Both the position numbers and the translations under genes were made by a program. Below are positions 1 through 64,000 of a DNA stretch of 64,000 bases, piece by piece. Below the pieces are notes generated by a model. It was not told the origin of the DNA. It saw only the letters and a program-made list of their open reading frames with translations, and searched no databases. The DNA comes from Patescibacteria group bacterium (GTDB taxonomy: Bacteria > Patescibacteriota > Patescibacteriia > Patescibacteriales > Patescibacteriaceae). Where the stretch lies: positions 424,506 to 488,505 of the forward strand of contig CP129471.1 of assembly GCA_030583705.1 (NCBI GenBank), written 5' to 3'. Positions within the stretch are counted from its first letter, which is position 1, and every line of letters starts with the position of its first letter.

Positions 1-2
1 AA

Positions 3-1193
3 GACTTTGCTAACCCTGCTTCAGTGCATAGTCTTGGACAAAAAGCTTTAAAAGCTTTGGATGATTCAAGATTTATGATCGGGAAAATATTAGAGATAGA
101 CAAACCTTCTGATCTTATCTTTACCTCAGGAGCCACTGAAGCTAATAATCTTTTAATTAAGGGGGTTGTGCTTGAGAATTTAACAAAATTAGAAAAGTCA
201 AATAGGAAGTTAAATCGTAAAAAAGGGGAGTATAAAAAGGTTCATATTATTACCACGGCCATTGAACATGATTCTGTTATTGAGCCTTGTCGGACTTTGG
301 CTTTGGATGACAGGGTTGAGGTAACTTATTTACCAACAGATAAGAAGGGGATTGTCTCGGTTAACTCTTTAATTAAAGCTTTAAAACCTAACACAATCTT
401 AGTATCCATTGGTTATGTTAACAGCGAGATCGGAGTTATCCAGCCAATTAATAAACTTGGGCGAGCCTTAAAAAAATATAATAAGCATGTTTACAAAACC
501 TGGCTTAACGCTTCAACGCGCAAAAGAGGAGATAAACCACAACCCATTATCTTTCATACCGACGCCACCCAAGCACCTAATTACTTAAACTGTTCAGTTA
601 AGAGCCTCTTAGTAGACGCTATGAGTTTATCTGCTCATAAACTATATGGACCAAAAGGTGTGGGAGCTCTTTATTTTAATCATAATTTTTCTTTATCGCC
701 CCTTTTAAACGGTGGTCACCAAGAAAAGAATCTTCGTTCCGGTACGGTTAATGTACCAGGAGCTATTGGCTTAGCCACTGCCTTATCTTTAGCTGATAAA
801 AAAAGATCTTTTGAAGTTAAAAGATTAAAGGTTTTACGTATCTTTTTCCTTAGGGAGTTGCATAAAAACTCAGTTGGTTATAAGCTAAATACGCCACTTA
901 AAGAGAGTGTACCAGGGCATATAAATCTAAGTTTTAAGAAAATAGCTCTATCGGGTGAGGCTTTGTTAGTAGCTTTAGACGAAAAAGGTATAGCTGTTTC
1001 CACTGGCTCAGCCTGTGCTGCTGGCTCAGTATCTGTCTCCAGGGTTTTAAAAGCTTTGGGGTTATCTGATAAAGAAGCTGGTCGCTCTATTAGATTAACT
1101 ATGGGACGGCTAACTGGCAAAAAAGAAATAATTAAAATAGTGGCTGTTTTAAAAAGATTACAAAGACTAAAAAGCAACCATAGTACAAAATAA
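3..1193 (+). CDS. Cysteine desulfurase, NifS/IscS family (5' end outside window)
   Basis: PLP-dependent enzyme that removes sulfur from cysteine and hands it on as a persulfide for Fe-S cluster assembly or tRNA thiolation. The frame is open to the left edge: the codons before the GTG at 24 read DFANPAS and run into VHSLGQKA, the usual N-terminal NPSSxHxxG block, so the true start is upstream of the window. Counting from that GTG, I see the PLP-stacking His82 (AIEH), HTDATQ at 178-183, the PLP lysine K206 in SLSAHKLYGPKG and the catalytic Cys331 in STGSACAAGS. A basic stretch at about 150-173 looks like a small insertion. Whether it is IscS-, NifS- or SufS-like cannot be settled here. Confidence 0.93.
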   Translation, partial: DFANPASVHSLGQKALKALDDSRFMIGKILEIDKPSDLIFTSGATEANNLLIKGVVLENLTKLEKSNRKLNRKKGEYKKVHIITTAIEHDSVIEPCRTLALDDRVEVTYLPTDKKGIVSVNSLIKALKPNTILVSIGYVNSEIGVIQPINKLGRALKKYNKHVYKTWLNASTRKRGDKPQPIIFHTDATQAPNYLNCSVKSLLVDAMSLSAHKLYGPKGVGALYFNHNFSLSPLLNGGHQEKNLRSGTVNVPGAIGLATALSLADKKRSFEVKRLKVLRIFFLRELHKNSVGYKLNTPLKESVPGHINLSFKKIALSGEALLVALDEKGIAVSTGSACAAGSVSVSRVLKALGLSDKEAGRSIRLTMGRLTGKKEIIKIVAVLKRLQRLKSNHSTK

Positions 1194-1207
1194 TTGTAAT
1201 TATATAT

Positions 1208-1624
1208 ATGAAGATAAAACTAATTAAAATTCTCGGACAATTCCATATTAAAGCGGCAAACTTTAGAAGCTCAGCTAAAGACATGTGGACTGAAAGAATT
1301 GCCTTATGGCCCACTCTAATTTCCGGTCTTTTTGTTTTACTAGCTTGGCTTGGTGCTTTTTTAATAGTTAGGACAGTTGGAGACAACTTAGCTATTCTTC
1401 ACTACAACGTTATCTTTGGTGTTGACTTAATAGGTGATATAAGAAGAGTTCTTTTTATGCCAGCCTTTGGCTCTTTGGTTTTTTGTCTTAATCTTTTTCT
1501 GGCTATCGCTTTATTTGGTAAGAAAGATAAGTTAGCGGCTAACCTTCTAATGTACGGCTCTTTAGCTGTTAATGTTTTAACTTTCATGGGTCTTTATTTT
1601 CTATATATGATTAATTTAAGTTAA
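1208..1624 (+). CDS. Small membrane protein of unknown function, three predicted TM segments
   Basis: 138 residues. Hydrophobic segments lie at about 36-56, 77-101 and 112-136, and a basic-amphipathic N-terminus faces the first one. Between the first two there is a conserved-looking LHYNVIFGVDLIG stretch; I have the impression this motif recurs in CPR membrane proteins but cannot confirm it. It starts 14 bp after the cysteine desulfurase and ends 6 bp before mraY, so it is probably co-transcribed with the envelope genes. No catalytic motif is visible and I assign no function. Confidence 0.8.
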   Translation: MKIKLIKILGQFHIKAANFRSSAKDMWTERIALWPTLISGLFVLLAWLGAFLIVRTVGDNLAILHYNVIFGVDLIGDIRRVLFMPAFGSLVFCLNLFLAIALFGKKDKLAANLLMYGSLAVNVLTFMGLYFLYMINLS

Positions 1625-1630
1625 AATTTT

Positions 1631-2680
1631 ATGGAAAGTCTGATTATTAAAATACTTTTTCTCTCAAGCTTGGCTTTTATTTTTGCCATGGCTTGGACTC
1701 CTTTGTTAACTAATTTTTTATATAAATACAAGCTAGGTAAAACCATTCGTAATTCCGGTGCCACACCGATCTTTTCCAAACTTCATGCCGCTAAAAGCGG
1801 TACCCCAACCATGGGCGGTGTCTTAATCTGGGGTACTGTACTAGCTTTTGCGGTTTTCTTTTATATCTTTGGTTATAAGCTAAACTGGCCATGGGTTAAC
1901 CAATTTAATTTTCTTTCTAGAGCCGAAACCTGGTTACCTTTGGGAGTCTTAATTTCCTCAGCTGTAGTTGGCTTACTGGATGATTGGCTTGATGTACGGG
2001 GTAAGGGAGCTAAGGGCGGCGGAGGTATTACAGTTGGGAAAAGACTTATGCTCTATACGGCCATTGCCTTAGTGGGGGCGGCTTGGTTTTATTTTAAGCT
2101 AGAAAGAGACACTTTTCATATACCTTTTCATGGAGATTTTCATTTAGGCATTTGGTATATCTTAGCCTTTGTTTTTGTTATTGTTGGTACGGCTTTTTCG
2201 GTTAATCAGACAGATGGTCTTGATGGTCTAGCCGGGGGTGTGCTTTTGATCAGCTTTGCTTCTTACGCGGTTATTTCTTTTATTAATGGCGCGTATAACC
2301 TAGCTACCCTTTGTGCTATTATCGTGGGAGCACTTTTAGCTTTCTTGTGGTTTAATATCACTCCAGCCAGATTCTATATGGGGGACACGGGTTCCATGGG
2401 TCTGGGTATTACGCTTGGGGTCATAGCCATGTTAACCAATACAGCCCTAATCTTAGCAGTTATAGGGTCAATTTTTGTCTTAGAAGCTGTTACTACCATA
2501 ATTCAAGTGGTCTCCAAAAGGACCAGAGGTAAAAAAGTCTTCTTGTCAGCTCCAATTCATCATCATTTTGAAGCTAAAGGCTGGTCTGAGGCTAAGATAG
2601 TTATGCGTTTTTGGGTAATTGCCGGTGTATCTGCAGCCGTTGGTCTGGTTATTTTCTTATTGGATAAGATGCATGTATAA
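1631..2680 (+). CDS. mraY: Phospho-N-acetylmuramoyl-pentapeptide transferase
   Basis: Integral membrane enzyme that transfers phospho-MurNAc-pentapeptide from UDP to undecaprenyl phosphate, giving lipid I in peptidoglycan synthesis. 349 residues, close to the family norm of about 360. Family motifs in order: GTPTMGGVLIWG near 57-68, the Asp-rich LLDDWLD near 115-121, NQTDGLDGLAGG near 192-203, FYMGDTGSMGLG near 248-259 and the cytoplasmic APIHHHFEAKGW near 307-318. It is followed by 212 bp of non-coding DNA and then ftsW; murD, often found between them, is not there. Confidence 0.97.
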   Translation: MESLIIKILFLSSLAFIFAMAWTPLLTNFLYKYKLGKTIRNSGATPIFSKLHAAKSGTPTMGGVLIWGTVLAFAVFFYIFGYKLNWPWVNQFNFLSRAETWLPLGVLISSAVVGLLDDWLDVRGKGAKGGGGITVGKRLMLYTAIALVGAAWFYFKLERDTFHIPFHGDFHLGIWYILAFVFVIVGTAFSVNQTDGLDGLAGGVLLISFASYAVISFINGAYNLATLCAIIVGALLAFLWFNITPARFYMGDTGSMGLGITLGVIAMLTNTALILAVIGSIFVLEAVTTIIQVVSKRTRGKKVFLSAPIHHHFEAKGWSEAKIVMRFWVIAGVSAAVGLVIFLLDKMHV

Positions 2681-2731
2681 TGTCTATATAAAGATACAGC
2701 TAAAAATGTTTTTAAAGATAAAGAAATATGG

Positions 2732-2737
2732 TATACT
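2732..2737 (+). promoter_or_regulatory. Possible extended -10 promoter element upstream of ftsW
   Basis: TATACT preceded by TGg (2729-2731) forms an extended -10 in the mraY-ftsW gap, about 155 bp before ftsW. No good -35 is visible at the expected place, so the call rests on the -10 alone. The same gap contains a 12-bp palindrome CTAGATATCTAG at 2848-2859. Confidence 0.35.
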
Positions 2738-2892
2738 TAAAGTAGGCCATATTTTTATTTAAATTATTGAATTAATGGTAAGTTAATAACAAGAATAGTA
2801 AGACAAGATCAATATATAAATAAAATAAAAAAGACTAATTATATAATCTAGATATCTAGCTTAGAGCCTTAATAACAATATTAATAATCCCA

Positions 2893-4113
2893 ATGCTTAA
2901 AAAGCTTTTAAGAATCACCCAAAAATTCCTTTGGCCCGCCAAGCATCAGGCGGACAGGGGATTGGTTGTTACTACTATTATTTTAGTGGTTTTTGGTTTG
3001 ATTATGTTAGCTAGCGCCTCGGTGATTGCCGGTTTTCAAGCACATGGTGATGGTTATTATTATTTTAAGAATCAATTACCTTGGGCCATTATCGGTTTAC
3101 TTCTTTTTTTCGCTTTACTTAACCTTGATTATCATAAGCTGGAAAAATGGGCTCTTTTCTTAATGCTTCCAACCTTTGTTTTACTGCTACTGGTTTTTGT
3201 ACCCGGTATTGGTAAAGAAGTTAATGGTTCCAAAGCTTGGATCTCAATTTTTGGCTATTCTCTGCAACCGGCTGAATTCGCCAAGATTACTTTTTTAATT
3301 TATCTGGCTGCTTTGTTTAAAAATGCCGAAGTTGCTGCTAAAAAGTTTTGGTCTTTTTTTACCATCTTTGCGGCAGTTGCCCTTCTGATTCTTTTACAAC
3401 CAGATCCAGGTACTTTAATAATTCTAACAGCCACTTCTTTTGTCGTTTATTTAATAGGTGGTGGTCGCTTAAAATATTTTCTTGGAGCTTTGGGTATAGC
3501 TTTGCTAGGCTTGGTTATGTTGATCACCTTACCTATGCTGTTTAATAAGAATGAAAGTGGTCCAGCTAAGGGTGCTTATCGGATAGAAAGAATTCGCTGT
3601 TTTATGGATCATGGATATGCTCCGGAAGGAGCTTGTTATCAGGTTAACCAATCGGTAATTGCCGTAGGCTCTGGTGGCATTTTGGGTCGAGGACTAGGGG
3701 AGAGTAGACAAAAATTTCTTTATATTCCGGAAGTGCAAAATGACTTTATTTTTGCTATTATTGCCGAAGAAGTGGGCTTTGTTTTTAGCCTAATATTACT
3801 AATTCTTTTTGCTTGGCTTTTTTATCGTGGCTATAAAATTGCCCAAAATGCTTCAGATAATTTTGGTAAAACCTTGGCTTTTGGTATTGTTTTCTGGCTA
3901 GCCTTCCAAACCATAGTTAATATTGGCGGTATTATGCGAATTTTACCCTTAACTGGTGTACCGCTGCCTTTAATCAGTGCCGGTGGTTCAGCTTTGGTTG
4001 CTTCCTTGGTTGCTTTGGGTATTTTGGCCAGTATAAGCAGGTTTGGAAAAAATAGCACTAATGGAAGAGCTAATAGCTTTATTATGAATCACAAGAATAA
4101 AACAGATAGATAA
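2893..4113 (+). CDS. ftsW: Lipid II polymerase / cell-division protein, FtsW/RodA/SpoVE family
   Basis: SEDS-family glycosyltransferase that polymerises lipid II into glycan strands at the septum or side wall. 406 residues with about ten TM segments. The family signature is near the C-terminus: LPLTGVPLPLISAGGSALVA at about 353-372. Also typical are the LQPDPGTLIIL segment near 169-179 and GRGLGESRQKFLYIPEVQNDF near 262-282. The neighbouring mraY and the division context favour FtsW over RodA, but sequence alone does not fully separate them. The coding region ends 1 bp before the downstream lipoprotein gene, so the two are translated from one message. Confidence 0.92.
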   Translation: MLKKLLRITQKFLWPAKHQADRGLVVTTIILVVFGLIMLASASVIAGFQAHGDGYYYFKNQLPWAIIGLLLFFALLNLDYHKLEKWALFLMLPTFVLLLLVFVPGIGKEVNGSKAWISIFGYSLQPAEFAKITFLIYLAALFKNAEVAAKKFWSFFTIFAAVALLILLQPDPGTLIILTATSFVVYLIGGGRLKYFLGALGIALLGLVMLITLPMLFNKNESGPAKGAYRIERIRCFMDHGYAPEGACYQVNQSVIAVGSGGILGRGLGESRQKFLYIPEVQNDFIFAIIAEEVGFVFSLILLILFAWLFYRGYKIAQNASDNFGKTLAFGIVFWLAFQTIVNIGGIMRILPLTGVPLPLISAGGSALVASLVALGILASISRFGKNSTNGRANSFIMNHKNKTDR

Positions 4114-4114
4114 T

Positions 4115-4504
4115 ATGAAAAAAAACTTTTTTAAAATTACCACCTTGCTTTTTTTAAGTCTTTTTCTACTCGGTTGCTCAGCTAAACCAGAGCAACAATC
4201 CGAGGTTAGCTATACCATACCTCCCGGTTATTTCTATTTTTACTCTCCAACTTGTGAAGCTTGTGTTAGAGTAGCGTCCTATATGCAAACCAATCAGGTA
4301 AAGCAAGATTTCTTCTTTGTTGAAAAAAACGTTGACAATAGTCCTGAATCAGTTAATCTGTTAATGTTAATGGTTGGTAGTTGTCGTTTACCCACTTCCC
4401 GTATTTCAGTACCCTTTTTCTGGGATGGACAAAGTTGCCATGTTGGCGAACATGAAGTAATAGACAGAATTGAACAAGAGCTTTTAAAAAGAAGGTCTCA
4501 ATAA
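4115..4504 (+). CDS. Thioredoxin-fold lipoprotein (putative)
   Basis: 129 residues beginning with a lipoprotein signal peptide ending in LFLLGC (lipobox Cys21), so the mature protein should sit outside on the membrane. A short linker is followed by FYFYSPTCEACVRVASYM, a beta strand leading into a CxxC motif (CEAC) of thioredoxin or glutaredoxin type. A later VPFFWDGQSC could supply the cis-Pro loop. At about 105 residues the mature part is at the lower size limit of the fold. Extracytoplasmic disulfide exchange is an inference from the CxxC. It is tightly coupled to ftsW. Confidence 0.7.
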   Translation: MKKNFFKITTLLFLSLFLLGCSAKPEQQSEVSYTIPPGYFYFYSPTCEACVRVASYMQTNQVKQDFFFVEKNVDNSPESVNLLMLMVGSCRLPTSRISVPFFWDGQSCHVGEHEVIDRIEQELLKRRSQ

Positions 4505-4527
4505 CCAAGTATTTATATATAACATTT

Positions 4528-6081
4528 ATGAACGATAAAACCTTACTTAATTTAAAACCATATAATTCCGGCAAACCTCGTCTGCGCTTGGCGCCTTCGC
4601 CAACCGGTTTTTTGCATTTGGGTAATTTCCGTACCGCTTTATTTGGTTATCTTTTAGCTAAAAAATGGGGTGGAGAATTTATCTTACGTCTTGAGGATAC
4701 AGACAGGGAAAGATTAGTTGAGGGCTCACTTGAAAGTCTCTTGGCTGTAATGTCTCGTTGCGGCCTGTCTTTTGACGAAAGTCCTAAACTGGGAGGACCG
4801 GTTGCTCCGTATGTACAAAGCGAAAGACTAGAACTATATAAACAAGTGGCAGATTATTTACTTTCTCAAGGTAAAGCGTATCGTTGTTTTTGTACATCCG
4901 AAGAACTTGAAGCCATGCGCCAAGAACAAGCCGCCAAGAAACTACCACCCCGCTATGATCGGCGCTACAGAGAAACCCCTGAAGAAGAGATTAAGACTAA
5001 GCTAGAGGCAGGAGAACCCTATGTTATTAGGCATAAAATGCCCTTAGAAGGCGAAGTGGTCGTTAAAGATGAGCTTAGAGGTGAAACAACTTTTAAAGCC
5101 TCAGAACTGGATGATTATGTGCTTTTAAAGTCAGATGGTTGGCCAACTTATCATTTAGCTTCCGTAGTTGATGATTACTTAATGGGCATTACTCATGTCA
5201 CTAGAGGAGTTGAATGGTTACCTTCTTTACCAAAGAATGTTTCATTATATCGTGATCTTGGTTGGCCAGAGCCTATCTTTATTCACCTACCGTTAATTTT
5301 AAATAAAGAAGGAGGAAAGTTAAGTAAAAGACAAGGTGATGTTTTTGTGGAAGACTTTCTAAATAAAGGTTATTTACCCGAGGCTTTAATTAATTACACC
5401 GCACTTTTAGGTTGGCACCCGAAAGAGAAAAGAGAAGAAGGAAAAGGTAAAGGTGATGATGAAATTTTTAGCTTAAAAGAGCTTGAAGAACTTTTTGATC
5501 TAAATGGCTTAGGTGTTAGTCCAGCTGTTTTTGATCTTGAGAAACTAGATTATTATAACGGATATTATCTAAGACAGATTGACTTAAACGACCTTCTTAA
5601 AAGAGCCGAGCCTTTTATGGAAAAACTTTTAAATGAAGATATTGCTAATCGTACTAAAATAGCCGAACATAAAAGGAGAGATGAGTTTATTAAAAAAGCC
5701 CTAGAGCTTGAAAGGTCTAGACTAGTAAGATTAGATGAAATACCCGAGATCCTTACTTATCTTTTTTTGGACGAAATTGTTTACGAAACAGAGCTTTTAA
5801 ACTGGAAAAATATAGAAAAAGCAGAGCTTAAAAATAATTTAACTTTAGTTAAAAACCTTTTATCTGGTATTGATAAGCAAACATGGGATTTAGATAATTT
5901 AAACAAAGCGGTAATTGAAAAACTAAAAGAAGACAGCTTGCCTTTAGGTCCATATCTTTGGCCCCTAAGAGTTTCCTTATCCGGTAAAAAGGCCAGTCCA
6001 GGCCCCTTGGAAATAGCTTTTGTTTTGGGTAAAGACGAAACTTTAGATAGACTAGAAAAAGCTCTTGCAAGACTTTCTTAA
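4528..6081 (+). CDS. gltX: Glutamyl-tRNA synthetase
   Basis: Class I synthetase that charges tRNA-Glu. 517 residues. The HIGH-type motif is HLGN at about 30-33 in APSPTGFLHLGNFRTALF, and the KMSKS-type loop is KLSKR at about 264-268. LRLEDTDRER and the YHLASVVDDYLMGITHVTRG active-site region also match bacterial GluRS. The C-terminal anticodon-binding half is helical and ends at KALARLS. It cannot be told from sequence whether it also charges tRNA-Gln, which would need GatCAB; no gatCAB genes are in the window. Confidence 0.97.
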   Translation: MNDKTLLNLKPYNSGKPRLRLAPSPTGFLHLGNFRTALFGYLLAKKWGGEFILRLEDTDRERLVEGSLESLLAVMSRCGLSFDESPKLGGPVAPYVQSERLELYKQVADYLLSQGKAYRCFCTSEELEAMRQEQAAKKLPPRYDRRYRETPEEEIKTKLEAGEPYVIRHKMPLEGEVVVKDELRGETTFKASELDDYVLLKSDGWPTYHLASVVDDYLMGITHVTRGVEWLPSLPKNVSLYRDLGWPEPIFIHLPLILNKEGGKLSKRQGDVFVEDFLNKGYLPEALINYTALLGWHPKEKREEGKGKGDDEIFSLKELEELFDLNGLGVSPAVFDLEKLDYYNGYYLRQIDLNDLLKRAEPFMEKLLNEDIANRTKIAEHKRRDEFIKKALELERSRLVRLDEIPEILTYLFLDEIVYETELLNWKNIEKAELKNNLTLVKNLLSGIDKQTWDLDNLNKAVIEKLKEDSLPLGPYLWPLRVSLSGKKASPGPLEIAFVLGKDETLDRLEKALARLS

Positions 6082-6093
6082 ATATGCTATAAT
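6065..6093 (+). promoter_or_regulatory. Sigma70-type promoter for the M23 peptidase gene
   Basis: TTGCAA (6065-6070), 17-bp spacer, TATAAT (6088-6093), with an extended -10 TGc at 6085-6087. The -35 lies inside the last codons of gltX. The predicted transcript start near 6100 leaves a leader of about 85 nt before the gene at 6186. Confidence 0.75.
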
Positions 6094-6185
6094 TGAATAT
6101 ATAGATTAAAGTTAGTTTAAGATTTATTGATTCTTACAAAATAACCTAAAATAAGCCAAAATTTAAAATAAACAATAAAATCCCC

Positions 6186-7445
6186 ATGCCCTCTAGTCTT
6201 AAAAAAAATCTTACTTTAACTAGAAAAACCAGCCTTTTTGCTTTGGCCCTGGTGTTTTTTGTTAGCGCTTGTCATTACGGAGCTGGGATTACCAAGGCGG
6301 ATGAATCATTAGAGCGAGAAATAGAGAGAATTAATATGGACATTAGGGCTGGTAAAAACCGCCTTAATTCCCTTACCACCGAACAGGCCGCCTACCAAGC
6401 AAAACTTAAAGAAATCCAACAAAATAAAAACGATTTAGCTGGTCAACTTAGTTTAATTTCCACTCGTCTTGATCAAGCTAAATTGGAAATGGAAAAAACC
6501 AAGATTAACATTGATACTACTAACTTGGAAATACAAAAAGTTAATTTGGAAATTACCGAACAAGATCTTAAAATTAATAACAGCCGAGATAAATTAGCCG
6601 CAGCCCTAAAGATTTTAAGCCAAGAAGGACAAAAAACCCAACTAGAAATTCTTTTATTAAACAACTACCTAACCGAGTACATGAATCAGGTAAAATACCT
6701 GGAAAATATTAATGACAAAATAACAGATAATTTAAACAACCTTCGTTTTTCTAAAGAGCAACTTGAAAGCAGCCAAAAAGAACTTAACGCTAAAAAAGAA
6801 GAGTTAAAGAAGCTACAAGTTCAACTCCAAGAAAGGCAAGTTCTTTTAGCAGCCGAATCTGACACCAAAAATTATTTACTTGATCAAACAAAATCATCAG
6901 AAGCCGAATATCAGACTTTAGTAGCCCAAGCTAAAAGAGAGCAACAAGCAGCTGCTGCTGACATTGCCAACTTAGAGCGAACCATGCGACAAAAAATAGA
7001 GTCAAGACAAAAAACCAGTGAAACTCCTTTAACTCACAGTGGTTTTATTTGGCCAGTACCAAGTCGTGTTATTACCGCCTACTTTAGAGATTCAACCTAT
7101 CCTTTTCGTAATATCATGGAGCACTCGGCTATTGATATAAGGGCAGCCCAAGGTACGCCCGTTAAAGCGGCTGGTGAAGGCTACATAGCCAGAGCCCGCG
7201 ATGCTGGTATGGGCTATAGTTATATCATGATTCTTCACGCCGATGGCCTAGCTACTGTTTACGGACATATTTCTCGTATTCAAGTTAAGGAAGATCAATA
7301 TGTATCCCAAGGACAGGTAATTGGTTTATCTGGAGGTATGCCTGGTACACCGGGTGCCGGACCAATGACTACCGGACCACACTTGCACTTTGAAGTTCGT
7401 AAAAGCGGTATTCCAGTTGACCCATTGCAATATCTTTCAAGATAA
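6186..7445 (+). CDS. Murein hydrolase activator / M23 (LytM) peptidase with coiled coil
   Basis: 419 residues, EnvC-like. The N-terminal export signal ends in FFVSAC, which fits a lipobox (Cys29), so it may be lipid-anchored. Residues about 38-280 are a long coiled coil rich in Lys, Glu, Gln and Leu. The C-terminal LytM domain starts near 290: HSAIDIRAAQGTPV gives the HxxxD zinc ligands, and GPHLHFEVRKSG near 398-409 gives the HxH motif, so the zinc site looks complete and the domain could be an active endopeptidase. It has its own promoter upstream and precedes an antiporter gene by 6 bp. Confidence 0.92.
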   Translation: MPSSLKKNLTLTRKTSLFALALVFFVSACHYGAGITKADESLEREIERINMDIRAGKNRLNSLTTEQAAYQAKLKEIQQNKNDLAGQLSLISTRLDQAKLEMEKTKINIDTTNLEIQKVNLEITEQDLKINNSRDKLAAALKILSQEGQKTQLEILLLNNYLTEYMNQVKYLENINDKITDNLNNLRFSKEQLESSQKELNAKKEELKKLQVQLQERQVLLAAESDTKNYLLDQTKSSEAEYQTLVAQAKREQQAAAADIANLERTMRQKIESRQKTSETPLTHSGFIWPVPSRVITAYFRDSTYPFRNIMEHSAIDIRAAQGTPVKAAGEGYIARARDAGMGYSYIMILHADGLATVYGHISRIQVKEDQYVSQGQVIGLSGGMPGTPGAGPMTTGPHLHFEVRKSGIPVDPLQYLSR

Positions 7446-7451
7446 ACAGCT

Positions 7452-9173
7452 ATGATAGAAGCTCATCTTTTTAGCGATTCGCTGTTTATCGAATTAAGTC
7501 TAGTTATCGGCATAGGCGTAATTATGGCGGTTATTATGCGCCTCTTGCGTCAGCCTTTAATTATTAGCCATATTATTACTGGTCTAATTGTCGGTCCTTT
7601 TATTTTAAACGTTATTACGGCTTTTGATATTTTTCATCTTTTTAGCCAAATAGGTATCGCTATTTTACTCTTTACCGTTGGCCTACATCTTAATCCACAA
7701 ATCATTAAGCAATTCGGTAAAATATCACTAGCTACCGGCCTTGGGCAAGTTCTTTTTACCGCCTTGGTCGGTTTTTTAATTTGTCTTTCTCTGGGCTTTT
7801 CACCCATAGCGGCAGTTTATGTTTCAATCGCCCTGGCGTTTTCCAGTACCATCATAATCCTTAAACTTATCTCAGATAAAGGAGAGATGGAATCTTTATA
7901 TGCCAAGATTTCAGTGGGTTTTCTTTTAGTACAAGACATCATTGCCCTAATCCTACTTTTCTCTATACCAATTATCGCCTCAGAAGGCTCTTCTTATACT
8001 GGTCTCGCGATAATGTTTGCCAAAGGTATTGGTTTGGCGATTTTAGCTTGGGTGGTAGCTAATCGGGTACTTAAGCCGCTTAATAAGTTCTTATCTGGCT
8101 CGCAAGAGTTACTTTTTCTTTTTTCTTTAAGCTGGGGTTTTATTGTAGCCGCCGTCTTTTTAATGTTCGGCTTTTCTTTGGAAACCGGTGCTCTAATCGC
8201 CGGTGTCTCCTTAGCTACACTACCATCGCGTGAAGAAATCTCTGCTCGTTTAATGCCTCTACGTGATTTTTTTATTGTAGTATTTTTCATTATGCTAGGC
8301 GCGCAAATGGTCTTAACCGGTCTTTGGCAAACCATTCCCATAGCCCTGATTCTATCGCTCTTTGTCTTAATCGGTAATCCAATAATCTTAATGATCATTA
8401 TGGGACGTTTTGGCTACAAAAAAAGCACCTCCTTTAAAACCGGTTTAACCGTAGCCCAAATTAGTGAGTTCTCTTTAATATTGGTGGCCCTTGGCTTAAC
8501 CTATGGTCATATTGACACCGCTATTATGTCAACAGTCACTCTAATTGCCTTAATAACCATCTTTTTCTCTACCTACATGATTATGTATTCAGATAATCTA
8601 TATAATTATCTAGAAAAATGGTTATCTATCTTTGAAAAAAAACAGACCAAGGAAAAAGAGCCGAAGAATAAGAAATACCCAATTGTCTTATTTGGTTGTA
8701 ATAGAATAGGTCATGACTTTGTAGAGAATTTCAGACACTCCAAAAAGAAGTTTATGATAGTAGACTATGATCCAGAGGCTATTGAAAGCTTTTCTTCGCT
8801 AAATATTGCTTGTGAATACGGTGACGCTGGAGACATTAACTTTCTTGAATCTTTAGAATTAAAAGCCATAGAACTAGCGGTTTCAACTATCCCGGTTTTG
8901 GCTACTAATAAGCTCCTAACCGAGGTAATAAGAAAAAAGAATAAAAAGGCAGTAATTATGATGGTGGCTCACAGTATCCAAGATGCCATTGAATTATATG
9001 ACAAGGGTGTGGATTACGTGGTTTTACCTCATTTTCTAGGTGGTAGACACGCAGCAGATATTGTTCTTAAACTAGGCAATAACCGAAGAAAATTCTCCTC
9101 TCTTAAGAATAAGCATTTAGATTATTTACAGAAAAAACTCTCCCTAGGACACGATCACCCGATGATTAGATAA
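7452..9173 (+). CDS. Cation:proton antiporter, CPA2/KefB type, with TrkA-N domain
   Basis: 573 residues. Residues about 1-385 form roughly 12 TM segments of the Na+/H+ exchanger fold, with family landmarks such as LLFTVGLHLNP, ALAFSSTIIILKLISDKGE and FKTGLTVAQISEFSLIL. A charged linker (about 393-410) leads to a Rossmann-type TrkA-N domain starting at YPIVLFGCNRIGHDF, where the nucleotide loop reads GCNRIG instead of the usual GxGRxG, and continuing through IVDYDPEAIE. Transport of K+ or Na+ in exchange for protons across the cytoplasmic membrane is the family role; the ion cannot be fixed from sequence. Confidence 0.9.
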   Translation: MIEAHLFSDSLFIELSLVIGIGVIMAVIMRLLRQPLIISHIITGLIVGPFILNVITAFDIFHLFSQIGIAILLFTVGLHLNPQIIKQFGKISLATGLGQVLFTALVGFLICLSLGFSPIAAVYVSIALAFSSTIIILKLISDKGEMESLYAKISVGFLLVQDIIALILLFSIPIIASEGSSYTGLAIMFAKGIGLAILAWVVANRVLKPLNKFLSGSQELLFLFSLSWGFIVAAVFLMFGFSLETGALIAGVSLATLPSREEISARLMPLRDFFIVVFFIMLGAQMVLTGLWQTIPIALILSLFVLIGNPIILMIIMGRFGYKKSTSFKTGLTVAQISEFSLILVALGLTYGHIDTAIMSTVTLIALITIFFSTYMIMYSDNLYNYLEKWLSIFEKKQTKEKEPKNKKYPIVLFGCNRIGHDFVENFRHSKKKFMIVDYDPEAIESFSSLNIACEYGDAGDINFLESLELKAIELAVSTIPVLATNKLLTEVIRKKNKKAVIMMVAHSIQDAIELYDKGVDYVVLPHFLGGRHAADIVLKLGNNRRKFSSLKNKHLDYLQKKLSLGHDHPMIR

Positions 9174-9204
9174 GTAACTAGCTTAAGATAATTAAATAAA
9201 AGCT

Positions 9205-10149
9205 ATGAAACAAAGACAAAAAACTACAATCTTAATCTTCGGGCCTTTCTTCTTAGTGATCCTTATTTTGTTTTTCTATTTTTGGGATAATTTAAAAAAC
9301 ACCGAAGATAGAAAAGGTATAAAAGATACAAGAGAAGATAATTACAATAGCCAAGAAGAGGCTAATAGAGAAAGCGAATTTAATGAGAATGAAAATACTG
9401 AAGGAGATAGAGAAGAAGATAAAAATGAATCTGAGAGTAAAGAAAGCGGTGATAACAAGAAAGAAGGAGGAGAAATGGAAAATGAAAGAGATATTAATAA
9501 AGAAGAGAATAAACAAGACAACTTAAAAGAAGGGTCCACCCCACCTTTAAAAGATTTGCCCCAAATAGCTCAGATAGATCATTTAGTGCCCTTTACACCC
9601 CAAGCTCCTTTAGGAGAGTGGAGTGACCCAAGACAACAAGATGGTTGCGAAGAAGCTTCAGCTTTAATGGCTATGGCTTGGGTTAGGGGAGAGAGCCTTA
9701 CTTTATCTCAAGCTAAGGATAAAATAATAAAAATAGCGGACTACCAACAAACTAAATACGGAGAACATAGAGATGTTAGTTTAAATGATATACTGGAAAG
9801 AATTTTTAAAGATTATTTTTCTTATAATAAAGTAAGTTTAAAAAATATTACAGGTAAAGAGGGGATTATTGAAGAATTAGCTAAAGAAAAAGTCGTTCTT
9901 GTACCCTTAAATGGACAAAAATTAGGTAATCCCTATTTCTCACCTCCTGGGCCCCTTCGACATATGTTAGTAATTAGAGGTTATGATAAAAACACCGATG
10001 AGTTTATCACTAACGATCCTGGTACAAGAAGAGGAGAAGGTTATAGGTATAAGACTGCGGTTATTATGGAAGCTATAACTGTTTACCCAACGGGCTATAA
10101 AGAGCCAATTGTTGACTTTAGTAAAAAGATTTTAGCTGTGGAAAAGTAA
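9205..10149 (+). CDS. Membrane-anchored C39-like cysteine peptidase
   Basis: 314 residues. A single TM helix at about 9-27 is followed by a very hydrophilic Glu/Asn/Lys linker (about 30-112) and then a papain-like domain outside the cell. The proposed catalytic residues are Cys148 in QQDGCEEASALM, His253 in LRHMLVIRGYD and the Asp of FITNDPGTRRGEGY, the layout of the peptidase C39-like family 2. The linker is encoded by GAA/AAT/AAA-rich DNA that also opens long spurious frames on the other strand. The substrate is unknown; peptide or precursor processing at the surface would be the family expectation. Confidence 0.83.
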   Translation: MKQRQKTTILIFGPFFLVILILFFYFWDNLKNTEDRKGIKDTREDNYNSQEEANRESEFNENENTEGDREEDKNESESKESGDNKKEGGEMENERDINKEENKQDNLKEGSTPPLKDLPQIAQIDHLVPFTPQAPLGEWSDPRQQDGCEEASALMAMAWVRGESLTLSQAKDKIIKIADYQQTKYGEHRDVSLNDILERIFKDYFSYNKVSLKNITGKEGIIEELAKEKVVLVPLNGQKLGNPYFSPPGPLRHMLVIRGYDKNTDEFITNDPGTRRGEGYRYKTAVIMEAITVYPTGYKEPIVDFSKKILAVEK

Positions 10150-10180
10150 TTGAGAAGAGAAAAATTTTTAAGAAAAATAA

Positions 10181-10218
10181 AAAACCGTTAGTTAATAATT
10201 TTTAAAACTAACGGTTTT
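10181..10218 (+). terminator. Bidirectional intrinsic terminator between convergent genes
   Basis: Perfect 13-bp arms AAAACCGTTAGTT (10181-10193) and AACTAACGGTTTT (10206-10218) with a 12-nt loop, flanked by A and T tracts on both sides. It lies between the C39-like gene and the small gene that ends at 10247 on the other strand and can serve both. Confidence 0.85.
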
Positions 10219-10246
10219 TTAAAAAGTCTTTTACGCTTATTAATCA

Positions 10247-10498
10247 CTACTTCGTCTTTTTAGTGGACTTACTTTTCTTAGTTTTCTTAGATTTACCAGT
10301 TATTTCTTCAGTAGCTCCCACTGCTAAATCACTTACTTCTTCTTTTAATTCTTGCAATAAAGAGCTTATTTTACCCATTTTTTTACGTAAAGTGGGCTGA
10401 GCTTCTTTAAGATGAGGCATGGCTTTACTAACAACCACTCCAATAACAGATAAAACGCCCATTAACTTAATAACATTACCTAGTTTATTCTTTGACAT
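10247..10498 (-). CDS. Small membrane-associated protein of unknown function
   Basis: 83 residues. One hydrophobic helix at about 9-28 (VIKLMGVLSVIGVVVSKAMP), an amphipathic helical middle with LQELKEEVSDLA, and a Lys/Ser/Thr tail ending KKTKKSKSTKKTK. The layout recalls YtxH-like small proteins but no family motif is certain. It is divergent from the DUF305 gene and shares with it a symmetric promoter at 10567-10587; the UTR would be about 75 nt. Confidence 0.7.
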   Translation of the reverse strand: MSKNKLGNVIKLMGVLSVIGVVVSKAMPHLKEAQPTLRKKMGKISSLLQELKEEVSDLAVGATEEITGKSKKTKKSKSTKKTK

Positions 10499-10545
10499 AT
10501 TTTTACGCGTTAATAATAAATTATAACATAAGTGATACCACTCTC

Positions 10546-10575
10546 TTGCCCCTTAAGGCAAAAATATGCTATAAT
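10546..10575 (+). promoter_or_regulatory. Promoter for the DUF305 gene; + half of a symmetric bidirectional promoter
   Basis: TTGCCC (10546-10551), 18-bp spacer, TATAAT (10570-10575) with extended -10 TGc (10567-10569). The -10 is one arm of the perfect inverted repeat 10567-10587 (10-bp arms, 1-nt centre). Confidence 0.72.
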
Positions 10576-10578
10576 TCA

Positions 10579-10607
10579 ATTATAGCATTAATTATTAAAT
10601 AAGTAAA
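10579..10607 (-). promoter_or_regulatory. Minus-strand half of the symmetric bidirectional promoter
   Basis: Read on the - strand: TTTACT (10607-10602), 17-bp spacer, TATAAT (10584-10579), with extended -10 TGc (10587-10585). It would drive the 83-residue gene at 10247-10498. Its -10 overlaps the opposing -10 within one palindrome. Confidence 0.62.
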
Positions 10608-10610
10608 AAT

Positions 10611-11177
10611 ATGCCTCCAAAGAAAACTGTTCGCCGTAAAAAAACGGTTGAACCAAAAATTGAAACAAAAAAAGATAATCTAAGACCAGAAAGCTCAGAT
10701 CGTCTTTTGTCCACTTTATCCAATTGTCATAAAGACTCCTGCGCTCTTTGCGTGATCTTACGAGGAGCTATGATTGTCTTTTTGTCTTTATTTATCTACT
10801 GGCTTGGGTTAGTCTACGGAGTTATTACCGCCCAAAATAGTCAAACAGTTAAAGATCTGTATATCTTAACTCCCGAAATGCATAAAGTAGTTACCGATAA
10901 GCAGAATAAAAAGATGAGCCAAGGCATGTCCGAATCATCTATGGAACAAATGATAGGAGATATGATGACTGAATTAGAAAATAAACAAGGCACCGAGTTT
11001 GATCAAGAGTTTATGATCCAAATGACCATTCATCACGAAGGAGCTGTTAAAATGGCTCAAATGGCTCTTGATAGATCTTCTGATCCCCAGGTTAGGGAAC
11101 TGGCTTTAAGGATTATTGAGTCACAAAGTTCTGAGATTCTTGAAATGCGTTCTTGGCAACCTCAGATCTTAGAATAA
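10611..11177 (+). CDS. DUF305-domain membrane protein
   Basis: 188 residues. A basic N-terminal segment, then a cysteine cluster (NCHKDSCALC near 43-52), a TM helix at about 56-75, and an extracytoplasmic DUF305 domain near 118-188. The family hallmark is the TIHHEGAVKMAQMAL stretch near 142-156, with histidines that in related proteins are thought to bind metal. Methionine is frequent in the outer domain (GMSESSMEQMIGDMM), which fits copper-related DUF305 proteins, but metal binding here is inferred only. The four-residue-spaced cysteines just before the membrane are unusual. Confidence 0.82.
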   Translation: MPPKKTVRRKKTVEPKIETKKDNLRPESSDRLLSTLSNCHKDSCALCVILRGAMIVFLSLFIYWLGLVYGVITAQNSQTVKDLYILTPEMHKVVTDKQNKKMSQGMSESSMEQMIGDMMTELENKQGTEFDQEFMIQMTIHHEGAVKMAQMALDRSSDPQVRELALRIIESQSSEILEMRSWQPQILE

Positions 11178-11227
11178 TAATTAAAGATTTAAGACTTTGC
11201 TTTATTAATTTTAATAATTAAACCGAT

Positions 11228-11644
11228 ATGGATATAGTAAATATTTTCAGTCAATTAAATTATGGTTTGGTTATAATTGCCGCCTTGATTCATTATGGTT
11301 TGGGTTGGCTCTGGTATTCAGATAAAATGTTTGCCAAAGAATGGATCCAAGATAACGGTTTTAGTGGGCATGAATTAAAGAATATGGGGGATCATAAAAC
11401 AATGCTCATGGGCTTTGTGGCTCAATTTGTTTTAGTAGCATCCTTAGCTGCCCTTATAGGACCAGCATCAACCCTTAAAGCAGGTGTTAATACAGCACTG
11501 TTTGTTTCAATAGGTATTATTGCCGCCACAGCGTTAATGAACCATGTCTATAGTCTAAAACCCTGGAGACTCTACTTAATTAATACCGGTTTTAGTGTAG
11601 CCGCATTGGTTATAGCTGGTGCAATAATCGGAATGTGGGGATAG
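11228..11644 (+). CDS. DUF1761 family membrane protein
   Basis: 138 residues with four TM segments, at about 14-32, 60-78, 88-106 and 116-136. The family pattern is visible in ALIHYGLGWLWYSDKMFAKE near 19-38 and in the C-terminal INTGFSVAALVIAGAIIGMW. Function of the family is not known. It starts 50 bp after the DUF305 gene and is followed by a clear terminator, so the two may form a short operon. Confidence 0.8.
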   Translation: MDIVNIFSQLNYGLVIIAALIHYGLGWLWYSDKMFAKEWIQDNGFSGHELKNMGDHKTMLMGFVAQFVLVASLAALIGPASTLKAGVNTALFVSIGIIAATALMNHVYSLKPWRLYLINTGFSVAALVIAGAIIGMWG

Positions 11645-11670
11645 GGGATACATATATAACAATATAAGAA

Positions 11671-11694
11671 AACACCTCCTATGAGGTGTTTTTT
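11671..11694 (+). terminator. Intrinsic terminator after the DUF1761 gene
   Basis: AACACCTC (11671-11678), loop CTAT, GAGGTGTT (11683-11690) followed by a run of T to 11694, 27 bp after the stop codon. Confidence 0.85.
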
Positions 11695-11936
11695 GCCATA
11701 AAAAAGTATAATATAAAGATAAAGACTTACTGCATTCTTAATTAAGTGCTTATATATAAATTACGCAACTTAAAAAAATTTATATTTATATTTCTAATAA
11801 CCATCTTTCTTTTTTAATTTAATTATTTTAACCGGGGGATAATAGATAATATCTATTATATTTAAAAGCTTTAGCTATATATAACAATATACTATACGTC
11901 GCACAATATAACTTATACGACATGATATGGTATCAA
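11695..11936. other. Non-coding AT-rich gap between two convergent terminators
   Basis: About 240 bp with no ORF of note. It holds a 9-bp inverted repeat (ATAATAGAT at 11839-11847 and ATCTATTAT at 11851-11859), a lone G5 run at 11834-11838 and a longer-range TTAAGTGC/GCAACTTAA stem around 11740-11775. I see no convincing promoter with both boxes, so nothing here can be called a gene. Confidence 0.5.
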
Positions 11937-11965
11937 AAAGGGCCTTACAATACATAAGACCCTTT
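11937..11965 (-). terminator. Intrinsic terminator of the 197-residue orphan gene
   Basis: Imperfect hairpin AAAGGGcCTTA / TAAGaCCCTTT with one internal mismatch and a 7-nt loop. On the - strand it is followed by TTTTT (complement of 11932-11936 and neighbours). It starts 18 bp after the stop codon at 11983. Confidence 0.65.
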
Positions 11966-11982
11966 AAATAATTTGATAATTC

Positions 11983-12576
11983 TTAAGAGCTACCAAAAAC
12001 ACGTTCCACCTCTGCCTTTAAATGTTTATTAGCTGACTCAAAGTACAAAGGCATAGTTTCTAAATTAAAAAATTCATAAATACCTTTTTCCCTTAAGATT
12101 CTTATTAAGTTTTCCTCAAGGACGGAAATAGAAAAATTGCCAAGATTAAGATTGTTGTCTTCATCTTCATCCTTTCCTTTATAGTAGTAATCATAAATAG
12201 CCCAAAGTATGGCGACTGACCAAGGCTTTGGTATATCGCAATTGGGATAGTTAAGTATAAAGTCATTCATTAGCCTCTCCCCTGTTTGAAAGATTAATGA
12301 TTTGTCACTTCTTTCATATTGATTGGCGACTATGAATTTCTTAATACCTAACTTAGGTTCGTTATAAAGAATCTCAATAGACCTGTTATGACTCTTCTGA
12401 AAGCCAAGGATGCTATAGACATTATCAGGTCTCATTTTCTTCTTCTTTATTTTCTTAATGTCAAAATTTAAATCCAACTCTAATGAGATACCTCTTATTT
12501 TTGAGGTAATTCTTTCAATCCACTCTTTGTCCTTACAGGACTCAGAATGGCATATTATTTTTAATTTTTTTCCCAT
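11983..12576 (-). CDS. Hypothetical protein, orphan
   Basis: 197 residues, no signal peptide or TM segment. The N-terminus reads MGKKLKIICHSESCKDKEW with two cysteines, followed by a basic KKIKKKKM stretch near 41-48. An acidic patch KGKDEDEDNN lies near 133-142. The middle is helical and aromatic (WSVAILWAIYDYYYKG). I recognise no family. It has its own promoter (TTGACA, 17 bp, TAAAGT) and terminator, so it is a single-gene unit divergent from the glycosyltransferase gene at 12721. Confidence 0.75.
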   Translation of the reverse strand: MGKKLKIICHSESCKDKEWIERITSKIRGISLELDLNFDIKKIKKKKMRPDNVYSILGFQKSHNRSIEILYNEPKLGIKKFIVANQYERSDKSLIFQTGERLMNDFILNYPNCDIPKPWSVAILWAIYDYYYKGKDEDEDNNLNLGNFSISVLEENLIRILREKGIYEFFNLETMPLYFESANKHLKAEVERVFGSS

Positions 12577-12604
12577 GGTTTATTAAATTTTTAAAGTTAA
12601 TCAC

Positions 12605-12633
12605 ACTTTAAAACAATTATGTTTTTTTGTCAA
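12605..12633 (-). promoter_or_regulatory. Promoter of the 197-residue orphan gene
   Basis: On the - strand: TTGACA (12633-12628), 17-bp spacer, TAAAGT (12610-12605), about 29 bp before the start codon. The same -10 variant TAAAGT appears in the promoter of rpsL. Confidence 0.7.
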
Positions 12634-12643
12634 ATTAGCTATA

Positions 12644-12672
12644 TTACAATATTTTTTAATAAAGTATATAAT
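12644..12672 (+). promoter_or_regulatory. Promoter of the glycosyltransferase gene at 12721
   Basis: TTACAA (12644-12649), 17-bp spacer, TATAAT (12667-12672). It stands back to back with the promoter of the orphan gene on the other strand. Confidence 0.55.
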
Positions 12673-12720
12673 AATATAAGGTATTTATTTAACAAATTTT
12701 AACTTAATTTCTATCTATCT

Positions 12721-13452
12721 ATGAAAAAAGCTATTTTTACCTTAGTGCAAAATGAAAAATTTTTCTTGCCTATTTGGCTTAAATATTACAGTCGCTACTT
12801 TGCTCCAGAGGATATCTATATTTTAGATCATAATACTTCGGATGGCAGTACAGACAACCTTAAAGCCAAAGTAATTAAATTAGACTACCCCGGCTTTTTT
12901 GATCATCTTTGGATGAATCAGACAGTTAAAGATTTCCAAAAAAAACTTTTAAATGATTATGATGTTGTTGTTTTTGTTGAGGCTGATGAAATTCTAGCCT
13001 CTGTTAAAGAGCCTGACTTTGCGAAAGCCATAGATGAAGAAATAAAAGATAAAGACTATCTACCAGCCAGGGGTTTTGAGATTATAGACAAAGAAAGGTC
13101 TCCCCTACTACCCGGTAAAATCATTGCTCAAAAACATTTCGGTATTTGGGAAAAATTATATAATAAAAATTTAATCAGCAAAGTAGCTCTTGATTGGGGC
13201 ATGGGGTTTCATGCGCTTGATACAACAGAGGCGGAAAATTCAAACTTCGTTTTAATACATCTTCACAGAGTTGATTATCAAGAATATATAAAAAGAAAAC
13301 TCAATTTTGCCAAAAAAGAAAAGACCAAAGAACATCGTTGGTGGGGTTGGCAAAACAAATTAGAGAAAGAAAAAGATATAATAAAATATTTTAAAAAAGA
13401 TGACAAAAACTTAATAAAGATTCCCCAGGAAATAAGAAGAATAGATTTGTAA
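12721..13452 (+). CDS. Glycosyltransferase family 2-like protein
   Basis: 243 residues. It begins with the Rossmann-like MKKAIFTLVQNEKFFLPIWL, typical of GT2 relatives that open with a TLVQNE or LVRNE strand. ILDHNTSDGSTDN at about 39-51 is the nucleotide-binding loop and VVVFVEADEIL near 79-89 the DxD-like metal site (EADE). The C-terminal third has HLHRVDYQEYIKRKLNF and is rich in Lys and Trp. The acceptor is unknown. No membrane segment is visible, so it acts in the cytoplasm or at the inner membrane face. Confidence 0.83.
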   Translation: MKKAIFTLVQNEKFFLPIWLKYYSRYFAPEDIYILDHNTSDGSTDNLKAKVIKLDYPGFFDHLWMNQTVKDFQKKLLNDYDVVVFVEADEILASVKEPDFAKAIDEEIKDKDYLPARGFEIIDKERSPLLPGKIIAQKHFGIWEKLYNKNLISKVALDWGMGFHALDTTEAENSNFVLIHLHRVDYQEYIKRKLNFAKKEKTKEHRWWGWQNKLEKEKDIIKYFKKDDKNLIKIPQEIRRIDL

Positions 13453-13498
13453 GAAAAAATCTCTTTAAATACCTTTAGCCTTATATAACAAAAGACCC

Positions 13499-13527
13499 TT
13501 GACACCTTTTTCATCTTGCGCTATAAT
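13499..13527 (+). promoter_or_regulatory. Perfect consensus promoter of the acidic micro-gene
   Basis: TTGACA (13499-13504), 17-bp spacer, TATAAT (13522-13527). Transcription would start near 13534 and give an RNA of about 200 nt ending at the hairpin 13710-13735. Confidence 0.85.
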
Positions 13528-13577
13528 TTAACCATATTAAGCTTGCTTAATATCGCTAATTCATAAAGAATAACATT

Positions 13578-13700
13578 ATGTTCATGGAAGAAATGAATGA
13601 CGACATGAACACCGATGAAATGGGTGAAGAAACCAATGACGACACTGTAAGTGACGACATGGGTGATGAAACCGATGAAGCCGGTGAAGACGTCCTCTAA
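13578..13700 (+). CDS. Very acidic 40-residue protein
   Basis: The frame runs from ATG at 13578 to TAA at 13698-13700 and encodes 40 residues. 18 of the 40 are Asp or Glu, and there is no Lys, Arg or His at all. It has an internal repeat: DDM..MGEETNDD is echoed by DDMGDETDEAGED, also visible at DNA level (TGACGACATG twice, ATGGGTGA twice). Asp is mostly GAC (7 of 10), unlike the GAT-rich neighbours, which may reflect high expression or another origin. It sits in a complete unit with a perfect promoter and an 11-bp terminator hairpin. No Shine-Dalgarno is visible; starts at 13584 or 13593 are possible. The transcript could also be a structured RNA. Function unknown. Confidence 0.65.
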   Translation: MFMEEMNDDMNTDEMGEETNDDTVSDDMGDETDEAGEDVL

Positions 13701-13709
13701 GCAAACTTC

Positions 13710-13735
13710 AAAAGAGCTCCTTACGGAGCTCTTTT
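13710..13735 (+). terminator. Intrinsic terminator of the acidic micro-gene
   Basis: Perfect 11-bp arms AAAAGAGCTCC (13710-13720) and GGAGCTCTTTT (13725-13735) around loop TTAC, followed by GTTTTTG. It starts 10 nt after the stop codon. Confidence 0.9.
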
Positions 13736-13864
13736 GTTTTTGTTATTTTTTGGTTTGATTATATTATTTCTTATTTTAGTCAGAAGATGAAAATCAGCTA
13801 GTTTTATAGATAATATAAAGTAAATAATATAATATTAAAAAGAAGAAATTATAAAAATTTCAAA

Positions 13865-14713
13865 TTAGTTACCCGTATTTTCTTTCAAACAACTATTATA
13901 CCGTCTGGCTGAAGCGTTATATCTATCCATAATCTCCTTAGTTTGTTTAACATATTGATTAAACAAATCAGCAGTAGCGTTATATTCCTTAACTCTAGTA
14001 TTATATGGCTCTCCATACTTAGGTTCTGTTTCCTCAAGAGCACGCTTTTTCTCTTGTAATTCAACTTCTAGTCTTTCCATCTCCTTTTTATTTCTTTCAA
14101 TCAATAACTCATCGTTTTTATCCGGTCCGGGACAGACAGAAGAAGGTAAGCCAAATTCTTGGACAATTAACCAGGTTTTTTTATCCTCAAAATTGCCTTC
14201 CCCAAAAGCTATACCAATTTCCGAATAAAAAGGGTTCATAATATTCGCTCGGTGACCTGGATTATTCATCCAACCATCTACTAGCTCTTGATCGTTTTTA
14301 AAATTACCTAAAGCTAAGTTTTCTCCCACCGACAAGAAATCATAATCAACTTTTTTAGCCAAATCTCCAGGGCCATCCCCCTTTAAGGAAATATGTTCAA
14401 AGTACTGATACTCAAACATATCCTCTACTTTCAACTTAGCCGCCTCATTAAGTTTTGGCGAAAGAGTTAAAGGCGAGAGTCCTTCTTTTGCTCTATGTTT
14501 ATTAGATTCAGCCATAATCCCCTCTACTGTAAAGTAAGAATTAACAATTTCTTGCCGGTCAAGACGCAAGGGTTCAAGCATCTGACCCACTGAACTGCTA
14601 CTTTCCCCGGAAAAGATGTTTTCCTCAGACCAAGGAGAAGTGCCACTCCCCCACCACCAAAAGAAAACCAGGCCAGCTAAGAATAAAATAACTAATATTA
14701 GCTTTATTTTCAT
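13865..14713 (-). CDS. CAP (SCP/PR1/YkwD) domain protein with C-terminal coiled coil
   Basis: 282 residues. An N-terminal TM or signal segment at about 3-21 (ILVILFLAGLVFFWWW), then a CAP domain at about 65-195: NKHRAKEGLSPLTLSPKLN, the conserved FEHIS, GENLALG, and WMNNPGHRANIMNPFYSEIG. The final ~80 residues form a charged coiled coil (ELLIERNKKEMERLEVEL and on) ending near NTGN. Bacterial YkwD-like proteins are extracellular; proposed roles range from wall binding to hydrolysis and are unsettled. It is divergent from the GerMN gene, with overlapping promoters. Confidence 0.88.
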   Translation of the reverse strand: MKIKLILVILFLAGLVFFWWWGSGTSPWSEENIFSGESSSSVGQMLEPLRLDRQEIVNSYFTVEGIMAESNKHRAKEGLSPLTLSPKLNEAAKLKVEDMFEYQYFEHISLKGDGPGDLAKKVDYDFLSVGENLALGNFKNDQELVDGWMNNPGHRANIMNPFYSEIGIAFGEGNFEDKKTWLIVQEFGLPSSVCPGPDKNDELLIERNKKEMERLEVELQEKKRALEETEPKYGEPYNTRVKEYNATADLFNQYVKQTKEIMDRYNASARRYNSCLKENTGN

Positions 14714-14751
14714 AATATAATCTTTTTATAATAAATTACACTTGATCTTTT

Positions 14752-14781
14752 TTGTATTATACCAAATTAATATGATATAGT
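14752..14781 (+). promoter_or_regulatory. Probable promoter of the Gmad2/GerMN gene
   Basis: TTGTAT (14752-14757), 18-bp spacer, TATAGT (14776-14781) with extended -10 TGa. It interleaves with the opposing promoter of the CAP gene. Confidence 0.5.
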
Positions 14782-14784
14782 AAA
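14756..14784 (-). promoter_or_regulatory. Probable promoter of the CAP-domain gene
   Basis: On the - strand: TTTACT (14784-14779), 17-bp spacer, TATAAT (14761-14756), with extended -10 TGg. Start codon about 43 bp downstream. Confidence 0.6.
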
Positions 14785-14861
14785 AGATAACGAATAGAAG
14801 AATGATCTAATAACCAGTCTTAATGTTAATAATTAATTTTAATTATCCTTAAACTAAAAAT

Positions 14862-15836
14862 ATGCCCCGCCGAAAACTTATTTATATTTATCTCTTAATA
14901 ATTGGCTTAACCTTAGCCGTTATTGTCTATAGGGATAAGCAAGTTGAAAAAGCCAATCTCTTAAATTCGCTTATTAGCAACTTCGAAGAATGTCGGCTAG
15001 CCAATTATCCGGTTAGTGAAGAAGGTGGCCTTAAAAAATGCCTAACACCAGACGGGAGGGTTTTTTTACAAAAAAGCCAAGCCAATGAAGCTAAAAAAGA
15101 ACCAGCTACCTACAAAGATTTTTTAATTGTTGAACAACCTTTGGGTGACAGTGTTATTGATTCTCCGGTTTTTATTTCAGGAAAAGCACGCGGTAATTGG
15201 TTTTTTGAAGCAGTCTTGCCAGTGTACCTAGAAAACCAAGAAGGAGTAACTATAGCGACTGGTTATGTTGAGGCACTGGATGAATGGATGAGCGAAGAAT
15301 TTGTTCCCTTTAGTGGAGAGCTTACTTTTATACACGACAAAACAGAAGATGGCTTTTTAATTTTTGGCAAAAATAACCCTTCTGCCTTAAGCGAGTTTGA
15401 TGATAGCTTTGCACTACCGGTTGTTATTAAACAATCTTCTTCTTTAATTCCCTTAACTGTTTTCTTTATAAACGAGCAAGAAGAAGGCGAAGAGGCTTTC
15501 GAATGTTCTAACGTAAAAGCTGTAAACAAACAAGCAAAGCTTCAAGGTAGTTTAGCAGAAACTTCCCTAAAAACTCTTCTTTTAGGACCTGACACCGCCG
15601 AATTAAACGCCGGCTACAGTTCAATTATTCCAAAAGGGGTTAAACTTAACTATTTAAATATTTTAGAAGACGGCAGAGCTGAAGCAGATTTTTCCGAAGA
15701 GCTAAATACTTTAGCAGGCTCTTGTGCTGTCTTAGCCGCCAGAGCACAAATTGAAAAAACTCTTCTTCAGTTTCCTCATATAACCTCGGTAACAATTTCT
15801 ATTAATGGTGACGTTGAAACCGCCCTACAACCTTAA
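14862..15836 (+). CDS. Gmad2 + GerMN domain protein, membrane-anchored
   Basis: 324 residues. A signal anchor at about 5-20, a short segment with two cysteines (FEECRLANYP, LKKCLTPDGR), then an immunoglobulin-like Gmad2 domain at about 86-190 (FLIVEQPLGDSVIDSPVFIS onwards) and a GerMN domain at about 195-318 (TVFFINE, KTLLLGPDTAELNAGYSSII, and TSVTISINGD at the end). Both domains are known from spore-germination proteins of Bacillus but are common in non-sporulating bacteria as wall or envelope domains. It leads a run of three export-associated genes up to 17716. Confidence 0.85.
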   Translation: MPRRKLIYIYLLIIGLTLAVIVYRDKQVEKANLLNSLISNFEECRLANYPVSEEGGLKKCLTPDGRVFLQKSQANEAKKEPATYKDFLIVEQPLGDSVIDSPVFISGKARGNWFFEAVLPVYLENQEGVTIATGYVEALDEWMSEEFVPFSGELTFIHDKTEDGFLIFGKNNPSALSEFDDSFALPVVIKQSSSLIPLTVFFINEQEEGEEAFECSNVKAVNKQAKLQGSLAETSLKTLLLGPDTAELNAGYSSIIPKGVKLNYLNILEDGRAEADFSEELNTLAGSCAVLAARAQIEKTLLQFPHITSVTISINGDVETALQP

Positions 15837-15874
15837 TCGCTTAAATATTTTAAAAAGGAAAACGAAATCAATAT

Positions 15875-17125
15875 ATGAATAAAGTTCTTAAATACTTTCT
15901 AATAGGCTTAGTCTCAGTCGTCTTAATTTATGCAATATATTTACTGGGTTCATATCTAGCTTGGTTTAAAAAACCCCACACTTCCCTACCTGGTGTTTCA
16001 AGTCTTGAGGAACTTAAGCTTAAGATGGATCTTAAGGAAGGAAAAGAAAACGAAGAAGGCGAAGATAACAAAAAAACAAACCTTAATTTACGTGATGATT
16101 ACTCTTTTCAAATTATTGCCGATAATCTCTTTGTTCCTTGGAGCTTGGTCTTTACAGACGAAAACCGACTCTTGATTAGTGAAAGAAACGGCTATATTAA
16201 AGAAGTGGTTAGTGATCAGCTAAATGAAAATTCTTTAATTCATTTTGAAGAAGTATCGCAACAATCTGAAGAAGGTTTAATGGGTCTTGCCCTTGACCCT
16301 GATTATAAAACTAACCAAACTCTTTACGCTTGCTTAGCTTACCAAAAAGACAATGGTGCTTTGGCTAATAAGGTTATTTCCTTATTGGATAACGGAAGTT
16401 CAATAGAAAGATCTTCTGTGGTTATAGACAACCTACCCTCAGCTCGCTATCACGCTGGTTGTCGCCTAATGTTTTTACCAGATAAAACTCTTTTAATTAC
16501 TGTCGGTGACGCGGCCCAACGTGATTTAGCTCAATCTATGGAAAGTTTAGCTGGTAAGATTCTAAGAATTAATAAAGACGGTTCAGTGCCAGAAGATAAC
16601 CCTTTTTATCCATCACCTATCTACTCTTTAGGTCATCGTAACCCCCAGGGCTTGGCTTATGATGGTGTTAACAAAATAATCTGGTCATCCGAACACGGAC
16701 CTTCTGTTTTTGATGGACCAGCTGGTGGAGATGAAATAAATATTATAGAGCCGGGTAATAACTACGGCTGGCCCTTGATTTCACATGAAAAAAGTAAAGA
16801 AGGACTTATTTCACCTCTTATCCAATTTACTCCCGCTACCGCCCCAGGGTCTCTCCTTTATTACGATCACCAAGCGTGGCCGGAATTTAGAGGAACTCTT
16901 CTATACGGCGCTCTACGTGGTGAAGCTTTATACAGACTAGTACTTAACCCAAAAAACCCAAGAGAAATAATTTGGTATGAAACCATTCCCCAAGTCTCGT
17001 TCGGTAGGATAAGAGAGGTGATTCAATCGCCAGAAGGTGCAATCTATTTAACGACTTCCAACCGAGATGGTAGAGGCTCTCTTAGAGCTAATGATGACAA
17101 AATATATCGCTTAAAAGCAGAGTAA
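15875..17125 (+). CDS. PQQ-type soluble sugar dehydrogenase (glucose/sorbosone dehydrogenase family)
   Basis: 416 residues. A TM anchor at about 8-30 is followed by a charged linker and a six-bladed propeller. Family landmarks: FVPWSLVFTDENRLLISERNG near 86-106, YHAGCRLMFLPDKTLLITVG near 193-212 with the proposed catalytic His, LGHRNPQGLAYD near 253-264, and SSEHGPSVFDGPAGGDEIN near 271-289 followed by PGNNYGWPL. Oxidation of sugars with PQQ is the family activity, but no PQQ biosynthesis gene is visible here, so cofactor use and substrate are open. Tethered outside the membrane. Confidence 0.87.
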   Translation: MNKVLKYFLIGLVSVVLIYAIYLLGSYLAWFKKPHTSLPGVSSLEELKLKMDLKEGKENEEGEDNKKTNLNLRDDYSFQIIADNLFVPWSLVFTDENRLLISERNGYIKEVVSDQLNENSLIHFEEVSQQSEEGLMGLALDPDYKTNQTLYACLAYQKDNGALANKVISLLDNGSSIERSSVVIDNLPSARYHAGCRLMFLPDKTLLITVGDAAQRDLAQSMESLAGKILRINKDGSVPEDNPFYPSPIYSLGHRNPQGLAYDGVNKIIWSSEHGPSVFDGPAGGDEINIIEPGNNYGWPLISHEKSKEGLISPLIQFTPATAPGSLLYYDHQAWPEFRGTLLYGALRGEALYRLVLNPKNPREIIWYETIPQVSFGRIREVIQSPEGAIYLTTSNRDGRGSLRANDDKIYRLKAE

Positions 17126-17161
17126 GCTAAGTTTGAATAAGTTCAAATAAGTTTAAAAAAG

Positions 17162-17716
17162 ATGAAGCTAAATAACAAAAACAATAAGAATAAGGACAGG
17201 GATAAGGATAAGAGCAAGGAACAAGAAAGGCCAAATAAGAAGAAGGGAGAGATAAAACCTCTTTATCTTAAAAGTCTTTTAGTTAACCTTAGAAATAGTC
17301 TGGGGAGCAAAACATACCGTTCTTTTTATGTTAAAAACAAGACAAAGACCTTTGACGCCCTAGATAACGGTCGCTTAAGTTGTGCCGCCTATGTTTCATC
17401 TATGCTTTTTATGATAGACGCCCTTAAACATCCAAGACCAACAGTGGTTTCTTTAATTAAAGAAATGCGAAAAAATAACTGGTATGAAATTAAAAAAGTT
17501 AAACAAGGCGCTGTTTTAGTTTGGGAAGAAATAAGGGATAAAAAGAATGAAGAACATCAACACATAGGTTTTTATTTGGGATCAGGCAAAGCAATTAGTA
17601 ACAATAGTTTAAAAAAATCCCCAATTATGCATCATTGGACTTATGGGGAGAAAAACGGCCAACCTAAAAGGAAGATTATAGCTATCTATTGGCACGACAA
17701 ACTTAATAACAATTAA
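17162..17716 (+). CDS. NlpC/P60-like papain-fold protein
   Basis: 184 residues with an unusual N-terminus of about 30 Lys/Asn/Asp residues and no signal peptide. The putative catalytic Cys74 lies in RLSCAAYVSS, equivalent to the DCSGFV motif of NlpC/P60 enzymes, and the His in HQHIGFYLGSGKAIS near 132-146 would be the second catalytic residue; a further HHWTYG follows. These enzymes cleave peptide bonds of peptidoglycan stems. The missing export signal is odd for that job. Its stop codon overlaps by 4 bp the stop of the small convergent gene at 17713. Confidence 0.7.
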   Translation: MKLNNKNNKNKDRDKDKSKEQERPNKKKGEIKPLYLKSLLVNLRNSLGSKTYRSFYVKNKTKTFDALDNGRLSCAAYVSSMLFMIDALKHPRPTVVSLIKEMRKNNWYEIKKVKQGAVLVWEEIRDKKNEEHQHIGFYLGSGKAISNNSLKKSPIMHHWTYGEKNGQPKRKIIAIYWHDKLNNN

Positions 17717-17865
17717 AAAGCGGCGCTGGTGAAGTTAATACCCAGAAATTGTACTGTCGGGTTAAAAAGAAGCATGATGCGAATGATGAACAAAAAGATA
17801 CCGATAGAAATCATCGCAAAAAGCAAGACACCGGTAAAGAAAATTAATTTAAAAGCTTTTTCCAT
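17713..17865 (-). CDS. 50-residue single-pass membrane protein downstream of ftsQ
   Basis: A short open frame from ATG at 17865 to TAA at 17713-17715. The product starts MEKAF and has a long hydrophobic helix at about 7-34 (KLIFFTGVLLFAMISIGIFL and on), then NPTVQFLGINFTSAAF. It begins 22 bp after the ftsQ stop on the same strand, so co-transcription with ftsQ is likely. It converges on the NlpC/P60-like gene with overlapping stop codons and there is no terminator between them. No homologue comes to mind; membrane character and placement are what support it. Confidence 0.6.
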   Translation of the reverse strand: MEKAFKLIFFTGVLLFAMISIGIFLFIIRIMLLFNPTVQFLGINFTSAAF

Positions 17866-17887
17866 AGAATAAATAATCTTTTAATAT

Positions 17888-18742
17888 CTACCTAGAGTAT
17901 ACCCTATCTCCGTAGCGAAGGTCAATATAAGAAAGGTTAACAACCTTAGCTCCTTCCAGGCTGCCTAAGTATATTTCCAGTCTCTCTAACTGCTCGTTAA
18001 TTAAGGAGGGTTCATCTGGTAAAAAGACGATTGCCCCGGTATCAAGTACTATTTTAATCGTACGCTCTTCGTTATCAACCACATACTGTCGGGGAGAGAC
18101 CTTAAAAGATAGAAGTGGCCACCTTTTCTCTACCGCCAAAAAACTAGCTATGGCCTTAGCTGAATAATTCAGTTTAAGTCCTTCCATCCTATTTGCCCCA
18201 TCATTGTAAATAATCGGTAATCCGTGATTTGTTTCTTCTACTAAACTAACCACCCAACCTTCCTGATCTGCTTTATAATAATTACCTCCTTCATACCACA
18301 AAACAACCGGCTCTCTTTCCTTAACTTCTATTAACAAAACCGACAAAGGTTTTTTCTTTATCTTAATTTCCAAAAAAGAAGGATGTCTTTCCATAATCGC
18401 TTCTCTTAAGGCTTCTTTATTAAAAACCCAAAGTCTATCTTGGGGAAAAATTTTAAAAAGTTTTTCTTCGCTTTGGTGACGTGCTAACATGGAAACCGTA
18501 GAGGAGCTCTCATGTTTAAGTCCCTCAACCTTAATCTCTTTAATTAAAAAAACTTCGGAAAAAATAAAGAGCCAAGATAATATGATTAAAGAAAAAAATA
18601 TAACAACAACCCTAAGCTTGGTTCTTTTTGACAAAGATTGCCAGTAAGACCAAAACTTCTTTAAAAAACCGTCTTTTTTCTTTTGTTTAAAATAGGGGTT
18701 TTGGCGATGATGTCGACGACCCATCCATTTCTGGCTTCTCAT
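17888..18742 (-). CDS. ftsQ: Cell-division protein FtsQ/DivIB-like (POTRA domain)
   Basis: 284 residues. The basic cytoplasmic N-terminus (about 1-43, with RRHHRQNPYFKQKKK) leads to one TM helix at about 45-64. The POTRA domain follows at about 68-140: FLIKEIKVEGLKHESSSTV, then RLWVFNKEALREAIMERHP and LLIEVKEREPVVLWYEGGNY. A beta domain continues to the C-terminus. FtsQ/DivIB links FtsL/FtsB to the septal synthase complex; mraY and ftsW are 14-16 kb away on the other strand. It stands alone with a small membrane gene after it and serS before it. Confidence 0.87.
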   Translation of the reverse strand: MRSQKWMGRRHHRQNPYFKQKKKDGFLKKFWSYWQSLSKRTKLRVVVIFFSLIILSWLFIFSEVFLIKEIKVEGLKHESSSTVSMLARHQSEEKLFKIFPQDRLWVFNKEALREAIMERHPSFLEIKIKKKPLSVLLIEVKEREPVVLWYEGGNYYKADQEGWVVSLVEETNHGLPIIYNDGANRMEGLKLNYSAKAIASFLAVEKRWPLLSFKVSPRQYVVDNEERTIKIVLDTGAIVFLPDEPSLINEQLERLEIYLGSLEGAKVVNLSYIDLRYGDRVYSR

Positions 18743-18806
18743 AGTTATATTAATGATTTTTCCTTAAATTTTGACCTTTTAACCAAATAATTACCTTTTT
18801 TCTTTA

Positions 18807-18830
18807 ATATTAGGTAAATTTACCTAATAT
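18807..18830. other. 24-bp perfect palindrome between serS and ftsQ
   Basis: ATATTAGGTAAATTTACCTAATAT, symmetric around 18818/18819, lying 5 bp after the serS stop codon. Neither strand has a T tract directly after it, so it is not a standard terminator. As RNA it would fold with an AATT loop; as DNA it has the symmetry of a dimeric regulator site. A second TTACC half-site is at 18791-18795. Confidence 0.6.
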
Positions 18831-18835
18831 AGTGC

Positions 18836-20104
18836 CTATTCAAGGCTCTTAAAGCCCGTATAAGGCCATAAAACCTCTGGTATGCTTACTTTCCCGTCTG
18901 CTGTCTGAAACTGCTCCATAATGGCCGCTATGGCTCTTGTAACGGCTATACCAGTACCGTTGAGGGTATGAACCAAGGCCTTTTCTCCGTTATCCTGTAA
19001 ATACTTAATATTAAGCCCTCTAGACTGATAATCTCCGCATTGTGAAACAGACGTTACTTCTCCCCAATCCCCGATCTCTCCTTGGGTATTGGGCTTACCC
19101 GGAAACCAAGCCTCAAGATCAAAAGTACGTAAAGCCGGAGCTCCAAGATCAGCGGTGCAGTGATCTACGATTCTATAGGTTAAGCCAAGTGAATTAAAAA
19201 TTTCTTTTTGAATAGCTAAAAGTTCATTATGAATCTTCTCACTATCTTCGGGAAGACAAAAAACAAACATCTCTACTTTATCAAACTGATGAACACGAAA
19301 AATGCCTTTGGAAAATTTAGAATAACTACCAGCTTCGGTTCTATAACAACGGGAATGAGAAACATATTTTAAGGGCAAAGCTTTTTGTTCTAAAACTTCG
19401 TTAGCATGATAAGCTCCCAAGGTTACCTCAGAAGTACCTATTAAACTCAGACCATGTTCTTCTAGATGATAAACTTGTGAAGACTCACCTCGCGGATTAA
19501 AGCCCAAAGCTTCAAGTAGCTCGGTTTTAATGAGATCAGGACCGTTAAGAGCAGAGTACCCCTTATCAATAATCATTTTCATAACATATTGAACCAAAGC
19601 TAATTGTAGAACCGCTAATTCTTTTTTTAAATAATAAAATTTCGCTCCAGTTACTTTAGCAGCTTTTTCAAGATCAAGTAAATCTAAATTTAAAGCTAAC
19701 TCAAGATGATCTTTGGCCTCAAAAAAAAACTTGGGCATTTCTCCTACCTGCTCCAAAACCGGATTATTGTTTTCATCATCACTAACCAAGACTTCACTAT
19801 GAGTAAGGTTAGGTACAGAGAGCCAAATCTTTTTTAAAGCTTCTTCTATGTCAGTCAACTTCTTTTCAAGCTCAACTATCTCTTCTCCAACTTTTTTCAT
19901 TTCAATAATTTCTTCGGCTGAGGGTTTTTGATGTTGCCGAGAAACTTTATTACGAGTAGAACGAAGTTCTTCAATGGTGGCAATTAAAGACCGTCTATCT
20001 TCATCAAGGCGCAAAAGTTCGTCTATGTCAGCTTGTGAATTACGGTTAAGCGTATTTTGTTTAACCAACTCTGAATTTTTTCTGATAAAATCAAGATCCA
20101 ACAT
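18836..20104 (-). CDS. serS: Seryl-tRNA synthetase
   Basis: Class II synthetase charging tRNA-Ser. 422 residues. The N-terminal helical hairpin (about 1-110) that contacts the long variable arm of tRNA-Ser is present, with LRSTRNKVSRQHQKPSAEE. The catalytic core has motif 2 as RTEAGSYSKFSKGIFRVHQF near 254-273 and motif 3 as NGTGIAVTRAIAAIMEQFQ near 379-397, where the usual SGlAvgR is read as TGIAVTR. Ends with the common WPYTGFKSLE. A 24-bp palindrome follows directly. Confidence 0.96.
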   Translation of the reverse strand: MLDLDFIRKNSELVKQNTLNRNSQADIDELLRLDEDRRSLIATIEELRSTRNKVSRQHQKPSAEEIIEMKKVGEEIVELEKKLTDIEEALKKIWLSVPNLTHSEVLVSDDENNNPVLEQVGEMPKFFFEAKDHLELALNLDLLDLEKAAKVTGAKFYYLKKELAVLQLALVQYVMKMIIDKGYSALNGPDLIKTELLEALGFNPRGESSQVYHLEEHGLSLIGTSEVTLGAYHANEVLEQKALPLKYVSHSRCYRTEAGSYSKFSKGIFRVHQFDKVEMFVFCLPEDSEKIHNELLAIQKEIFNSLGLTYRIVDHCTADLGAPALRTFDLEAWFPGKPNTQGEIGDWGEVTSVSQCGDYQSRGLNIKYLQDNGEKALVHTLNGTGIAVTRAIAAIMEQFQTADGKVSIPEVLWPYTGFKSLE

Positions 20105-20162
20105 AAAAGCTTATTAATTAAATAAAAATTAAAGTGAGACAAAAATGAATTACGCTACTTCC

Positions 20163-21632
20163 CTATTCCTGTTTTGGTCTTAAAAGCGGGAAGATTTGGC
20201 ATTCGCGAATTGAACGGTTAGATAAGAAAGAAAAAAGTCTTTCGCTTATCCCAAAACCGCAAGTCGGGGGCATGCCGTATTCCAAAGCCTCCACAAAATC
20301 TTTGTCATTCATATGAGCTTCGTCATCACCGGCTGCTCGCAAGCTCTGTTGCTCAGCAAAACGCTCTGCTTGGTCTATGGGATCATTTAATTCACTGTAC
20401 CCCTTACCCATTTCCGAACCGGCAATAATTACCTGAAAACGTTGTACTAACTTCGGATTATCCGGCATACGTTTAGCCAAAGGCTCCATAAAGACCGGTA
20501 CATTAACTAAAAAGCCCGGACCGGCTAAGGTTTTACGACAATACTTCCATAGGTTGTCTATAGCTCTGGTTAAATTAAAACCGTTTTTATCGTAATTGAT
20601 TTTTAGTTTTTGTAAAACCAGCTCAATTTCTTTTAGGTCTATTTTATCAATATCAACACCGGTTTTTTCTTTAATGATTGAGGTATAATCATACTCAGTC
20701 CAAGGCTGATCCAAATCAACCTCAAATTCCCCAATAGTGAATTTACTAGTATTAAAAGTTTCTTTGGCAATATGGCGATAAAGTTCAGTGACTAATTCCA
20801 TGCCCATTCGGTAATCGGCATAGCCCCAATAAAACTCCATTTGGGTATAGTCTTGAGCATGTTCATGACTCATGCCTTCATTTCTAAACTGTCGCCCGAT
20901 CTCAAAGGTTTTATCAAAACCCGCTACCATTAATCTTTTTTGCCAAAGTTCCCCAGCCGAGATACGTAGATAAACATTAATATCCAAAGCATGATGATGG
21001 GTTATGAAAGGTCTGGCATCGGCTCCACCCGTAGTGGTTTCTAAAACCGGGGTCTCAACTTCCAAAAAACCTCTTGAACTTAAAAACTCACGCATGGAAT
21101 TCCAAAAGCGAGATCGTTTACGAATCAATTCCTTTAATTCCGGATTCATAAGAATATCCAAATATCTTTTACGTAGTCTTTCTTCTTCGTCCTGGAGTCC
21201 ATGTCGCTTATCTGGTAGGGGGCGCAAAGCTTTAGTTAAAAGCTTCCAATAATCAAGTAGTAAACTTGGTTGTTCGGTTTTGGTTAAATGGCAAACACCT
21301 CGAGCTTCAATAAAGTCCCCAACATCAATGTATGAAACAAAGTCATTAAAAGATTCTTCTCCCACATTATCTGAACTTAACATTAACTGCATTCTACCGG
21401 AATCATCTTCAAGATCTACAAAGGTCAGACTACCATGGGTCCTTAAAGCCCGCACACGCCCGGCTATTACTATTTGTTTTTCAGAAGATAAGAGGTTAGT
21501 AAAATCAGCCAAAACAACACCAATCATATCGGCTCTGTTGGTTTTAGCTGGATAAGGATCAATACCCTTAGCTTTAAGTTCTTTAAGCTTAGCCAGTCTA
21601 TCCTCTCTTTCGCTTACTTTTATTTCACTCAT
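20163..21632 (-). CDS. lysS: Lysyl-tRNA synthetase, class II
   Basis: 489 residues. N-terminal OB-fold for the anticodon at about 50-150 (VIAGRVRALRTHGSLTFVDL), then the class IIb core: motif 1 around RSRFWNSMREFLSSRGFLEVETP, motif 2 FRNEGMSHEHAQDYTQMEFY near 248-267, motif 3 FGISERLFSFLSNRSIRE near 460-477. Motif 3 has Glu where most LysRS have Asp, and motif 2 reads YTQMEFYWGYADY instead of FTmlExYxAYaDY, so the enzyme is somewhat divergent. The short gap to serS (58 bp) suggests co-transcription. Confidence 0.94.
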   Translation of the reverse strand: MSEIKVSEREDRLAKLKELKAKGIDPYPAKTNRADMIGVVLADFTNLLSSEKQIVIAGRVRALRTHGSLTFVDLEDDSGRMQLMLSSDNVGEESFNDFVSYIDVGDFIEARGVCHLTKTEQPSLLLDYWKLLTKALRPLPDKRHGLQDEEERLRKRYLDILMNPELKELIRKRSRFWNSMREFLSSRGFLEVETPVLETTTGGADARPFITHHHALDINVYLRISAGELWQKRLMVAGFDKTFEIGRQFRNEGMSHEHAQDYTQMEFYWGYADYRMGMELVTELYRHIAKETFNTSKFTIGEFEVDLDQPWTEYDYTSIIKEKTGVDIDKIDLKEIELVLQKLKINYDKNGFNLTRAIDNLWKYCRKTLAGPGFLVNVPVFMEPLAKRMPDNPKLVQRFQVIIAGSEMGKGYSELNDPIDQAERFAEQQSLRAAGDDEAHMNDKDFVEALEYGMPPTCGFGISERLFSFLSNRSIRECQIFPLLRPKQE

Positions 21633-21728
21633 AAGAATTAATATTTAGAAAAATAAAAAATTAAGAATATAATAGTATAAAAATATAAAAAATATCTTAA
21701 ACCTAAGAAATAATCAGGTCTGTTATTA

Positions 21729-21756
21729 ATTATACGATATTTAAGGAAATAGTCAA
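21729..21756 (-). promoter_or_regulatory. Promoter of lysS(-serS)
   Basis: On the - strand: TTGACT (21756-21751), 16-bp spacer, TATAAT (21734-21729), with a leader of about 95 nt before the lysS start. Confidence 0.68.
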
Positions 21757-21804
21757 AGAAAATAATTAAAAATACAATAAAGTTTTAATTACTTTAACAC
21801 CCTA

Positions 21805-21833
21805 TTGACAATATATGATATATATGATATAAT
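21805..21833 (+). promoter_or_regulatory. Perfect consensus promoter without a downstream gene
   Basis: TTGACA (21805-21810), 17-bp spacer, TATAAT (21828-21833), plus extended -10 TGa (21825-21827). It points away from lysS into the hairpin at 21866-21897. Confidence 0.8.
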
Positions 21834-21839
21834 TAATAT

Positions 21840-21897
21840 TATAGGTTTTTTAGAGATTGTTAAATAAAAACACCGATCTTAATAGATCGGTGTTTTT
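21840..21897 (+). ncRNA. Candidate ~58-nt small RNA
   Basis: Inferred from a perfect promoter whose predicted start is near 21840 and a strong terminator ending at 21897. The RNA would have about 26 unpaired A/U-rich nucleotides and a 14-bp hairpin. No start codon lies in it. It is complementary to the 3' end of the greA message. There is no other evidence that it is made. Confidence 0.45.
21866..21897 (-). terminator. Intrinsic terminator of greA, symmetric
   Basis: AAAAACACCGATCT (21866-21879), loop TAAT, AGATCGGTGTTTTT (21884-21897). A and T tracts on both sides let it work in either direction: for greA on the - strand and for the short + transcript from 21805-21833. Confidence 0.88.
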
Positions 21898-21951
21898 ATT
21901 TATGTTCGCAATAACTGTTTTTTATCCTTTATCCTTCTTAATTAATCTTAA

Positions 21952-22410
21952 TTAACCTATCTTCTTTATAATATAAACAACTTCTCCCTTAGGGGTCTGA
22001 ACCGTTACCTTATCCCCTACTTTCTTACCCTCAAAAGCCATACCCATAGGAGATTCATTGGAAATCTTACCACTTATTGGATCAGCTTCGTTAAAGCTAA
22101 CAATGGTGTAATCTTTTACTTCTCCGTTAACTTCCACACTAATCTTAGATCCCATACCAACTTCGTTTTTGTTACCACCACTAACTACCGTAATGTTTTT
22201 CAGTAAAGAAGTAATTTCCATAATACGACCCTCATTAAAGGCCTGAGCCTCCTTGGCATCCGCATATTCGGCATTCTCGCTTAAATCTCCTAACTCTTTA
22301 GCCCTCTCTATCCTTTCGGCAATCTCCCGACGACGTACAGTACTTAGGGTATTAAGCTCTTCTTTTAATTTTTCATACCCCTCTTCGGAGATAATTTGTT
22401 GATCTGACAT
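21952..22410 (-). CDS. greA: Transcription elongation factor GreA
   Basis: 152 residues, normal length. It binds the secondary channel of RNA polymerase and triggers cleavage of backtracked transcripts. The N-terminal coiled coil contains the signature GDLSENAEYADAKEAQAFNE near 41-60, with the acidic tip residues (D42, E45) needed for cleavage. The C-terminal FKBP-like domain has SPMGMAFEGKKVGDKVTVQT near 120-139. Starts MSDQQIISEEGYEKLKEEL as in most GreA. A terminator lies 55 bp downstream. Confidence 0.96.
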   Translation of the reverse strand: MSDQQIISEEGYEKLKEELNTLSTVRRREIAERIERAKELGDLSENAEYADAKEAQAFNEGRIMEITSLLKNITVVSGGNKNEVGMGSKISVEVNGEVKDYTIVSFNEADPISGKISNESPMGMAFEGKKVGDKVTVQTPKGEVVYIIKKIG

Positions 22411-22553
22411 ATTTTTACTTTAATTTTATTAAAATGATACTTTAAAAACCTTTAATAAAAATTTTTAGAGCAATTAATATAACTGACAATATACAACAAA
22501 AATATTTTTTTGGCAAGAGGCTGAAATTGGGGTTAAAATAAGGGGTAAATTGA

Positions 22554-23579
22554 TTATTGCCCTGCCTGATAAAGAGCCTTTACTTCTTGTGAAGAAAGTA
22601 CTCTGTTGTATAGCATAACATCATCAATTGAACCGTTAAACCAACGTTCTGTGCCAGTTGCCCAGACGCCTATGGCTCCCAGCCTCCCGTCAATATAAGT
22701 ACCCAAACCAACCGATTCATAACCAACAACACCATTAACGTACATTTTATAATGTTTTGAAGCACTCTCAAAAGTTAAAGCTACATGATTCCATGCGGGA
22801 TCAGCATTAAGAGGTGGCGTCGTAACAATTCTCCATGTTTGTCCATCGTACAGGCGAAAAGTTGCAAGATGAGTTGAAATGTAAGCTAAAGCTCCTCCGC
22901 CCGATACGATATTATGAAGATTTGCAACATTTGGTCTTCTTATCCAAGCCGAAAGAGTAAAGTTGGGATAAGTATTTGCTCCGGCAATTGTAATATAATC
23001 ATTTGTCCCGTTAAAAACACCAGAAAAATTTCCAAATTTAGCATTATTTGTATATCTTGAACCACTACCCACCCAGTTACCGGTCTTACCTCCCACAATA
23101 TCAAGAACAGAGCCGCCTGATCCTTCTTCAAAATTATAATATTGAACCAGACCACCATTAAGTCCCGAGGGGCTCATAAAATAATATCCTTTATTTAAGT
23201 TATCAAAACCTTTATCCAAACAAAAACTTATAGCATAATCATTACCGGAAGAAGTGTAATAGTAATCATAACTGCCGCAAATACCTCCTGAATCATTAGA
23301 AGGATTTTCAGGAACTTTAGACATATATACAACTGTGCCATCTGTTAATTGTCCTCCGGTTGTTATAGATGAAGGATATTCGTTATTATTAGCATAATAC
23401 AATTCCAAAGCATTAGCTAAAGATTTTAAATCACTAACCCTCTTAGCATCTCTTGCCCCAGCTCGTGAATTACCTAAAGCTACTACGACCAAAGTAGACA
23501 ATACTCCTATGATAGCTATAACGACTAACAGTTCTATTAAGGTAAAAGCTCTTTTGTTTTTTCTATTTATTAAAATCAT
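22554..23579 (-). CDS. Type IV pilin-like protein with LamG domain (copy 1)
   Basis: 341 residues. Class III prepilin signal: basic leader MILINRKNKRA cleaved before FTLIELLVVIAIIGVLS, with Ala rather than Gly at -1. An amphipathic stalk follows (DLKSLANALELYYANNNEYP), then a short conserved region with MSKVPENPSND and two cysteines, and from about 144 a laminin-G-like (concanavalin fold) domain starting LVQYYNFEEGSG and ending IDDVMLYNRVLSSQEVKALY. LamG domains often bind sugars or proteins. The gene ends the tandem set of three, 8 bp after copy 2. Likely a surface-exposed minor pilin or adhesin (inference). Confidence 0.88.
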   Translation of the reverse strand: MILINRKNKRAFTLIELLVVIAIIGVLSTLVVVALGNSRAGARDAKRVSDLKSLANALELYYANNNEYPSSITTGGQLTDGTVVYMSKVPENPSNDSGGICGSYDYYYTSSGNDYAISFCLDKGFDNLNKGYYFMSPSGLNGGLVQYYNFEEGSGGSVLDIVGGKTGNWVGSGSRYTNNAKFGNFSGVFNGTNDYITIAGANTYPNFTLSAWIRRPNVANLHNIVSGGGALAYISTHLATFRLYDGQTWRIVTTPPLNADPAWNHVALTFESASKHYKMYVNGVVGYESVGLGTYIDGRLGAIGVWATGTERWFNGSIDDVMLYNRVLSSQEVKALYQAGQ

Positions 23580-23587
23580 ATAAGCAG

Positions 23588-24679
23588 TTACTGACCCAGC
23601 GCATAAAGCATCTGAATTTCTTCCAAAGAAAGTACCCTATTATATATTCGGTAATCATCCATGCGACCGTAAAGACCATGTCCTCCTCCAGTGCTATAAG
23701 CATTTACAATTTTAACATGACTTGTATCTGGAAAAAGCGTTTCACTATGAAGATTAACTGTATTAACATGAACTCCGTCTTTGTAGATAGAAGCTTTTTT
23801 AGCAATCCAGTCTGTGGTGATAACATAGTGGTTCCAAGAATTTAAAGAGATACAAGAAGAACACAATGTAGAGCCAGTGTATGATGAATTTGTTCTATGC
23901 TGAATAATAAGACTACTCGAAGAATTATTTCCAAAAAGCCACACATAAGGATTTGGCCCTTGATAACTTGAACCAAATAAAGAAAAATGACCATCACTTG
24001 ACCCTGTCCTATAAGCCCACATGGCAAAGGTTAGTTGTTGGTTGGGACTTGTAAAAACTTTACCCGTGGGAGTATAAGCTCTAGCTGAACTGCCGGGGAA
24101 ACTAATACAGCCACCAACTCGGCAATCGGTTGAAGGTAGCCAGGCGTGGTTAATGCCGGTAAGGTTCCAGCCTGAAGAAGAATGATCAGTGGCGGTTGAA
24201 CCAGATGTTTCATCAAATTTCCACCAAGCAATAAGGCCAACATTGTTAAGACCTTCTGAGGTAACAGTGTGAACTCCTGAAGCCAGAGATGGGGTATCTG
24301 AACCTAAACAAAAACCTATAACATAAGATTGCCCTGATTGAGCTTGTGAATAAAGATAATCACTATCTGGGCAATTACCATCTGTGTGAGGAGTTGGATT
24401 ATTGGGTACCTTACTCATGTAGACTATTCCACCAGCTTCTAAGGGCTGTCCAGGAGAAAAATTAGCTGCTTGGGGGTATGAGTTATTATTTGCATAATAC
24501 AGCTCTAGGGCATTAGCCATGGCTTTTAGATCATTTAATCTTTTAGAATCTCTAGCTTTAGCTCTTGAATCGCCTAGAGACACTATAACTAGAGTGGATA
24601 ATACACCAATGATAGCTATAACTACTAATAGTTCTATTAGAGTAAAGGCTTTTTTGTTTTTTCTATTTATTAAAATCAT
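23588..24679 (-). CDS. Type IV pilin-like protein with LamG domain (copy 2)
   Basis: 363 residues. The leader MILINRKNKKA before FTLIELLVVIAIIGVLS is nearly identical to copy 1, including the DNA just upstream of the start. Pilin stalk at about 12-65, conserved MSKVPNNPTPHTDGNCPDSD near 89-108, then a LamG domain from about 150 (LIAWWKFDETSGSTATDHSS) to the end (MDDYRIYNRVLSLEEIQMLY). Four cysteines in the LamG part (DCRVGGC, LCSSC) could form disulfides outside the cell; copies 1 and 3 lack them. Confidence 0.88.
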   Translation of the reverse strand: MILINRKNKKAFTLIELLVVIAIIGVLSTLVIVSLGDSRAKARDSKRLNDLKAMANALELYYANNNSYPQAANFSPGQPLEAGGIVYMSKVPNNPTPHTDGNCPDSDYLYSQAQSGQSYVIGFCLGSDTPSLASGVHTVTSEGLNNVGLIAWWKFDETSGSTATDHSSSGWNLTGINHAWLPSTDCRVGGCISFPGSSARAYTPTGKVFTSPNQQLTFAMWAYRTGSSDGHFSLFGSSYQGPNPYVWLFGNNSSSSLIIQHRTNSSYTGSTLCSSCISLNSWNHYVITTDWIAKKASIYKDGVHVNTVNLHSETLFPDTSHVKIVNAYSTGGGHGLYGRMDDYRIYNRVLSLEEIQMLYALGQ

Positions 24680-24687
24680 ATAAAGAA

Positions 24688-25746
24688 TTATTGCCCCGCC
24701 ATATAAAGAGCCTGTATTTCCATATCTGTAAGCGGCCTATTGTATATTCTCACATCATCTATTAATCCGTTAAAAAATTGTGCTGGTGTACCACCATCAT
24801 TATGAGCACCAATATAAGTATTTAAGGGCCCGCTGATTAAAGGTGCTGAAGCGTTAGTTAAAGTATTGGTTAAATTACCGTTAATATAGACTTTTACCGT
24901 ATTCCCTTTTTGAGTTAAAGCTAGATGAAACCAGTTACCGGCACTAATCGCCGTAGATGAATTAGCGTCAGTAAAGGTTGTACCATTACTAGTATACGAG
25001 CCAAACCAAGTAGCGCTTGAGTTAAAAGCAGATAAAACAAAAGCAGAAGAAGCGCCAGCTCTCGAAAAAGACATTACCCTACCCCTGGTAGTGTAATTGG
25101 TAACATTAGACCTTGCCCAAGCAGCAAAAGTCAGTTGCTGAGAGCCGGTAATATTCTGAAAGGTATTATTAAGATTCACAAAGTCACTCGTACCATTTAA
25201 AGAAATAGCTTGCCCAATAACCCCCGGAGCATACGTTCCACCAGTTAAGGTTCCATGATTATTTTGACCAGACTTATCCAAAACATCATTTTCAAAATCC
25301 CACCACCCGACCAAGCCGGCATTCCCAACTCCGTAATCGGTTGAAGCTGTATGAACACCGGCAGATAAGGATCCATTATTCGAACCAAGGCAAAAACCCA
25401 AGGAATAAGAAGTTCCAGCCCCATCAAGTGCATAAGAATAATCTTTATTAGGGCAATTTCCATCCGTTCTTGGAGTGGGATTTTCCGGCACCTTACTCAT
25501 GTAAACTATATCATTAGCTTCAAGAGGGTCCCCAAAAACTAACGACGGAGGATATTCGTTATTATTTTCGTAATAAAGCTCTAAAGCATTGATCATTAAC
25601 CTTACATCATTCAGTCTTTTAGAATCCCTAGCCTTAGCTCTTGAATCGCCTAGAGACACTATGACTAAAGTAGATAATATACCTATGATAGCTATAACTA
25701 CCAATAATTCTATTAGGGTAAAAGCTTTTTTATTTTTAGTAATCAT
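24688..25746 (-). CDS. Type IV pilin-like protein with LamG domain (copy 3)
   Basis: 352 residues from the ATG at 25746 (MITKNKKA before FTLIELLVV); a start 18 bp further up is possible but would lengthen the leader. The first ~45 codons of the pilin part are almost identical in DNA to copy 2. Conserved block MSKVPENPTPRTDGNCPNKD, then LamG from about 143 (LVGWWDFENDVLDKSGQNNH) to DDVRIYNRPLTDMEIQALY. First gene of the tandem set; an extended -10 TGtTATAAT lies on the - strand at 25813-25805. Confidence 0.88.
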   Translation of the reverse strand: MITKNKKAFTLIELLVVIAIIGILSTLVIVSLGDSRAKARDSKRLNDVRLMINALELYYENNNEYPPSLVFGDPLEANDIVYMSKVPENPTPRTDGNCPNKDYSYALDGAGTSYSLGFCLGSNNGSLSAGVHTASTDYGVGNAGLVGWWDFENDVLDKSGQNNHGTLTGGTYAPGVIGQAISLNGTSDFVNLNNTFQNITGSQQLTFAAWARSNVTNYTTRGRVMSFSRAGASSAFVLSAFNSSATWFGSYTSNGTTFTDANSSTAISAGNWFHLALTQKGNTVKVYINGNLTNTLTNASAPLISGPLNTYIGAHNDGGTPAQFFNGLIDDVRIYNRPLTDMEIQALYMAGQ

Positions 25747-25820
25747 AGTACTATATTTATCCATTTTTTTTATTTTATAACCAGATAATTATTTATCTTC
25801 TCTTATTATAACAAAAAAAG

Positions 25821-25860
25821 TTTTATTTGTTATTACTTGTTACTATTTGTTGCTATTTAT
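25821..25860. repeat. Short 10-bp tandem repeat across the aspS stop codon
   Basis: Four imperfect 10-bp units related to TACTATTTGT in exact phase (25821-25830, 31-40, 41-50, 51-60). The aspS stop codon (25853-25855, - strand) falls in the last unit. Confidence 0.6.
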
Positions 25861-27649
25861 CTTTTACTTTCTTTTCTTCAAGGTTAAGTTCATCTAATAG
25901 GCTCTTGTCTACCGGAGATGGACTATTCATTAAAAGGTCTCTACCTTGTCCATCTTTAGGGAAAGCATACATGTCGCGAATTGAATCATTATCTGTTAAG
26001 ACCATTAAAAGTCTGTCTACTCCTGGTGCGTTACCGGCATGAGGTGGAGCCCCGTATTGAAAAGCTTTAATTAGGGCACCGAAACGCCTATCCACTTCTT
26101 CGCCTTCGTAACCCGCTTTAATGAAAACCTTACGTAAAAGTTCACTGTCATGGTTTCTTACTCCCCCGCTGGAGATCTCATAACCGTTTAAAACCAAGTC
26201 ATATTGATAGGCTAAAATATCCAATGGGTCTTTATTATCAATCGCCTCATGTCCTCCCTGGGGCATGGAAAAAGGATTATGGGAAAAGTCTATACCACTT
26301 GCTGTGGTGTCTGAAGCATCATACATCGGAAAGTCGGTTATCCAACACCAAGCCGCTTCATTTTGGCGAATAAAATTAAGATCTTTAGCTAAAGTAGTTC
26401 GTAGGTTTCCCATAGCCGCACAAATTTTCTTCCAAACTCCGGCAGTGAGAAAAAGAGCATCCCCTACTTTAAGCTCAGCTTCTTTGGCTAAATCATCTAG
26501 ATTTTCTTGAGATAAAAACTTAGACAAAGAGCTAGTAGCGCCTTCTTCAGTCATACCAACAATCGCCAAAGTTTCCACTCCGTGTTTATTAATCACTTCC
26601 TTATATCCATCTAATTGCTTTCTACTTAAAGCTGCCCCACCAGGTACTCTTAGTCCGCGAACAACACCCTCTGGTAGAGTTTTAGCAAAAGGCGGGAATA
26701 AAGACCAGTAGTCTTTCTTGGTAAGATCAATAATTTCAAGTTCATAACGCAAGTCTGGTTTATCTGTGCCATACTTATCCATAGCCTCCCGCCAAGCTAG
26801 CCTCAAGAAAGAACCATCTGGTAGAAGATTATTCATTTTCTTTTGACTGAATTTCTCTGTCACTTCCTTCATTAAAGGTTCCATAATTACAAAAACATCT
26901 TCTTGTTCAACAAAACTCATTTCCATATCTACCTGATAAAACTCTCCGTAATGTCGGTCGTTTCTGGTATCCTCATCTCTAAAGCAAGGAGCTATTTGAA
27001 AATAACGATCCACCCCAGAAACCATCAATAACTGTTTAAACTGTTGGGGGGCTTGCGGTAGGGCGTAATAAGAGCCGGGATATAAACGAGAAGGAATTAA
27101 AAAGTCTCTAGCACCCTCGGGAGAAGAGTTAGCTAGAATCGGGGTTTGGACTTCAACAAAGTCATGCTTTTTAAAATAAGCACGGATATGGGTAAAAAGA
27201 TCATCCTTAAGCTTTAACATGGCTTGCAAAGACGGTCTTCGTAAATCTAAAAACCTGTATTCTAAACGCAAAGCCTCTTTAACTTGTGAAGCACTTTCTT
27301 CGTTATTAATTTCAAAAGGCAAAACAGAAGAACGGCTTAAAACAGACAATTCTAGGACCTTAACTTCTACCTCTCCGGTAGCCATCTCGGAATTAGCCAT
27401 GCCATCGGGGCGTAAGGCTACCGTACCCTTAACCTCAATTACCGATTCATGATGAAGACCCTCAAGGGCTTTAGCCGCTGCCGGGTTTAATGATGGGTCT
27501 ATGGCCAGCTGGGTTAAGCCATATCTATCTCTTAGATCAAGAAAAACCAAACCACCAAGATCTCGGCGATTATGTAACCAGCCTGCTAAACAAACTTCTT
27601 GTCCTTCATTTTCTTTACGGAGCTCTCCGCAAGTATGTGTTCTTTTCAT
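25853..27649 (-). CDS. aspS: Aspartyl-tRNA synthetase, bacterial type
   Basis: 598 residues from the ATG at 27649 (MKRTHTCGELR). An ATG ten codons earlier would overlap recO, and the family normally begins at MKRTHxCGxL. OB-fold anticodon domain (about 1-105), class II core with QAPQQFKQLLMVSGVDRYFQ and CFRDEDTRNDRHYGEFYQVD (motif 2) and the GAD insertion of bacterial AspRS at about 280-410. Motif 3 is in APPHAGNAPGVDRLLMVLTD near 536-555. Whether it discriminates Asp from Asn tRNA cannot be told. Follows recO by 10 bp. Confidence 0.96.
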   Translation of the reverse strand: MKRTHTCGELRKENEGQEVCLAGWLHNRRDLGGLVFLDLRDRYGLTQLAIDPSLNPAAAKALEGLHHESVIEVKGTVALRPDGMANSEMATGEVEVKVLELSVLSRSSVLPFEINNEESASQVKEALRLEYRFLDLRRPSLQAMLKLKDDLFTHIRAYFKKHDFVEVQTPILANSSPEGARDFLIPSRLYPGSYYALPQAPQQFKQLLMVSGVDRYFQIAPCFRDEDTRNDRHYGEFYQVDMEMSFVEQEDVFVIMEPLMKEVTEKFSQKKMNNLLPDGSFLRLAWREAMDKYGTDKPDLRYELEIIDLTKKDYWSLFPPFAKTLPEGVVRGLRVPGGAALSRKQLDGYKEVINKHGVETLAIVGMTEEGATSSLSKFLSQENLDDLAKEAELKVGDALFLTAGVWKKICAAMGNLRTTLAKDLNFIRQNEAAWCWITDFPMYDASDTTASGIDFSHNPFSMPQGGHEAIDNKDPLDILAYQYDLVLNGYEISSGGVRNHDSELLRKVFIKAGYEGEEVDRRFGALIKAFQYGAPPHAGNAPGVDRLLMVLTDNDSIRDMYAFPKDGQGRDLLMNSPSPVDKSLLDELNLEEKKVKDK

Positions 27650-27659
27650 AGTCAATATT

Positions 27660-28391
27660 TTATTCAATAAGATAATCAAGCCACTCTTTAAGTGCCTTAT
27701 TTAATACAATAATATCATGAGAAACAATAGTCAAATCCGGTAAGGCTAAAAAAGAAGAATCTTGGGTTTTTCTTAATAAAAATAAGCTTTTTAAATTAAT
27801 AACCAAAGAAAGGTCTTTTTCAAAGCTTAGAGAACAATCTGCGCAAAACCAACCCCCTTCCTTGGGAAGAAGATAAGTATTTTCACCCAAAGCTTTTTGG
27901 CATTGCCGACAGTTTAGATGATCAAGACCATAACCAAGATGTTTTAAAACTTTAAGTAAAAAAACATACGAAAGAAACTGATAAACTTCACGATTAGCTT
28001 CCGTCTTATCTAAAAAAGTTAAAAAATCCAAAGCATGATCAAAAAGATGGGGATCTTGAACATCTTCTTTAATAAGCTTATTAAAAGAAGACAAGGCATA
28101 ACCGGCAGCTTCAAGTTTTTCATAATCTGACTTTAGACAAGCGTAAACTCTTTGACTAACCAAAGAAGCAGCATAATCTCGACGACCAGCAATAATCATT
28201 AAGTCAACCAAATTAAAAGGCTCACTATGGGCCGACATTTTGGAATTAAACTTAAGACCTCCTCTAATTAAAAATCTTAACTTACCCTTATCCCTTGAAT
28301 AAGCGGTAACTAAAGTATCAAAAGCGCGATAAGGAGAACGTTTAAGCACTAAAGCACGAGTAGAGTAAGTGGGGGTTGATGGAGTGGGCAT
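27660..28391 (-). CDS. recO: DNA repair protein RecO
   Basis: 243 residues. RecO binds SSB and helps load RecA in the RecFOR pathway and anneals single strands. N-terminal OB-fold begins TYSTRALVLKRSPYRAFDTL and includes YSRDKGKLRFLIRGGLK. The helical C-terminal part carries a four-cysteine zinc site, CRQC near 160-163 and CADC near 180-183. It sits between ruvX and aspS in a run of - strand genes spaced by 10-40 bp. Confidence 0.93.
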   Translation of the reverse strand: MPTPSTPTYSTRALVLKRSPYRAFDTLVTAYSRDKGKLRFLIRGGLKFNSKMSAHSEPFNLVDLMIIAGRRDYAASLVSQRVYACLKSDYEKLEAAGYALSSFNKLIKEDVQDPHLFDHALDFLTFLDKTEANREVYQFLSYVFLLKVLKHLGYGLDHLNCRQCQKALGENTYLLPKEGGWFCADCSLSFEKDLSLVINLKSLFLLRKTQDSSFLALPDLTIVSHDIIVLNKALKEWLDYLIE

Positions 28392-28405
28392 AATAATTTT
28401 AAAAA

Positions 28406-28786
28406 TTAAAGTCCATCAAAATAAGACTGTAAGATAACCATAGCAGCTAAAGAATCTCTCATGCCTTTTCTTTTATTTTGTTTATCCAGTGAATCCGCTT
28501 GGGCGCTGGACATTCTTTCGTCTATTAAAATAATCGGTAAATCACCAACTTCTTTTTTTAACTTGTCTAAAAAATCTTTAAAAGACTTATTGGCTTGTCC
28601 TCCCCTTAAAGACATAGGATTACCTACAATTAAGATACTTGGGTTTTCTTTCTTAATAATCATTAAAAGGTCTTTTAGGTTTTTAGCTACACCCTCTGGA
28701 GAAGCTACTTTGCTCGCCAAATCTCCGGTCGCTAAACCGATTCTGGCTTCTCCCCAATCAATACCTAAACAAAGTCCTTCTTGCAT
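28406..28786 (-). CDS. ruvX: RuvX/YqgF RNase H-fold nuclease
   Basis: 126 residues, slightly short of the usual 138. The catalytic Asp is in CLGIDWGEARIGLATGD near 6-22; the second acidic site is IILIDERMSSAQAD near 90-103, and the C-terminal Asp is in GMRDSLAAMVILQSYFD. The IVGNPMSLRGG strand is also conserved. In E. coli the family member is needed to process the 5' end of 16S rRNA; resolvase activity has been reported for others. Located between map and recO. Confidence 0.92.
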   Translation of the reverse strand: MQEGLCLGIDWGEARIGLATGDLASKVASPEGVAKNLKDLLMIIKKENPSILIVGNPMSLRGGQANKSFKDFLDKLKKEVGDLPIILIDERMSSAQADSLDKQNKRKGMRDSLAAMVILQSYFDGL

Positions 28787-28822
28787 CTTATTAATTAATT
28801 ATTATTAAAAGTAATATTAAAA

Positions 28823-29620
28823 CTATTCTCTGGCCGTAGCTACTTCACAACCCCTTTCGGTTACTATAATCGTATGTTCAAAATGAGCACTTAAACTTCT
28901 GTCTGCGGTAATAAAAGTAATACCGTCTTGTCCTAGAGCGATACGCCAACCACCTAAAGTAGCCATGGGTTCAACAGCTATTACCATACCGGCTTGTAAG
29001 GCAATATTAGGGAATTCATTTTTGGGAAAAGCATAATTAGGTATCTGTGGAGGCTCATGTACCCCGTAACCAACTCCGTGTCCCACCAACTCTTTAATTA
29101 CTCCCAGTTTATAGTCCTTTAGAACCTGCTCTATAGCTGAGCCAAGTTCAAGTATGGTTAATCCCGGACGAATAATTTCAATGGCTTTTTCAAGCGACAA
29201 GGCTGTACCTTCCAGTAACTTAGAAGCTTCCTCTGAAATCCTCCCCACCGGGACAGTAACCGCGGTGTCAGTATAATAACCCCTACCTTCACTAGGATAT
29301 TTCATACCAATATCGAGAGTAACAATATCTCCGTCTTTAAAGATCATATCTTTCTTAGCCGGACCATGTACAATACCCTCGTTAAGAGAAATACAAAGAA
29401 TACTGGGAAAAGGCTTAGCGCCTTGATGCGAACAATATCCTTTAAAAGCCGGTGCTCCCCCAATCTTCTCCATCATTACCTCAGCTTTTTCTTCAAGATC
29501 AAAAGCTCTTAAACCCGGCTTAACCATTTTAGCTAAAGTACCCAAAATCTCGCCTAAAAGTAAACCACCCTCTTTAATTAAGGCGATTTCTTCTGCGCTT
29601 TTAATCATTTTTTTATCCAT
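28823..29620 (-). CDS. map: Methionine aminopeptidase, type I
   Basis: 265 residues. Removes the initiator Met from nascent proteins. The pita-bread fold with the five metal ligands is complete: Asp in VTLDIGMKY, Asp in YYTDTAVTVPVG, His in VGHGVGYGVHEPPQIPNY, Glu in VIAVEPMATLG and Glu in IIVTERG. The usual His in the substrate pocket (YCSHQG region) is also there. It follows adk by 10 bp, the standard order of the spc region. Confidence 0.96.
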   Translation of the reverse strand: MDKKMIKSAEEIALIKEGGLLLGEILGTLAKMVKPGLRAFDLEEKAEVMMEKIGGAPAFKGYCSHQGAKPFPSILCISLNEGIVHGPAKKDMIFKDGDIVTLDIGMKYPSEGRGYYTDTAVTVPVGRISEEASKLLEGTALSLEKAIEIIRPGLTILELGSAIEQVLKDYKLGVIKELVGHGVGYGVHEPPQIPNYAFPKNEFPNIALQAGMVIAVEPMATLGGWRIALGQDGITFITADRSLSAHFEHTIIVTERGCEVATARE

Positions 29621-29630
29621 ATTATCTTAC

Positions 29631-30341
29631 TTATTTGGAGTTTTTCTTATTCTTGCTCTTATTTAATTTCTTACCCTTAACCTTAGCCGCTATCCCGTAA
29701 TTTTTAAGTTGAACTCTTAATTCTTTATGTAGGGTAATAATTGACCTTTCTCCGTCTATGACAATAATTGAACCACGGCCACTAGCTTTTTCTAAAAGCG
29801 GCTGAATACTCTTATTATAATGCTCTAAACGATGACGTACCACTTTAGGCTCATCATCCGGCCGACGATAGATTTTTTCTCCACAAAGATCACAAATATC
29901 TTTTTTGCGAGGTGGGTTATAAACTAAATGATAAGAAGCACCACAACGACAAACTCGGCGACCGGTTAAACGAGTTAAAACTTCCCTATCTGGGATTTTT
30001 ACTTCAATAAAATAAAGCCTATCATCCCCCTTGGTTAATTTAAGAAGATGTTTAAACTGATTCTCATTTCTCGGATAACCGTCTAAGATAAACCCGCGCT
30101 TAGTGTCCGGTTTAGTTAAACGAGCTTTAAGTATGTGATCCACTAAGGTTTCAGGTACCAATCTTCCGTCAATCATCAAGCTCTTGGCTTTACGACCCAA
30201 AACACTACCGGTTTTTTGTTCACGTCGCAAAAGCTCACCAGTAGAGATGGTGGGGATATTAAGCTTCTCAGCTAAAAGATCGGACTGGGTACCTTTTCCG
30301 GAACCAGGAGGACCGAAAAAAACTAAAATTGTACGAGGCAT
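29631..30341 (-). CDS. adk: Adenylate kinase, zinc-type LID
   Basis: 236 residues. Interconverts AMP + ATP and 2 ADP. P-loop GPPGSGKGTQ near 10-19, AMP site TISTGELLRRE, FILDGYPRNENQ near 103-114. The LID has four cysteines: VCRCGASYHLVYNPP and ICDLCGEKIYRRPDDEP. The first pair is C-x-C, one residue shorter than the usual C-x2-C. The last ~25 residues are a Lys/Asn/Ser tail (KGKKLNKSKNKKNSK) beyond the family core. secY is separated from it by a pilin gene. Confidence 0.95.
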   Translation of the reverse strand: MPRTILVFFGPPGSGKGTQSDLLAEKLNIPTISTGELLRREQKTGSVLGRKAKSLMIDGRLVPETLVDHILKARLTKPDTKRGFILDGYPRNENQFKHLLKLTKGDDRLYFIEVKIPDREVLTRLTGRRVCRCGASYHLVYNPPRKKDICDLCGEKIYRRPDDEPKVVRHRLEHYNKSIQPLLEKASGRGSIIVIDGERSIITLHKELRVQLKNYGIAAKVKGKKLNKSKNKKNSK

Positions 30342-30418
30342 GTTTTAATAATTAAGAATAATTAATACTTCTATAGATTAACATAAATAGAAGAAAAAAT
30401 CAAATAAATAGGCTATTT

Positions 30419-31483
30419 TTATTGCGCAAATCTAATTAAAGATATTTCTTGGGCAGATAAAGATCTATTGTAAATACGGACTTCATCCATGTAACCATTG
30501 AATTGTCTAAAAAGTAAATTACCAAACTGACTATCGCTGACATTGTGATTATTAAAAATTTGATTATTTCCAATCATTTGTCCGTTAACCCAAAACTCCA
30601 AATTATCACCTCTTTTAACTCCAGCAACATGATACCAAGTATCAAGCGTGGAAAAAGTTGAAGTAGTGGCACAAGAGCCTGCCCAATAAGTCCAAGCAGA
30701 GCAACCGGGCCAAGTAGCTTCTTGAATCATATAAAGAAATCTTATATTGTCTACATCCCAATCTCCTCTATAACGAAAACGGTAAAGCCCATTATTAATT
30801 AAATCAACGGAAGCTTGCCAAGCTATGGGTCTTATCCAAAAAGCAACAGTAAGATTTTCGGTAATTCTTAAAGAATTATCATTCCCAACATTTACGTTTT
30901 GAGTGGATGAAGTAAACCTTAAACAAGAACCAATGCGACATTCATTCTCAGGCTGCCAAGTAACTCCAGCACTTAGGGTTCCATTATTTCCGTTACCAGA
31001 ACTATCTTGAGTATTAAGACCAGATCCTTCTTCAAACTTCCAAAAACCAACCAAAGATGGATCTATGGGTCCACTTGAAGAAAGAACAACAGTACCTGAT
31101 TCTGATGAGCTAGAAGCAGAGCCTAAACAATAATGAATTACATAATCTTGTTGATTATCCAATGGGGTATAGCTGTATTCTTCATTTGGGCAATCACCAT
31201 CTGTCCTAGGTGTTGGATTATTTGGCACCTTGCTAATATAAACTATATCATTGGCTTCTAGGGGTTGTCCCGGAGTAAGAGATGAAGGATATTGATTATT
31301 ATCTGCATAATAAAGCTCTAAAGCATTAACTATTGATCTTGCATCGTTTAATCTTTTAGAATCTCTAGCCTTAAATCTTGAATTACCTAAAGCCACTATG
31401 GCCAAGGTTGAAAGAGTACCTATAATAGCTATTACTACAAGGAGTTCTATAAGAGTAAAAGCTTTGGGGATATTTTTAGACAT
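30419..31483 (-). CDS. Type IV pilin-like protein with LamG domain (copy 4)
   Basis: 354 residues from the ATG at 31483 (MSKNIPKA before FTLIELLVVIAIIGTLS); a start 18 bp upstream would overlong the leader. Stalk with SIVNALELYYADNNQYP, the shared MSK-like ISKVPNNPTPRTDGDCPNEE, and LamG from about 144 (LVGFWKFEEGSGLNTQDSSG) to MDEVRIYNRSLSAQEISLI. Cysteines in ECRIGSCLRF and PGCSAWTYWAGSC could pair. It lies between secY and adk, two genes that are adjacent in most bacteria, behind the secY terminator. Confidence 0.88.
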   Translation of the reverse strand: MSKNIPKAFTLIELLVVIAIIGTLSTLAIVALGNSRFKARDSKRLNDARSIVNALELYYADNNQYPSSLTPGQPLEANDIVYISKVPNNPTPRTDGDCPNEEYSYTPLDNQQDYVIHYCLGSASSSSESGTVVLSSSGPIDPSLVGFWKFEEGSGLNTQDSSGNGNNGTLSAGVTWQPENECRIGSCLRFTSSTQNVNVGNDNSLRITENLTVAFWIRPIAWQASVDLINNGLYRFRYRGDWDVDNIRFLYMIQEATWPGCSAWTYWAGSCATTSTFSTLDTWYHVAGVKRGDNLEFWVNGQMIGNNQIFNNHNVSDSQFGNLLFRQFNGYMDEVRIYNRSLSAQEISLIRFAQ

Positions 31484-31515
31484 AAGATTATTATAACACA
31501 AAAAATCTATATATT

Positions 31516-31541
31516 AAAAAGAGCCCGTTAAGGCTCTTTTT
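31516..31541 (-). terminator. Intrinsic terminator after secY
   Basis: AAAAAGAGCC (31516-31525), loop CGTTAA, GGCTCTTTTT (31532-31541), 40 bp after the secY stop on the - strand. It would end the S10-spc message before the pilin gene. Confidence 0.85.
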
Positions 31542-31581
31542 AATTAATATTTATTATAATTTACTAGATCTATATAATAAT

Positions 31582-32850
31582 TTAATCCATGCTATACTCT
31601 CTCATCGTCACCTGGGACTGTATCTGTTTAACAGCGTCAATAACCACCGAAACAACGATCAATAGGCTGGTACCTCCAATAGCCAAAGAAGGTAGCCCGG
31701 AAAAAGCTTGGAGTATTAAAGGTAAAACCGCAATAGTAGACAAGAAAAGAGCTCCAACTAAAATGATCTTATGGGTCGTATTACCCAAATATTCCGTTGT
31801 ATGTCTACCTGGACGGATACCAGGAATAAAGCCTCCCTGTTTCTGAAGATTCTCGGCAATTTTTGAAGGATGAAAAACGATTTCGGTATAAAAATAAGTA
31901 AAGCCGAAAACCAAAAGAAAGTACATAATACCGTAAGCCAACTGATCATTAAAGAAATTAATCACCCACTGAGCCGCTGAAGCCAAGGTCGGACTGGCCG
32001 CCCCGACAAAAAACTGGGCTACCATCGGAGGAAAAAGTACCACTGAAATGGCAAAGATAATTGGGATAACTCCGGCCATATTAACACGTAAAGGCAAGTG
32101 GGTTGAATTACCACCAAAAGAATGCCCACCTCTCATTTGCCTGGCATATTGCACAGGGATATTACGTTGACCCTCGTTAATTACTACTACACCGACAACC
32201 GTAATAAGGCCGATAACCAAAAGACCAATAATAGTGGTTAGCATATCTGGCGTATAGTTTAATGAAAGTTCCTGGACAGCCGAAGGCAGACCAGCAATAA
32301 TACCGGCAAAGATCATTAAAGAAATACCGTTACCAACTTTCTTTTCACTAATTAATTCTCCAAGCCACATTAAGAAAATAGTACCAGCGGTAACAGTGGC
32401 CATAATAGTAAAGTAATCAAAAGGGCTTAAATCTTGAATAACACCAGCACCAGTATTTCTTAAAAGTATAATCATGCTATATGACTGGATCATAGCAAAA
32501 GGCACAGTCGCCCAACGAGTCCACATAGTTATCTTTCTCTTACCAGCCTCTTCTTTGTTCATTTCTTCAAGCTTCGGAATTAACATGGTTAAGAGCTGGA
32601 AAATAATAGAAGCAGTAATGTAGGGACCAACTCCCATCATCACAATGGAAAAGTTCTCCATACCACCACCAGAAAAAATATTTAAAAGACCCAAAATGTC
32701 ATTACCAGCAAAAAAAGTTTTTAGGGCTTCAGGATTAGCTCCTGGTACCGGAATATGAGCAGCTATTCGGAAAATAACCAACATAGCCAAAACAAACAAC
32801 ACACTGTTGCGTATTTCTTCAATTCTCCAAATTTTCAAAAGTTTTTCCAT
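31582..32850 (-). CDS. secY: Preprotein translocase subunit SecY
   Basis: 422 residues, about ten TM segments; the protein-conducting channel of the Sec system. Family landmarks: AAHIPVPGANPEALKTFF near 27-44, the plug and TM2 region GLLNIFSGGGMENFSIVMMG near 54-73, TVVGVVVINEGQRNIPVQYA near 216-235 and the cytoplasmic loop GFIPGIRPGRHTTEYL near 340-355. It is the last gene of the ribosomal run from rplC and is followed by a terminator. Confidence 0.97.
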   Translation of the reverse strand: MEKLLKIWRIEEIRNSVLFVLAMLVIFRIAAHIPVPGANPEALKTFFAGNDILGLLNIFSGGGMENFSIVMMGVGPYITASIIFQLLTMLIPKLEEMNKEEAGKRKITMWTRWATVPFAMIQSYSMIILLRNTGAGVIQDLSPFDYFTIMATVTAGTIFLMWLGELISEKKVGNGISLMIFAGIIAGLPSAVQELSLNYTPDMLTTIIGLLVIGLITVVGVVVINEGQRNIPVQYARQMRGGHSFGGNSTHLPLRVNMAGVIPIIFAISVVLFPPMVAQFFVGAASPTLASAAQWVINFFNDQLAYGIMYFLLVFGFTYFYTEIVFHPSKIAENLQKQGGFIPGIRPGRHTTEYLGNTTHKIILVGALFLSTIAVLPLILQAFSGLPSLAIGGTSLLIVVSVVIDAVKQIQSQVTMREYSMD

Positions 32851-32885
32851 ATTAATTATAGAAGGAAAGGTTTAGAGTTTTAATC

Positions 32886-33320
32886 TTAGCTAAGATTACC
32901 ACCCATTTTTTCAATAATAGCTTTAGCTCCTTCGCTGGCCTGAATATCTTTAATTTGTAAATTTTTCAATTTAAGATCTCCCTTAACCACTATTTTAGCT
33001 TTTTCTCTTAAACCAAGCAAGTTAAGACGTCTTAAAATAACCGGATTAACCGTTGCTCCATCAGTTAAGGCCTTATTAAGCATATTAAAAGTAATAACCT
33101 TAGCTTTAGCATGATAAGAAGTAAAACCACGAGATTTAGGGATACTCAAAAGACGCTGTCTCATACCAAGACGCTTTAAACCACTCACACCAGAGCGAGA
33201 TTTCTGTCCTTTAAGACCACGGGTGGAATAAGTACCATGTCCGGAAGCATTACCTCGTCCGACGCGCTTACGGTCCTTGTTGGTCTTATTACCCTTAATG
33301 TTAGATAAAGAAAGTGTCAT
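32886..33320 (-). CDS. rplO: 50S ribosomal protein L15
   Basis: 144 residues. The glycine-rich N-terminal arm is clear: KRVGRGNASGHGTYSTRGLK near 17-36, KSRSGVSGLKRLGMRQRLL near 39-57. It follows rpsE by 27 bp; the gene for L30 (rpmD) that normally stands between them is absent and the gap leaves no room for it. Confidence 0.96.
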   Translation of the reverse strand: MTLSLSNIKGNKTNKDRKRVGRGNASGHGTYSTRGLKGQKSRSGVSGLKRLGMRQRLLSIPKSRGFTSYHAKAKVITFNMLNKALTDGATVNPVILRRLNLLGLREKAKIVVKGDLKLKNLQIKDIQASEGAKAIIEKMGGNLS

Positions 33321-33347
33321 ATATTTATTATTACCGATTATTTTGGA

Positions 33348-34085
33348 TTACTCAACCTTAGATTCAATTTTTTCGCTTTTTTTGTTTGACTTGTCTGATT
33401 TATCACTAACGGTTTTTTCAGCTTGTTTATTACCTTCATCGATTTCACCTTTATTCTCCTTACTTTCCTGATTCTTGTCATTTTTAGATTTACGAGGAGC
33501 CTTTAGTGACTTAAGCGCTTCCATAACACATTTAGCGTTATTAACTTTATTATTGGTACCAAGAATCTTACTGGAAACGTTATGGACACCGGAAAGTTCA
33601 AGAATGGTTCTAACAATACCCCCGGCAATAATACCTCGTCCGGCAGCGGCCGGTTTAAGTAAAATATGGGCTGCGCCAAATCTATGATCTACAGCGTGTG
33701 GAATAGTGTGCCCGGAAACAGACACGTTAACAATATCTTTTTTAGCCTGGTTAACCGCTTTTGAAACAGCAATGGTAACATCAGCTCCCTTAGCTAAACC
33801 AATGGCCACTCTCCCCTTTTTATCTCCAATAGCCACACAAGCTCTAAAGCGCATTCTCTTACCACCGGCCATAACACGAGTAACACGAGCAATATCTATA
33901 ACTCTTTGTTCAAATTCTTCAGCCGGCTTTTCCTCACGAGCTCCTCTACGACCTCGTCTTTCTCCGCCCTGTCTTCTACCTCCTCCGCCTGCGCGTCTTT
34001 CTCCACCGCGACCGCGAGTCTGCCCAGCTGAAGATTTCTTTTCTTCAGTTCCCTTTTGTTCTTGATTGTTGGTTTGTTCAGTCAT
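33348..34085 (-). CDS. rpsE: 30S ribosomal protein S5 with long N- and C-terminal tails
   Basis: 245 residues against a usual ~165. The core (about 56-195) starts EFEQRVIDIARVTRVMAGGK and contains AAAGRGIIAGGIVRTILEL. The N-terminal tail (1-55) is rich in Arg, Gly and Gln (GRGGERRAGGGGRRQGGERR), like an RGG-type RNA-binding tail; the C-terminal ~50 residues are Lys/Asp/Ser/Glu-rich. Both look disordered. Confidence 0.95.
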   Translation of the reverse strand: MTEQTNNQEQKGTEEKKSSAGQTRGRGGERRAGGGGRRQGGERRGRRGAREEKPAEEFEQRVIDIARVTRVMAGGKRMRFRACVAIGDKKGRVAIGLAKGADVTIAVSKAVNQAKKDIVNVSVSGHTIPHAVDHRFGAAHILLKPAAAGRGIIAGGIVRTILELSGVHNVSSKILGTNNKVNNAKCVMEALKSLKAPRKSKNDKNQESKENKGEIDEGNKQAEKTVSDKSDKSNKKSEKIESKVE

Positions 34086-34099
34086 AAATGAAAATTAAA

Positions 34100-34453
34100 T
34101 TAAAATTGCAAGCCTGCCTCGCGAGCTCCTTCAGCGGCAGCTCTAACTCTTCCGGTATAACGATTACCTCCACGATCAAAAACAACTTTATCAATCTTTA
34201 AATCCTTAGCTTTTTCAGCCAAAAGAATGCCAACCGCTTTAGCTGTTTCGGTTTTATTACCCTTGGTCTTTACTTCTCTTGAATGAATACCGGCTAAAGT
34301 CTTACCAGAAGCATCGTCTATTAACTGTACATAAAAATGACGATTGCTTTTGGAAACATTAAAACGAGGGCGCTCAGCCGTACCGACAATAACCGAACGA
34401 ATCTTTCTTTGTCGGCGTTTTTTAATCATTAAAGTTTGTTGCTGCTTGTTCAT
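34100..34453 (-). CDS. rplR: 50S ribosomal protein L18
   Basis: 117 residues, normal size. 5S rRNA-binding protein. Basic N-terminus KKRRQRKIRSVIVGTAERPR, then FNVSKSNRHFYVQLIDDASG near 29-48 and the C-terminal VVFDRGGNRYTGRVRAAAEG near 92-111. Lies 14 bp before rpsE in the spc order. Confidence 0.96.
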   Translation of the reverse strand: MNKQQQTLMIKKRRQRKIRSVIVGTAERPRFNVSKSNRHFYVQLIDDASGKTLAGIHSREVKTKGNKTETAKAVGILLAEKAKDLKIDKVVFDRGGNRYTGRVRAAAEGAREAGLQF

Positions 34454-34477
34454 ATAGATAAATTACAACTATTTTAA

Positions 34478-35023
34478 CTAAGATCCTTTAGTGGCGGTCT
34501 TACCGGCCTTACGGCGGACAATTTCGTCGCTATAACGGATACCCTTACCCTTATAAGGTTCAGGTTTCTTAAGTTTACGAATTTGGGCGGAGATTTCTCC
34601 AACTAATTGCTTGTCTATACCAGAAATTGTAATACTATTACCTTCTACTGTAGCTTCAGTGCCCTCTGGTAAAGAAAAATTAATCGGATGAGAAAATCCC
34701 AGGTTTAGAGTTAAGGCCTTACCTCCTCCGGACACCTTATAACCAACACCTTGAATTTCCAACTTCTTACTAAATCCTTCACTAACACCAATTACCATAT
34801 TTTTAATAAGGCTGTAATAAAGACCCCACATGGCTCTTTCTTTACGATTATCCTTATTAGCTACTGAAACCTTAATTACCTTTTCATCAATAACAACACT
34901 AACCATACCTCCAATAAGCTGCTTAAGCTCTCCTTTAGGGCCTTTAACCGTCACTAAGCTATCACTGTAAGAAGCGCTAACACCGGTTGGTAATTCAATT
35001 GGTAGTTTTCCTAATCTGGACAT
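34478..35023 (-). CDS. rplF: 50S ribosomal protein L6
   Basis: 181 residues. Two L6 repeats: the first starts MSRLGKLPIELPTGV, the second carries KLEIQGVGYKVSGGGKALTL near 86-105. The C-terminal signature KPEPYKGKGIRYSDEIVRRK near 152-171 is fully typical. Standard spc order between rpsH and rplR. Confidence 0.97.
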   Translation of the reverse strand: MSRLGKLPIELPTGVSASYSDSLVTVKGPKGELKQLIGGMVSVVIDEKVIKVSVANKDNRKERAMWGLYYSLIKNMVIGVSEGFSKKLEIQGVGYKVSGGGKALTLNLGFSHPINFSLPEGTEATVEGNSITISGIDKQLVGEISAQIRKLKKPEPYKGKGIRYSDEIVRRKAGKTATKGS

Positions 35024-35029
35024 ATTGGT

Positions 35030-35428
35030 TTAATAAATTTCACAAATAATTTCTCCTCCGACATTACGTCGCTTAGCCTCACGATTGGTCATTAACCCTT
35101 GAGAAGTGGAAATAATAGCAATACCATAGTGGTTCAAAACTCTTGGTAAAGAATCTTTACCAACATAAACCCGACGACTTGATTTACTGATTCTCTTAAT
35201 GGAAGAAAAAGTCGGAAGACCGTTAGGGCGATACTTAAGCTCCAAACGCAATTGGGCAAAGCCTTTATCTGTAGCTGGTATAATTTCGGCTTTGTTAATC
35301 CAGCCGTTTTCTTGAAGCAGCTTGGCAATATTGAATTTTAACTTACTCGTAGGCAAAATCACCTCCGAAGCTTTAACAGCGGCGGCATTTCTGATACGAG
35401 TTAACATGTCTGCAATTGGGTCAATCAT
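35030..35428 (-). CDS. rpsH: 30S ribosomal protein S8
   Basis: 132 residues from the ATG at 35428 (MIDPIADMLTRIRNA), which matches the family start; an ATG four codons upstream is less likely. The C-terminal signature STSQGLMTNREAKRRNVGGE near 110-129 is intact. Binds helix 21 of 16S rRNA and represses the spc operon in E. coli; whether it does so here is not known. Confidence 0.96.
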   Translation of the reverse strand: MIDPIADMLTRIRNAAAVKASEVILPTSKLKFNIAKLLQENGWINKAEIIPATDKGFAQLRLELKYRPNGLPTFSSIKRISKSSRRVYVGKDSLPRVLNHYGIAIISTSQGLMTNREAKRRNVGGEIICEIY

Positions 35429-35445
35429 ACAATTATACAAATTAA

Positions 35446-35631
35446 TTACCAGCTGGATTTTTTAATTCCGGGCAAGTCGGTATTGTTGGCAAATTCTCTG
35501 AAACAAATTCTACACAAATCAAAGTCACGCATATAGCCGTGATTACGACCACAACGCCAACAACGACGAATTTTTCTGGTGGAAAACTTCGGAGTTTTCT
35601 TTGATTTTTCTATTAGAGCTTTTCTAGCCAT
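35446..35631 (-). CDS. rpsN: 30S ribosomal protein S14, zinc-binding type
   Basis: 61 residues, the short S14 with a zinc ribbon: CWRCGRNHGYMRDFDLCRIC carries the two CxxC pairs (24-27 and 40-43). Ends DLPGIKKSSW as in most type Z S14. Between rplE and rpsH. Confidence 0.97.
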   Translation of the reverse strand: MARKALIEKSKKTPKFSTRKIRRCWRCGRNHGYMRDFDLCRICFREFANNTDLPGIKKSSW

Positions 35632-35635
35632 ACAA

Positions 35636-36184
35636 TTATTTACTTAAATTCTTTTTAAAAGGAAAACCGAGCAGACGAAAAAGCTCAAGCCCTTCATCCT
35701 TTGTTTTAGCGGTAGTGGAAATATTAATTTCCAAACCGTGCACGTTTTCAACTTCATCAAGCTTAATTTCCGGAAAAGCGATATGCTCCTTAAAACCAAC
35801 AGATAAATTACCGCTTCTATCCACTTTACTTTCCTCAATACCTCTAAAGTCTCTTACTCTTGGGAAAGTAATATTAACCAACTTGGTTAGAAAATCATAC
35901 ATTCTGTCTCCTCGCAAAGTAACCGTTACTCCAACAATATTACCTTCACGAACCTTAAAACCAGCAATAGACTTCTTAGCTTTAGTTAAAATAGCTCTTT
36001 GTCCGCTGATTCTGGAAAGATTTTCGGCCACAGCGTCAATATATGACTTTTCTTTAGTAAATCGTCCCACACCAACATTAATGGTAACCTTAAGCACTCT
36101 CGGTACAGCCAATAGGTTGGTATAACCGAAACGCTCCTTAAGAGCCGGGACTATTTCTTTTTGGTATAATTCTTTAAGTTTCAT
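35636..36184 (-). CDS. rplE: 50S ribosomal protein L5
   Basis: 182 residues. Starts MKLKELYQKEIVPALKERFG; the family motif VLKVTINVGVGRFTKEKSYI is near 30-49 and the GQRAILTKAKKSIAGFKVRE block near 75-94. Binds 5S rRNA and contacts P-site tRNA. Confidence 0.97.
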   Translation of the reverse strand: MKLKELYQKEIVPALKERFGYTNLLAVPRVLKVTINVGVGRFTKEKSYIDAVAENLSRISGQRAILTKAKKSIAGFKVREGNIVGVTVTLRGDRMYDFLTKLVNITFPRVRDFRGIEESKVDRSGNLSVGFKEHIAFPEIKLDEVENVHGLEINISTTAKTKDEGLELFRLLGFPFKKNLSK

Positions 36185-36188
36185 AAAG

Positions 36189-36521
36189 TTAGTCTATGGT
36201 AGCTTGACATTTTTTGCAAATACGAACCTTGACACGACGCTTTTGGCTATCTGAAGTCGGTTCTAAAAACTTCTTACCAATCCTGGTTGGTTTTTCACAT
36301 TTCGGACAAACCAACATAAGGTTAGACAATCTAATCGGTGCCGGAAATTCAATCCTTTGTCCTTGCTCACCTTTTTTACGAGGACGCATGTGCTTAATTA
36401 AAAGGTTAACGCCTTCAATGCTGGCGCGATCCGTTTCAACCAAGACCTGCAAAACCTTACCGGTTTTACCTTTGTCCTTGCCTGCCAACACTATTACTTT
36501 GTCATTTCTTTTGATATTCAT
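36189..36521 (-). CDS. rplX: 50S ribosomal protein L24
   Basis: 110 residues. KOW motif at the start (KRNDKVIVLAGKDKGKTGKV near 4-23), then KHMRPRKKGEQGQRIEFPAP. The C-terminal half includes CPKC near 74-77 and CKKC near 103-106, a possible zinc ribbon as found in many bacterial L24. Initiates assembly of the large subunit. Confidence 0.96.
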   Translation of the reverse strand: MNIKRNDKVIVLAGKDKGKTGKVLQVLVETDRASIEGVNLLIKHMRPRKKGEQGQRIEFPAPIRLSNLMLVCPKCEKPTRIGKKFLEPTSDSQKRRVKVRICKKCQATID

Positions 36522-36531
36522 ATCAATTTCT

Positions 36532-36903
36532 TTAAATAACTTCAGGAGCCAAAGAGGCTATCTTCGTATAACCGGCCCGACGAACTTCACGCGGAATGGG
36601 TCCGAAAATACGGGTACCTCTTGGTTCTCCGTTCTTTTTATCAATAATAACGCAAGCATTATCGTCAAAGCGAACATAACTACCGTCTGTACGACGAATT
36701 TCTTTTTTAACTCTAACCACCACTGCCAGTAAAATATCACTTTTTTTAACCATGGAATGCGGTGTAGCCTGCTTAACTACTACAGTAATCTTTTCGCCAA
36801 CTCTAGCATAGCGCTTACGATAACCGCCGAGCACGCGAATACACTGGACGCGTTTAGCGCCTGTGTTATCTGCTACTTTTAACATGCTTTGAACTTGAAT
36901 CAT
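36532..36903 (-). CDS. rplN: 50S ribosomal protein L14
   Basis: 123 residues, the normal size. [20 protein letters not shown] at the start and [20 protein letters not shown] near 99-118 are both signature regions. Lies between rpsQ and rplX. Confidence 0.97.
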
Positions 36904-36954
36904 ACTGGTTAGTTAAGTGTTATATACTTTATTTATTAACAAATTAATTTATTT

Positions 36955-37227
36955 TTATTGGTAAATCACTCGCCAACGCTTCTCTTTAGACAAAGGGCGA
37001 CATTCCACTAAAGAAACCTTATCCCCTTCCTTAAAGCGATTCTCGGGATCATGAACCTTATAACGACTAGTTGAAACATAACGACGGTGGTACTTGGAAT
37101 TAATCTTAACTGTTTCCACGGCTACCACTACGGTTTTGTCCATTTTATCGCTAACCACCACACCCTTAAAAACTTTTTTAATAATGGGCTTGGTTTCAAC
37201 TTGTTCTGTAATCTTATTATTTTTCAT
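36955..37227 (-). CDS. rpsQ: 30S ribosomal protein S17
   Basis: 90 residues from the ATG at 37227 (MKNNKITEQ), which leaves 4 bp after rpmC; the ATG at 37245 would overlap rpmC. The OB-fold core starts KVFKGVVVSDKMDKTVVVAV and holds YKVHDPENRFKEGDKVSLVE. About 12 residues longer at the N-terminus than E. coli S17. Confidence 0.95.
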   Translation of the reverse strand: MKNNKITEQVETKPIIKKVFKGVVVSDKMDKTVVVAVETVKINSKYHRRYVSTSRYKVHDPENRFKEGDKVSLVECRPLSKEKRWRVIYQ

Positions 37228-37231
37228 ATAA

Positions 37232-37417
37232 TTAACGCTTTTCATTAATAACGGTTAAAAGACGTGCGACCAAAAGACGAAGTTCTCTAACCTCACGAAC
37301 ATCTTTAAGTTGCTTATTGGCATCCTTAAAGCGCAAGCGCCTTAAATCTTCCCGCTTTTCGCCAAGCAGCTTATGTAGATCAGATAATTCTTTTTTTCGT
37401 AAATCTTGTAATTCCAT
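37232..37417 (-). CDS. rpmC: 50S ribosomal protein L29
   Basis: 61 residues. Two-helix protein: MELQDLRKKELSDLHKLLGE, then LRRLRFKDANKQLKDVREVR, where the family motif is LRFQxAxGQLxNxxxIR. At the polypeptide tunnel exit in the ribosome. Confidence 0.94.
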   Translation of the reverse strand: MELQDLRKKELSDLHKLLGEKREDLRRLRFKDANKQLKDVREVRELRLLVARLLTVINEKR

Positions 37418-37426
37418 AAACCTTAA

Positions 37427-37834
37427 TTAATGTTTTTTAACAAAAATGCACTTAACGGGTAGCTTATAAGCAGCTAAACCCATAGCTTCTCTGGCTTGTT
37501 TTTCCGTTACTCCTTCAATTTCAAAAATAATCATACCGGGTTTAACAATGGCTACGTAATGATCTACTGAACCCTTACCTTTACCCATAGGAATTTCACC
37601 GCCTTTTTTGGTAACAGATTTATCCGGGAAAATTCTAATCCACAGCTTACCTGTTCTTTGGACATAACGAGTTATAACCCTACGAGCAGATTCTATTTGT
37701 CTAGCCGTCACCCAACAAGCTTCAATACTCTTTAAGCCGTAACTGCCAAAACCAAGGTTAATCAGACGGGAAGCCTTCCCACCCCTGGTGAGCTTGTGTG
37801 ATTTGCGATATTTTGTCTTTTTGGGTGCCAACAT
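37427..37834 (-). CDS. rplP: 50S ribosomal protein L16
   Basis: 135 residues, close to the usual 137. MLAPKKTKYRKSHK start, GSYGLKSIEACWVTARQIES near 31-50, KPVTKKGGEIPMG-like loop here as KSVTKKGGEIPMGKGKGSVD near 73-92. Contacts A-site tRNA. Confidence 0.97.
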   Translation of the reverse strand: MLAPKKTKYRKSHKLTRGGKASRLINLGFGSYGLKSIEACWVTARQIESARRVITRYVQRTGKLWIRIFPDKSVTKKGGEIPMGKGKGSVDHYVAIVKPGMIIFEIEGVTEKQAREAMGLAAYKLPVKCIFVKKH

Positions 37835-37835
37835 A

Positions 37836-38537
37836 TTATTTCTTTACGTTTTTCTTATTAACGGTTACCACTGAACCAGCTTCTTCTCTTTTATTAAAAA
37901 TCTCTCCGCGGTAAACCCACACTTTAATGCCAATTAAACCAAAAGTTGTCAAAGCCGTACCGCGAGCATAATCAATGTCCGCGCGTAAAGTTTGCAAAGG
38001 CAATTTGCCGGAAACCAACATTTCGCTTCTAGCTATTTCAGCACCGTTTAAGCGTCCAGAAACCATTACTTTAACACCCATAGCACCAGCTCTTTCAGCC
38101 CGACTAATAGCTTGCTTCATAACTCTCTTAAAAGGCATTCTTTTTTCCAAATCAAGAGCTATGGACTGAACCAAAACCTGAGCGCTTAAATTCGGACGAT
38201 CTATTTCATTAACATTAACGTTTATTTCACCTAAACGAAAATTCTTTAAGAATTTAGTATGGAGCTTTTTCTTAAGGTTGTCAATGCCCGCTCCACCACG
38301 ACCGATAATTAAACCAGGCTTAGCAGTAAAAATAGTGACTACAATCTTTTTACCAGAAGGTCTTTCAATTTCCACCTGATGAATACCAGCTTCGCGTAAA
38401 TCTTTAACTAAAAACTTACGGATTAAAACATCCTGTTTTACTTGAGCAATATAATCCCTACTGGTCGCAAACCACTTGGAAGGCCAGGTTCTGGTTATAC
38501 CTACACGAAAGACTTTTGGATTAACTTTCTGTCCCAT
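37836..38537 (-). CDS. rpsC: 30S ribosomal protein S3
   Basis: 233 residues. MGQKVNPKVFRVGITRTWPS start; the KH domain has FTAKPGLIIGRGGAGIDNLK near 70-89; the C-terminal S3 domain ends with DYARGTALTTFGLIGIKVWVYRG (first 20 near 189-208). At the mRNA entry tunnel. Confidence 0.97.
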   Translation of the reverse strand: MGQKVNPKVFRVGITRTWPSKWFATSRDYIAQVKQDVLIRKFLVKDLREAGIHQVEIERPSGKKIVVTIFTAKPGLIIGRGGAGIDNLKKKLHTKFLKNFRLGEINVNVNEIDRPNLSAQVLVQSIALDLEKRMPFKRVMKQAISRAERAGAMGVKVMVSGRLNGAEIARSEMLVSGKLPLQTLRADIDYARGTALTTFGLIGIKVWVYRGEIFNKREEAGSVVTVNKKNVKK

Positions 38538-38554
38538 ATAATTTTATAAATAAA

Positions 38555-39115
38555 TTAACCGCTCTTGCGCCTAAAGATCTTAGAAGTAAAACCTTGGGCA
38601 CCGCTTTGTCTACCACCGCCTTCTCGACGAGGATTAACGGCTGACTTGTCTTTTTCCAAGCTTTCCGCTGACTTAAGCGTATCTTTATCTTCAACTTTAA
38701 TATCACCCTTCTCGGCTGGTGCTGCACCAAGCTTAATAGGTTCAACTATTTTGCTCTTCTTACCCTCTTTTAGTCCGCTATCCTTAATCTCACCCAAAAT
38801 AACACTAACATGACTCATTCTTTTTCGCAAAGGAGTAGCTCTTCCGTGAGCTCTAGGTAACCAACGTTTTAAAACCGGACCACCATCTACTCTTATTTCT
38901 TTAATAAAAAGATTATCCGCTGCTAATTGGAAATTATGAGTAGCGTTAGCGACTGCCGAATCAATGACTTTCTTAATCGGAGTAGCCGCAGACTTATTAG
39001 CTACAGATAACTGGTTAAGAGCTTCCTGTATTTTTTGTCCGCGCACCAAACCAGCCACCAAGCGCATTTTGCGAGGCGAAATTCTTACAAATTTGGCAAT
39101 TGCTTTAACTTCCAT
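38555..39115 (-). CDS. rplV: 50S ribosomal protein L22 with C-terminal extension
   Basis: 186 residues against a usual ~112. The core occupies about 1-112 (KFVRISPRKMRLVAGLVRGQ near 8-27, RVDGGPVLKRWLPRAHGRAT near 74-93, up to HVSVILGE). The remaining ~75 residues are charged and low complexity, ending in an Arg/Gly-rich REGGGRQSGAQG stretch. Confidence 0.95.
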   Translation of the reverse strand: MEVKAIAKFVRISPRKMRLVAGLVRGQKIQEALNQLSVANKSAATPIKKVIDSAVANATHNFQLAADNLFIKEIRVDGGPVLKRWLPRAHGRATPLRKRMSHVSVILGEIKDSGLKEGKKSKIVEPIKLGAAPAEKGDIKVEDKDTLKSAESLEKDKSAVNPRREGGGRQSGAQGFTSKIFRRKSG

Positions 39116-39127
39116 ATTGAAAAATTA

Positions 39128-39409
39128 TTATTTACCTTTTTGCGCCTTGGCTATTTTACCGCCATGGCTAACAAATTTTCTAGTAGGAGAAAATTCTCCT
39201 AACTTATGACCAATCATATTCTCATTAACTAAAACCGGTGTATGAACCTTACCGTTATGTACGCCAATTGTAAACCCAACCATCTCTGGCGTAATAGTAG
39301 CAGATCTGTCCCAAACCTTAATAACGGTTTTATCACCGGGCTTAAGGTTTTGAATCTTTTTTAACAGCCTTTCGTTAATGTATGGGCCTTTTTTAAGACT
39401 TCTTGACAT
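39128..39409 (-). CDS. rpsS: 30S ribosomal protein S19
   Basis: 93 residues. [20 protein letters not shown] start; [20 protein letters not shown] near 31-50; [17 protein letters not shown] at the end. Forms a complex with S13 in the head of the small subunit. Confidence 0.97.
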
Positions 39410-39414
39410 ATTTT

Positions 39415-40257
39415 TTATTTCTTCCTGCCTTTACGGCTTTGAATAATTAATTTACCAGAAGCTTTCTTCTTTGATCTGGTCGGAACTCCATAAGCATTCT
39501 TACCCCATTTGGTCTTAGGATGCTTCAAACCGATTGGCTGGTTACCTTCACCTCCACCGTGTGGGTGATCTACTGGGTTCATAGCTGTTCCTCTAACGGT
39601 TGGGCGACGTCCAAGTAAACGACTACGTCCGGCTTTACCTAATTTAACATGACGTCTATCTGCGTTACCTACTTGACCAATAGTACCCAAGCATTCTTTT
39701 TTAACCAAACGAATTTCTCCGGAAGGTAGCTTCAACTGGGCGTATTTCTTTTCAACCGACATTATATAAAGAGCATTACCGGCACCGCGAGCTAACTGTC
39801 CGCCTTTACCGGGCTCTAATTCAACGTTATGAACAGGTAGGCCAACTGGAATGTGTTCTAAGGGCATAGCATTACCGACTGAAGGTTCAATAGCTTTATT
39901 ATCGCTCAAGATAACAGTTCCAACCTCTAGACCAGCAGGGACAATCATGTAACGCTTTTCTCCATCTTTATAGAATATTAAACCGATACGAGAACCTCTG
40001 TTCGGATCATACTCAATAGTCTTAATCGTACCAGGTACACCGAATTTATCTCTTTTAAAGTCAATTGTTCTAATATAGCGCTTAACCCCTCCGCCACGAT
40101 GACGTACGGTAATCTTACCCTGGGCATTACGACCGGCAAATTGTTTACGAATCGTCAACAAGGCACGATGCGGATTCTTGGTAGTAATATCCGAAAAGTC
40201 TTCAAAGCTGGCGCCGCGAAGTCCGGGGGTGGTAGGTTTTGCTTTCTTAATTGCCAT
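39415..40257 (-). CDS. rplB: 50S ribosomal protein L2
   Basis: 280 residues. [20 protein letters not shown] near 53-72, [20 protein letters not shown] near 195-214 and the peptidyl-transferase-proximal [20 protein letters not shown] near 221-240 with the invariant histidine. Normal length and ends SRKGRKK. Confidence 0.98.
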
Positions 40258-40267
40258 ATAATTCTAA

Positions 40268-40693
40268 TTAAACACCTTCGTAAAGACTAATGGTTTTGCC
40301 TTTAGGCAAAGTAACAATCGCTTTTTTCCAATCCTTTCTTTTTCCAACAGTGCGACCAAAACGCTTGGTTTTACCTTCCATAACTATCATGGAAACTTTG
40401 GTTGGAGTAAGTCCGTAAATTTCTTTAATCGCTTTAGCTACTTCAATCTTATTGGCCTTACGAGCCACCTCAAAAGTATATTGCCCAAAAGCTTGTTGCT
40501 GGGTAACTTTTTCAGAGATTAAAGGACGAACTAGGATTCTGTAAGCTTGAGAAGTCTTAATGGTCTTTTCTTTCTTGTCATTAACCTCAACCTTCTCGCT
40601 AACAACTTCCTTATCCTTAACCACGACTTCATCAACCGTTTTTTCTTCAACAGTCTTATCTTCAGTCTTTTTTTTGCGATTTAGAATACCCAT
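40268..40693 (-). CDS. rplW: 50S ribosomal protein L23 with N-terminal extension
   Basis: 141 residues from the ATG at 40693 (MGILNRKKK), 4 bp after rplD; an earlier ATG would lie inside rplD. The L23 core is about 47-141 (AYRILVRPLISEKVTQQQ, YGLTPTKVSMIVMEGKTKRF, RKDWKKAIVTL). The first ~45 residues are a Lys/Glu/Val repeat-like tail (KTVEEKTVDEVVVKDKEV) not found in E. coli L23. Confidence 0.95.
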   Translation of the reverse strand: MGILNRKKKTEDKTVEEKTVDEVVVKDKEVVSEKVEVNDKKEKTIKTSQAYRILVRPLISEKVTQQQAFGQYTFEVARKANKIEVAKAIKEIYGLTPTKVSMIVMEGKTKRFGRTVGKRKDWKKAIVTLPKGKTISLYEGV

Positions 40694-40697
40694 ATAT

Positions 40698-41348
40698 TTA
40701 TTGCTTCTGATAACGCTCTTCAATAATCTTTAAAGCCCTATCTGTTAAAAACAAGTTGGGATAATGAAGAACATCAACAATATTAAGGTTATCAACATTA
40801 ATCATCTTAACATCTGGTAGGTTTCTGGCGGAATTTTTAACTGTCATCTCGGCAGAAGAATCAATCATTAAAATTTTACCCTGGTTTTCTTCCAAAGCGT
40901 TGGCACGAACTTTATCAATTATTCCTTTAAAGATTTTGGTTTTAAACTCCTCAATTTTCAAATCATCCAAAATAACCAACTTTTTATTAATAACCTTATC
41001 GGATAAAACAATCTTAAGAGCCTTGCGCTTCATTTTTAAGTTAAGATCTTTGCCAAAACTTCTTTGGTTGGTTGGACCAAAAGTTACACCTCCGCCAATC
41101 CAAATTGGGCTACGGCTTGAACCAGCTCTAGCTCGGCCGGTACCTTTTTGTTTCCAGGGTTTTTTACCACCACCACGCACTTCGCTACGATCTTTAGTGT
41201 GAGCCAAAACTTTCCTTTCGTTGGACATCTGGGCTACTAAAGCCTGATGAACCAAGGATTTATTTGGGCTAACGCCAAAAACCGCTTCAGACAATTCTGT
41301 TTGTCCGACTTCTTCTCCGTTTTGATTGTGGATTTTATAAGAAATCAT
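40698..41348 (-). CDS. rplD: 50S ribosomal protein L4
   Basis: 216 residues from the ATG at 41348 (MISYKIHNQNGEE), 4 bp after rplC; the upstream ATG at 41390 would overlap rplC by 38 bp. The tunnel loop GGGKKPWKQKGTGRARAGSS near 58-77 is intact. In E. coli L4 also represses the S10 operon. Confidence 0.96.
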   Translation of the reverse strand: MISYKIHNQNGEEVGQTELSEAVFGVSPNKSLVHQALVAQMSNERKVLAHTKDRSEVRGGGKKPWKQKGTGRARAGSSRSPIWIGGGVTFGPTNQRSFGKDLNLKMKRKALKIVLSDKVINKKLVILDDLKIEEFKTKIFKGIIDKVRANALEENQGKILMIDSSAEMTVKNSARNLPDVKMINVDNLNIVDVLHYPNLFLTDRALKIIEERYQKQ

Positions 41349-41352
41349 ATAA

Positions 41353-42273
41353 TTAAGATTTTTCTTCTTTATTCTCAACTTCTTCAACAACCTCAGCTAC
41401 TAGGGCTTCTTCAGTTTTTTCTTCAGTTGCTTCTTCGCTTGTTTCTTTATTCTCCTCAGTTGTTTCCATAGCTACTTCTTCTTTTACTTCCGCTTCTTCC
41501 TTAGCTTCTTCTACTACTTCTTCCTTAACTTCTTCAGGTTGCTCGGTTTCTTCTTTAACTTCTTCTTTATTTTCATCTGCAGTTTCTTCTTTTTCTTCCT
41601 TTACTTCTTCTGAAATAACCTTCATAGCTTCTTCTTTACTTAAAGGAGTTACCTCCCCTTCTGAAGAAAGCATAATAAGTCCATTACGAGCTCCTGGTAC
41701 AGCTCCCTTAACATACAAGCTACCATCTTTCTCGTCAATGGCAATAACTTCAACATCATGCAAAGTTACACTGTCTCCTCCCATCCTACCAGCCATACGG
41801 GTACCTTTAAAAACGTGCTGAGGTCCTGTTGAACCGATGGAACCAGGCATTCTTAACTGATCCTTGTTACCATGGGTAGCGTCTTGTCCATGGAAACCAT
41901 GGCGTCTAACTACTCCTTGAAAACCCTTACCCTTTGATGTTCCGACAATCGTTAAACGATCTCCAACTTTAAAAGAAGAAACAGTAACATAATCCCCAGA
42001 TTGGAGATTAAGAGCAGAATCTTGGCCAGATAATCTAAACTCCTTAACATAACGGAAATTACCAAGTTCTTTATATTCACCAAGTTGCGGTTTTCTTATA
42101 TTCTTGGTTGCCTTAACGCCAAAACCTACCTGCACAGCGTTATAGCCGTCCTTTTCATCGGTTTTATGACGAATAACCACACAAGGACCGGCTAAAATAC
42201 GGGTTACGGGAACAACCGTGTCCTGTTGCCAAATTTGAGTCATGGCGATTTTTTTTCCAAGAATAAATTTCAT
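41353..42273 (-). CDS. rplC: 50S ribosomal protein L3 with Glu-rich C-terminal tail
   Basis: 306 residues against a usual ~210. The core runs to about 205: MKFILGKKIAMTQIWQQDT, GTSKGKGFQGVVRRHGFHGQ near 109-128, GSTGPQHVFKGTRMAGRMGG near 145-164. After LKEEAMK-like sequence the last ~95 residues are almost only Glu, Lys, Val, Ala and Thr (VKEETEQPEEVKEEVVEEAK and on). A T-rich hairpin stands 18 nt before its start codon. Confidence 0.95.
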   Translation of the reverse strand: MKFILGKKIAMTQIWQQDTVVPVTRILAGPCVVIRHKTDEKDGYNAVQVGFGVKATKNIRKPQLGEYKELGNFRYVKEFRLSGQDSALNLQSGDYVTVSSFKVGDRLTIVGTSKGKGFQGVVRRHGFHGQDATHGNKDQLRMPGSIGSTGPQHVFKGTRMAGRMGGDSVTLHDVEVIAIDEKDGSLYVKGAVPGARNGLIMLSSEGEVTPLSKEEAMKVISEEVKEEKEETADENKEEVKEETEQPEEVKEEVVEEAKEEAEVKEEVAMETTEENKETSEEATEEKTEEALVAEVVEEVENKEEKS

Positions 42274-42282
42274 AATTATAAA

Positions 42283-42315
42283 AAAAGAAAAATCGGATCA
42301 AGGATATGACCGATT
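42283..42315 (-). terminator. Attenuator-like hairpin in the rplC leader
   Basis: On the - strand: AATCGG, TCA, loop, TGA with one bulged A, CCGATT (arms 42310-42315 and 42291-42296), then TTTCTTTTTT, 18 nt before the rplC ATG. It has the form of an intrinsic terminator placed inside the str/S10 message. Confidence 0.6.
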
Positions 42316-42317
42316 CC

Positions 42318-42398
42318 CAGCTGACAAAAGTTCGGGCTAAATTAAGTCCGTATAAAGAATTGTCTTGTAAATCCCGGGAGGGCTTATCCTTTCAGCTG
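42318..42398 (-). promoter_or_regulatory. Structured mRNA leader between rpsJ and rplC
   Basis: On the - strand a long-range stem CAGCTGA/TCAGCTG (42398-42392 with 42324-42318) closes a region containing CCCGGG and AGCCCG. It lies directly before the T-tract hairpin. The 199-nt rpsJ-rplC gap is far longer than the 4-50 bp gaps in the rest of the cluster. Confidence 0.45.
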
Positions 42399-42472
42399 TC
42401 TTAGTCTTTTATTTATCCACTTCTCCTTCTCGGAGGTTAAATAAATAAGATTAAAACAGTCTTAATTAAATC

Positions 42473-42829
42473 TTACATTTTTATTTCAACATCAACGCCG
42501 GTGGGTAAATTAAGATTACTTAGGGCTTCAATGGTGGCGGCGGAGGGTTCAATGATGTCCAACAGTCTCTTGTGGGTTCTCATTTCAAACTGATCCCGCG
42601 CATCTTTGTGAACAAAAGTTGACGAATTGACCGTGTATTTCCTCTTCTCTGTTGGTAGAGGAATCGGTCCGTAAAGCTGCGCGCCGGTTCTTTTGACGGT
42701 TTCAACAATAATTCTTGTTGATTGGTCAATAATCTTATGATCAAAGGAGCGAATTTTAATTCTCACCCTTTGCTTAAAGTCGGCGGCCGTCTTAGCCGTC
42801 TCAACAACATTTTTTTCAACTTCTGTCAT
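42473..42829 (-). CDS. rpsJ: 30S ribosomal protein S10
   Basis: 118 residues, with ~17 extra residues at the N-terminus. Core: [20 protein letters not shown] near 21-40, [20 protein letters not shown] near 48-67, [18 protein letters not shown] near 79-96. Also the NusE transcription antitermination factor. Here it travels with tuf, and a long leader separates it from rplC. Confidence 0.96.
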
Positions 42830-42870
42830 AAATTAATAATTTACTGACTTATAATTAAGTACAGATAAAT

Positions 42871-42894
42871 CCTTCCGTCGTTTAAGACGGAAGG
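42871..42894 (-). terminator. Hairpin after tuf
   Basis: CCTTCCGTC (42871-42879) and GACGGAAGG (42886-42894), loop of 6 nt, 10 bp after the tuf stop. On the - strand it is followed by ATTTATCTG, a poor T tract, so it may be a weak terminator or a stabilising or processing element before rpsJ. Confidence 0.5.
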
Positions 42895-42903
42895 AGGAAA
42901 TCT

Positions 42904-44091
<1,188 letters not shown>

Positions 44092-44116
44092 ATTTTTATA
44101 ATAAATTATAAGATTT

Positions 44117-44173
44117 AAAGGTATAAGGTTCGTCAAGCTAATAATGAACTTGCTTAACCAACCTTATATCTTT
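44117..44173 (-). promoter_or_regulatory. Long hairpin in the tuf leader
   Basis: Arms 44117-44130 and 44160-44173 pair over 14 bp (one G-U), AAAGGTATAAGGTT with AACCTTATATCTTT, with a 29-nt apical part that can form a small inner stem. It starts 26 nt before the tuf ATG and has no strong T tract. Role unknown. Confidence 0.5.
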
Positions 44174-44221
44174 GCCTAACCTATAATTGTAAAAATTAAT
44201 TAAATAAAAATTTTAATCAAA

Positions 44222-44671
44222 TTACAGAACCTCGTCAGCTTCACGCCGGCGAGAGTCCGGGATACTCCAAGGGTTTTTTGAATCTTTTGGCCGACTAAAA
44301 TTGCTTTGGCCATTAACCTTTGGAGGTCTCCAATCCATTAAAGGCGTTAGAGACTCAGCTTTCTTCTCTTCTTTCTTCTCTTCCTCTTTAGCTAAATGAC
44401 TATGGTTTCCATCCTTTCTAACCTCGTCTTCGTTCTTGCTTAAGGACTGTAAAACCTGGCCATTTTTCCATTTAGCTATATCGGAGTTTATTTTATCAAT
44501 AAGCTCATCTTCTGTCAAGCTTTCTGTCTTAAGGGATCTTTTAATCATTTCTTCGTAGTCTCTAAGCCCGCAAACCACATAAGATTTTTCAGGCTCAGCC
44601 TTATCAAAGACAATCACTTTATCCCCGGTTTTATTAATTAAATCAATTAACCTTTGGATATGATCATTCAT
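44222..44671 (-). CDS. Hypothetical protein between fusA and tuf
   Basis: 149 residues. The first ~50 read MNDHIQRLIDLINKTGDKVI, then VFDKAEPEKSYVVCGLRDYE, a small alpha/beta pattern loosely like Phd/YefM-type antitoxins (a helix followed by a strand and a DYExMI helix). The rest is charged and proline-rich and looks disordered (KEEEKKEEKKAESLTPLMDW). It occupies the position between fusA and tuf, which are adjacent in most bacteria. I do not know the function. Confidence 0.78.
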   Translation of the reverse strand: MNDHIQRLIDLINKTGDKVIVFDKAEPEKSYVVCGLRDYEEMIKRSLKTESLTEDELIDKINSDIAKWKNGQVLQSLSKNEDEVRKDGNHSHLAKEEEKKEEKKAESLTPLMDWRPPKVNGQSNFSRPKDSKNPWSIPDSRRREADEVL

Positions 44672-44757
44672 AAAAGATTCTTAAAATTACTTGAAAAAGA
44701 CTAAACTATTGTAACCGATAAAGAAAAAGAGGTCAAGAGGGTAAAACTGTTAATAAT

Positions 44758-46836
44758 TTATTTACCCTTACCACCAGCGATTTCTTCAGCCACATGACGC
44801 GGAACTTCGTTGTAATGCAAGAATTCCATACTGTAATTGGCTCTACCTTGGCTCATGGAACGAAGTTGGGTGGCATAACCAAACATTTCAGCTAAAGGCA
44901 CCTTAGCATCAACCACCTTCAAATTACCCCTATCTGTCATTTGATCAATTTGTCCTCTTTTGGAATTAAGGTCTCCAATTACATTACCCATGTACTCTTC
45001 AGGAGTAGTTACCTCAACTTTCATAATCGGTTCAAGTAGTATAGCCGAAGCCTTACGACAAGCCTCTTTAAAAGCTAAAATACCAGCCATTTTAAAGGCT
45101 GCCTCAGAAGAGTCTACTTCATGATAAGAACCGTCATAAACAGTGGCCTTGACGTCAACAATTGGGTAACCGGCAACCACACCTTTGTCTAAAGCTTCTT
45201 TAAAGCCCTTTTCAATAGCCGGGATATATTCTCTTGGAATAACTCCACCTTTAACTTCATCAACAAACTCCGAGCCCTTACCAGCCTCTTGTGGCTCAAT
45301 ACGTAGCCAACAATGTCCATATTGTCCTCTTCCTCCAGACTGTTTAATGTATTTTCCTTCAGCTTCAGCTTTATTACGAATGGTTTCGCGATAAGAAACC
45401 TGGGGTTGCCCGATATTGGCCTCAACATTAAATTCTCTTTTCATTCTATCTACAATAATATCCAAGTGTAATTCGCCCATACCGGAAATAAGGGTCTGAT
45501 TAGTTTCTTCATCAGATTCAACACGAAAAGTCGGATCTTCTTCAGCTAAACGAGCTAAAGCCAAACCCATTTTTTCTTGGTCAACTTTAGTTTTAGGTTC
45601 AACGGCAATCTTAATAACTGGCTCTGGGAAAGAAATACTTTCCAAGAGAAGGGGGCGATCAACATCACATAAAGTATTACCAGTATAAGTTTCTTTTAAA
45701 CCAATAGCAGCCGCAATGTCTCCGGAGTAAATAGCATCAATTTCTTCACGATGATTGGCATGCATTCTGACCAATCTACCAATTCTTTCTTTTTTGCCAG
45801 TAGAAGAGTTAAAAATATAAGAGCCGGAACGAAGAACACCAGAATAAACACGAACAAAACAGAGTTTTCCGACAAAAGGATCGGTAGCTATTTTAAAAGC
45901 TAGGGCAGAAAAAGGCTCACTGTCTTCCACTTTAACGATAATCTTTTTTTCTTCATCATCAATGTCCATACCTTCCAACATCGGTACGTCAAGTGGTGAA
46001 GGCAGATAATCGTTAACTGCATCCAAAACTAACTGTACACCAATATTCTTTAAGGCAGTACCACAAAAAACCGGATAAACTTCATTGTTAATAACCGCTT
46101 TACGTAAAGCTTTTTTAAGATCTTCAGCTTCAATAGTTTCACCACCAAGATATTTTTCAGTCAAAGCTTCATCACATTCAACAATTTTTTCAATTAATTC
46201 TTGACGATGTTTTTCAACTTTTTCTTTCATGTCTTCAGGAATATCAATCTTGTTAATCTGTTCACCGTTTTGTCCTTTAAACTCATAAGCCTGCATAGCG
46301 ATCAGGTCAATTACGCCACTCATATTTTCTTCAGCCCCGATCGGTAATTGAGCAGCTACGGCCTTTGGATTTAATCTTTGACGAATTGAATCAAGGCTCA
46401 TATAAAAATCAGCACCCATTTTATCCATTTTATTAACAAAACAAAGACGAGGTACATGGTACTTATCAGCTTGGCGCCAAACGGTTTCAGATTGAGGTTC
46501 AACACCAGCAGATCCGTCAAAAACAGCTACAGCTCCATCTAAAACACGCAAAGATCTTTCCACTTCAACCGTAAAGTCAACGTGTCCAGGGGTATCAATA
46601 ATGTTAATTCGGTTATCATGCCAAAAACAAGTAGTAGCCGCCGAAGTAATAGTTATACCACGTTCTTTTTCCTGCTCCATCCAGTCCATTTCAGCCGCAC
46701 CTTCGTGTACTTCTCCAATTTTATGCTTTTTTCCAGTATAAAACAAAACGCGCTCGGTAAAAGTAGTTTTTCCGGCGTCAATATGGGCCATGATGCCGAT
46801 ATTTCTGGTATTTTGGAGTGAATATTCCCTAGCCAT
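44758..46836 (-). CDS. fusA: Elongation factor G
   Basis: 692 residues. Ribosomal translocase. GTPase motifs: [15 protein letters not shown] near 17-31, [23 protein letters not shown], then domain IV with [20 protein letters not shown] and [14 protein letters not shown]. Domains II-V are complete. It follows rpsG by 26 bp. Confidence 0.98.
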
Positions 46837-46862
46837 AGTTATTAAATTATTTTAATTAATTT

Positions 46863-47330
46863 TTAGCGTGCAAAATGAGCAAAAGCCTTGTTAGCTTCAG
46901 CCATTTTTTGGACGTCAAGTTTTTTCTTAATTGAAGCGCTTTCTCCTTTAGAAGTATCTATTATCTCCATGGCCAATTTTTCAGCCATTGGCTTACCTTT
47001 GCGAGCGCGAGCTGCTTGTATTATCCAACGACAACCAAGCATAAAGCGACGATCCCCTCTTACCTGATAAGGAATCTGGTAGTTGGCTCCACCAACTCTT
47101 CGGCCTCTTACTTCCAAAGATGGAGAGACTAGTTTTATAGCCTTGTTAAAAACATGGCGAGGATCTTGTCCTGTTTTTTCCTTTATAATATCGAAAGAAG
47201 TGTAGACCACTTTTTGGGCTACGGATTTTTTACCGGCATACATAATGTAATTGATGAATTTGGCTATTTCAACATCACTGTACTTAACATCCGGTTGGAT
47301 TGAACGTTTGGCGGCGGGTTTTCCTCTCAT
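46863..47330 (-). CDS. rpsG: 30S ribosomal protein S7
   Basis: 155 residues. MRGKPAAKRSIQPDVKYSDV start; RRVGGANYQIPYQVRGDRRF near 77-96; WIIQAARARKGKPMAEKLAM near 102-121. Ends KANKAFAHFAR as in many bacterial S7. Nucleates assembly of the head. Confidence 0.97.
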   Translation of the reverse strand: MRGKPAAKRSIQPDVKYSDVEIAKFINYIMYAGKKSVAQKVVYTSFDIIKEKTGQDPRHVFNKAIKLVSPSLEVRGRRVGGANYQIPYQVRGDRRFMLGCRWIIQAARARKGKPMAEKLAMEIIDTSKGESASIKKKLDVQKMAEANKAFAHFAR

Positions 47331-47363
47331 AAATTTAAAATAATTTAGTTATCTATAGTTTAA

Positions 47364-47783
47364 TTAAGCTTTAGGCTTTTTAGTCCCATAGCTACTGCGG
47401 CTCTGTCTACGAGCTTCTACTCCCTGAGCGTCATAAACACCACGAATAATCTTATAACGAACACCTGGTAAGTCCTTAGTACGACCACCTTTTATTAAAA
47501 CAATAGAGTGTTCTTGAAGGTTGTGACCAATACCAGGGATATAAGCGGTAACTTCCATACCATTAGACAAGCGAACACGGGCAATCTTACGAAGAGCCGA
47601 GTTAGGCTTCTTCGGAGTCATGGTGGTAACTTTTAAGCAAACACCGCGCTTAAAGGGTGCTCCTTTAATTGTAGTATTTTTCCTTCTATGTAAAGTGTCC
47701 AGCGTTAACTTCAAAGCCGGAGATTTACTCTTGGCTCTAGTAGTCTTTCTACCCTTTTTGATTAACTGATTAATTGTTGGCAT
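47364..47783 (-). CDS. rpsL: 30S ribosomal protein S12
   Basis: 139 residues from the ATG at 47783 ([12 protein letters not shown]), the universal start of the family. [20 protein letters not shown] near 51-70 keeps the Lys that streptomycin resistance mutations alter, and [20 protein letters not shown] near 115-134 ends the decoding-centre loop. First gene of the str run, with its own promoter. Confidence 0.97.
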
Positions 47784-47829
47784 AAATAAATAAAATAAAT
47801 TCAAACACAATATTTTGATCGTAAAATAA

Positions 47830-47847
47830 ATCCCGAACTAGCGGGAT
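47830..47847 (-). promoter_or_regulatory. Hairpin in the rpsL leader
   Basis: ATCCCG (47830-47835), loop AACTAG, CGGGAT (47842-47847). It starts almost at the predicted transcript start and could be a 5' stabiliser or a binding site for a ribosomal protein. Confidence 0.45.
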
Positions 47848-47854
47848 ATGAGTT

Positions 47855-47883
47855 ACTTTAACAGAAGTAAAAAAACAAGTCAA
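47855..47883 (-). promoter_or_regulatory. Promoter of the str cluster (rpsL-rpsG-fusA-...)
   Basis: On the - strand: TTGACT (47883-47878), 17-bp spacer, TAAAGT (47860-47855). Transcript start near 47848 leaves a leader of about 65 nt before rpsL. Confidence 0.75.
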
Positions 47884-48001
47884 GGGTTTTTAACCGACTT
47901 AAAACAAGCCTTAAAAAATAGCCAAAAAACACTGATAAAGGTGTTATAAATATATTAATAAAAGACCCAAAAATACAGTATTTTTATCTAATATTAGCTA
48001 T

Positions 48002-48700
48002 TTAAATAGGTATACCAATAAAAGCAAAGAATACCCATGAAAGCACTGGAATAATAATCCTGAAAAAGCCCAACATAACCAGGAAAATAACAATGATTAA
48101 TCCGTAACGCTCAAGTGAAGAAAATTTACTCCTAAAAGGCTCAGGTAAAAAAGCGGCTAAAACCTTGGAGCCATCTAATGGAGGGATGGGCATCATATTA
48201 AAAATCGCCAAGGCTAAATTAATGAAACAAGCCACTAAAGAGATAAAAACCAGACTAACGGCTAAAGAACCCTGGGTTAAAGCCATAATAGCCGCATCAT
48301 CACCTGTGAAAAACCCGTTAATTAAAGAAATAAGCGCTCCGTCTGGTAAAGGCAAAAAACGAACGATTAAAGCAAAAACAGCCGCCAGAATAATATTACT
48401 AACAGGCCCGGCAATGGCCACCTTAAGCTCTCCGTATTTTCTATCTATTAAGTTATACGGATTATAAGGTACCGGCTTAGCCCAAGCAATAAAAAACCCC
48501 ACTTTGGAAATGACCAAAAGGATTGGCACTAAAATTGAACCAATCGGATCAAGATGTTTAATCGGGTTAAGAGTCAGTCGTCCTTCATCTTCAGCGGTAG
48601 TATCCCCCAAACGACGAGCCATCCAACCGTGGGCATACTCATGAATCACGGCGGAAAGAATTAAAATTATAATGGTAACAGCAATAATCATCATAAGCAA
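48002..48700 (-). CDS. Site-2 protease family membrane protein (peptidase M50)
   Basis: 232 residues with about six TM segments. The metal site is complete: HEYAHGWMARRLGD near 20-33 gives HExxH, and AIFNMMPIPPLDGSKVL near 165-181 gives the NxxPxPPLDG motif with its third ligand Asp. Belongs to the short group of M50 proteins without a PDZ domain. Members cut TM helices of regulators; the target here is unknown. It stands alone between the str cluster and the glycan locus. Confidence 0.9.
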   Translation of the reverse strand: MLMMIIAVTIIILILSAVIHEYAHGWMARRLGDTTAEDEGRLTLNPIKHLDPIGSILVPILLVISKVGFFIAWAKPVPYNPYNLIDRKYGELKVAIAGPVSNIILAAVFALIVRFLPLPDGALISLINGFFTGDDAAIMALTQGSLAVSLVFISLVACFINLALAIFNMMPIPPLDGSKVLAAFLPEPFRSKFSSLERYGLIIVIFLVMLGFFRIIIPVLSWVFFAFIGIPI

Positions 48701-48762
48701 TCATGAAAAATCATAAAAAATTATCGTAATTGCATACAATACAAGCATGCAAATACAATTCT

Positions 48763-48791
48763 ATATTAACACAAGCAAAAGACCTTGTCTA
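48763..48791 (-). promoter_or_regulatory. Promoter of the M50 protease gene
   Basis: On the - strand: TAGACA (48791-48786), 17-bp spacer, TAATAT (48768-48763). The leader contains a TTGCAT/ATGCAA stem at about 48730-48752. Confidence 0.55.
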
Positions 48792-48840
48792 ATAAAAAAT
48801 CCAAAAAATAGCTATTTTCTTGATATTATAAACAAAATCA

Positions 48841-48868
48841 TAAACACCTCACATCATTGAGGTGTTTA
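48841..48868 (-). terminator. Terminator at the end of the envelope-glycan locus
   Basis: TAAACACCTCA (48841-48851), loop CATCAT, TGAGGTGTTTA (58-68 of the same line), 20 bp after the stop of the O-antigen ligase-like gene. The T tract on the - strand is interrupted (TGATTTTGTTT). Confidence 0.7.
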
Positions 48869-48887
48869 TGGGAGATATTATTTAAAA

Positions 48888-50405
48888 TTATTTGGAATTA
48901 TAAACTCTTAAAACCAAAACTAAACCAATTAAATAAGACATTCCCAAGGGATGATTAAGGTAAGGGGTGAAAAAATGAACAACTACCAAAGCAAAAGTTG
49001 AGCCTAAAAGACCTAAACCAATCAATGCTTCGTGATTATCACTCTTCTTGTAAAGACCATAAGCCTCTTTTAAGATAAGCCAAATAAGCCATAGAGCAAA
49101 AAATACGCCAACCAATCCTGTCTTAAGCCAAATATCAAGCCAACCCCATTCAAAAGCAAAGGTGGTATAATAACCATCCACTGTAGATTCTTGGACTCTT
49201 GGATCTGTTGAATAATAAGTTAGGGTTTTGCCAAAACCATGACCAAGTAAAGGTGCTTCCTTAATCCCCTCCCACATAACAGGCAAAAGAAACCAACGAG
49301 CCGAAGCCGCACTTTCATCAAGTTTAGTAGCCCTGTCTGTTAATAAAGAATAATCAATTTCTGTGGTCGGCTGGGGGAAAGGAAATTTAACAACCAATAA
49401 AAGTAAAAGTAGGGAAAATACCAAAGTTACAAGAAGAGCTCCTAAGTTTTTTATTACAGATAATAGATTAGGCTTGTATTTAATCAATAAAAGAAAAACT
49501 GTCACCAAACAAGCCGCTAAAAGACCTAGCCAAAAACTTCTGGATAAACCAACAATAATCACCATAGAGGAAAAAACCAAAACACTATAAATAATTCTTA
49601 ACCAAGTTTTATTTAAACTTAAATTTAAAGAATTTTTTATTGAAGGTAATTTTAAACTAAACAACCAAGCCAATAAAAAAGCCGGAATCATAAAAACATG
49701 AGACTGGGTAAAAATACGATAAAATCCTCCATCATTCATCCGAGTAATTTCGCCTAAAAGACTATAACGAGTCCAGCTATATATCTCAGCCATTAAAGGC
49801 ATAAAACCATGAGAAAAAACATAGAGGATAAAAATTGTTTTAAGAAAAGACCAAGCCAAAGACAAGAGAATGATAACCCCTATTTCCATCAAGTCCTTAC
49901 GACTCCGAACAACATAAAGCAAGGGCAAAAAGATCAAGGCAAAAATCCATCTTTTCGCCTCAATTAACCAAAGAGAGTTTTCATTGTTAAAATAACCTAA
50001 AATAGCGGAAATAAAAAGAACTAACAAGATCCCTATAAGGGGTTTACGATAAGCTGAGTTTAAAAATATCTCTTTATAATAATTAAAGTACGAACGAGGT
50101 TTAAAAAGAACATTCATAAACCAAACAGCCATAACAATCAGCCAAAGAGTTATTCTTAAAGACAGCCCCGACTCCACTGAGCCACCATATAAAAGATAAC
50201 CATGTGAGCCGATAACCAATTCAGCGGCTAAAAACCAAAGACCGTATTTTAAATTCTTTAAAGTTAAAATCAAAGCCACTAAGGCAACTAAAACGAAAGT
50301 TAGATACGCAACGTTTCTTTCAAAAAAACCAATGAAAGACAAAGTCTCCACCGTTAAAAGGGAGAAAAGAAACCAGAAAACAAAACGTTTGCTTAAAAGA
50401 TTCAT
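48888..50405 (-). CDS. O-antigen ligase/polymerase-like membrane protein
   Basis: 505 residues with 11-12 TM segments. The large extracytoplasmic loop near 340-420 contains LLGHGFGKTLTYYSTDPRVQ, where the H-G-x-G motif matches the Wzy/WaaL superfamily, followed by FEWGWLDIWLKTGLVGVFFA. The family joins or polymerises lipid-linked glycans outside the membrane. Together with the flippase and glycosyltransferases upstream, it suggests a surface polysaccharide or glycoprotein system; a cell without outer membrane would need another acceptor than lipid A. Confidence 0.82.
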   Translation of the reverse strand: MNLLSKRFVFWFLFSLLTVETLSFIGFFERNVAYLTFVLVALVALILTLKNLKYGLWFLAAELVIGSHGYLLYGGSVESGLSLRITLWLIVMAVWFMNVLFKPRSYFNYYKEIFLNSAYRKPLIGILLVLFISAILGYFNNENSLWLIEAKRWIFALIFLPLLYVVRSRKDLMEIGVIILLSLAWSFLKTIFILYVFSHGFMPLMAEIYSWTRYSLLGEITRMNDGGFYRIFTQSHVFMIPAFLLAWLFSLKLPSIKNSLNLSLNKTWLRIIYSVLVFSSMVIIVGLSRSFWLGLLAACLVTVFLLLIKYKPNLLSVIKNLGALLVTLVFSLLLLLLVVKFPFPQPTTEIDYSLLTDRATKLDESAASARWFLLPVMWEGIKEAPLLGHGFGKTLTYYSTDPRVQESTVDGYYTTFAFEWGWLDIWLKTGLVGVFFALWLIWLILKEAYGLYKKSDNHEALIGLGLLGSTFALVVVHFFTPYLNHPLGMSYLIGLVLVLRVYNSK

Positions 50406-50415
50406 ATTAATTAAT

Positions 50416-50955
50416 TTAAGGCAAAAGAAGCTTATCGCCTATCTTTAAATTATAACGCGAAGCTCCACCTGAGGGCAACTCTAATACGCGATCCACAGGA
50501 GCCGGAGAATCATAAAGACGATAAGGTGGAGCTTGTTCAGGCTCTAAGTTTTCATCAAGACCTATAACCTCTCCTCCATTAAGCCAAACTATATCCAAAG
50601 AAAAATTCATCTCTCTCATCACAAAAGTTCTTTCTATGCTATCGGGAAAAACAAATAACATACCGCATTGCTCGCACAAAGATTCCCTATGACTTAATCC
50701 CAAATAATGCTCAGCTGGAGTTAAGGCTTGTTCAAGATAAATTAATTGTCCGTTAATTTCAGTTTGAAAATGCTTATCTTTAATTATATTTTTATCAAAC
50801 CCATCTCCCTTATCTGCCCCATCTCTTTCTTGTACAGTATTATGCTTATCATTATTAAATAAACCAACATTAAATTCTCTAAAAATAAAAAAAGCAACCA
50901 ATATAACCAATAAAAACAAAGCTAAAATTTTTATTATATTATTTGTTTTTTTCAT
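50416..50955 (-). CDS. DUF192 protein with N-terminal anchor
   Basis: 179 residues. Signal anchor at about 7-25 (IIKILALFLLVILVAFFIF), a charged linker, and a DUF192 domain from about 65 to the end: ALTPAEHYLGLSHRESLCEQ, GMLFVFPDSIERTFVMREMN, LDIVWLNGGEVIGLDENLEP. A CEQC motif sits near the start of the domain. Function of DUF192 is unknown. It overlaps no neighbour and lies between the ligase-like gene and a GT2 gene, 9-10 bp from each. Confidence 0.87.
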   Translation of the reverse strand: MKKTNNIIKILALFLLVILVAFFIFREFNVGLFNNDKHNTVQERDGADKGDGFDKNIIKDKHFQTEINGQLIYLEQALTPAEHYLGLSHRESLCEQCGMLFVFPDSIERTFVMREMNFSLDIVWLNGGEVIGLDENLEPEQAPPYRLYDSPAPVDRVLELPSGGASRYNLKIGDKLLLP

Positions 50956-50963
50956 ATTAATTT

Positions 50964-51656
50964 TTAAGACAAATTATGTTTAGCTTTAATAATCGCCTCA
51001 GCTTGCTTGTATTTTTTAACGGTGGGCAAGAAAGGAAATAGTTTGTAAAAAGCTTTGGGTACCCAAGAGCTAATATGTCCTCCGGTTTTTACCTCAAAAA
51101 GCACCTGATCAATCCAAATTCCCCGATGACCGTTTTCTAACATAGTAAGCCAAACATCCCAGTCTTGCAGTCTTTTAATATTATTATCAAAACCAGGGAA
51201 AGCTTCTTTTCTAATTAAGGAAGTGGAGTGAATATAGGGCATACGACGCAGTCTTTCTTCACTGTAAGGAAAGAGCCTGAAAAGCTTTGGTCCATACTTA
51301 TAAGAACAATATACAAAGGCTGATTGAGGATTCTCATTCAAAGTCTGCTTCATTAAAGCCAGCATATCTTCTTTCATTACTAAATCATCGTCTGAAAAAA
51401 GTAAAAAATCTCCCTTAGCTCTAACGGCGCCAAAGTTACGACTAGGATTAGAGCCTTCATTAGGCTTGGAAAAAAAACTAAACCTATTAGCCGGAAATTT
51501 ATCTTGGTAATGTTTTAAAATCTCCTCAGTTTGGTCAGTTGAACCGTCGTTAACGACAATCACTTCCCAATCTTTTTCGCTTTGTCTTAAAATACTGTCC
51601 AAACAATCCCCGATCACCGGGCCATGGTTGTAAGTTGGAATAATAATGGAAATCAT
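50964..51656 (-). CDS. Glycosyltransferase family 2
   Basis: 230 residues. GT-A fold: MISIIIPTYNHGPVIGDCLD, then VIVVNDGSTDQTEEIL near 33-48, NFGAVRAKGDFLLFSDDDLV near 74-93 with the DDD metal site. IKRLQDWDVWLTMLENGH near 160-177 is the acceptor-side motif. No TM segment. Likely adds a sugar to the lipid-linked glycan made by this locus. Confidence 0.9.
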   Translation of the reverse strand: MISIIIPTYNHGPVIGDCLDSILRQSEKDWEVIVVNDGSTDQTEEILKHYQDKFPANRFSFFSKPNEGSNPSRNFGAVRAKGDFLLFSDDDLVMKEDMLALMKQTLNENPQSAFVYCSYKYGPKLFRLFPYSEERLRRMPYIHSTSLIRKEAFPGFDNNIKRLQDWDVWLTMLENGHRGIWIDQVLFEVKTGGHISSWVPKAFYKLFPFLPTVKKYKQAEAIIKAKHNLS

Positions 51657-51789
51657 ATTTTTATCTTTATATAGTTTATTTAATGTTAATCTTTTTTACA
51701 AACAATCTTAATGGCTCTTTAAACAATCTTAATGGTTTTATAAACAATCCTTATGATTTTAAATTTAAATAAAAGTAAAATAAAATCAA

Positions 51790-52869
51790 TTAATCTAAAT
51801 GATTTTTCAGCGCCTGATAAAAAGCCTTCACTCTTTGACTCCACTCAGAGCGACGAGCTTTTTCCAAGCCGTTTTGTCCAAGGCGTCTACGTAAGTTCTC
51901 GTCATCTATCAGCTTAATTAAAGTTTCAGCAATTAAAGAAGAGTTTTCTTCATCCACCCTTAAGCCGTTATAACCATCTTCCACCGCATCCCCTACGCCA
52001 CCGCTCAAACCCGCTACCACCGCCTTAGTAAAAGCTCCGGCTTCAAGATAAACAATGCCAAAACCTTCATAATCACCTCCCATGTTCCTAGCTGTTAAAA
52101 CAAAAATATCACAGGCCGCTAAAGCTAAGTCTCTTGCCTGATCATCCAAGTTATTTAACAACATTATGTTATCTGTCACTCCAGATCTTTGAATTAATTT
52201 TTTTATTCTTTCCTCGTCCGATCCACCCCCAATGATCACATACCTAAAATCAGGATAACGATTAATAATAGTCGGCATAGCCGCAATTACCCGGTCAATT
52301 CCCTTTCTTTCCACTAAACGTGCCACCGTTAAAATAAAAGGATAATTTTGTAAGTTGTATTTTTCTCGCCAAGCGATAATTTCTTCACTGGACGGTTTTG
52401 CTTTAATCTCCACCCCGGGATTAATAACCGCGATCTTTTTTTGCTGGGGCAAGAAGTTTTGCACTAAAACAGCGGTATAACTATTAGCACAAACCACCAA
52501 GCCCGCTCTTTTAATAATCGCTTTAGTTAAAAATCTTTTTCTAGACCCTTTAATAGCCAAGCTAAAATCATATCCATGTAATACCACCGCATAACGAAAA
52601 GGAAAAAAATAAGACAAGAGCCAACTTACAGTACCAAGTGGCAAAATTTCTCCGGCAATAATCCAATCTGGTCTCGCTTGCCGGCAAAGACGAAAAACAG
52701 TTAAAAGAGCTGCTCGCCATTTAAGTGGTCCACTTTTCTTAAGTAATTGGTTTTGCGAATTATCCACAGTAATAATTTCATCTGGCCAATATTTATGCAA
52801 ATTACCGTAATAATTTTCTACTCCACCAATCGCCGGAGGATATTCAATGGCCAATAAAACTGTTTTCAT
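51790..52869 (-). CDS. Glycosyltransferase family 4
   Basis: 359 residues, GT-B fold. N-terminal domain starts MKTVLLAIEYPPAIGGVENY; C-terminal domain has LTVARLVERKGIDRVIAAMP near 184-203 and the nucleotide-sugar site EGFGIVYLEAGAFTKAVVAG near 265-284 (E-x7-E type). A 133-bp gap with repeated AACAATCTTAATGG sequence separates it from the GT2 gene. Confidence 0.9.
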   Translation of the reverse strand: MKTVLLAIEYPPAIGGVENYYGNLHKYWPDEIITVDNSQNQLLKKSGPLKWRAALLTVFRLCRQARPDWIIAGEILPLGTVSWLLSYFFPFRYAVVLHGYDFSLAIKGSRKRFLTKAIIKRAGLVVCANSYTAVLVQNFLPQQKKIAVINPGVEIKAKPSSEEIIAWREKYNLQNYPFILTVARLVERKGIDRVIAAMPTIINRYPDFRYVIIGGGSDEERIKKLIQRSGVTDNIMLLNNLDDQARDLALAACDIFVLTARNMGGDYEGFGIVYLEAGAFTKAVVAGLSGGVGDAVEDGYNGLRVDEENSSLIAETLIKLIDDENLRRRLGQNGLEKARRSEWSQRVKAFYQALKNHLD

Positions 52870-52894
52870 AAATATTTAATAAATTGCTTATTAG

Positions 52895-54331
52895 CTACTT
52901 AACAAAAGAACTATAAATGCTTTTTAGGTCATTTAAGGTTATTGCTCTAACCAAGAAAAGCGCAATACCATATAACATGGCACCTACCGCTATAACCAAA
53001 ACTGGATGCCAATAATCCTTAAGCCAATATACCCCAAAACCCATAATCAAGCCGGCCAAAATAATTTTTGGAAAAAGCTTAAAGGTTTTATAAAAACTAC
53101 CTTCAATAATTTTTGGTACCACCGACCAACCTAAGATTAACATAAGAAAACTGGTTAAGACAACTGTTAAACAGGCTCCCAGTACACCGAATTTTGGGAT
53201 TAATATTAAGTTTAAAATAATACTAGCCAAGGCCGTGATACCCATATTGATCGTATTACGCTTTTGTTTATCACAAGCGTTAAGCAGGGAGCCAACTGGA
53301 TAACCCAAAAAGATAAAAGGAATAGCCAACATGGATAAACGTAAAGGATTAGCTGCTTCCGCAAACCCGGACTGAAAAAGAGCAACAATCGGCTCAGCCA
53401 TAATAATAACCCCAACAGCTACTGGAATAGATAGAATTAAAGAATAATTAATCGCCCGAGTAAAGGTTACGGACAATTGTTCTTTATTATTATGCCAATA
53501 TGAACTTAGAGCTGGGTAAAGCGAAGCTACAAAAGCCATGGGTAAAAATTGTAAGGCTAAAATAATTTTAAAAGGTATTTGGTAAATACCGAGTGCATAG
53601 TCACCTGCCAGCTTAAAAAGTAAAACAGAGTCAAAATAGGTATATGATCTTTGAAAAAGCAAGAAAACAGCAAAAGGTGCGGCAATAATCAATAAGGGTT
53701 TTAAAATCACTTTATTTAAAGTCGGCTTTAAAGATAACCCCTTAACTCTGTAACCGATAATAGCGGAATAAATCAGATTAAACAAACTAGCCAAAACCAA
53801 GCTAGCCATTAACCATTCTATGGATAAGCCACGGGCAAAAATCATTAAGCTGGAAAACAAAACAATTAACTGAAAAACCACCGAAGCGATACTTTCATGA
53901 AATAAATTATGAAAACCCCTTAAAGCTGCATAAAAAGTAGCAGTAAAACCGTCCAGGATCATGGAAGCCGCCGAAATATAAATCAGATGCTTGGTTAGCT
54001 CATTATATTCCCAAGCTTGGGTCCAAACAAATAAAACACTTAAGGTCATAAATCCTAAAATGAATTTTAACCCCAAAACATTAGCCACATAAGAACGAGC
54101 CTTTTCCTGATACTTAGCTACTTCTCTAGTTATAACATTCCCTATACCAATATCCAGGAAAATAGAAAAAATAGAAGTAATGGAAATCGCAAAATAATAT
54201 TGCCCTAAATCAGCTGGCCCAAGCTCTCTGGCATAAATAGTAAAATAAGTCAGAGAAATAATCTTTTGGATAACCAAAGCCAAGGTAAAGTAAGAAGTGT
54301 TTTTGGCTATATTGGCAATTTTAACAGTCAT
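52895..54331 (-). CDS. Lipid-linked oligosaccharide flippase (Wzx/MOP superfamily)
   Basis: 478 residues with about 14 TM segments. Starts MTVKIANIAKNTSYFTLALV; YARELGPADLGQYYFAISIT near 33-52 is the classic N-terminal MOP signature, and FLGYPVGSLLNACDKQKRNT near 336-355 the C-terminal repeat equivalent. Moves undecaprenyl-linked sugars across the membrane. It overlaps neither neighbour and follows gpsA by 3 bp. Confidence 0.9.
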   Translation of the reverse strand: MTVKIANIAKNTSYFTLALVIQKIISLTYFTIYARELGPADLGQYYFAISITSIFSIFLDIGIGNVITREVAKYQEKARSYVANVLGLKFILGFMTLSVLFVWTQAWEYNELTKHLIYISAASMILDGFTATFYAALRGFHNLFHESIASVVFQLIVLFSSLMIFARGLSIEWLMASLVLASLFNLIYSAIIGYRVKGLSLKPTLNKVILKPLLIIAAPFAVFLLFQRSYTYFDSVLLFKLAGDYALGIYQIPFKIILALQFLPMAFVASLYPALSSYWHNNKEQLSVTFTRAINYSLILSIPVAVGVIIMAEPIVALFQSGFAEAANPLRLSMLAIPFIFLGYPVGSLLNACDKQKRNTINMGITALASIILNLILIPKFGVLGACLTVVLTSFLMLILGWSVVPKIIEGSFYKTFKLFPKIILAGLIMGFGVYWLKDYWHPVLVIAVGAMLYGIALFLVRAITLNDLKSIYSSFVK

Positions 54332-54334
54332 AAA

Positions 54335-55345
54335 TTAAACTTTTTTAGTTTCAATTAATTCATGAATAGTAGTAGAAGGCTCAGCTCCTTCCATAATAAT
54401 CATATAAGTAGCCAAAAGAAAAGGATAGCTCTCAAGCTCTTTAACCAAAAGAGGCAGAACTTCAATCGTAGCCAAACCTTCCACAGATTTTTTCTCTTTT
54501 TTCATGGCTTCCAAAGCTTTATCTGGAGCTTCTCCCCTGCCCACTCTTTCACCAAATTCCCGATTACGAGTCGGTCCAGTACAACTCATCCACAAATCAT
54601 TACCCCAGTGCTGGCTACTGATGGTAAAACTCTCTGAACTACCACCCAACTTATTAACCGTCAATCTCTCAACTTCTTCGGCAAAACGAGAAATAAAATA
54701 AGTTTCCGAGCCATAGGGCCAACCTAAGCCCTTAATTAACCCGGCAAAAATAGCAATAACGTTCTTAAAGGCCGCACAATACTCTACACCAGCCACGTCA
54801 TTACTGGAGTAAAGCCTTAAAAAAGGAGAAGATAAAAGATTATCAATAACAGCCAAGGCTTGAGGATCCTTAGAGGCAATAGTAGCTCCCAAAGGATGCC
54901 CGTTAAAAAGATCTTCAGCAATAGTGCCACCAGCAAAGTAAACGTAAGAAAAAGAACCTGGTGGACTTAAATTAGATAAATATTTTGAAGTTAAACTACC
55001 ATCAGGAGCTAGTGCTTTAGCTGTGTTAACTAAAATAAAAGGACGATGCCCAAGAGAATGTAGACAGTTGGTAAAAACCTCGGGTACGGCTTTGGCCGTG
55101 ACGGCTAAAATAATAATATCAATCGGCTCTTTAATTTCATCCAAGCTTTGAGGGAAAATAACATCACCATTCTCCAAAAAGCCTTTTTTAACATAAGGAT
55201 GAGGTAAGCCTTGGCGTAAAGCTTCCATGGTCTCTGGGGAACGATCAAAAGCCCAAAGCTTACATTGCCCAGCACACTTATCCTTTAAATGCTTAAGCAA
55301 AGAAAAGCCAAAACTACCTAAACCGTACAATAAAACGTTGTTCAT
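54335..55345 (-). CDS. gpsA: NAD(P)-dependent glycerol-3-phosphate dehydrogenase
   Basis: 336 residues. Makes sn-glycerol-3-phosphate from dihydroxyacetone phosphate. Rossmann motif YGLGSFGFSLL near 7-17 (GxGxxG); the catalytic Lys is in EYCAAFKNVIAIFAGLIKGL near 189-208; NDLWMSCTGPTRNREFGERV near 252-271 is the C-terminal substrate region. It is the first gene of the glycan locus, translationally close to the flippase, which hints at glycerol-phosphate in the product rather than at phospholipid synthesis. Confidence 0.88.
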   Translation of the reverse strand: MNNVLLYGLGSFGFSLLKHLKDKCAGQCKLWAFDRSPETMEALRQGLPHPYVKKGFLENGDVIFPQSLDEIKEPIDIIILAVTAKAVPEVFTNCLHSLGHRPFILVNTAKALAPDGSLTSKYLSNLSPPGSFSYVYFAGGTIAEDLFNGHPLGATIASKDPQALAVIDNLLSSPFLRLYSSNDVAGVEYCAAFKNVIAIFAGLIKGLGWPYGSETYFISRFAEEVERLTVNKLGGSSESFTISSQHWGNDLWMSCTGPTRNREFGERVGRGEAPDKALEAMKKEKKSVEGLATIEVLPLLVKELESYPFLLATYMIIMEGAEPSTTIHELIETKKV

Positions 55346-55389
55346 AGAAAAAAGAAATAAAGACTACACTATAATTTAAACACTTGATT

Positions 55390-55395
55390 ATTATA
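55390..55395 (-). promoter_or_regulatory. Probable extended -10 of the gpsA-led locus
   Basis: TATAAT on the - strand (55395-55390) preceded by TGa, about 45 bp before the gpsA start. The -35 is weak. Confidence 0.45.
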
Positions 55396-55488
55396 TCACT
55401 ATTTAAGAAAAAAATCATCTGTGTAATGTTTATTATAAACAACTTGGTATTTTATTAATTTAACTTTAGAAAAATTAATAATCAACCA

Positions 55489-55514
55489 AAAAACCCGGCC
55501 TTAACCGGGTTTTT
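55489..55514 (-). terminator. Terminator after rpsI
   Basis: AAAAACCCGG (55489-55498), loop CCTTAA, CCGGGTTTTT (55505-55514), 31 bp after the rpsI stop; ends the alpha cluster. Confidence 0.9.
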
Positions 55515-55544
55515 ATTTATAGAAGAATATAGATATAGATATAA

Positions 55545-55997
55545 TTAACGCTTGCTCCACTGTGGTGCTCTTCGGGCTTTTCTAAGTCCAGGCTTCTTTC
55601 TTTCTTTCTTTCTGGCGTCTCTGGTTAACCAACCGTTAGATTTAAGGATAGCTCGCAAATCTTTATCTAAAGCCAAAAGACCCATAGCAATACCGTGTCT
55701 AACAGCTTCTGCTTGTCCATGCTTACCGCCTCCTCTAACTTTAACCGTAATATCCAAACTTTGGTCCATAGCCGCCGCTTTAAGGGGTTGAACAATAACA
55801 GTTTGGTCAATAGCTACTGGAAAATATTCTTGTAAAGATTTATCATTGATGATTATCACACCCTTACCGCCCTGATAAAGTCTAACTCTGGCACCGGAAG
55901 TTTTTCTTTTACCTAAAGCTTCCAGGTATTTTCTTTTGGAAAAATCCTGCTCAGTACTTGACTTCTTATCAATGGTGGTTTTTTTCATTTCAGTCAT
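55545..55997 (-). CDS. rpsI: 30S ribosomal protein S9
   Basis: 150 residues; ~20 more than usual at the N-terminus. Core: KYLEALGKRKTSGARVRLYQ near 23-42, VRGGGKHGQAEAVRHGIAMG near 87-106, ends RKARRAPQWSKR with the C-terminal Lys-Arg that touches P-site tRNA. Follows rplM by 5 bp. Confidence 0.96.
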   Translation of the reverse strand: MTEMKKTTIDKKSSTEQDFSKRKYLEALGKRKTSGARVRLYQGGKGVIIINDKSLQEYFPVAIDQTVIVQPLKAAAMDQSLDITVKVRGGGKHGQAEAVRHGIAMGLLALDKDLRAILKSNGWLTRDARKKERKKPGLRKARRAPQWSKR

Positions 55998-56002
55998 AAA
56001 AA

Positions 56003-56365
56003 TTATTTAACAGACAAACGTTTTATCATGTCGTTGCACAAACGGTTATTTGGCAACATTTGTTTAACAGCACGGCGTAAAACCTCTCCAGGTTCTTTAA
56101 CAAAAACCTCAGACATGGCTTTGGTTTTAAGACCCCCTGGATAACCTGAATAGCTGTAATATTTTTTTTGATCCATTTTCTTGCCGGTAAAAACCGCTTT
56201 ACTAAGATTAACAACCTCAACAAAATCTCCCTCATCTTTATGAGGTTCAAAACTCGGTTTATGTTTACCACGCAAAAGAGTAGCCGCCTTAGTGGCTAAA
56301 CGACCAATCGCCATACCTTCAGCGTCAAGAATGTGTCTTTGTCTTAAATTTGTTTGTTTGGACAT
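56003..56365 (-). CDS. rplM: 50S ribosomal protein L13, short form
   Basis: 120 residues against a usual ~142. Core motifs present: GMAIGRLATKAATLLRGKHK near 17-36 and YSYSGYPGGLKTKAMSEVFV near 70-89, MLPNNRLCNDMIKRL near 103-117. It stops right after the KRLxVY position, so the usual C-terminal ~20 residues (the PHxAQQP region) are missing. Confidence 0.95.
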   Translation of the reverse strand: MSKQTNLRQRHILDAEGMAIGRLATKAATLLRGKHKPSFEPHKDEGDFVEVVNLSKAVFTGKKMDQKKYYSYSGYPGGLKTKAMSEVFVKEPGEVLRRAVKQMLPNNRLCNDMIKRLSVK

Positions 56366-56374
56366 ATAATAAAA

Positions 56375-56725
56375 TTAAACAAGCTCAATTTGTACCATTT
56401 TTGATCCGTCACCAACTCTGTTGCCCAGTTTAACTATTCTAGTATAACCGCCTGGACGATCCTGATAGCGCTTACCCAAAATATCCATAGACTTTTTAAC
56501 AGCTAAGGGTTGAGGTAGATCTTTTATCAATAAACGACGAGCTGCCAAATCTCCGCTTTTAGAAACTGTAATAAGGCGCTCCACTAAAGACCTAACGGTT
56601 TTAGCCTTAGCTTCGGTAGTGGTAACTTTTTCATAAAGCAAAATACTGGACGCCAAATTCCTAAGCATCATTTCACGTGGTGCTTTTTTTCTGCCCAAAA
56701 TTTTTGTTGTTTTTCTATGTCTCAT
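56375..56725 (-). CDS. rplQ: 50S ribosomal protein L17
   Basis: 116 residues, normal. MRHRKTTKILGRKKAPREMM start, KVTTTEAKAKTVRSLVERLI near 34-53, and the ending GGYTRIVKLGNRVGDGSKMV. Directly after rpoA as usual. Confidence 0.96.
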   Translation of the reverse strand: MRHRKTTKILGRKKAPREMMLRNLASSILLYEKVTTTEAKAKTVRSLVERLITVSKSGDLAARRLLIKDLPQPLAVKKSMDILGKRYQDRPGGYTRIVKLGNRVGDGSKMVQIELV

Positions 56726-56755
56726 AAAGGTTATTCGTTGATTTATTTATCTTTA

Positions 56756-57601
56756 TTACTCAGACTTTTCTTCAGATACCTCTGAATCTTCAGTACTTTT
56801 TTTAGCAGACTTTCCTTTCGGCTCTTCTACTTCTTCTGTTTCTTTCATTTCTTGTGTTGCTTCACCTTCACCTTCTTCTGAAGCATTCTCCTCTTCTGGT
56901 ACTTCACCGTTTAATAAACTCCTAACTCCGTTAATTTGTGAAGACAAAATATCCACTGCCTGACCAAAAGCCTCTTCAATAGTTAGGGTACCGTCGGTGG
57001 TAATATCCAACATCATCTTATCCCAGTTAACCATCTTACCAACACGAACGTTTTCCACAGTTAAGGCCACAGCCATAATTGGTGAAAAAATGGAATCAAT
57101 ATCAATATAACCAAGTTCAGCTTTACGATTTTCGCGGTTCTCAATAGTTTCATAACCCAGGCCTCTGCTAACAAAAATTTCCATATTAAAAGTCGCTCCT
57201 ACATCGGTTAGCTGAGCAATCGGTTGATCTGGATTAACAACTGTTACACCGGCCTGTTTAACAATATCGGAAGCTTTAACTATTTTTTCTCCATCCGCTT
57301 TAAGTTCTAAACGAGCCTCATTAACTCCCTCATCCAAAATAAAACGAACATTTTTAAGGTTAAGCATGATCTGTAAAACATCTTCCTTAACGTTAGGTAA
57401 AGCCATAAATTCATGAGTAGCGCCTTCTATTTTAGCACCAACCACGGCAGCACCCGGCAAAGAAGAAAGTAGGACACGACGCAAAGCGTTGCCCAAAGTA
57501 GTTCCATAACCAGGAGCTAAAGGCTCCAAAGAAACCGTAGCACGATTTTTTTCATCGCTCTCGGTAAAAGATATTTTCTTAGGTAAAGCTATTGTATTCA
57601 T
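56756..57601 (-). CDS. rpoA: RNA polymerase alpha subunit lacking the C-terminal domain
   Basis: 281 residues against a usual 310-330. The N-terminal domain, which dimerises and holds beta and beta', is complete: LAPGYGTTLGNALRRVLLSS near 28-47 and MGLVD-type features to about residue 230. From about 232 the sequence is an acidic, Ser/Lys-rich tail (NGEVPEEENASEEGEGEATQ and on) with none of the helix-hairpin-helix LSxRAxNxL motif of the alpha CTD. So UP-element and class I activator contacts through alpha are not expected. Frame is intact up to a normal stop codon. Confidence 0.96.
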   Translation of the reverse strand: MNTIALPKKISFTESDEKNRATVSLEPLAPGYGTTLGNALRRVLLSSLPGAAVVGAKIEGATHEFMALPNVKEDVLQIMLNLKNVRFILDEGVNEARLELKADGEKIVKASDIVKQAGVTVVNPDQPIAQLTDVGATFNMEIFVSRGLGYETIENRENRKAELGYIDIDSIFSPIMAVALTVENVRVGKMVNWDKMMLDITTDGTLTIEEAFGQAVDILSSQINGVRSLLNGEVPEEENASEEGEGEATQEMKETEEVEEPKGKSAKKSTEDSEVSEEKSE

Positions 57602-57634
57602 ATGAATATGTTATCCACCGAAGTGGCTTTATAA

Positions 57635-58150
57635 TTAACGTGAGTAGAATTCCACAATCAGCTGACTGTTAATGGATTGATCCAAATCTTCTTTCTTCGG
57701 CTCATGTAAAACCTTGCCGGACATTTCACTTGGATCAAAGTTAAGCCAGCCCGGTAAAATGTTTTTCTTTAACTTGTCTTCAACATTATTAAAAAGTTTC
57801 TTTTGCTTCTTGGATTTTCTAACCGCTACCAAATCACCCGGTTTAACCTGATAAGAAGGGATATCCACCTTACGACCATTAACTTCAAACAAAGCATGTC
57901 CAACCATTTGTCTGGCTTGGGCTCTAGTAATAGCCAAACCAAAACGATAGACTACGTTATCAAGACGGGTTTCCAACATACGCAAAAGATATTCTCCGGC
58001 ATCACCTTGCTTCTTAGCTTTATTAAAAGTCAAGAAAAACTGCTTTTCACGCAAGCCGTACATTTGCTTGGCTTTTTGCTTTTCACGAAGCTGGAGTCCG
58101 TAAATACTCTGCTTCTTAGGTCTTTTAGCTTGTACATTATCCAAAGGCAT
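57635..58150 (-). CDS. rpsD: 30S ribosomal protein S4, N-terminally short
   Basis: 171 residues against ~200. The S4 RNA-binding domain is intact: SIYGLQLREKQKAKQMYGLR near 15-34, RLDNVVYRFGLAITRAQARQ near 62-81, VNGRKVDIPSYQVKPGDLVA near 90-109. The first ~35 residues of normal S4 (YxGPxCRLCRR to PGQHG) are absent; the start is MPLDNVQAKRPKKQ. In-frame stop at 58166-58168 and only 37 bp to rpsK rule out a longer start. Confidence 0.94.
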   Translation of the reverse strand: MPLDNVQAKRPKKQSIYGLQLREKQKAKQMYGLREKQFFLTFNKAKKQGDAGEYLLRMLETRLDNVVYRFGLAITRAQARQMVGHALFEVNGRKVDIPSYQVKPGDLVAVRKSKKQKKLFNNVEDKLKKNILPGWLNFDPSEMSGKVLHEPKKEDLDQSINSQLIVEFYSR

Positions 58151-58187
58151 GATGGTAAATTTAATTTAAAAAAATATAAAAATATAA

Positions 58188-58763
58188 TTAAACGCGACGA
58201 GGTTTACGGCTACGACAACCGTTATGCGGTAAAGGCGTTATATCTTTAATATAAGTAACATTCAAACCGTTAGCGTTAAGGGCTCTAACAGCCGACTCTC
58301 TGCCAGTACCAACTCCCTTAACAAAAACCTTAACCTCGCTCAGTCCGTATTCTTTAGCTTTTTCCACAGCAATTCTAGTAATAATCTGCGCAGCGTAAGG
58401 AGTGGACTTTTTAGGACCACGAAAACCAGCTAAACCGGCATTGGCCCATGATAAAACATTACCGTCGTTATCTGTTAGGGTGACAATGGTATTATTATAG
58501 CTTGAATTAACAAAAGCCTTACCTGAGTTAACTCGCTTAGGTGCGCTTTTTTTCTTACGCTTACCTTTAGCGGCCTGACGATTAGCCTTTTGTTTTTCCA
58601 ACTTCTTGCGGATTTCTTCAGGTAGTTCTTCAAGTTGTGACTTATCATCAGCTTTAATTTCAAACTGTTCCTCAAGCACCTCTAAAGAATCGTCAACCTT
58701 AGGATCAACAACTTCTTCAGCCTTATCACTTACCTCTTCTGTTTTTTGCTTATTGTCTGACAT
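58188..58763 (-). CDS. rpsK: 30S ribosomal protein S11 with N-terminal extension
   Basis: 191 residues against ~128. The core starts near 76 ([20 protein letters not shown]) and contains GAAGFRG-type [14 protein letters not shown] and [20 protein letters not shown], ending [18 protein letters not shown]. The first ~70 residues are acidic then basic ([20 protein letters not shown], then [20 protein letters not shown]). Confidence 0.95.
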
Positions 58764-58786
58764 AATAAAAAATAATCAAATAAATA

Positions 58787-59179
58787 TTAAGTTTTTTGCG
58801 CTACCGCCTTCTTACCAGAAGAAGCTGTTTTTCTAATATTACCTCGCACTGTTCTGTTGTTATTTTTACTGCTTTGTCCGCGAGCTGGCAAGTGCTTGGC
58901 GTGCCTTGAACCCCTATAAGAACCTATGTCCTTAAGTCTTTTAATATTAGCAGAAATATCTCGGCGCAAATCTCCCTCAACTTTAATATCCTTCTCAATT
59001 AAGGTTCTAAGGCGATTAACTTCCTCTTCTTTAAGATCCTTAACTCTGGCGTCCGGATTAATCTTAGCGGAAACCAAAACTCTGTTGGAAACTACTCTAC
59101 CTATACCGTAAATATAGGTTAAAGCGATTTCCACTCTTTTGTCGTTTGGGATCATTACACCGGCGATTCTGACAGCCAT
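58787..59179 (-). CDS. rpsM: 30S ribosomal protein S13
   Basis: 130 residues. [20 protein letters not shown] start, [20 protein letters not shown], and [20 protein letters not shown] near 87-106, where the family has RHxxGLPVRGQRTxxNARTRKG; here the block reads [16 protein letters not shown]. Contacts tRNA and bridges the subunits. Confidence 0.95.
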
Positions 59180-59219
59180 ATCGTAGATAAATTAAAAATA
59201 ATAAACTTTAAATTATAAA

Positions 59220-59333
59220 TTAACCCTGTCGCTGCTTATGCTTGGGGGTTTTGCAGATAACCATTACCCGTCCTTTACGACGAATAATCTGACAATCTTT
59301 ACAAATTTTCTTAACAGAAGCTCTAACCTTCAT
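59220..59333 (-). CDS. rpmJ: 50S ribosomal protein L36
   Basis: 37 residues from ATG at 59333 to TAA at 59220-59222. [20 protein letters not shown] followed by [17 protein letters not shown], with the zinc ligands C11, C14, C27 and H32 of the classic zinc-type L36. Lies between infA and rpsM, its normal place. Confidence 0.96.
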
Positions 59334-59357
59334 ATTGGTTCTTTATTCAGCTTTTAA

Positions 59358-59585
59358 TTACAGGCGGTAAGTTATCCTGCCTTTAGTTAAATCATAAGGG
59401 CTCATCTCAACCTTAACCCTATCTCCTGGTGCAAGACGAATGCGAAACATTCTCATCTTACCAGATAAATGGGCCATGATTTCATGACCATTATCAAGCT
59501 TAACTCTAAAAGAAGCCGCCGGCATAAGTTCAAGAACTTCACCTTCAAGCTCAATAAAATCTTTGGAATTGCTAATATCTGACAT
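59358..59585 (-). CDS. infA: Translation initiation factor IF-1
   Basis: 75 residues from the ATG at 59585 ([17 protein letters not shown]); an ATG four codons upstream would fall in the T tract region. OB-fold: [20 protein letters not shown] near 31-50, [20 protein letters not shown] near 54-73. Occupies the A site during initiation. Leader carries alternative hairpins. Confidence 0.96.
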
Positions 59586-59595
59586 TATAAACAAC

Positions 59596-59633
59596 AAAAA
59601 ATTGGTAAAAACTTTTTACCAAATTTTTGGTAA
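59596..59633 (-). promoter_or_regulatory. Alternative hairpins in the infA leader (attenuator-like)
   Basis: On the - strand: arm A 59633-59626, arm B 59623-59613, arm C 59611-59602. A/B pair as TTACCAAA/TTTGGTAA; B/C pair over 10 bp as TTGGTAAAAA/TTTTTACCAA and are followed by TTTTTT (59601-59596), 10 nt before the infA ATG. B cannot pair with both. Confidence 0.55.
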
Positions 59634-59681
59634 TGTTAATAACTGAAAACAAAAATATTCAGTATTTTTACGTGTAAAACT

Positions 59682-59710
59682 ATTATATAGTGGGAAATAA
59701 AATATGTCAA
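59682..59710 (-). promoter_or_regulatory. Perfect consensus promoter of the alpha cluster
   Basis: On the - strand: TTGACA (59710-59705), 17-bp spacer, TATAAT (59687-59682). It would transcribe infA through rpsI. Leader about 90 nt. Confidence 0.88.
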
Positions 59711-59769
59711 GGGATTTTTGCTTCATTGAATTATCTTTAAAATATGGCTAATCTTAGATTATTTTAAAG

Positions 59770-61656
59770 CTATTCCAAAATAGCTTTGATACGCCTAATT
59801 CCGGCCGAAGAACTTTCTTCTTTGATTATCTTGAATTTTCCCAACTCTGAAATATTTTCCACGTGGGGTCCGCCGCAGATTTCTTGACTAAAATAACTAC
59901 CAGGCTCACCAACGGAGTAGACCTTAACAACCTCACCATACTTAGCATCAAAGACTCCGGTAGCGCCGATCTCCCTGGCTTTTTCTAAAGGCATTTCTTC
60001 AAAACCAACAGGTAATCCTTCCTGAATTGCCTTATTAACCAGCTCTTCCACCTCTTTAATCTGCTCAGTGGTCATCTTTTCACTATGAGGAAAATCCAAC
60101 CTAAGTCTTTCGCCGGTAATATTACTGCCTTTTTGGCTAACATGATCACCTAAAACTCTTCTTAGGGCTTCCAAAAGAAGATGGGTAGCTGTATGTAGTC
60201 TGGTAGTAGCTACGGTATGATCCGCCAAACCACCCTTAAACTTACCAGCTGAAGCGGTTCGAGAAAGTGTCTGGTGCTTCAAAAACTCCTCGTTAAAAAC
60301 TTTTTCATCCACACTCATGCCTTTTTCTTTAGCCAACTCAATGGTCATTTCTATCGGAAAGCCATAGGTCTGATAAAGATCAAAAGCCGCCTTACCAGAA
60401 ACCGAACCGTTAATCTTTAAAAATTCTTTCTCACCCTTTTCTAAAGTTTCTTTAAACTTTTTTTCTTCTTTTTCAAGTTCAGCTAAAACAAACTCTCTAT
60501 TATTATCTAATTCAGGATAAAACTCACAATAATTATTAATATAAATTTCGGCTAAAGCAGAGGTCCAGGGTTTATCCAGCATACCAAGACTGCGACCAAA
60601 ACGAACCGCCCGTCTAATAAGACGACGAACAATATAGCTCTGATCAGCATTCCCCGGTCCAATTCCCTTTTCGTCACCCATGATAAAAGTTGCAGCCTTA
60701 ATATGGTCGGCAATAATTTCAAAGGGCCGATTATCGTCCTCGTACTTCTTGCCGGAAAGTTCTTGAATCTTTTCTATAGCGTCATTAAACAAGTCTGTTT
60801 GAAAAATATTGTTTTTACCCTGTACTGCCATAGTTAATCTTTCCAGTCCTCCACCAAAGTCAACGTTCTTATTAGCCAATTCCTGCCAGCCTTTTTCGGC
60901 TTTTTGGTATTGCATAAAAACCGAATTACCGATTTCAATAAAACGACCGCAATCACAATTAAGATGGCAAAATTCTCCATAAGAAGAGTCGTGAGCCTTA
61001 CCGGTGTCATAAAAAGTTTCCGAGTCCGGTCCACCTAATTCCCCGACAGCCTCTCCTCTTTGCCACCAGTTTTTATCCCGATAAGCAAAAATACGGTCTT
61101 GACTAACACCAAGCTTAAGATCTTTACCCGGTCCTAATTCACCTGGTCCAAAAGTAGAAGGTCCTTCATCGGCGTTAATTCCGTATTTGGCAAAGATTTG
61201 CAAAAGAATTTCTATTGATTCAGTATCTTTAGCTATTTCTCCATCTTCGGAACCAGCATAAACAGTCTGGTAGAGTTTTTGTGGCTCAAGTTTAAGTTCT
61301 TCAACTAAAAACTCATACCACCAGTTAAGTTGCTTAGATTTCCAATAAGCATCACCCTCGGCTAAAGATTTGGGATCGCCCAAAGACCAATTACCAAGCA
61401 TTTCAAAAAAAGTATTATGACGGTTATCGCCAACCTCCTCAATATCTTCAGTACGAAAAGACTTTTGGCTATTAACCAATTGCCTGCCACCGGGATGCTT
61501 AGCTCCTAAAAGATAAGGAACTAAAGGGAACATACCGGAATTAACGAATAAAAGAGTGGAATCGTTTTCCGGTAATAAAGAAGCACTAGAGATCACTTGG
61601 TGTCCCCTTTTTTCAAAAAAATCAAGATATTTTTTACGAATTTCTTTACTAGTCAT
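59770..61656 (-). CDS. alaS: Alanyl-tRNA synthetase, compact form
   Basis: 628 residues against ~870 in E. coli. The class II core starts MTSKEIRKKYLDFFEKRGHQ with LLFVNSGMFPLVPYLLGAKH near 34-53; the tRNA-recognition middle is complete. The editing domain keeps HTATHLLLEAL near 491-501 (HxxxH) and EICGGPHVENI near 592-602 (Cys and His), so the zinc site is intact. The protein ends right after it (GIRRIKAILE): the C-Ala/DHHA1 domain is missing. Confidence 0.95.
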   Translation of the reverse strand: MTSKEIRKKYLDFFEKRGHQVISSASLLPENDSTLLFVNSGMFPLVPYLLGAKHPGGRQLVNSQKSFRTEDIEEVGDNRHNTFFEMLGNWSLGDPKSLAEGDAYWKSKQLNWWYEFLVEELKLEPQKLYQTVYAGSEDGEIAKDTESIEILLQIFAKYGINADEGPSTFGPGELGPGKDLKLGVSQDRIFAYRDKNWWQRGEAVGELGGPDSETFYDTGKAHDSSYGEFCHLNCDCGRFIEIGNSVFMQYQKAEKGWQELANKNVDFGGGLERLTMAVQGKNNIFQTDLFNDAIEKIQELSGKKYEDDNRPFEIIADHIKAATFIMGDEKGIGPGNADQSYIVRRLIRRAVRFGRSLGMLDKPWTSALAEIYINNYCEFYPELDNNREFVLAELEKEEKKFKETLEKGEKEFLKINGSVSGKAAFDLYQTYGFPIEMTIELAKEKGMSVDEKVFNEEFLKHQTLSRTASAGKFKGGLADHTVATTRLHTATHLLLEALRRVLGDHVSQKGSNITGERLRLDFPHSEKMTTEQIKEVEELVNKAIQEGLPVGFEEMPLEKAREIGATGVFDAKYGEVVKVYSVGEPGSYFSQEICGGPHVENISELGKFKIIKEESSSAGIRRIKAILE

Positions 61657-61659
61657 AAA

Positions 61660-62283
61660 TTAATTTAAACAACCTCGCCAAAGGCCAATTTGTCTTGAAC
61701 GAGCTTCTCTTTCCATAATGGAAAAAAGTTCAGCCTTTTCAGTATCCGGCGGATAAGCAGCTGCTACGGCAAAACCGTTTTTTACCAATTCCAAATTAAC
61801 AAAAACTCCATCATCTCGGTAAACATAAGCTAGTAATCTGCCATTATGGTCATAAGTTGAAACATCCTGAAAGAGCCTCACTTGTCGCCCTTCTATCATA
61901 GATCGGTTAGCTTCAGTAGCTTCGCTGGCATAACACTCTTCTCCTAATCCTTCATTATCCTCATTTCCATTCTCATCCTCAATTTCCATTTCCGGTGTAT
62001 CTATACCTATATAACGCACTAAACGACCGTTTTCTAAAACAATAGTATCTCCGTCCAATACTTCAGCTACAGTAATTAAATCACCGTACTTATAATTATC
62101 AATAAGCTCTTCGCCTACCGGTCGTCTTAAAAATTCGGTCTTCTCTCCAGTCCATTCAAAACTTGATCTTAAAGCTTTCTCTGCGGAAAAAAGAGGAGTC
62201 AAAGAAAAAACCTCTACTGCACTAACGGCAATTAAACCAACAATTCCCAGATAAGCTAATGTTTGATAGAGTTTTTCTTTCAT
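61660..62283 (-). CDS. Thermonuclease-like (SNase) protein, secreted or anchored
   Basis: 207 residues. Hydrophobic N-terminal segment at about 6-26. SNase/OB-fold domain from about 72: VAEVLDGDTIVLENGRLVRY near 73-92, YIGIDTPEMEI with the catalytic Asp/Glu, GRQVRLFQDVSTYDHNGRLL near 131-150. An acidic insert (EDENGNEDNEGLGEE) sits between. Calcium-dependent nuclease activity is the family role; outside the cell it could serve nucleotide scavenging. It ends 3 bp before alaS. Confidence 0.87.
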   Translation of the reverse strand: MKEKLYQTLAYLGIVGLIAVSAVEVFSLTPLFSAEKALRSSFEWTGEKTEFLRRPVGEELIDNYKYGDLITVAEVLDGDTIVLENGRLVRYIGIDTPEMEIEDENGNEDNEGLGEECYASEATEANRSMIEGRQVRLFQDVSTYDHNGRLLAYVYRDDGVFVNLELVKNGFAVAAAYPPDTEKAELFSIMEREARSRQIGLWRGCLN

Positions 62284-62369
62284 AAAAATTCTTAAAAAAT
62301 ATCTTTATAACATCCTTAATCTTTTATTATTTTATTTCCCTATTGAGAATTTAATTAATATAAAATTAA

Positions 62370-63518
62370 TTACTTAATGGATTTTCTAATCAATGTCATC
62401 AGATTACTATAAAACTCCAAATTATTCAAGGTGGCTAATCTTTTACCCAAAGGTTCGTTTATTTTAAAAAGATAATGGAGATAGGCTCTGGAGAAATTAC
62501 GTAATTCCGGTATTTTGGAGTTTTTATTAATCGGACGCTTGTCTTGCTTAAATTTAGAGTTAGTAATAATCGCTGTTTCATAAAAAGAGGCAGTAGCTTC
62601 TTTAGAACTATTCATTAAACTCTTTATCTTCTTCTCAGTGTCTTTTTTCGGCCAAAAAAGCCTACCATGTCTACCTTCTCTGGTTGGAATAACACAATCA
62701 AACATATCAACACCTCTTTTAACTGCTTCAATAATATTTTCAGGATAACCAACACCCATTAAATAACGAGGCTTGTTTTTCGGTAAATAAGGCATTGTCC
62801 AATCAAGTACACGATACATTTCTTCGGCAGTCTCTCCAACCGACAATCCCCCTATATTATAACCATCAAAATCAAGTGCCGTCAGCTCTTGGGCACTCTT
62901 TTCTCGTAAATCTTTTTCCAGCCCACCCTGGATTACTGCCATAACAAGCGGTTTTTTGCCTTTAATCTTTTTTAAATAATCTTTACTCCTCTTGGCCCAG
63001 GCCGTAGTTAAATCAACCGAATGCTCAAGATATTTTCTTGGTGCCGGCAAAGCCACACATTCATCAAGTAAGACGGCGATATCAACTCCCAAATCAAGCT
63101 GTATTTTTAAGCTTTTTTCAGGGGTTAAGTCATATAGAGCACCATCTATGTAAGATCTAAATTTAACTCCTCTTTTAGTAAGTTTAACTAAACTTTTACC
63201 TGTTCTATTTCGGTCTTTAGCTAAAGAAAAAACCTGGAAACCTCCAGAGTCGGTTAAGATAGCTCCTTGCCAATCCATAAAAGAATGCAAACCTCCGTGT
63301 TTTTTAATAAGTTTTTCTCCTGGCCTAAGCATTAAATGATAAGTATTGGATAAAAGAATCGGTGAAGCAAGCTTTCTCATGTCCTCAGTACTTACATGTT
63401 TAATCGTTGCCTGGGTAGCTACAGGCATAAAAAAGGGCGTAGACAAAAGACCGTGGCCGGTTTTAAGGCGACCACAGCGGGCTTGATTCTTTTTATTAGA
63501 GGCCAGTAAACGAAACAT
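62370..63518 (-). CDS. tgt: tRNA-guanine transglycosylase homologue without zinc ligands
   Basis: 382 residues. Exchanges G34 for queuine precursor in tRNAs with GUN anticodons. TIM-barrel with Asp90 in TDSGGFQVFSLAKDRN, GVKFRSYIDGALYDLTPEKS, VIQGGLEKDLREKSAQEL and the nucleophile Asp274 in VDMFDCVIPTREGRHGRLFW. The C-terminal zinc motif CxCx2C...H is gone: where others read DPxCDCYTCRNYSRAYLRHL and later IHNL, this protein has NKNSKIPELRNFSRAYLHYL and LNNL. The rest of that region aligns well, so this is substitution, not misframing. Confidence 0.9.
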   Translation of the reverse strand: MFRLLASNKKNQARCGRLKTGHGLLSTPFFMPVATQATIKHVSTEDMRKLASPILLSNTYHLMLRPGEKLIKKHGGLHSFMDWQGAILTDSGGFQVFSLAKDRNRTGKSLVKLTKRGVKFRSYIDGALYDLTPEKSLKIQLDLGVDIAVLLDECVALPAPRKYLEHSVDLTTAWAKRSKDYLKKIKGKKPLVMAVIQGGLEKDLREKSAQELTALDFDGYNIGGLSVGETAEEMYRVLDWTMPYLPKNKPRYLMGVGYPENIIEAVKRGVDMFDCVIPTREGRHGRLFWPKKDTEKKIKSLMNSSKEATASFYETAIITNSKFKQDKRPINKNSKIPELRNFSRAYLHYLFKINEPLGKRLATLNNLEFYSNLMTLIRKSIK

Positions 63519-63554
63519 TCTTGAATTTTTATAAACAATTATTCATTCTATCCT

Positions 63555-64000
63555 TTATTGCACAATACCGTCGGTATCACTAATATCATCTTTTTCCAGT
63601 TTAGTGGTTTGGGCCTTTTGTACCTGTGTAAAAACGTGCCCCGTCTGATTATCCGTCCCAGTTAAAGCTGTGCCTGAAGTAATAACCATAACGGTATTAC
63701 GATCAGAAACAGTAGGGGTAAAGGCCACACTAAATTCAGCCCTTAAAGACCTGGCGGAAACCGGCATACGACCAAGGCGCCAAGTTACAGTATTAGTTTC
63801 CGGATTATAATCAATACTACCGGCTTGCACCATATCTTTCCCATCCCAAGTTACATAATTGGGTAACTTAGTGGAAACACTTACATCCCCCAGCTCGTGT
63901 AAACTATTAGTAACCGTCCAGTATACCTTAAGAGTAGTACGATCACCTACTTTAGGCGGAATAGGTCCTGTTCCCACAGCCATATTATCTTCATCAAAAT
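63555..64000 (-). CDS. C-terminal end of a large surface protein (5' end outside window)
   Basis: The frame is open to the right edge; the ATG at 63983 is internal, since FDEDN is encoded before it. The visible ~147 residues have an immunoglobulin-like repeat: PIPPKVGDRTTLKVYWTVTN, then LGDVSVSTKLPNYVTWDGKD, and TWRLGRMPV. It resembles DUF11-type or related adhesin repeats found in large CPR surface proteins. The last ~25 residues are charged (KLEKDDISDTDGIVQ). No anchor is visible at the C-terminus. Confidence 0.7.
   Translation of the reverse strand, partial: FDEDNMAVGTGPIPPKVGDRTTLKVYWTVTNSLHELGDVSVSTKLPNYVTWDGKDMVQAGSIDYNPETNTVTWRLGRMPVSARSLRAEFSVAFTPTVSDRNTVMVITSGTALTGTDNQTGHVFTQVQKAQTTKLEKDDISDTDGIVQ

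Follow-up and report, generated by a model that had tools for sequence, protein, structure and literature searches.

A probably highly expressed gene for an acidic, predicted disordered microprotein in a Falkowbacteria-like bacterium

Structure of the locus

The DNA analysed here, a window of 64,000 nucleotides, belongs to a genome that consists of a single contig of 869,590 bases, is 95% complete and has a G+C content of 37% (868.5 kb were read). The host is a very small, Falkowbacteria-like bacterium of the candidate phyla radiation. Between a gene for a glycosyltransferase-2-like protein (12721..13452, + strand) and a convergent gene for a CAP-domain protein (13865..14713, - strand), the window contains a compact unit to which neither neighbour belongs. 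The glycosyltransferase-2-like gene was found only in this genome among 13 of the family, and the CAP gene is a syntenic anchor shared by all four genomes of the genus. The unit begins with a sigma-70-type promoter, TTGACA-17-TATAAT (13499..13527, +), which a sequence scan found to be perfect at 12 of 12 positions, as the original prediction had claimed. Transcription is predicted to start at about 13534, leaving a leader of 44 nt (13534..13577, +; about 45 nt had been estimated) without a Shine-Dalgarno motif. Folding places a hairpin at the predicted +1 (ATATTAAGCTTGCTTAATAT; 13534..13553, +), which was absent from that earlier description and probably serves as a 5' stabiliser of the transcript. 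The following ORF of 40 codons (13578..13700, +) encodes MFMEEMNDDMNTDEMGEETNDDTVSDDMGDETDEAGEDVL, an acidic and predicted disordered microprotein with 18 Asp or Glu and no Lys or Arg residues, the composition that had been read from it at the outset. Its internal repeats, also noticed then, are two 30-nt copies (13614..13643 and 13653..13682, +) that agree at 24 of 30 positions, and its Asp codons are indeed rich in GAC (7 of 10, versus 25% genome-wide; the share in the ribosomal and elongation-factor genes of the window is 34%). An intrinsic terminator, located by hairpin search and folding (13709..13745, +), closes the unit. The hairpin had been announced correctly, but not its dimensions: it has 12 rather than 11 bp (13709-13736, followed by a T-rich tail) and starts 9 rather than 10 nt past the stop codon. 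The transcript carries hairpins near both predicted ends, the leader hairpin at the 5' and the terminator at the 3' end.

A leader without a Shine-Dalgarno motif is normal here, because the motif was also missing from all 25 other leaders inspected in the window, including those of ribosomal and housekeeping genes. The 3' end of the 16S rRNA keeps CCTCC despite these leaders, and start sites in the window are simply AT-rich. Elsewhere in the window, on the - strand, four genes judged by eye (22554-25764 and 30419-31501) combine type IV pilin-like N-terminal signals with LamG-like C-terminal parts, and three of them lie in tandem.

Composition and promoter quality

When the intergenic region (13453-13864) was shuffled 3000 times with dinucleotides preserved, no ORF of at least 30 aa with no Lys or Arg and at least 40% acidic residues arose; the best shuffled ORF reached 19% acid. 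In a composition scan of the own genome that stopped ~1.1 kb short of its end, only the micro-gene, among about 6000 ORFs of 25-150 aa, combined an acidic share of 28% or more with a basic share of 8% or less. Perfect promoters with spacers of 16-18 nt number 20 in the 868.5 kb, versus none or one in five whole-genome shuffles, and several of the others lie near genes resembling rpsB, rpsM, rpmA, nusG, and typA (names assigned by reading N-termini by eye, without a database). Given the rarity of perfect promoters in shuffled DNA and the place of several others near genes of translation and transcription, the promoter of the micro-gene is a meaningful indication that expression is strong. It is of housekeeping grade, and the micro-gene is probably strongly expressed, which is still a prediction. 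As far as sequence can tell, this supports the initial description of a micro-gene that stands alone, is strongly transcribed and encodes an all-acidic protein.

The same perfect TTGACA-17-TATAAT promoter also occurs in the window at 21805-21900 (+), between lysS and greA, and a hairpin-T terminator (ACACCGATCTTAATAGATCGGTGT) follows after about 40 nt. This unit has no gene on its strand and may possibly specify an orphan RNA of ~60 nt. Another perfect promoter of the own genome (G000:C1:603429, +) is followed within ~40 nt by a hairpin (GAGCCCTCGGGCTC), with no obvious gene.

Homologues in related genomes

A synteny search in relatives had been proposed together with the original prediction. 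With the CAP gene as an independent anchor and a composition scan, a tiny acidic ORF (41-51 aa, 0-1 basic residues) was found at the same place, beside the CAP gene, in each of the other three genus members sampled (G003, MSDELTLDDGVTMDGDADEEEEGGAGIGDDAGDDEGEEESEDSLV; G002, MTDELNVNPVSMNDGDEENDETLGEEEENTDADLVADEEDEADEEDAEEAI; G001, MMIDEVTMNDDDMDTSTEEPEEKEESMTPEMPEEGGSEDEL). The start of the G001 copy, which contains one Lys, was placed at an internal ATG; the longest ORF there has a basic N-terminal extension. In these three genomes the gene order is micro-gene, DedA gene and convergent CAP gene, whereas the window has the micro-gene and the CAP gene without DedA, for which its genome shows no match. 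According to the translations, G003 and the window further share C39 peptidase-DUF305-DUF1761 genes on one side and Gmad2-GSDH genes on the other. The closest named relative with a shared locus is UBA2355 (Candidatus Falkowbacteria; L189), which carries the G003 ORF. In G002 and G003, a gene for a protein of 289-306 aa that could be assigned to no family (L184:8857-9777 and L185:8462-9331) lies divergent from the micro-gene; in the window it does not have this place. Two members of another genus of the family, g6, carry acidic ORFs of 55 (G008) and 62 aa (G011) near parA/parB, and these loci were also brought in through short DNA matches to the query. The g6 genes could be convergent rather than orthologous, since they are located elsewhere.

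The reading frame is unbroken in all six homologous loci while the DNA has diverged widely, and no locus combines a retained promoter and hairpin with a broken frame (0/6). An automatic scan detected a TTGAC[ACG]-17-TANNNT promoter upstream in five of the six; the sixth, TTGACT-17-TAACAT in G001, was recognized by eye in a longer sequence, as the 110-nt stretch scanned ended inside the promoter. Leader hairpins occur in all six loci, each of a different sequence, and so do 3' hairpins, of which the one in G003 has no clear T-run. A check for conserved codons with synonymous change had likewise been suggested. In the closest pair of homologues, G008 and G011, the ORFs differ at 7, 6, and 19 first, second, and third codon positions, respectively; this third-position excess (p = 0.002 against equal rates) comes from one pair, the only close one. 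GAC makes up 59-80% of the Asp codons in all six micro-genes, compared with backgrounds of 19-47%, and the excess reaches significance (0.05) for the window, G002, G001, and G011, but not for G003 and G008.

Distribution

The micro-gene is present in all four genomes of the genus and in both g6 genomes. Composition scans of nearly the entire G006 genome, a 99% complete member of the family, and of the whole of G062 (same order) revealed no such acidic ORF. Owing to this patchy distribution, the micro-gene is not a core function. In a g5 genome, G007, a related DedA gene has no acidic ORF beside it. A CAP profile applied to named genomes with similar filters gave 80 loci (838 kb) with two copies of the micro-gene, both from known members of the genus. 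A protein search of 98 genomes with the 40-aa query matched only the query itself, and this failure is a limit of the method because synteny and composition did find homologues. The best foreign DNA match to the query (G002:C5) was rejected, being mainly a similarity of terminators. A profile of the homologues (A1) added no further genera in the order and class (111 and 381 genomes); this profile missed G011, one of its own source members, so that absence by profile is weak evidence. As far as this incomplete sampling goes, the micro-gene seems confined to part of one family.

The part of G005 that was scanned contains no micro-gene homologue and has a different acidic ORF instead (L288:15040-15222), directly upstream of a VirD4/TraG-like ATPase gene. 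Like the micro-gene, this ORF has a small Asp/Glu-rich product and a TTGACA-like promoter, and it comes from the same bacterial family. Unlike the micro-gene, it is Asp-Trp-rich with some basic residues, has a GGAGG-type ribosome-binding site and lies among other neighbours. It probably represents a different family.

Properties of the predicted protein

The protein encoded in the window has no Pfam match above cut-off and no match in NCBIfam, PADLOC, or PHROG. Charge-hydropathy analysis predicts disorder for all six homologues, and AlphaFold2, run on the single sequence, predicts no secondary structure (pLDDT 63, pTM 0.12). The microprotein is thus predicted to be intrinsically disordered. 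Net charge per residue stays between -0.42 and -0.53 across the six while the sequence drifts. Over a short stretch the N-termini within the genus resemble each other (MxDE[LV], later [TS]M[ND][DG][DG]); this likeness is weaker in the window copy (MFMEEMND), and behind it comes an acidic tail that drifts freely. With six intact frames and, in one pair, a third-position bias, the micro-gene very probably does encode such a protein, a disordered polyanionic microprotein. The comparative support for a genuine microprotein gene is strong. No description of the family was found in the literature searched, and to our knowledge it is unnamed. Intrinsically disordered microproteins as a class (reviewed in PMC13276856) resemble it in being very short, disordered, lineage-restricted, and unannotated; the present case differs in being all-acidic and in having a housekeeping-grade promoter. 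In that review the word "acidic" appears three times, but never for an acidic bacterial microprotein.

Possible functions

The overall explanation, to which we assign a probability of roughly one half, combines a real monocistronic gene, probably highly expressed, for a disordered polyanionic microprotein whose position is fixed in the genus with a proposed action through charge. A strong promoter and hairpin-protected mRNA ends would provide many copies of the microprotein, which would stay unfolded and act by virtue of its charge; its N-terminal segment may serve for docking. It might bind the positively charged surfaces of nucleic-acid-binding proteins, such as RNA polymerase, ribosomal proteins, or nucleoid proteins, and either compete nucleic acid off these basic proteins or keep them soluble as an anti-aggregation counter-ion. 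Selection on charge, shortness and the apparent expression level fit a polyanion that acts by electrostatics. Prothymosin-alpha-like acidic chaperones, which are eukaryotic, disordered, all-acidic, and abundant and bind basic proteins, offer a parallel, but they are longer and have no sequence relation to the microprotein, and the resemblance is of kind only. The action envisaged would be like that of the acidic C-terminal region of the delta subunit (RpoE) of RNA polymerase in Bacillus, but performed by a free protein in trans. The delta region is disordered, comprises 83 aa with a net charge of -47 and, supplied as a free peptide in excess and lacking its anchor, can strip RNA polymerase of nucleic acid (PMC7749165). 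Its charge density is similar to that of the microprotein (40 aa, -18), in which charge-hydropathy and AlphaFold2 likewise indicate a disordered, strongly acidic region. In contrast to B. subtilis RpoE, the gene of the microprotein is free-standing and lacks the anchoring HARE-HTH domain (PF05066; no Pfam match). By analogy with delta, polyanion competition or chaperoning of basic proteins is offered as a tentative mode of action. Our confidence in the mechanism class is moderate; in any particular target it is low.

Cation buffering is a serious rival to this polyanion reading, although we regard it as unlikely. A flexible, Asp/Glu-rich chain in high copy number could bind Ca2+, Mg2+, other cations, or polyamines, and the microprotein, with 45% acidic residues, no aromatic core, no Cys, and high predicted expression, would suit this role; selection on charge rather than sequence would also look alike. 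However, the protein belongs to no EF-hand or other metal-site family according to the Pfam and NCBIfam searches, no metal transporter was identified adjoining the micro-gene, and the N-terminal resemblance among genus members is nothing that a buffer would require.

Proteins that mimic DNA, counter defence systems, or act as antitoxins, among them those of the Ocr, ArdA, and DinI type, are typically extremely acidic. It is nevertheless distinctly unlikely that the microprotein is an antitoxin, an anti-defence protein, or a folded inhibitor that mimics DNA or histones. A folded acidic surface is at odds with the AlphaFold2 prediction from the single sequence, 40 aa are short for a folded mimic, and the searches gave no Pfam match above cut-off and none in PADLOC or PHROG. 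Moreover, no toxin, restriction, or phage genes were identified among the neighbours in three contexts: the gene is monocistronic and lies near glycosyltransferase, CAP, and DedA or parA/parB genes, with no adjacent toxin as in type II systems. Of the functions listed in the original prediction (mimic, tail-like binder, metal buffer, inhibitor), the folded mimic is thus weakened. The case for an antitoxin paired with a toxin gene next door, or for attenuation of a neighbouring gene, loses ground as well.

A more specific form of the delta analogy would be a split subunit, in which some ultra-small bacteria make the polyanionic tail, which recycles RNA polymerase in Firmicutes, as a separate, very abundant protein of 40-60 aa acting in trans, and the HARE-HTH domain resides on a sigma-like protein. 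This arrangement seems improbable. HARE-HTH matches do occur in each of the four genus members, and the three copies that were read there have no acidic tail. Proteins of ~400 aa in which a sigma region 4-like part is fused with HARE-HTH repeats lie at L288:12232-13437 and on L290, L292, and L293; a protein of this architecture was also seen by eye in G005, to which L288 belongs and which has no micro-gene homologue in the part scanned.

The structured RNA that the original prediction named as its alternative, a stable small RNA (sRNA or dual-function) in which the ORF would be incidental or secondary, is very improbable. The transcript does fold strongly (z = -5.3) and has hairpins near both ends, and promoter and terminator make a tight unit, but the terminator supplies part of the fold energy, and the ORF is intact and acidic in six of six loci, yet the leader sequences and hairpins differ. 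Conserved synteny and the concentration of the G008/G011 changes at third codon positions also disfavour an RNA. At the gathering threshold, Rfam matched nothing in the window, and no match was convincing at the five related loci, where only tRNAs reach the cut-off. Protein is much the better reading, because of the intact frames, the third-position bias, the GAC excess, and the lack of an Rfam match. Least probable of all is control of the downstream DedA gene by a leader peptide or attenuator: DedA does follow the micro-gene on the same strand in three genus members, ~60-115 bp on and past the 3' hairpin, but it has its own -10-like TATACT there (three of three relatives, by eye), the window keeps the micro-gene, promoter, and terminator with DedA missing and only the convergent CAP gene downstream, and the g6 gene has unrelated neighbours.

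Implications

Ordinary annotation does not see a gene of such small size and biased composition, and sequence search hardly does: all relatives escaped the single query, and one of the source members escaped the profile. Within a genome of just 870 kb, its promoter has a quality otherwise found near ribosomal and transcription genes. The conservation pattern suggests a disordered microprotein whose charge and position are held by selection while its sequence changes. Its gene product is a concrete, testable candidate for a polyanion present in abundance in a reduced bacterial cell.
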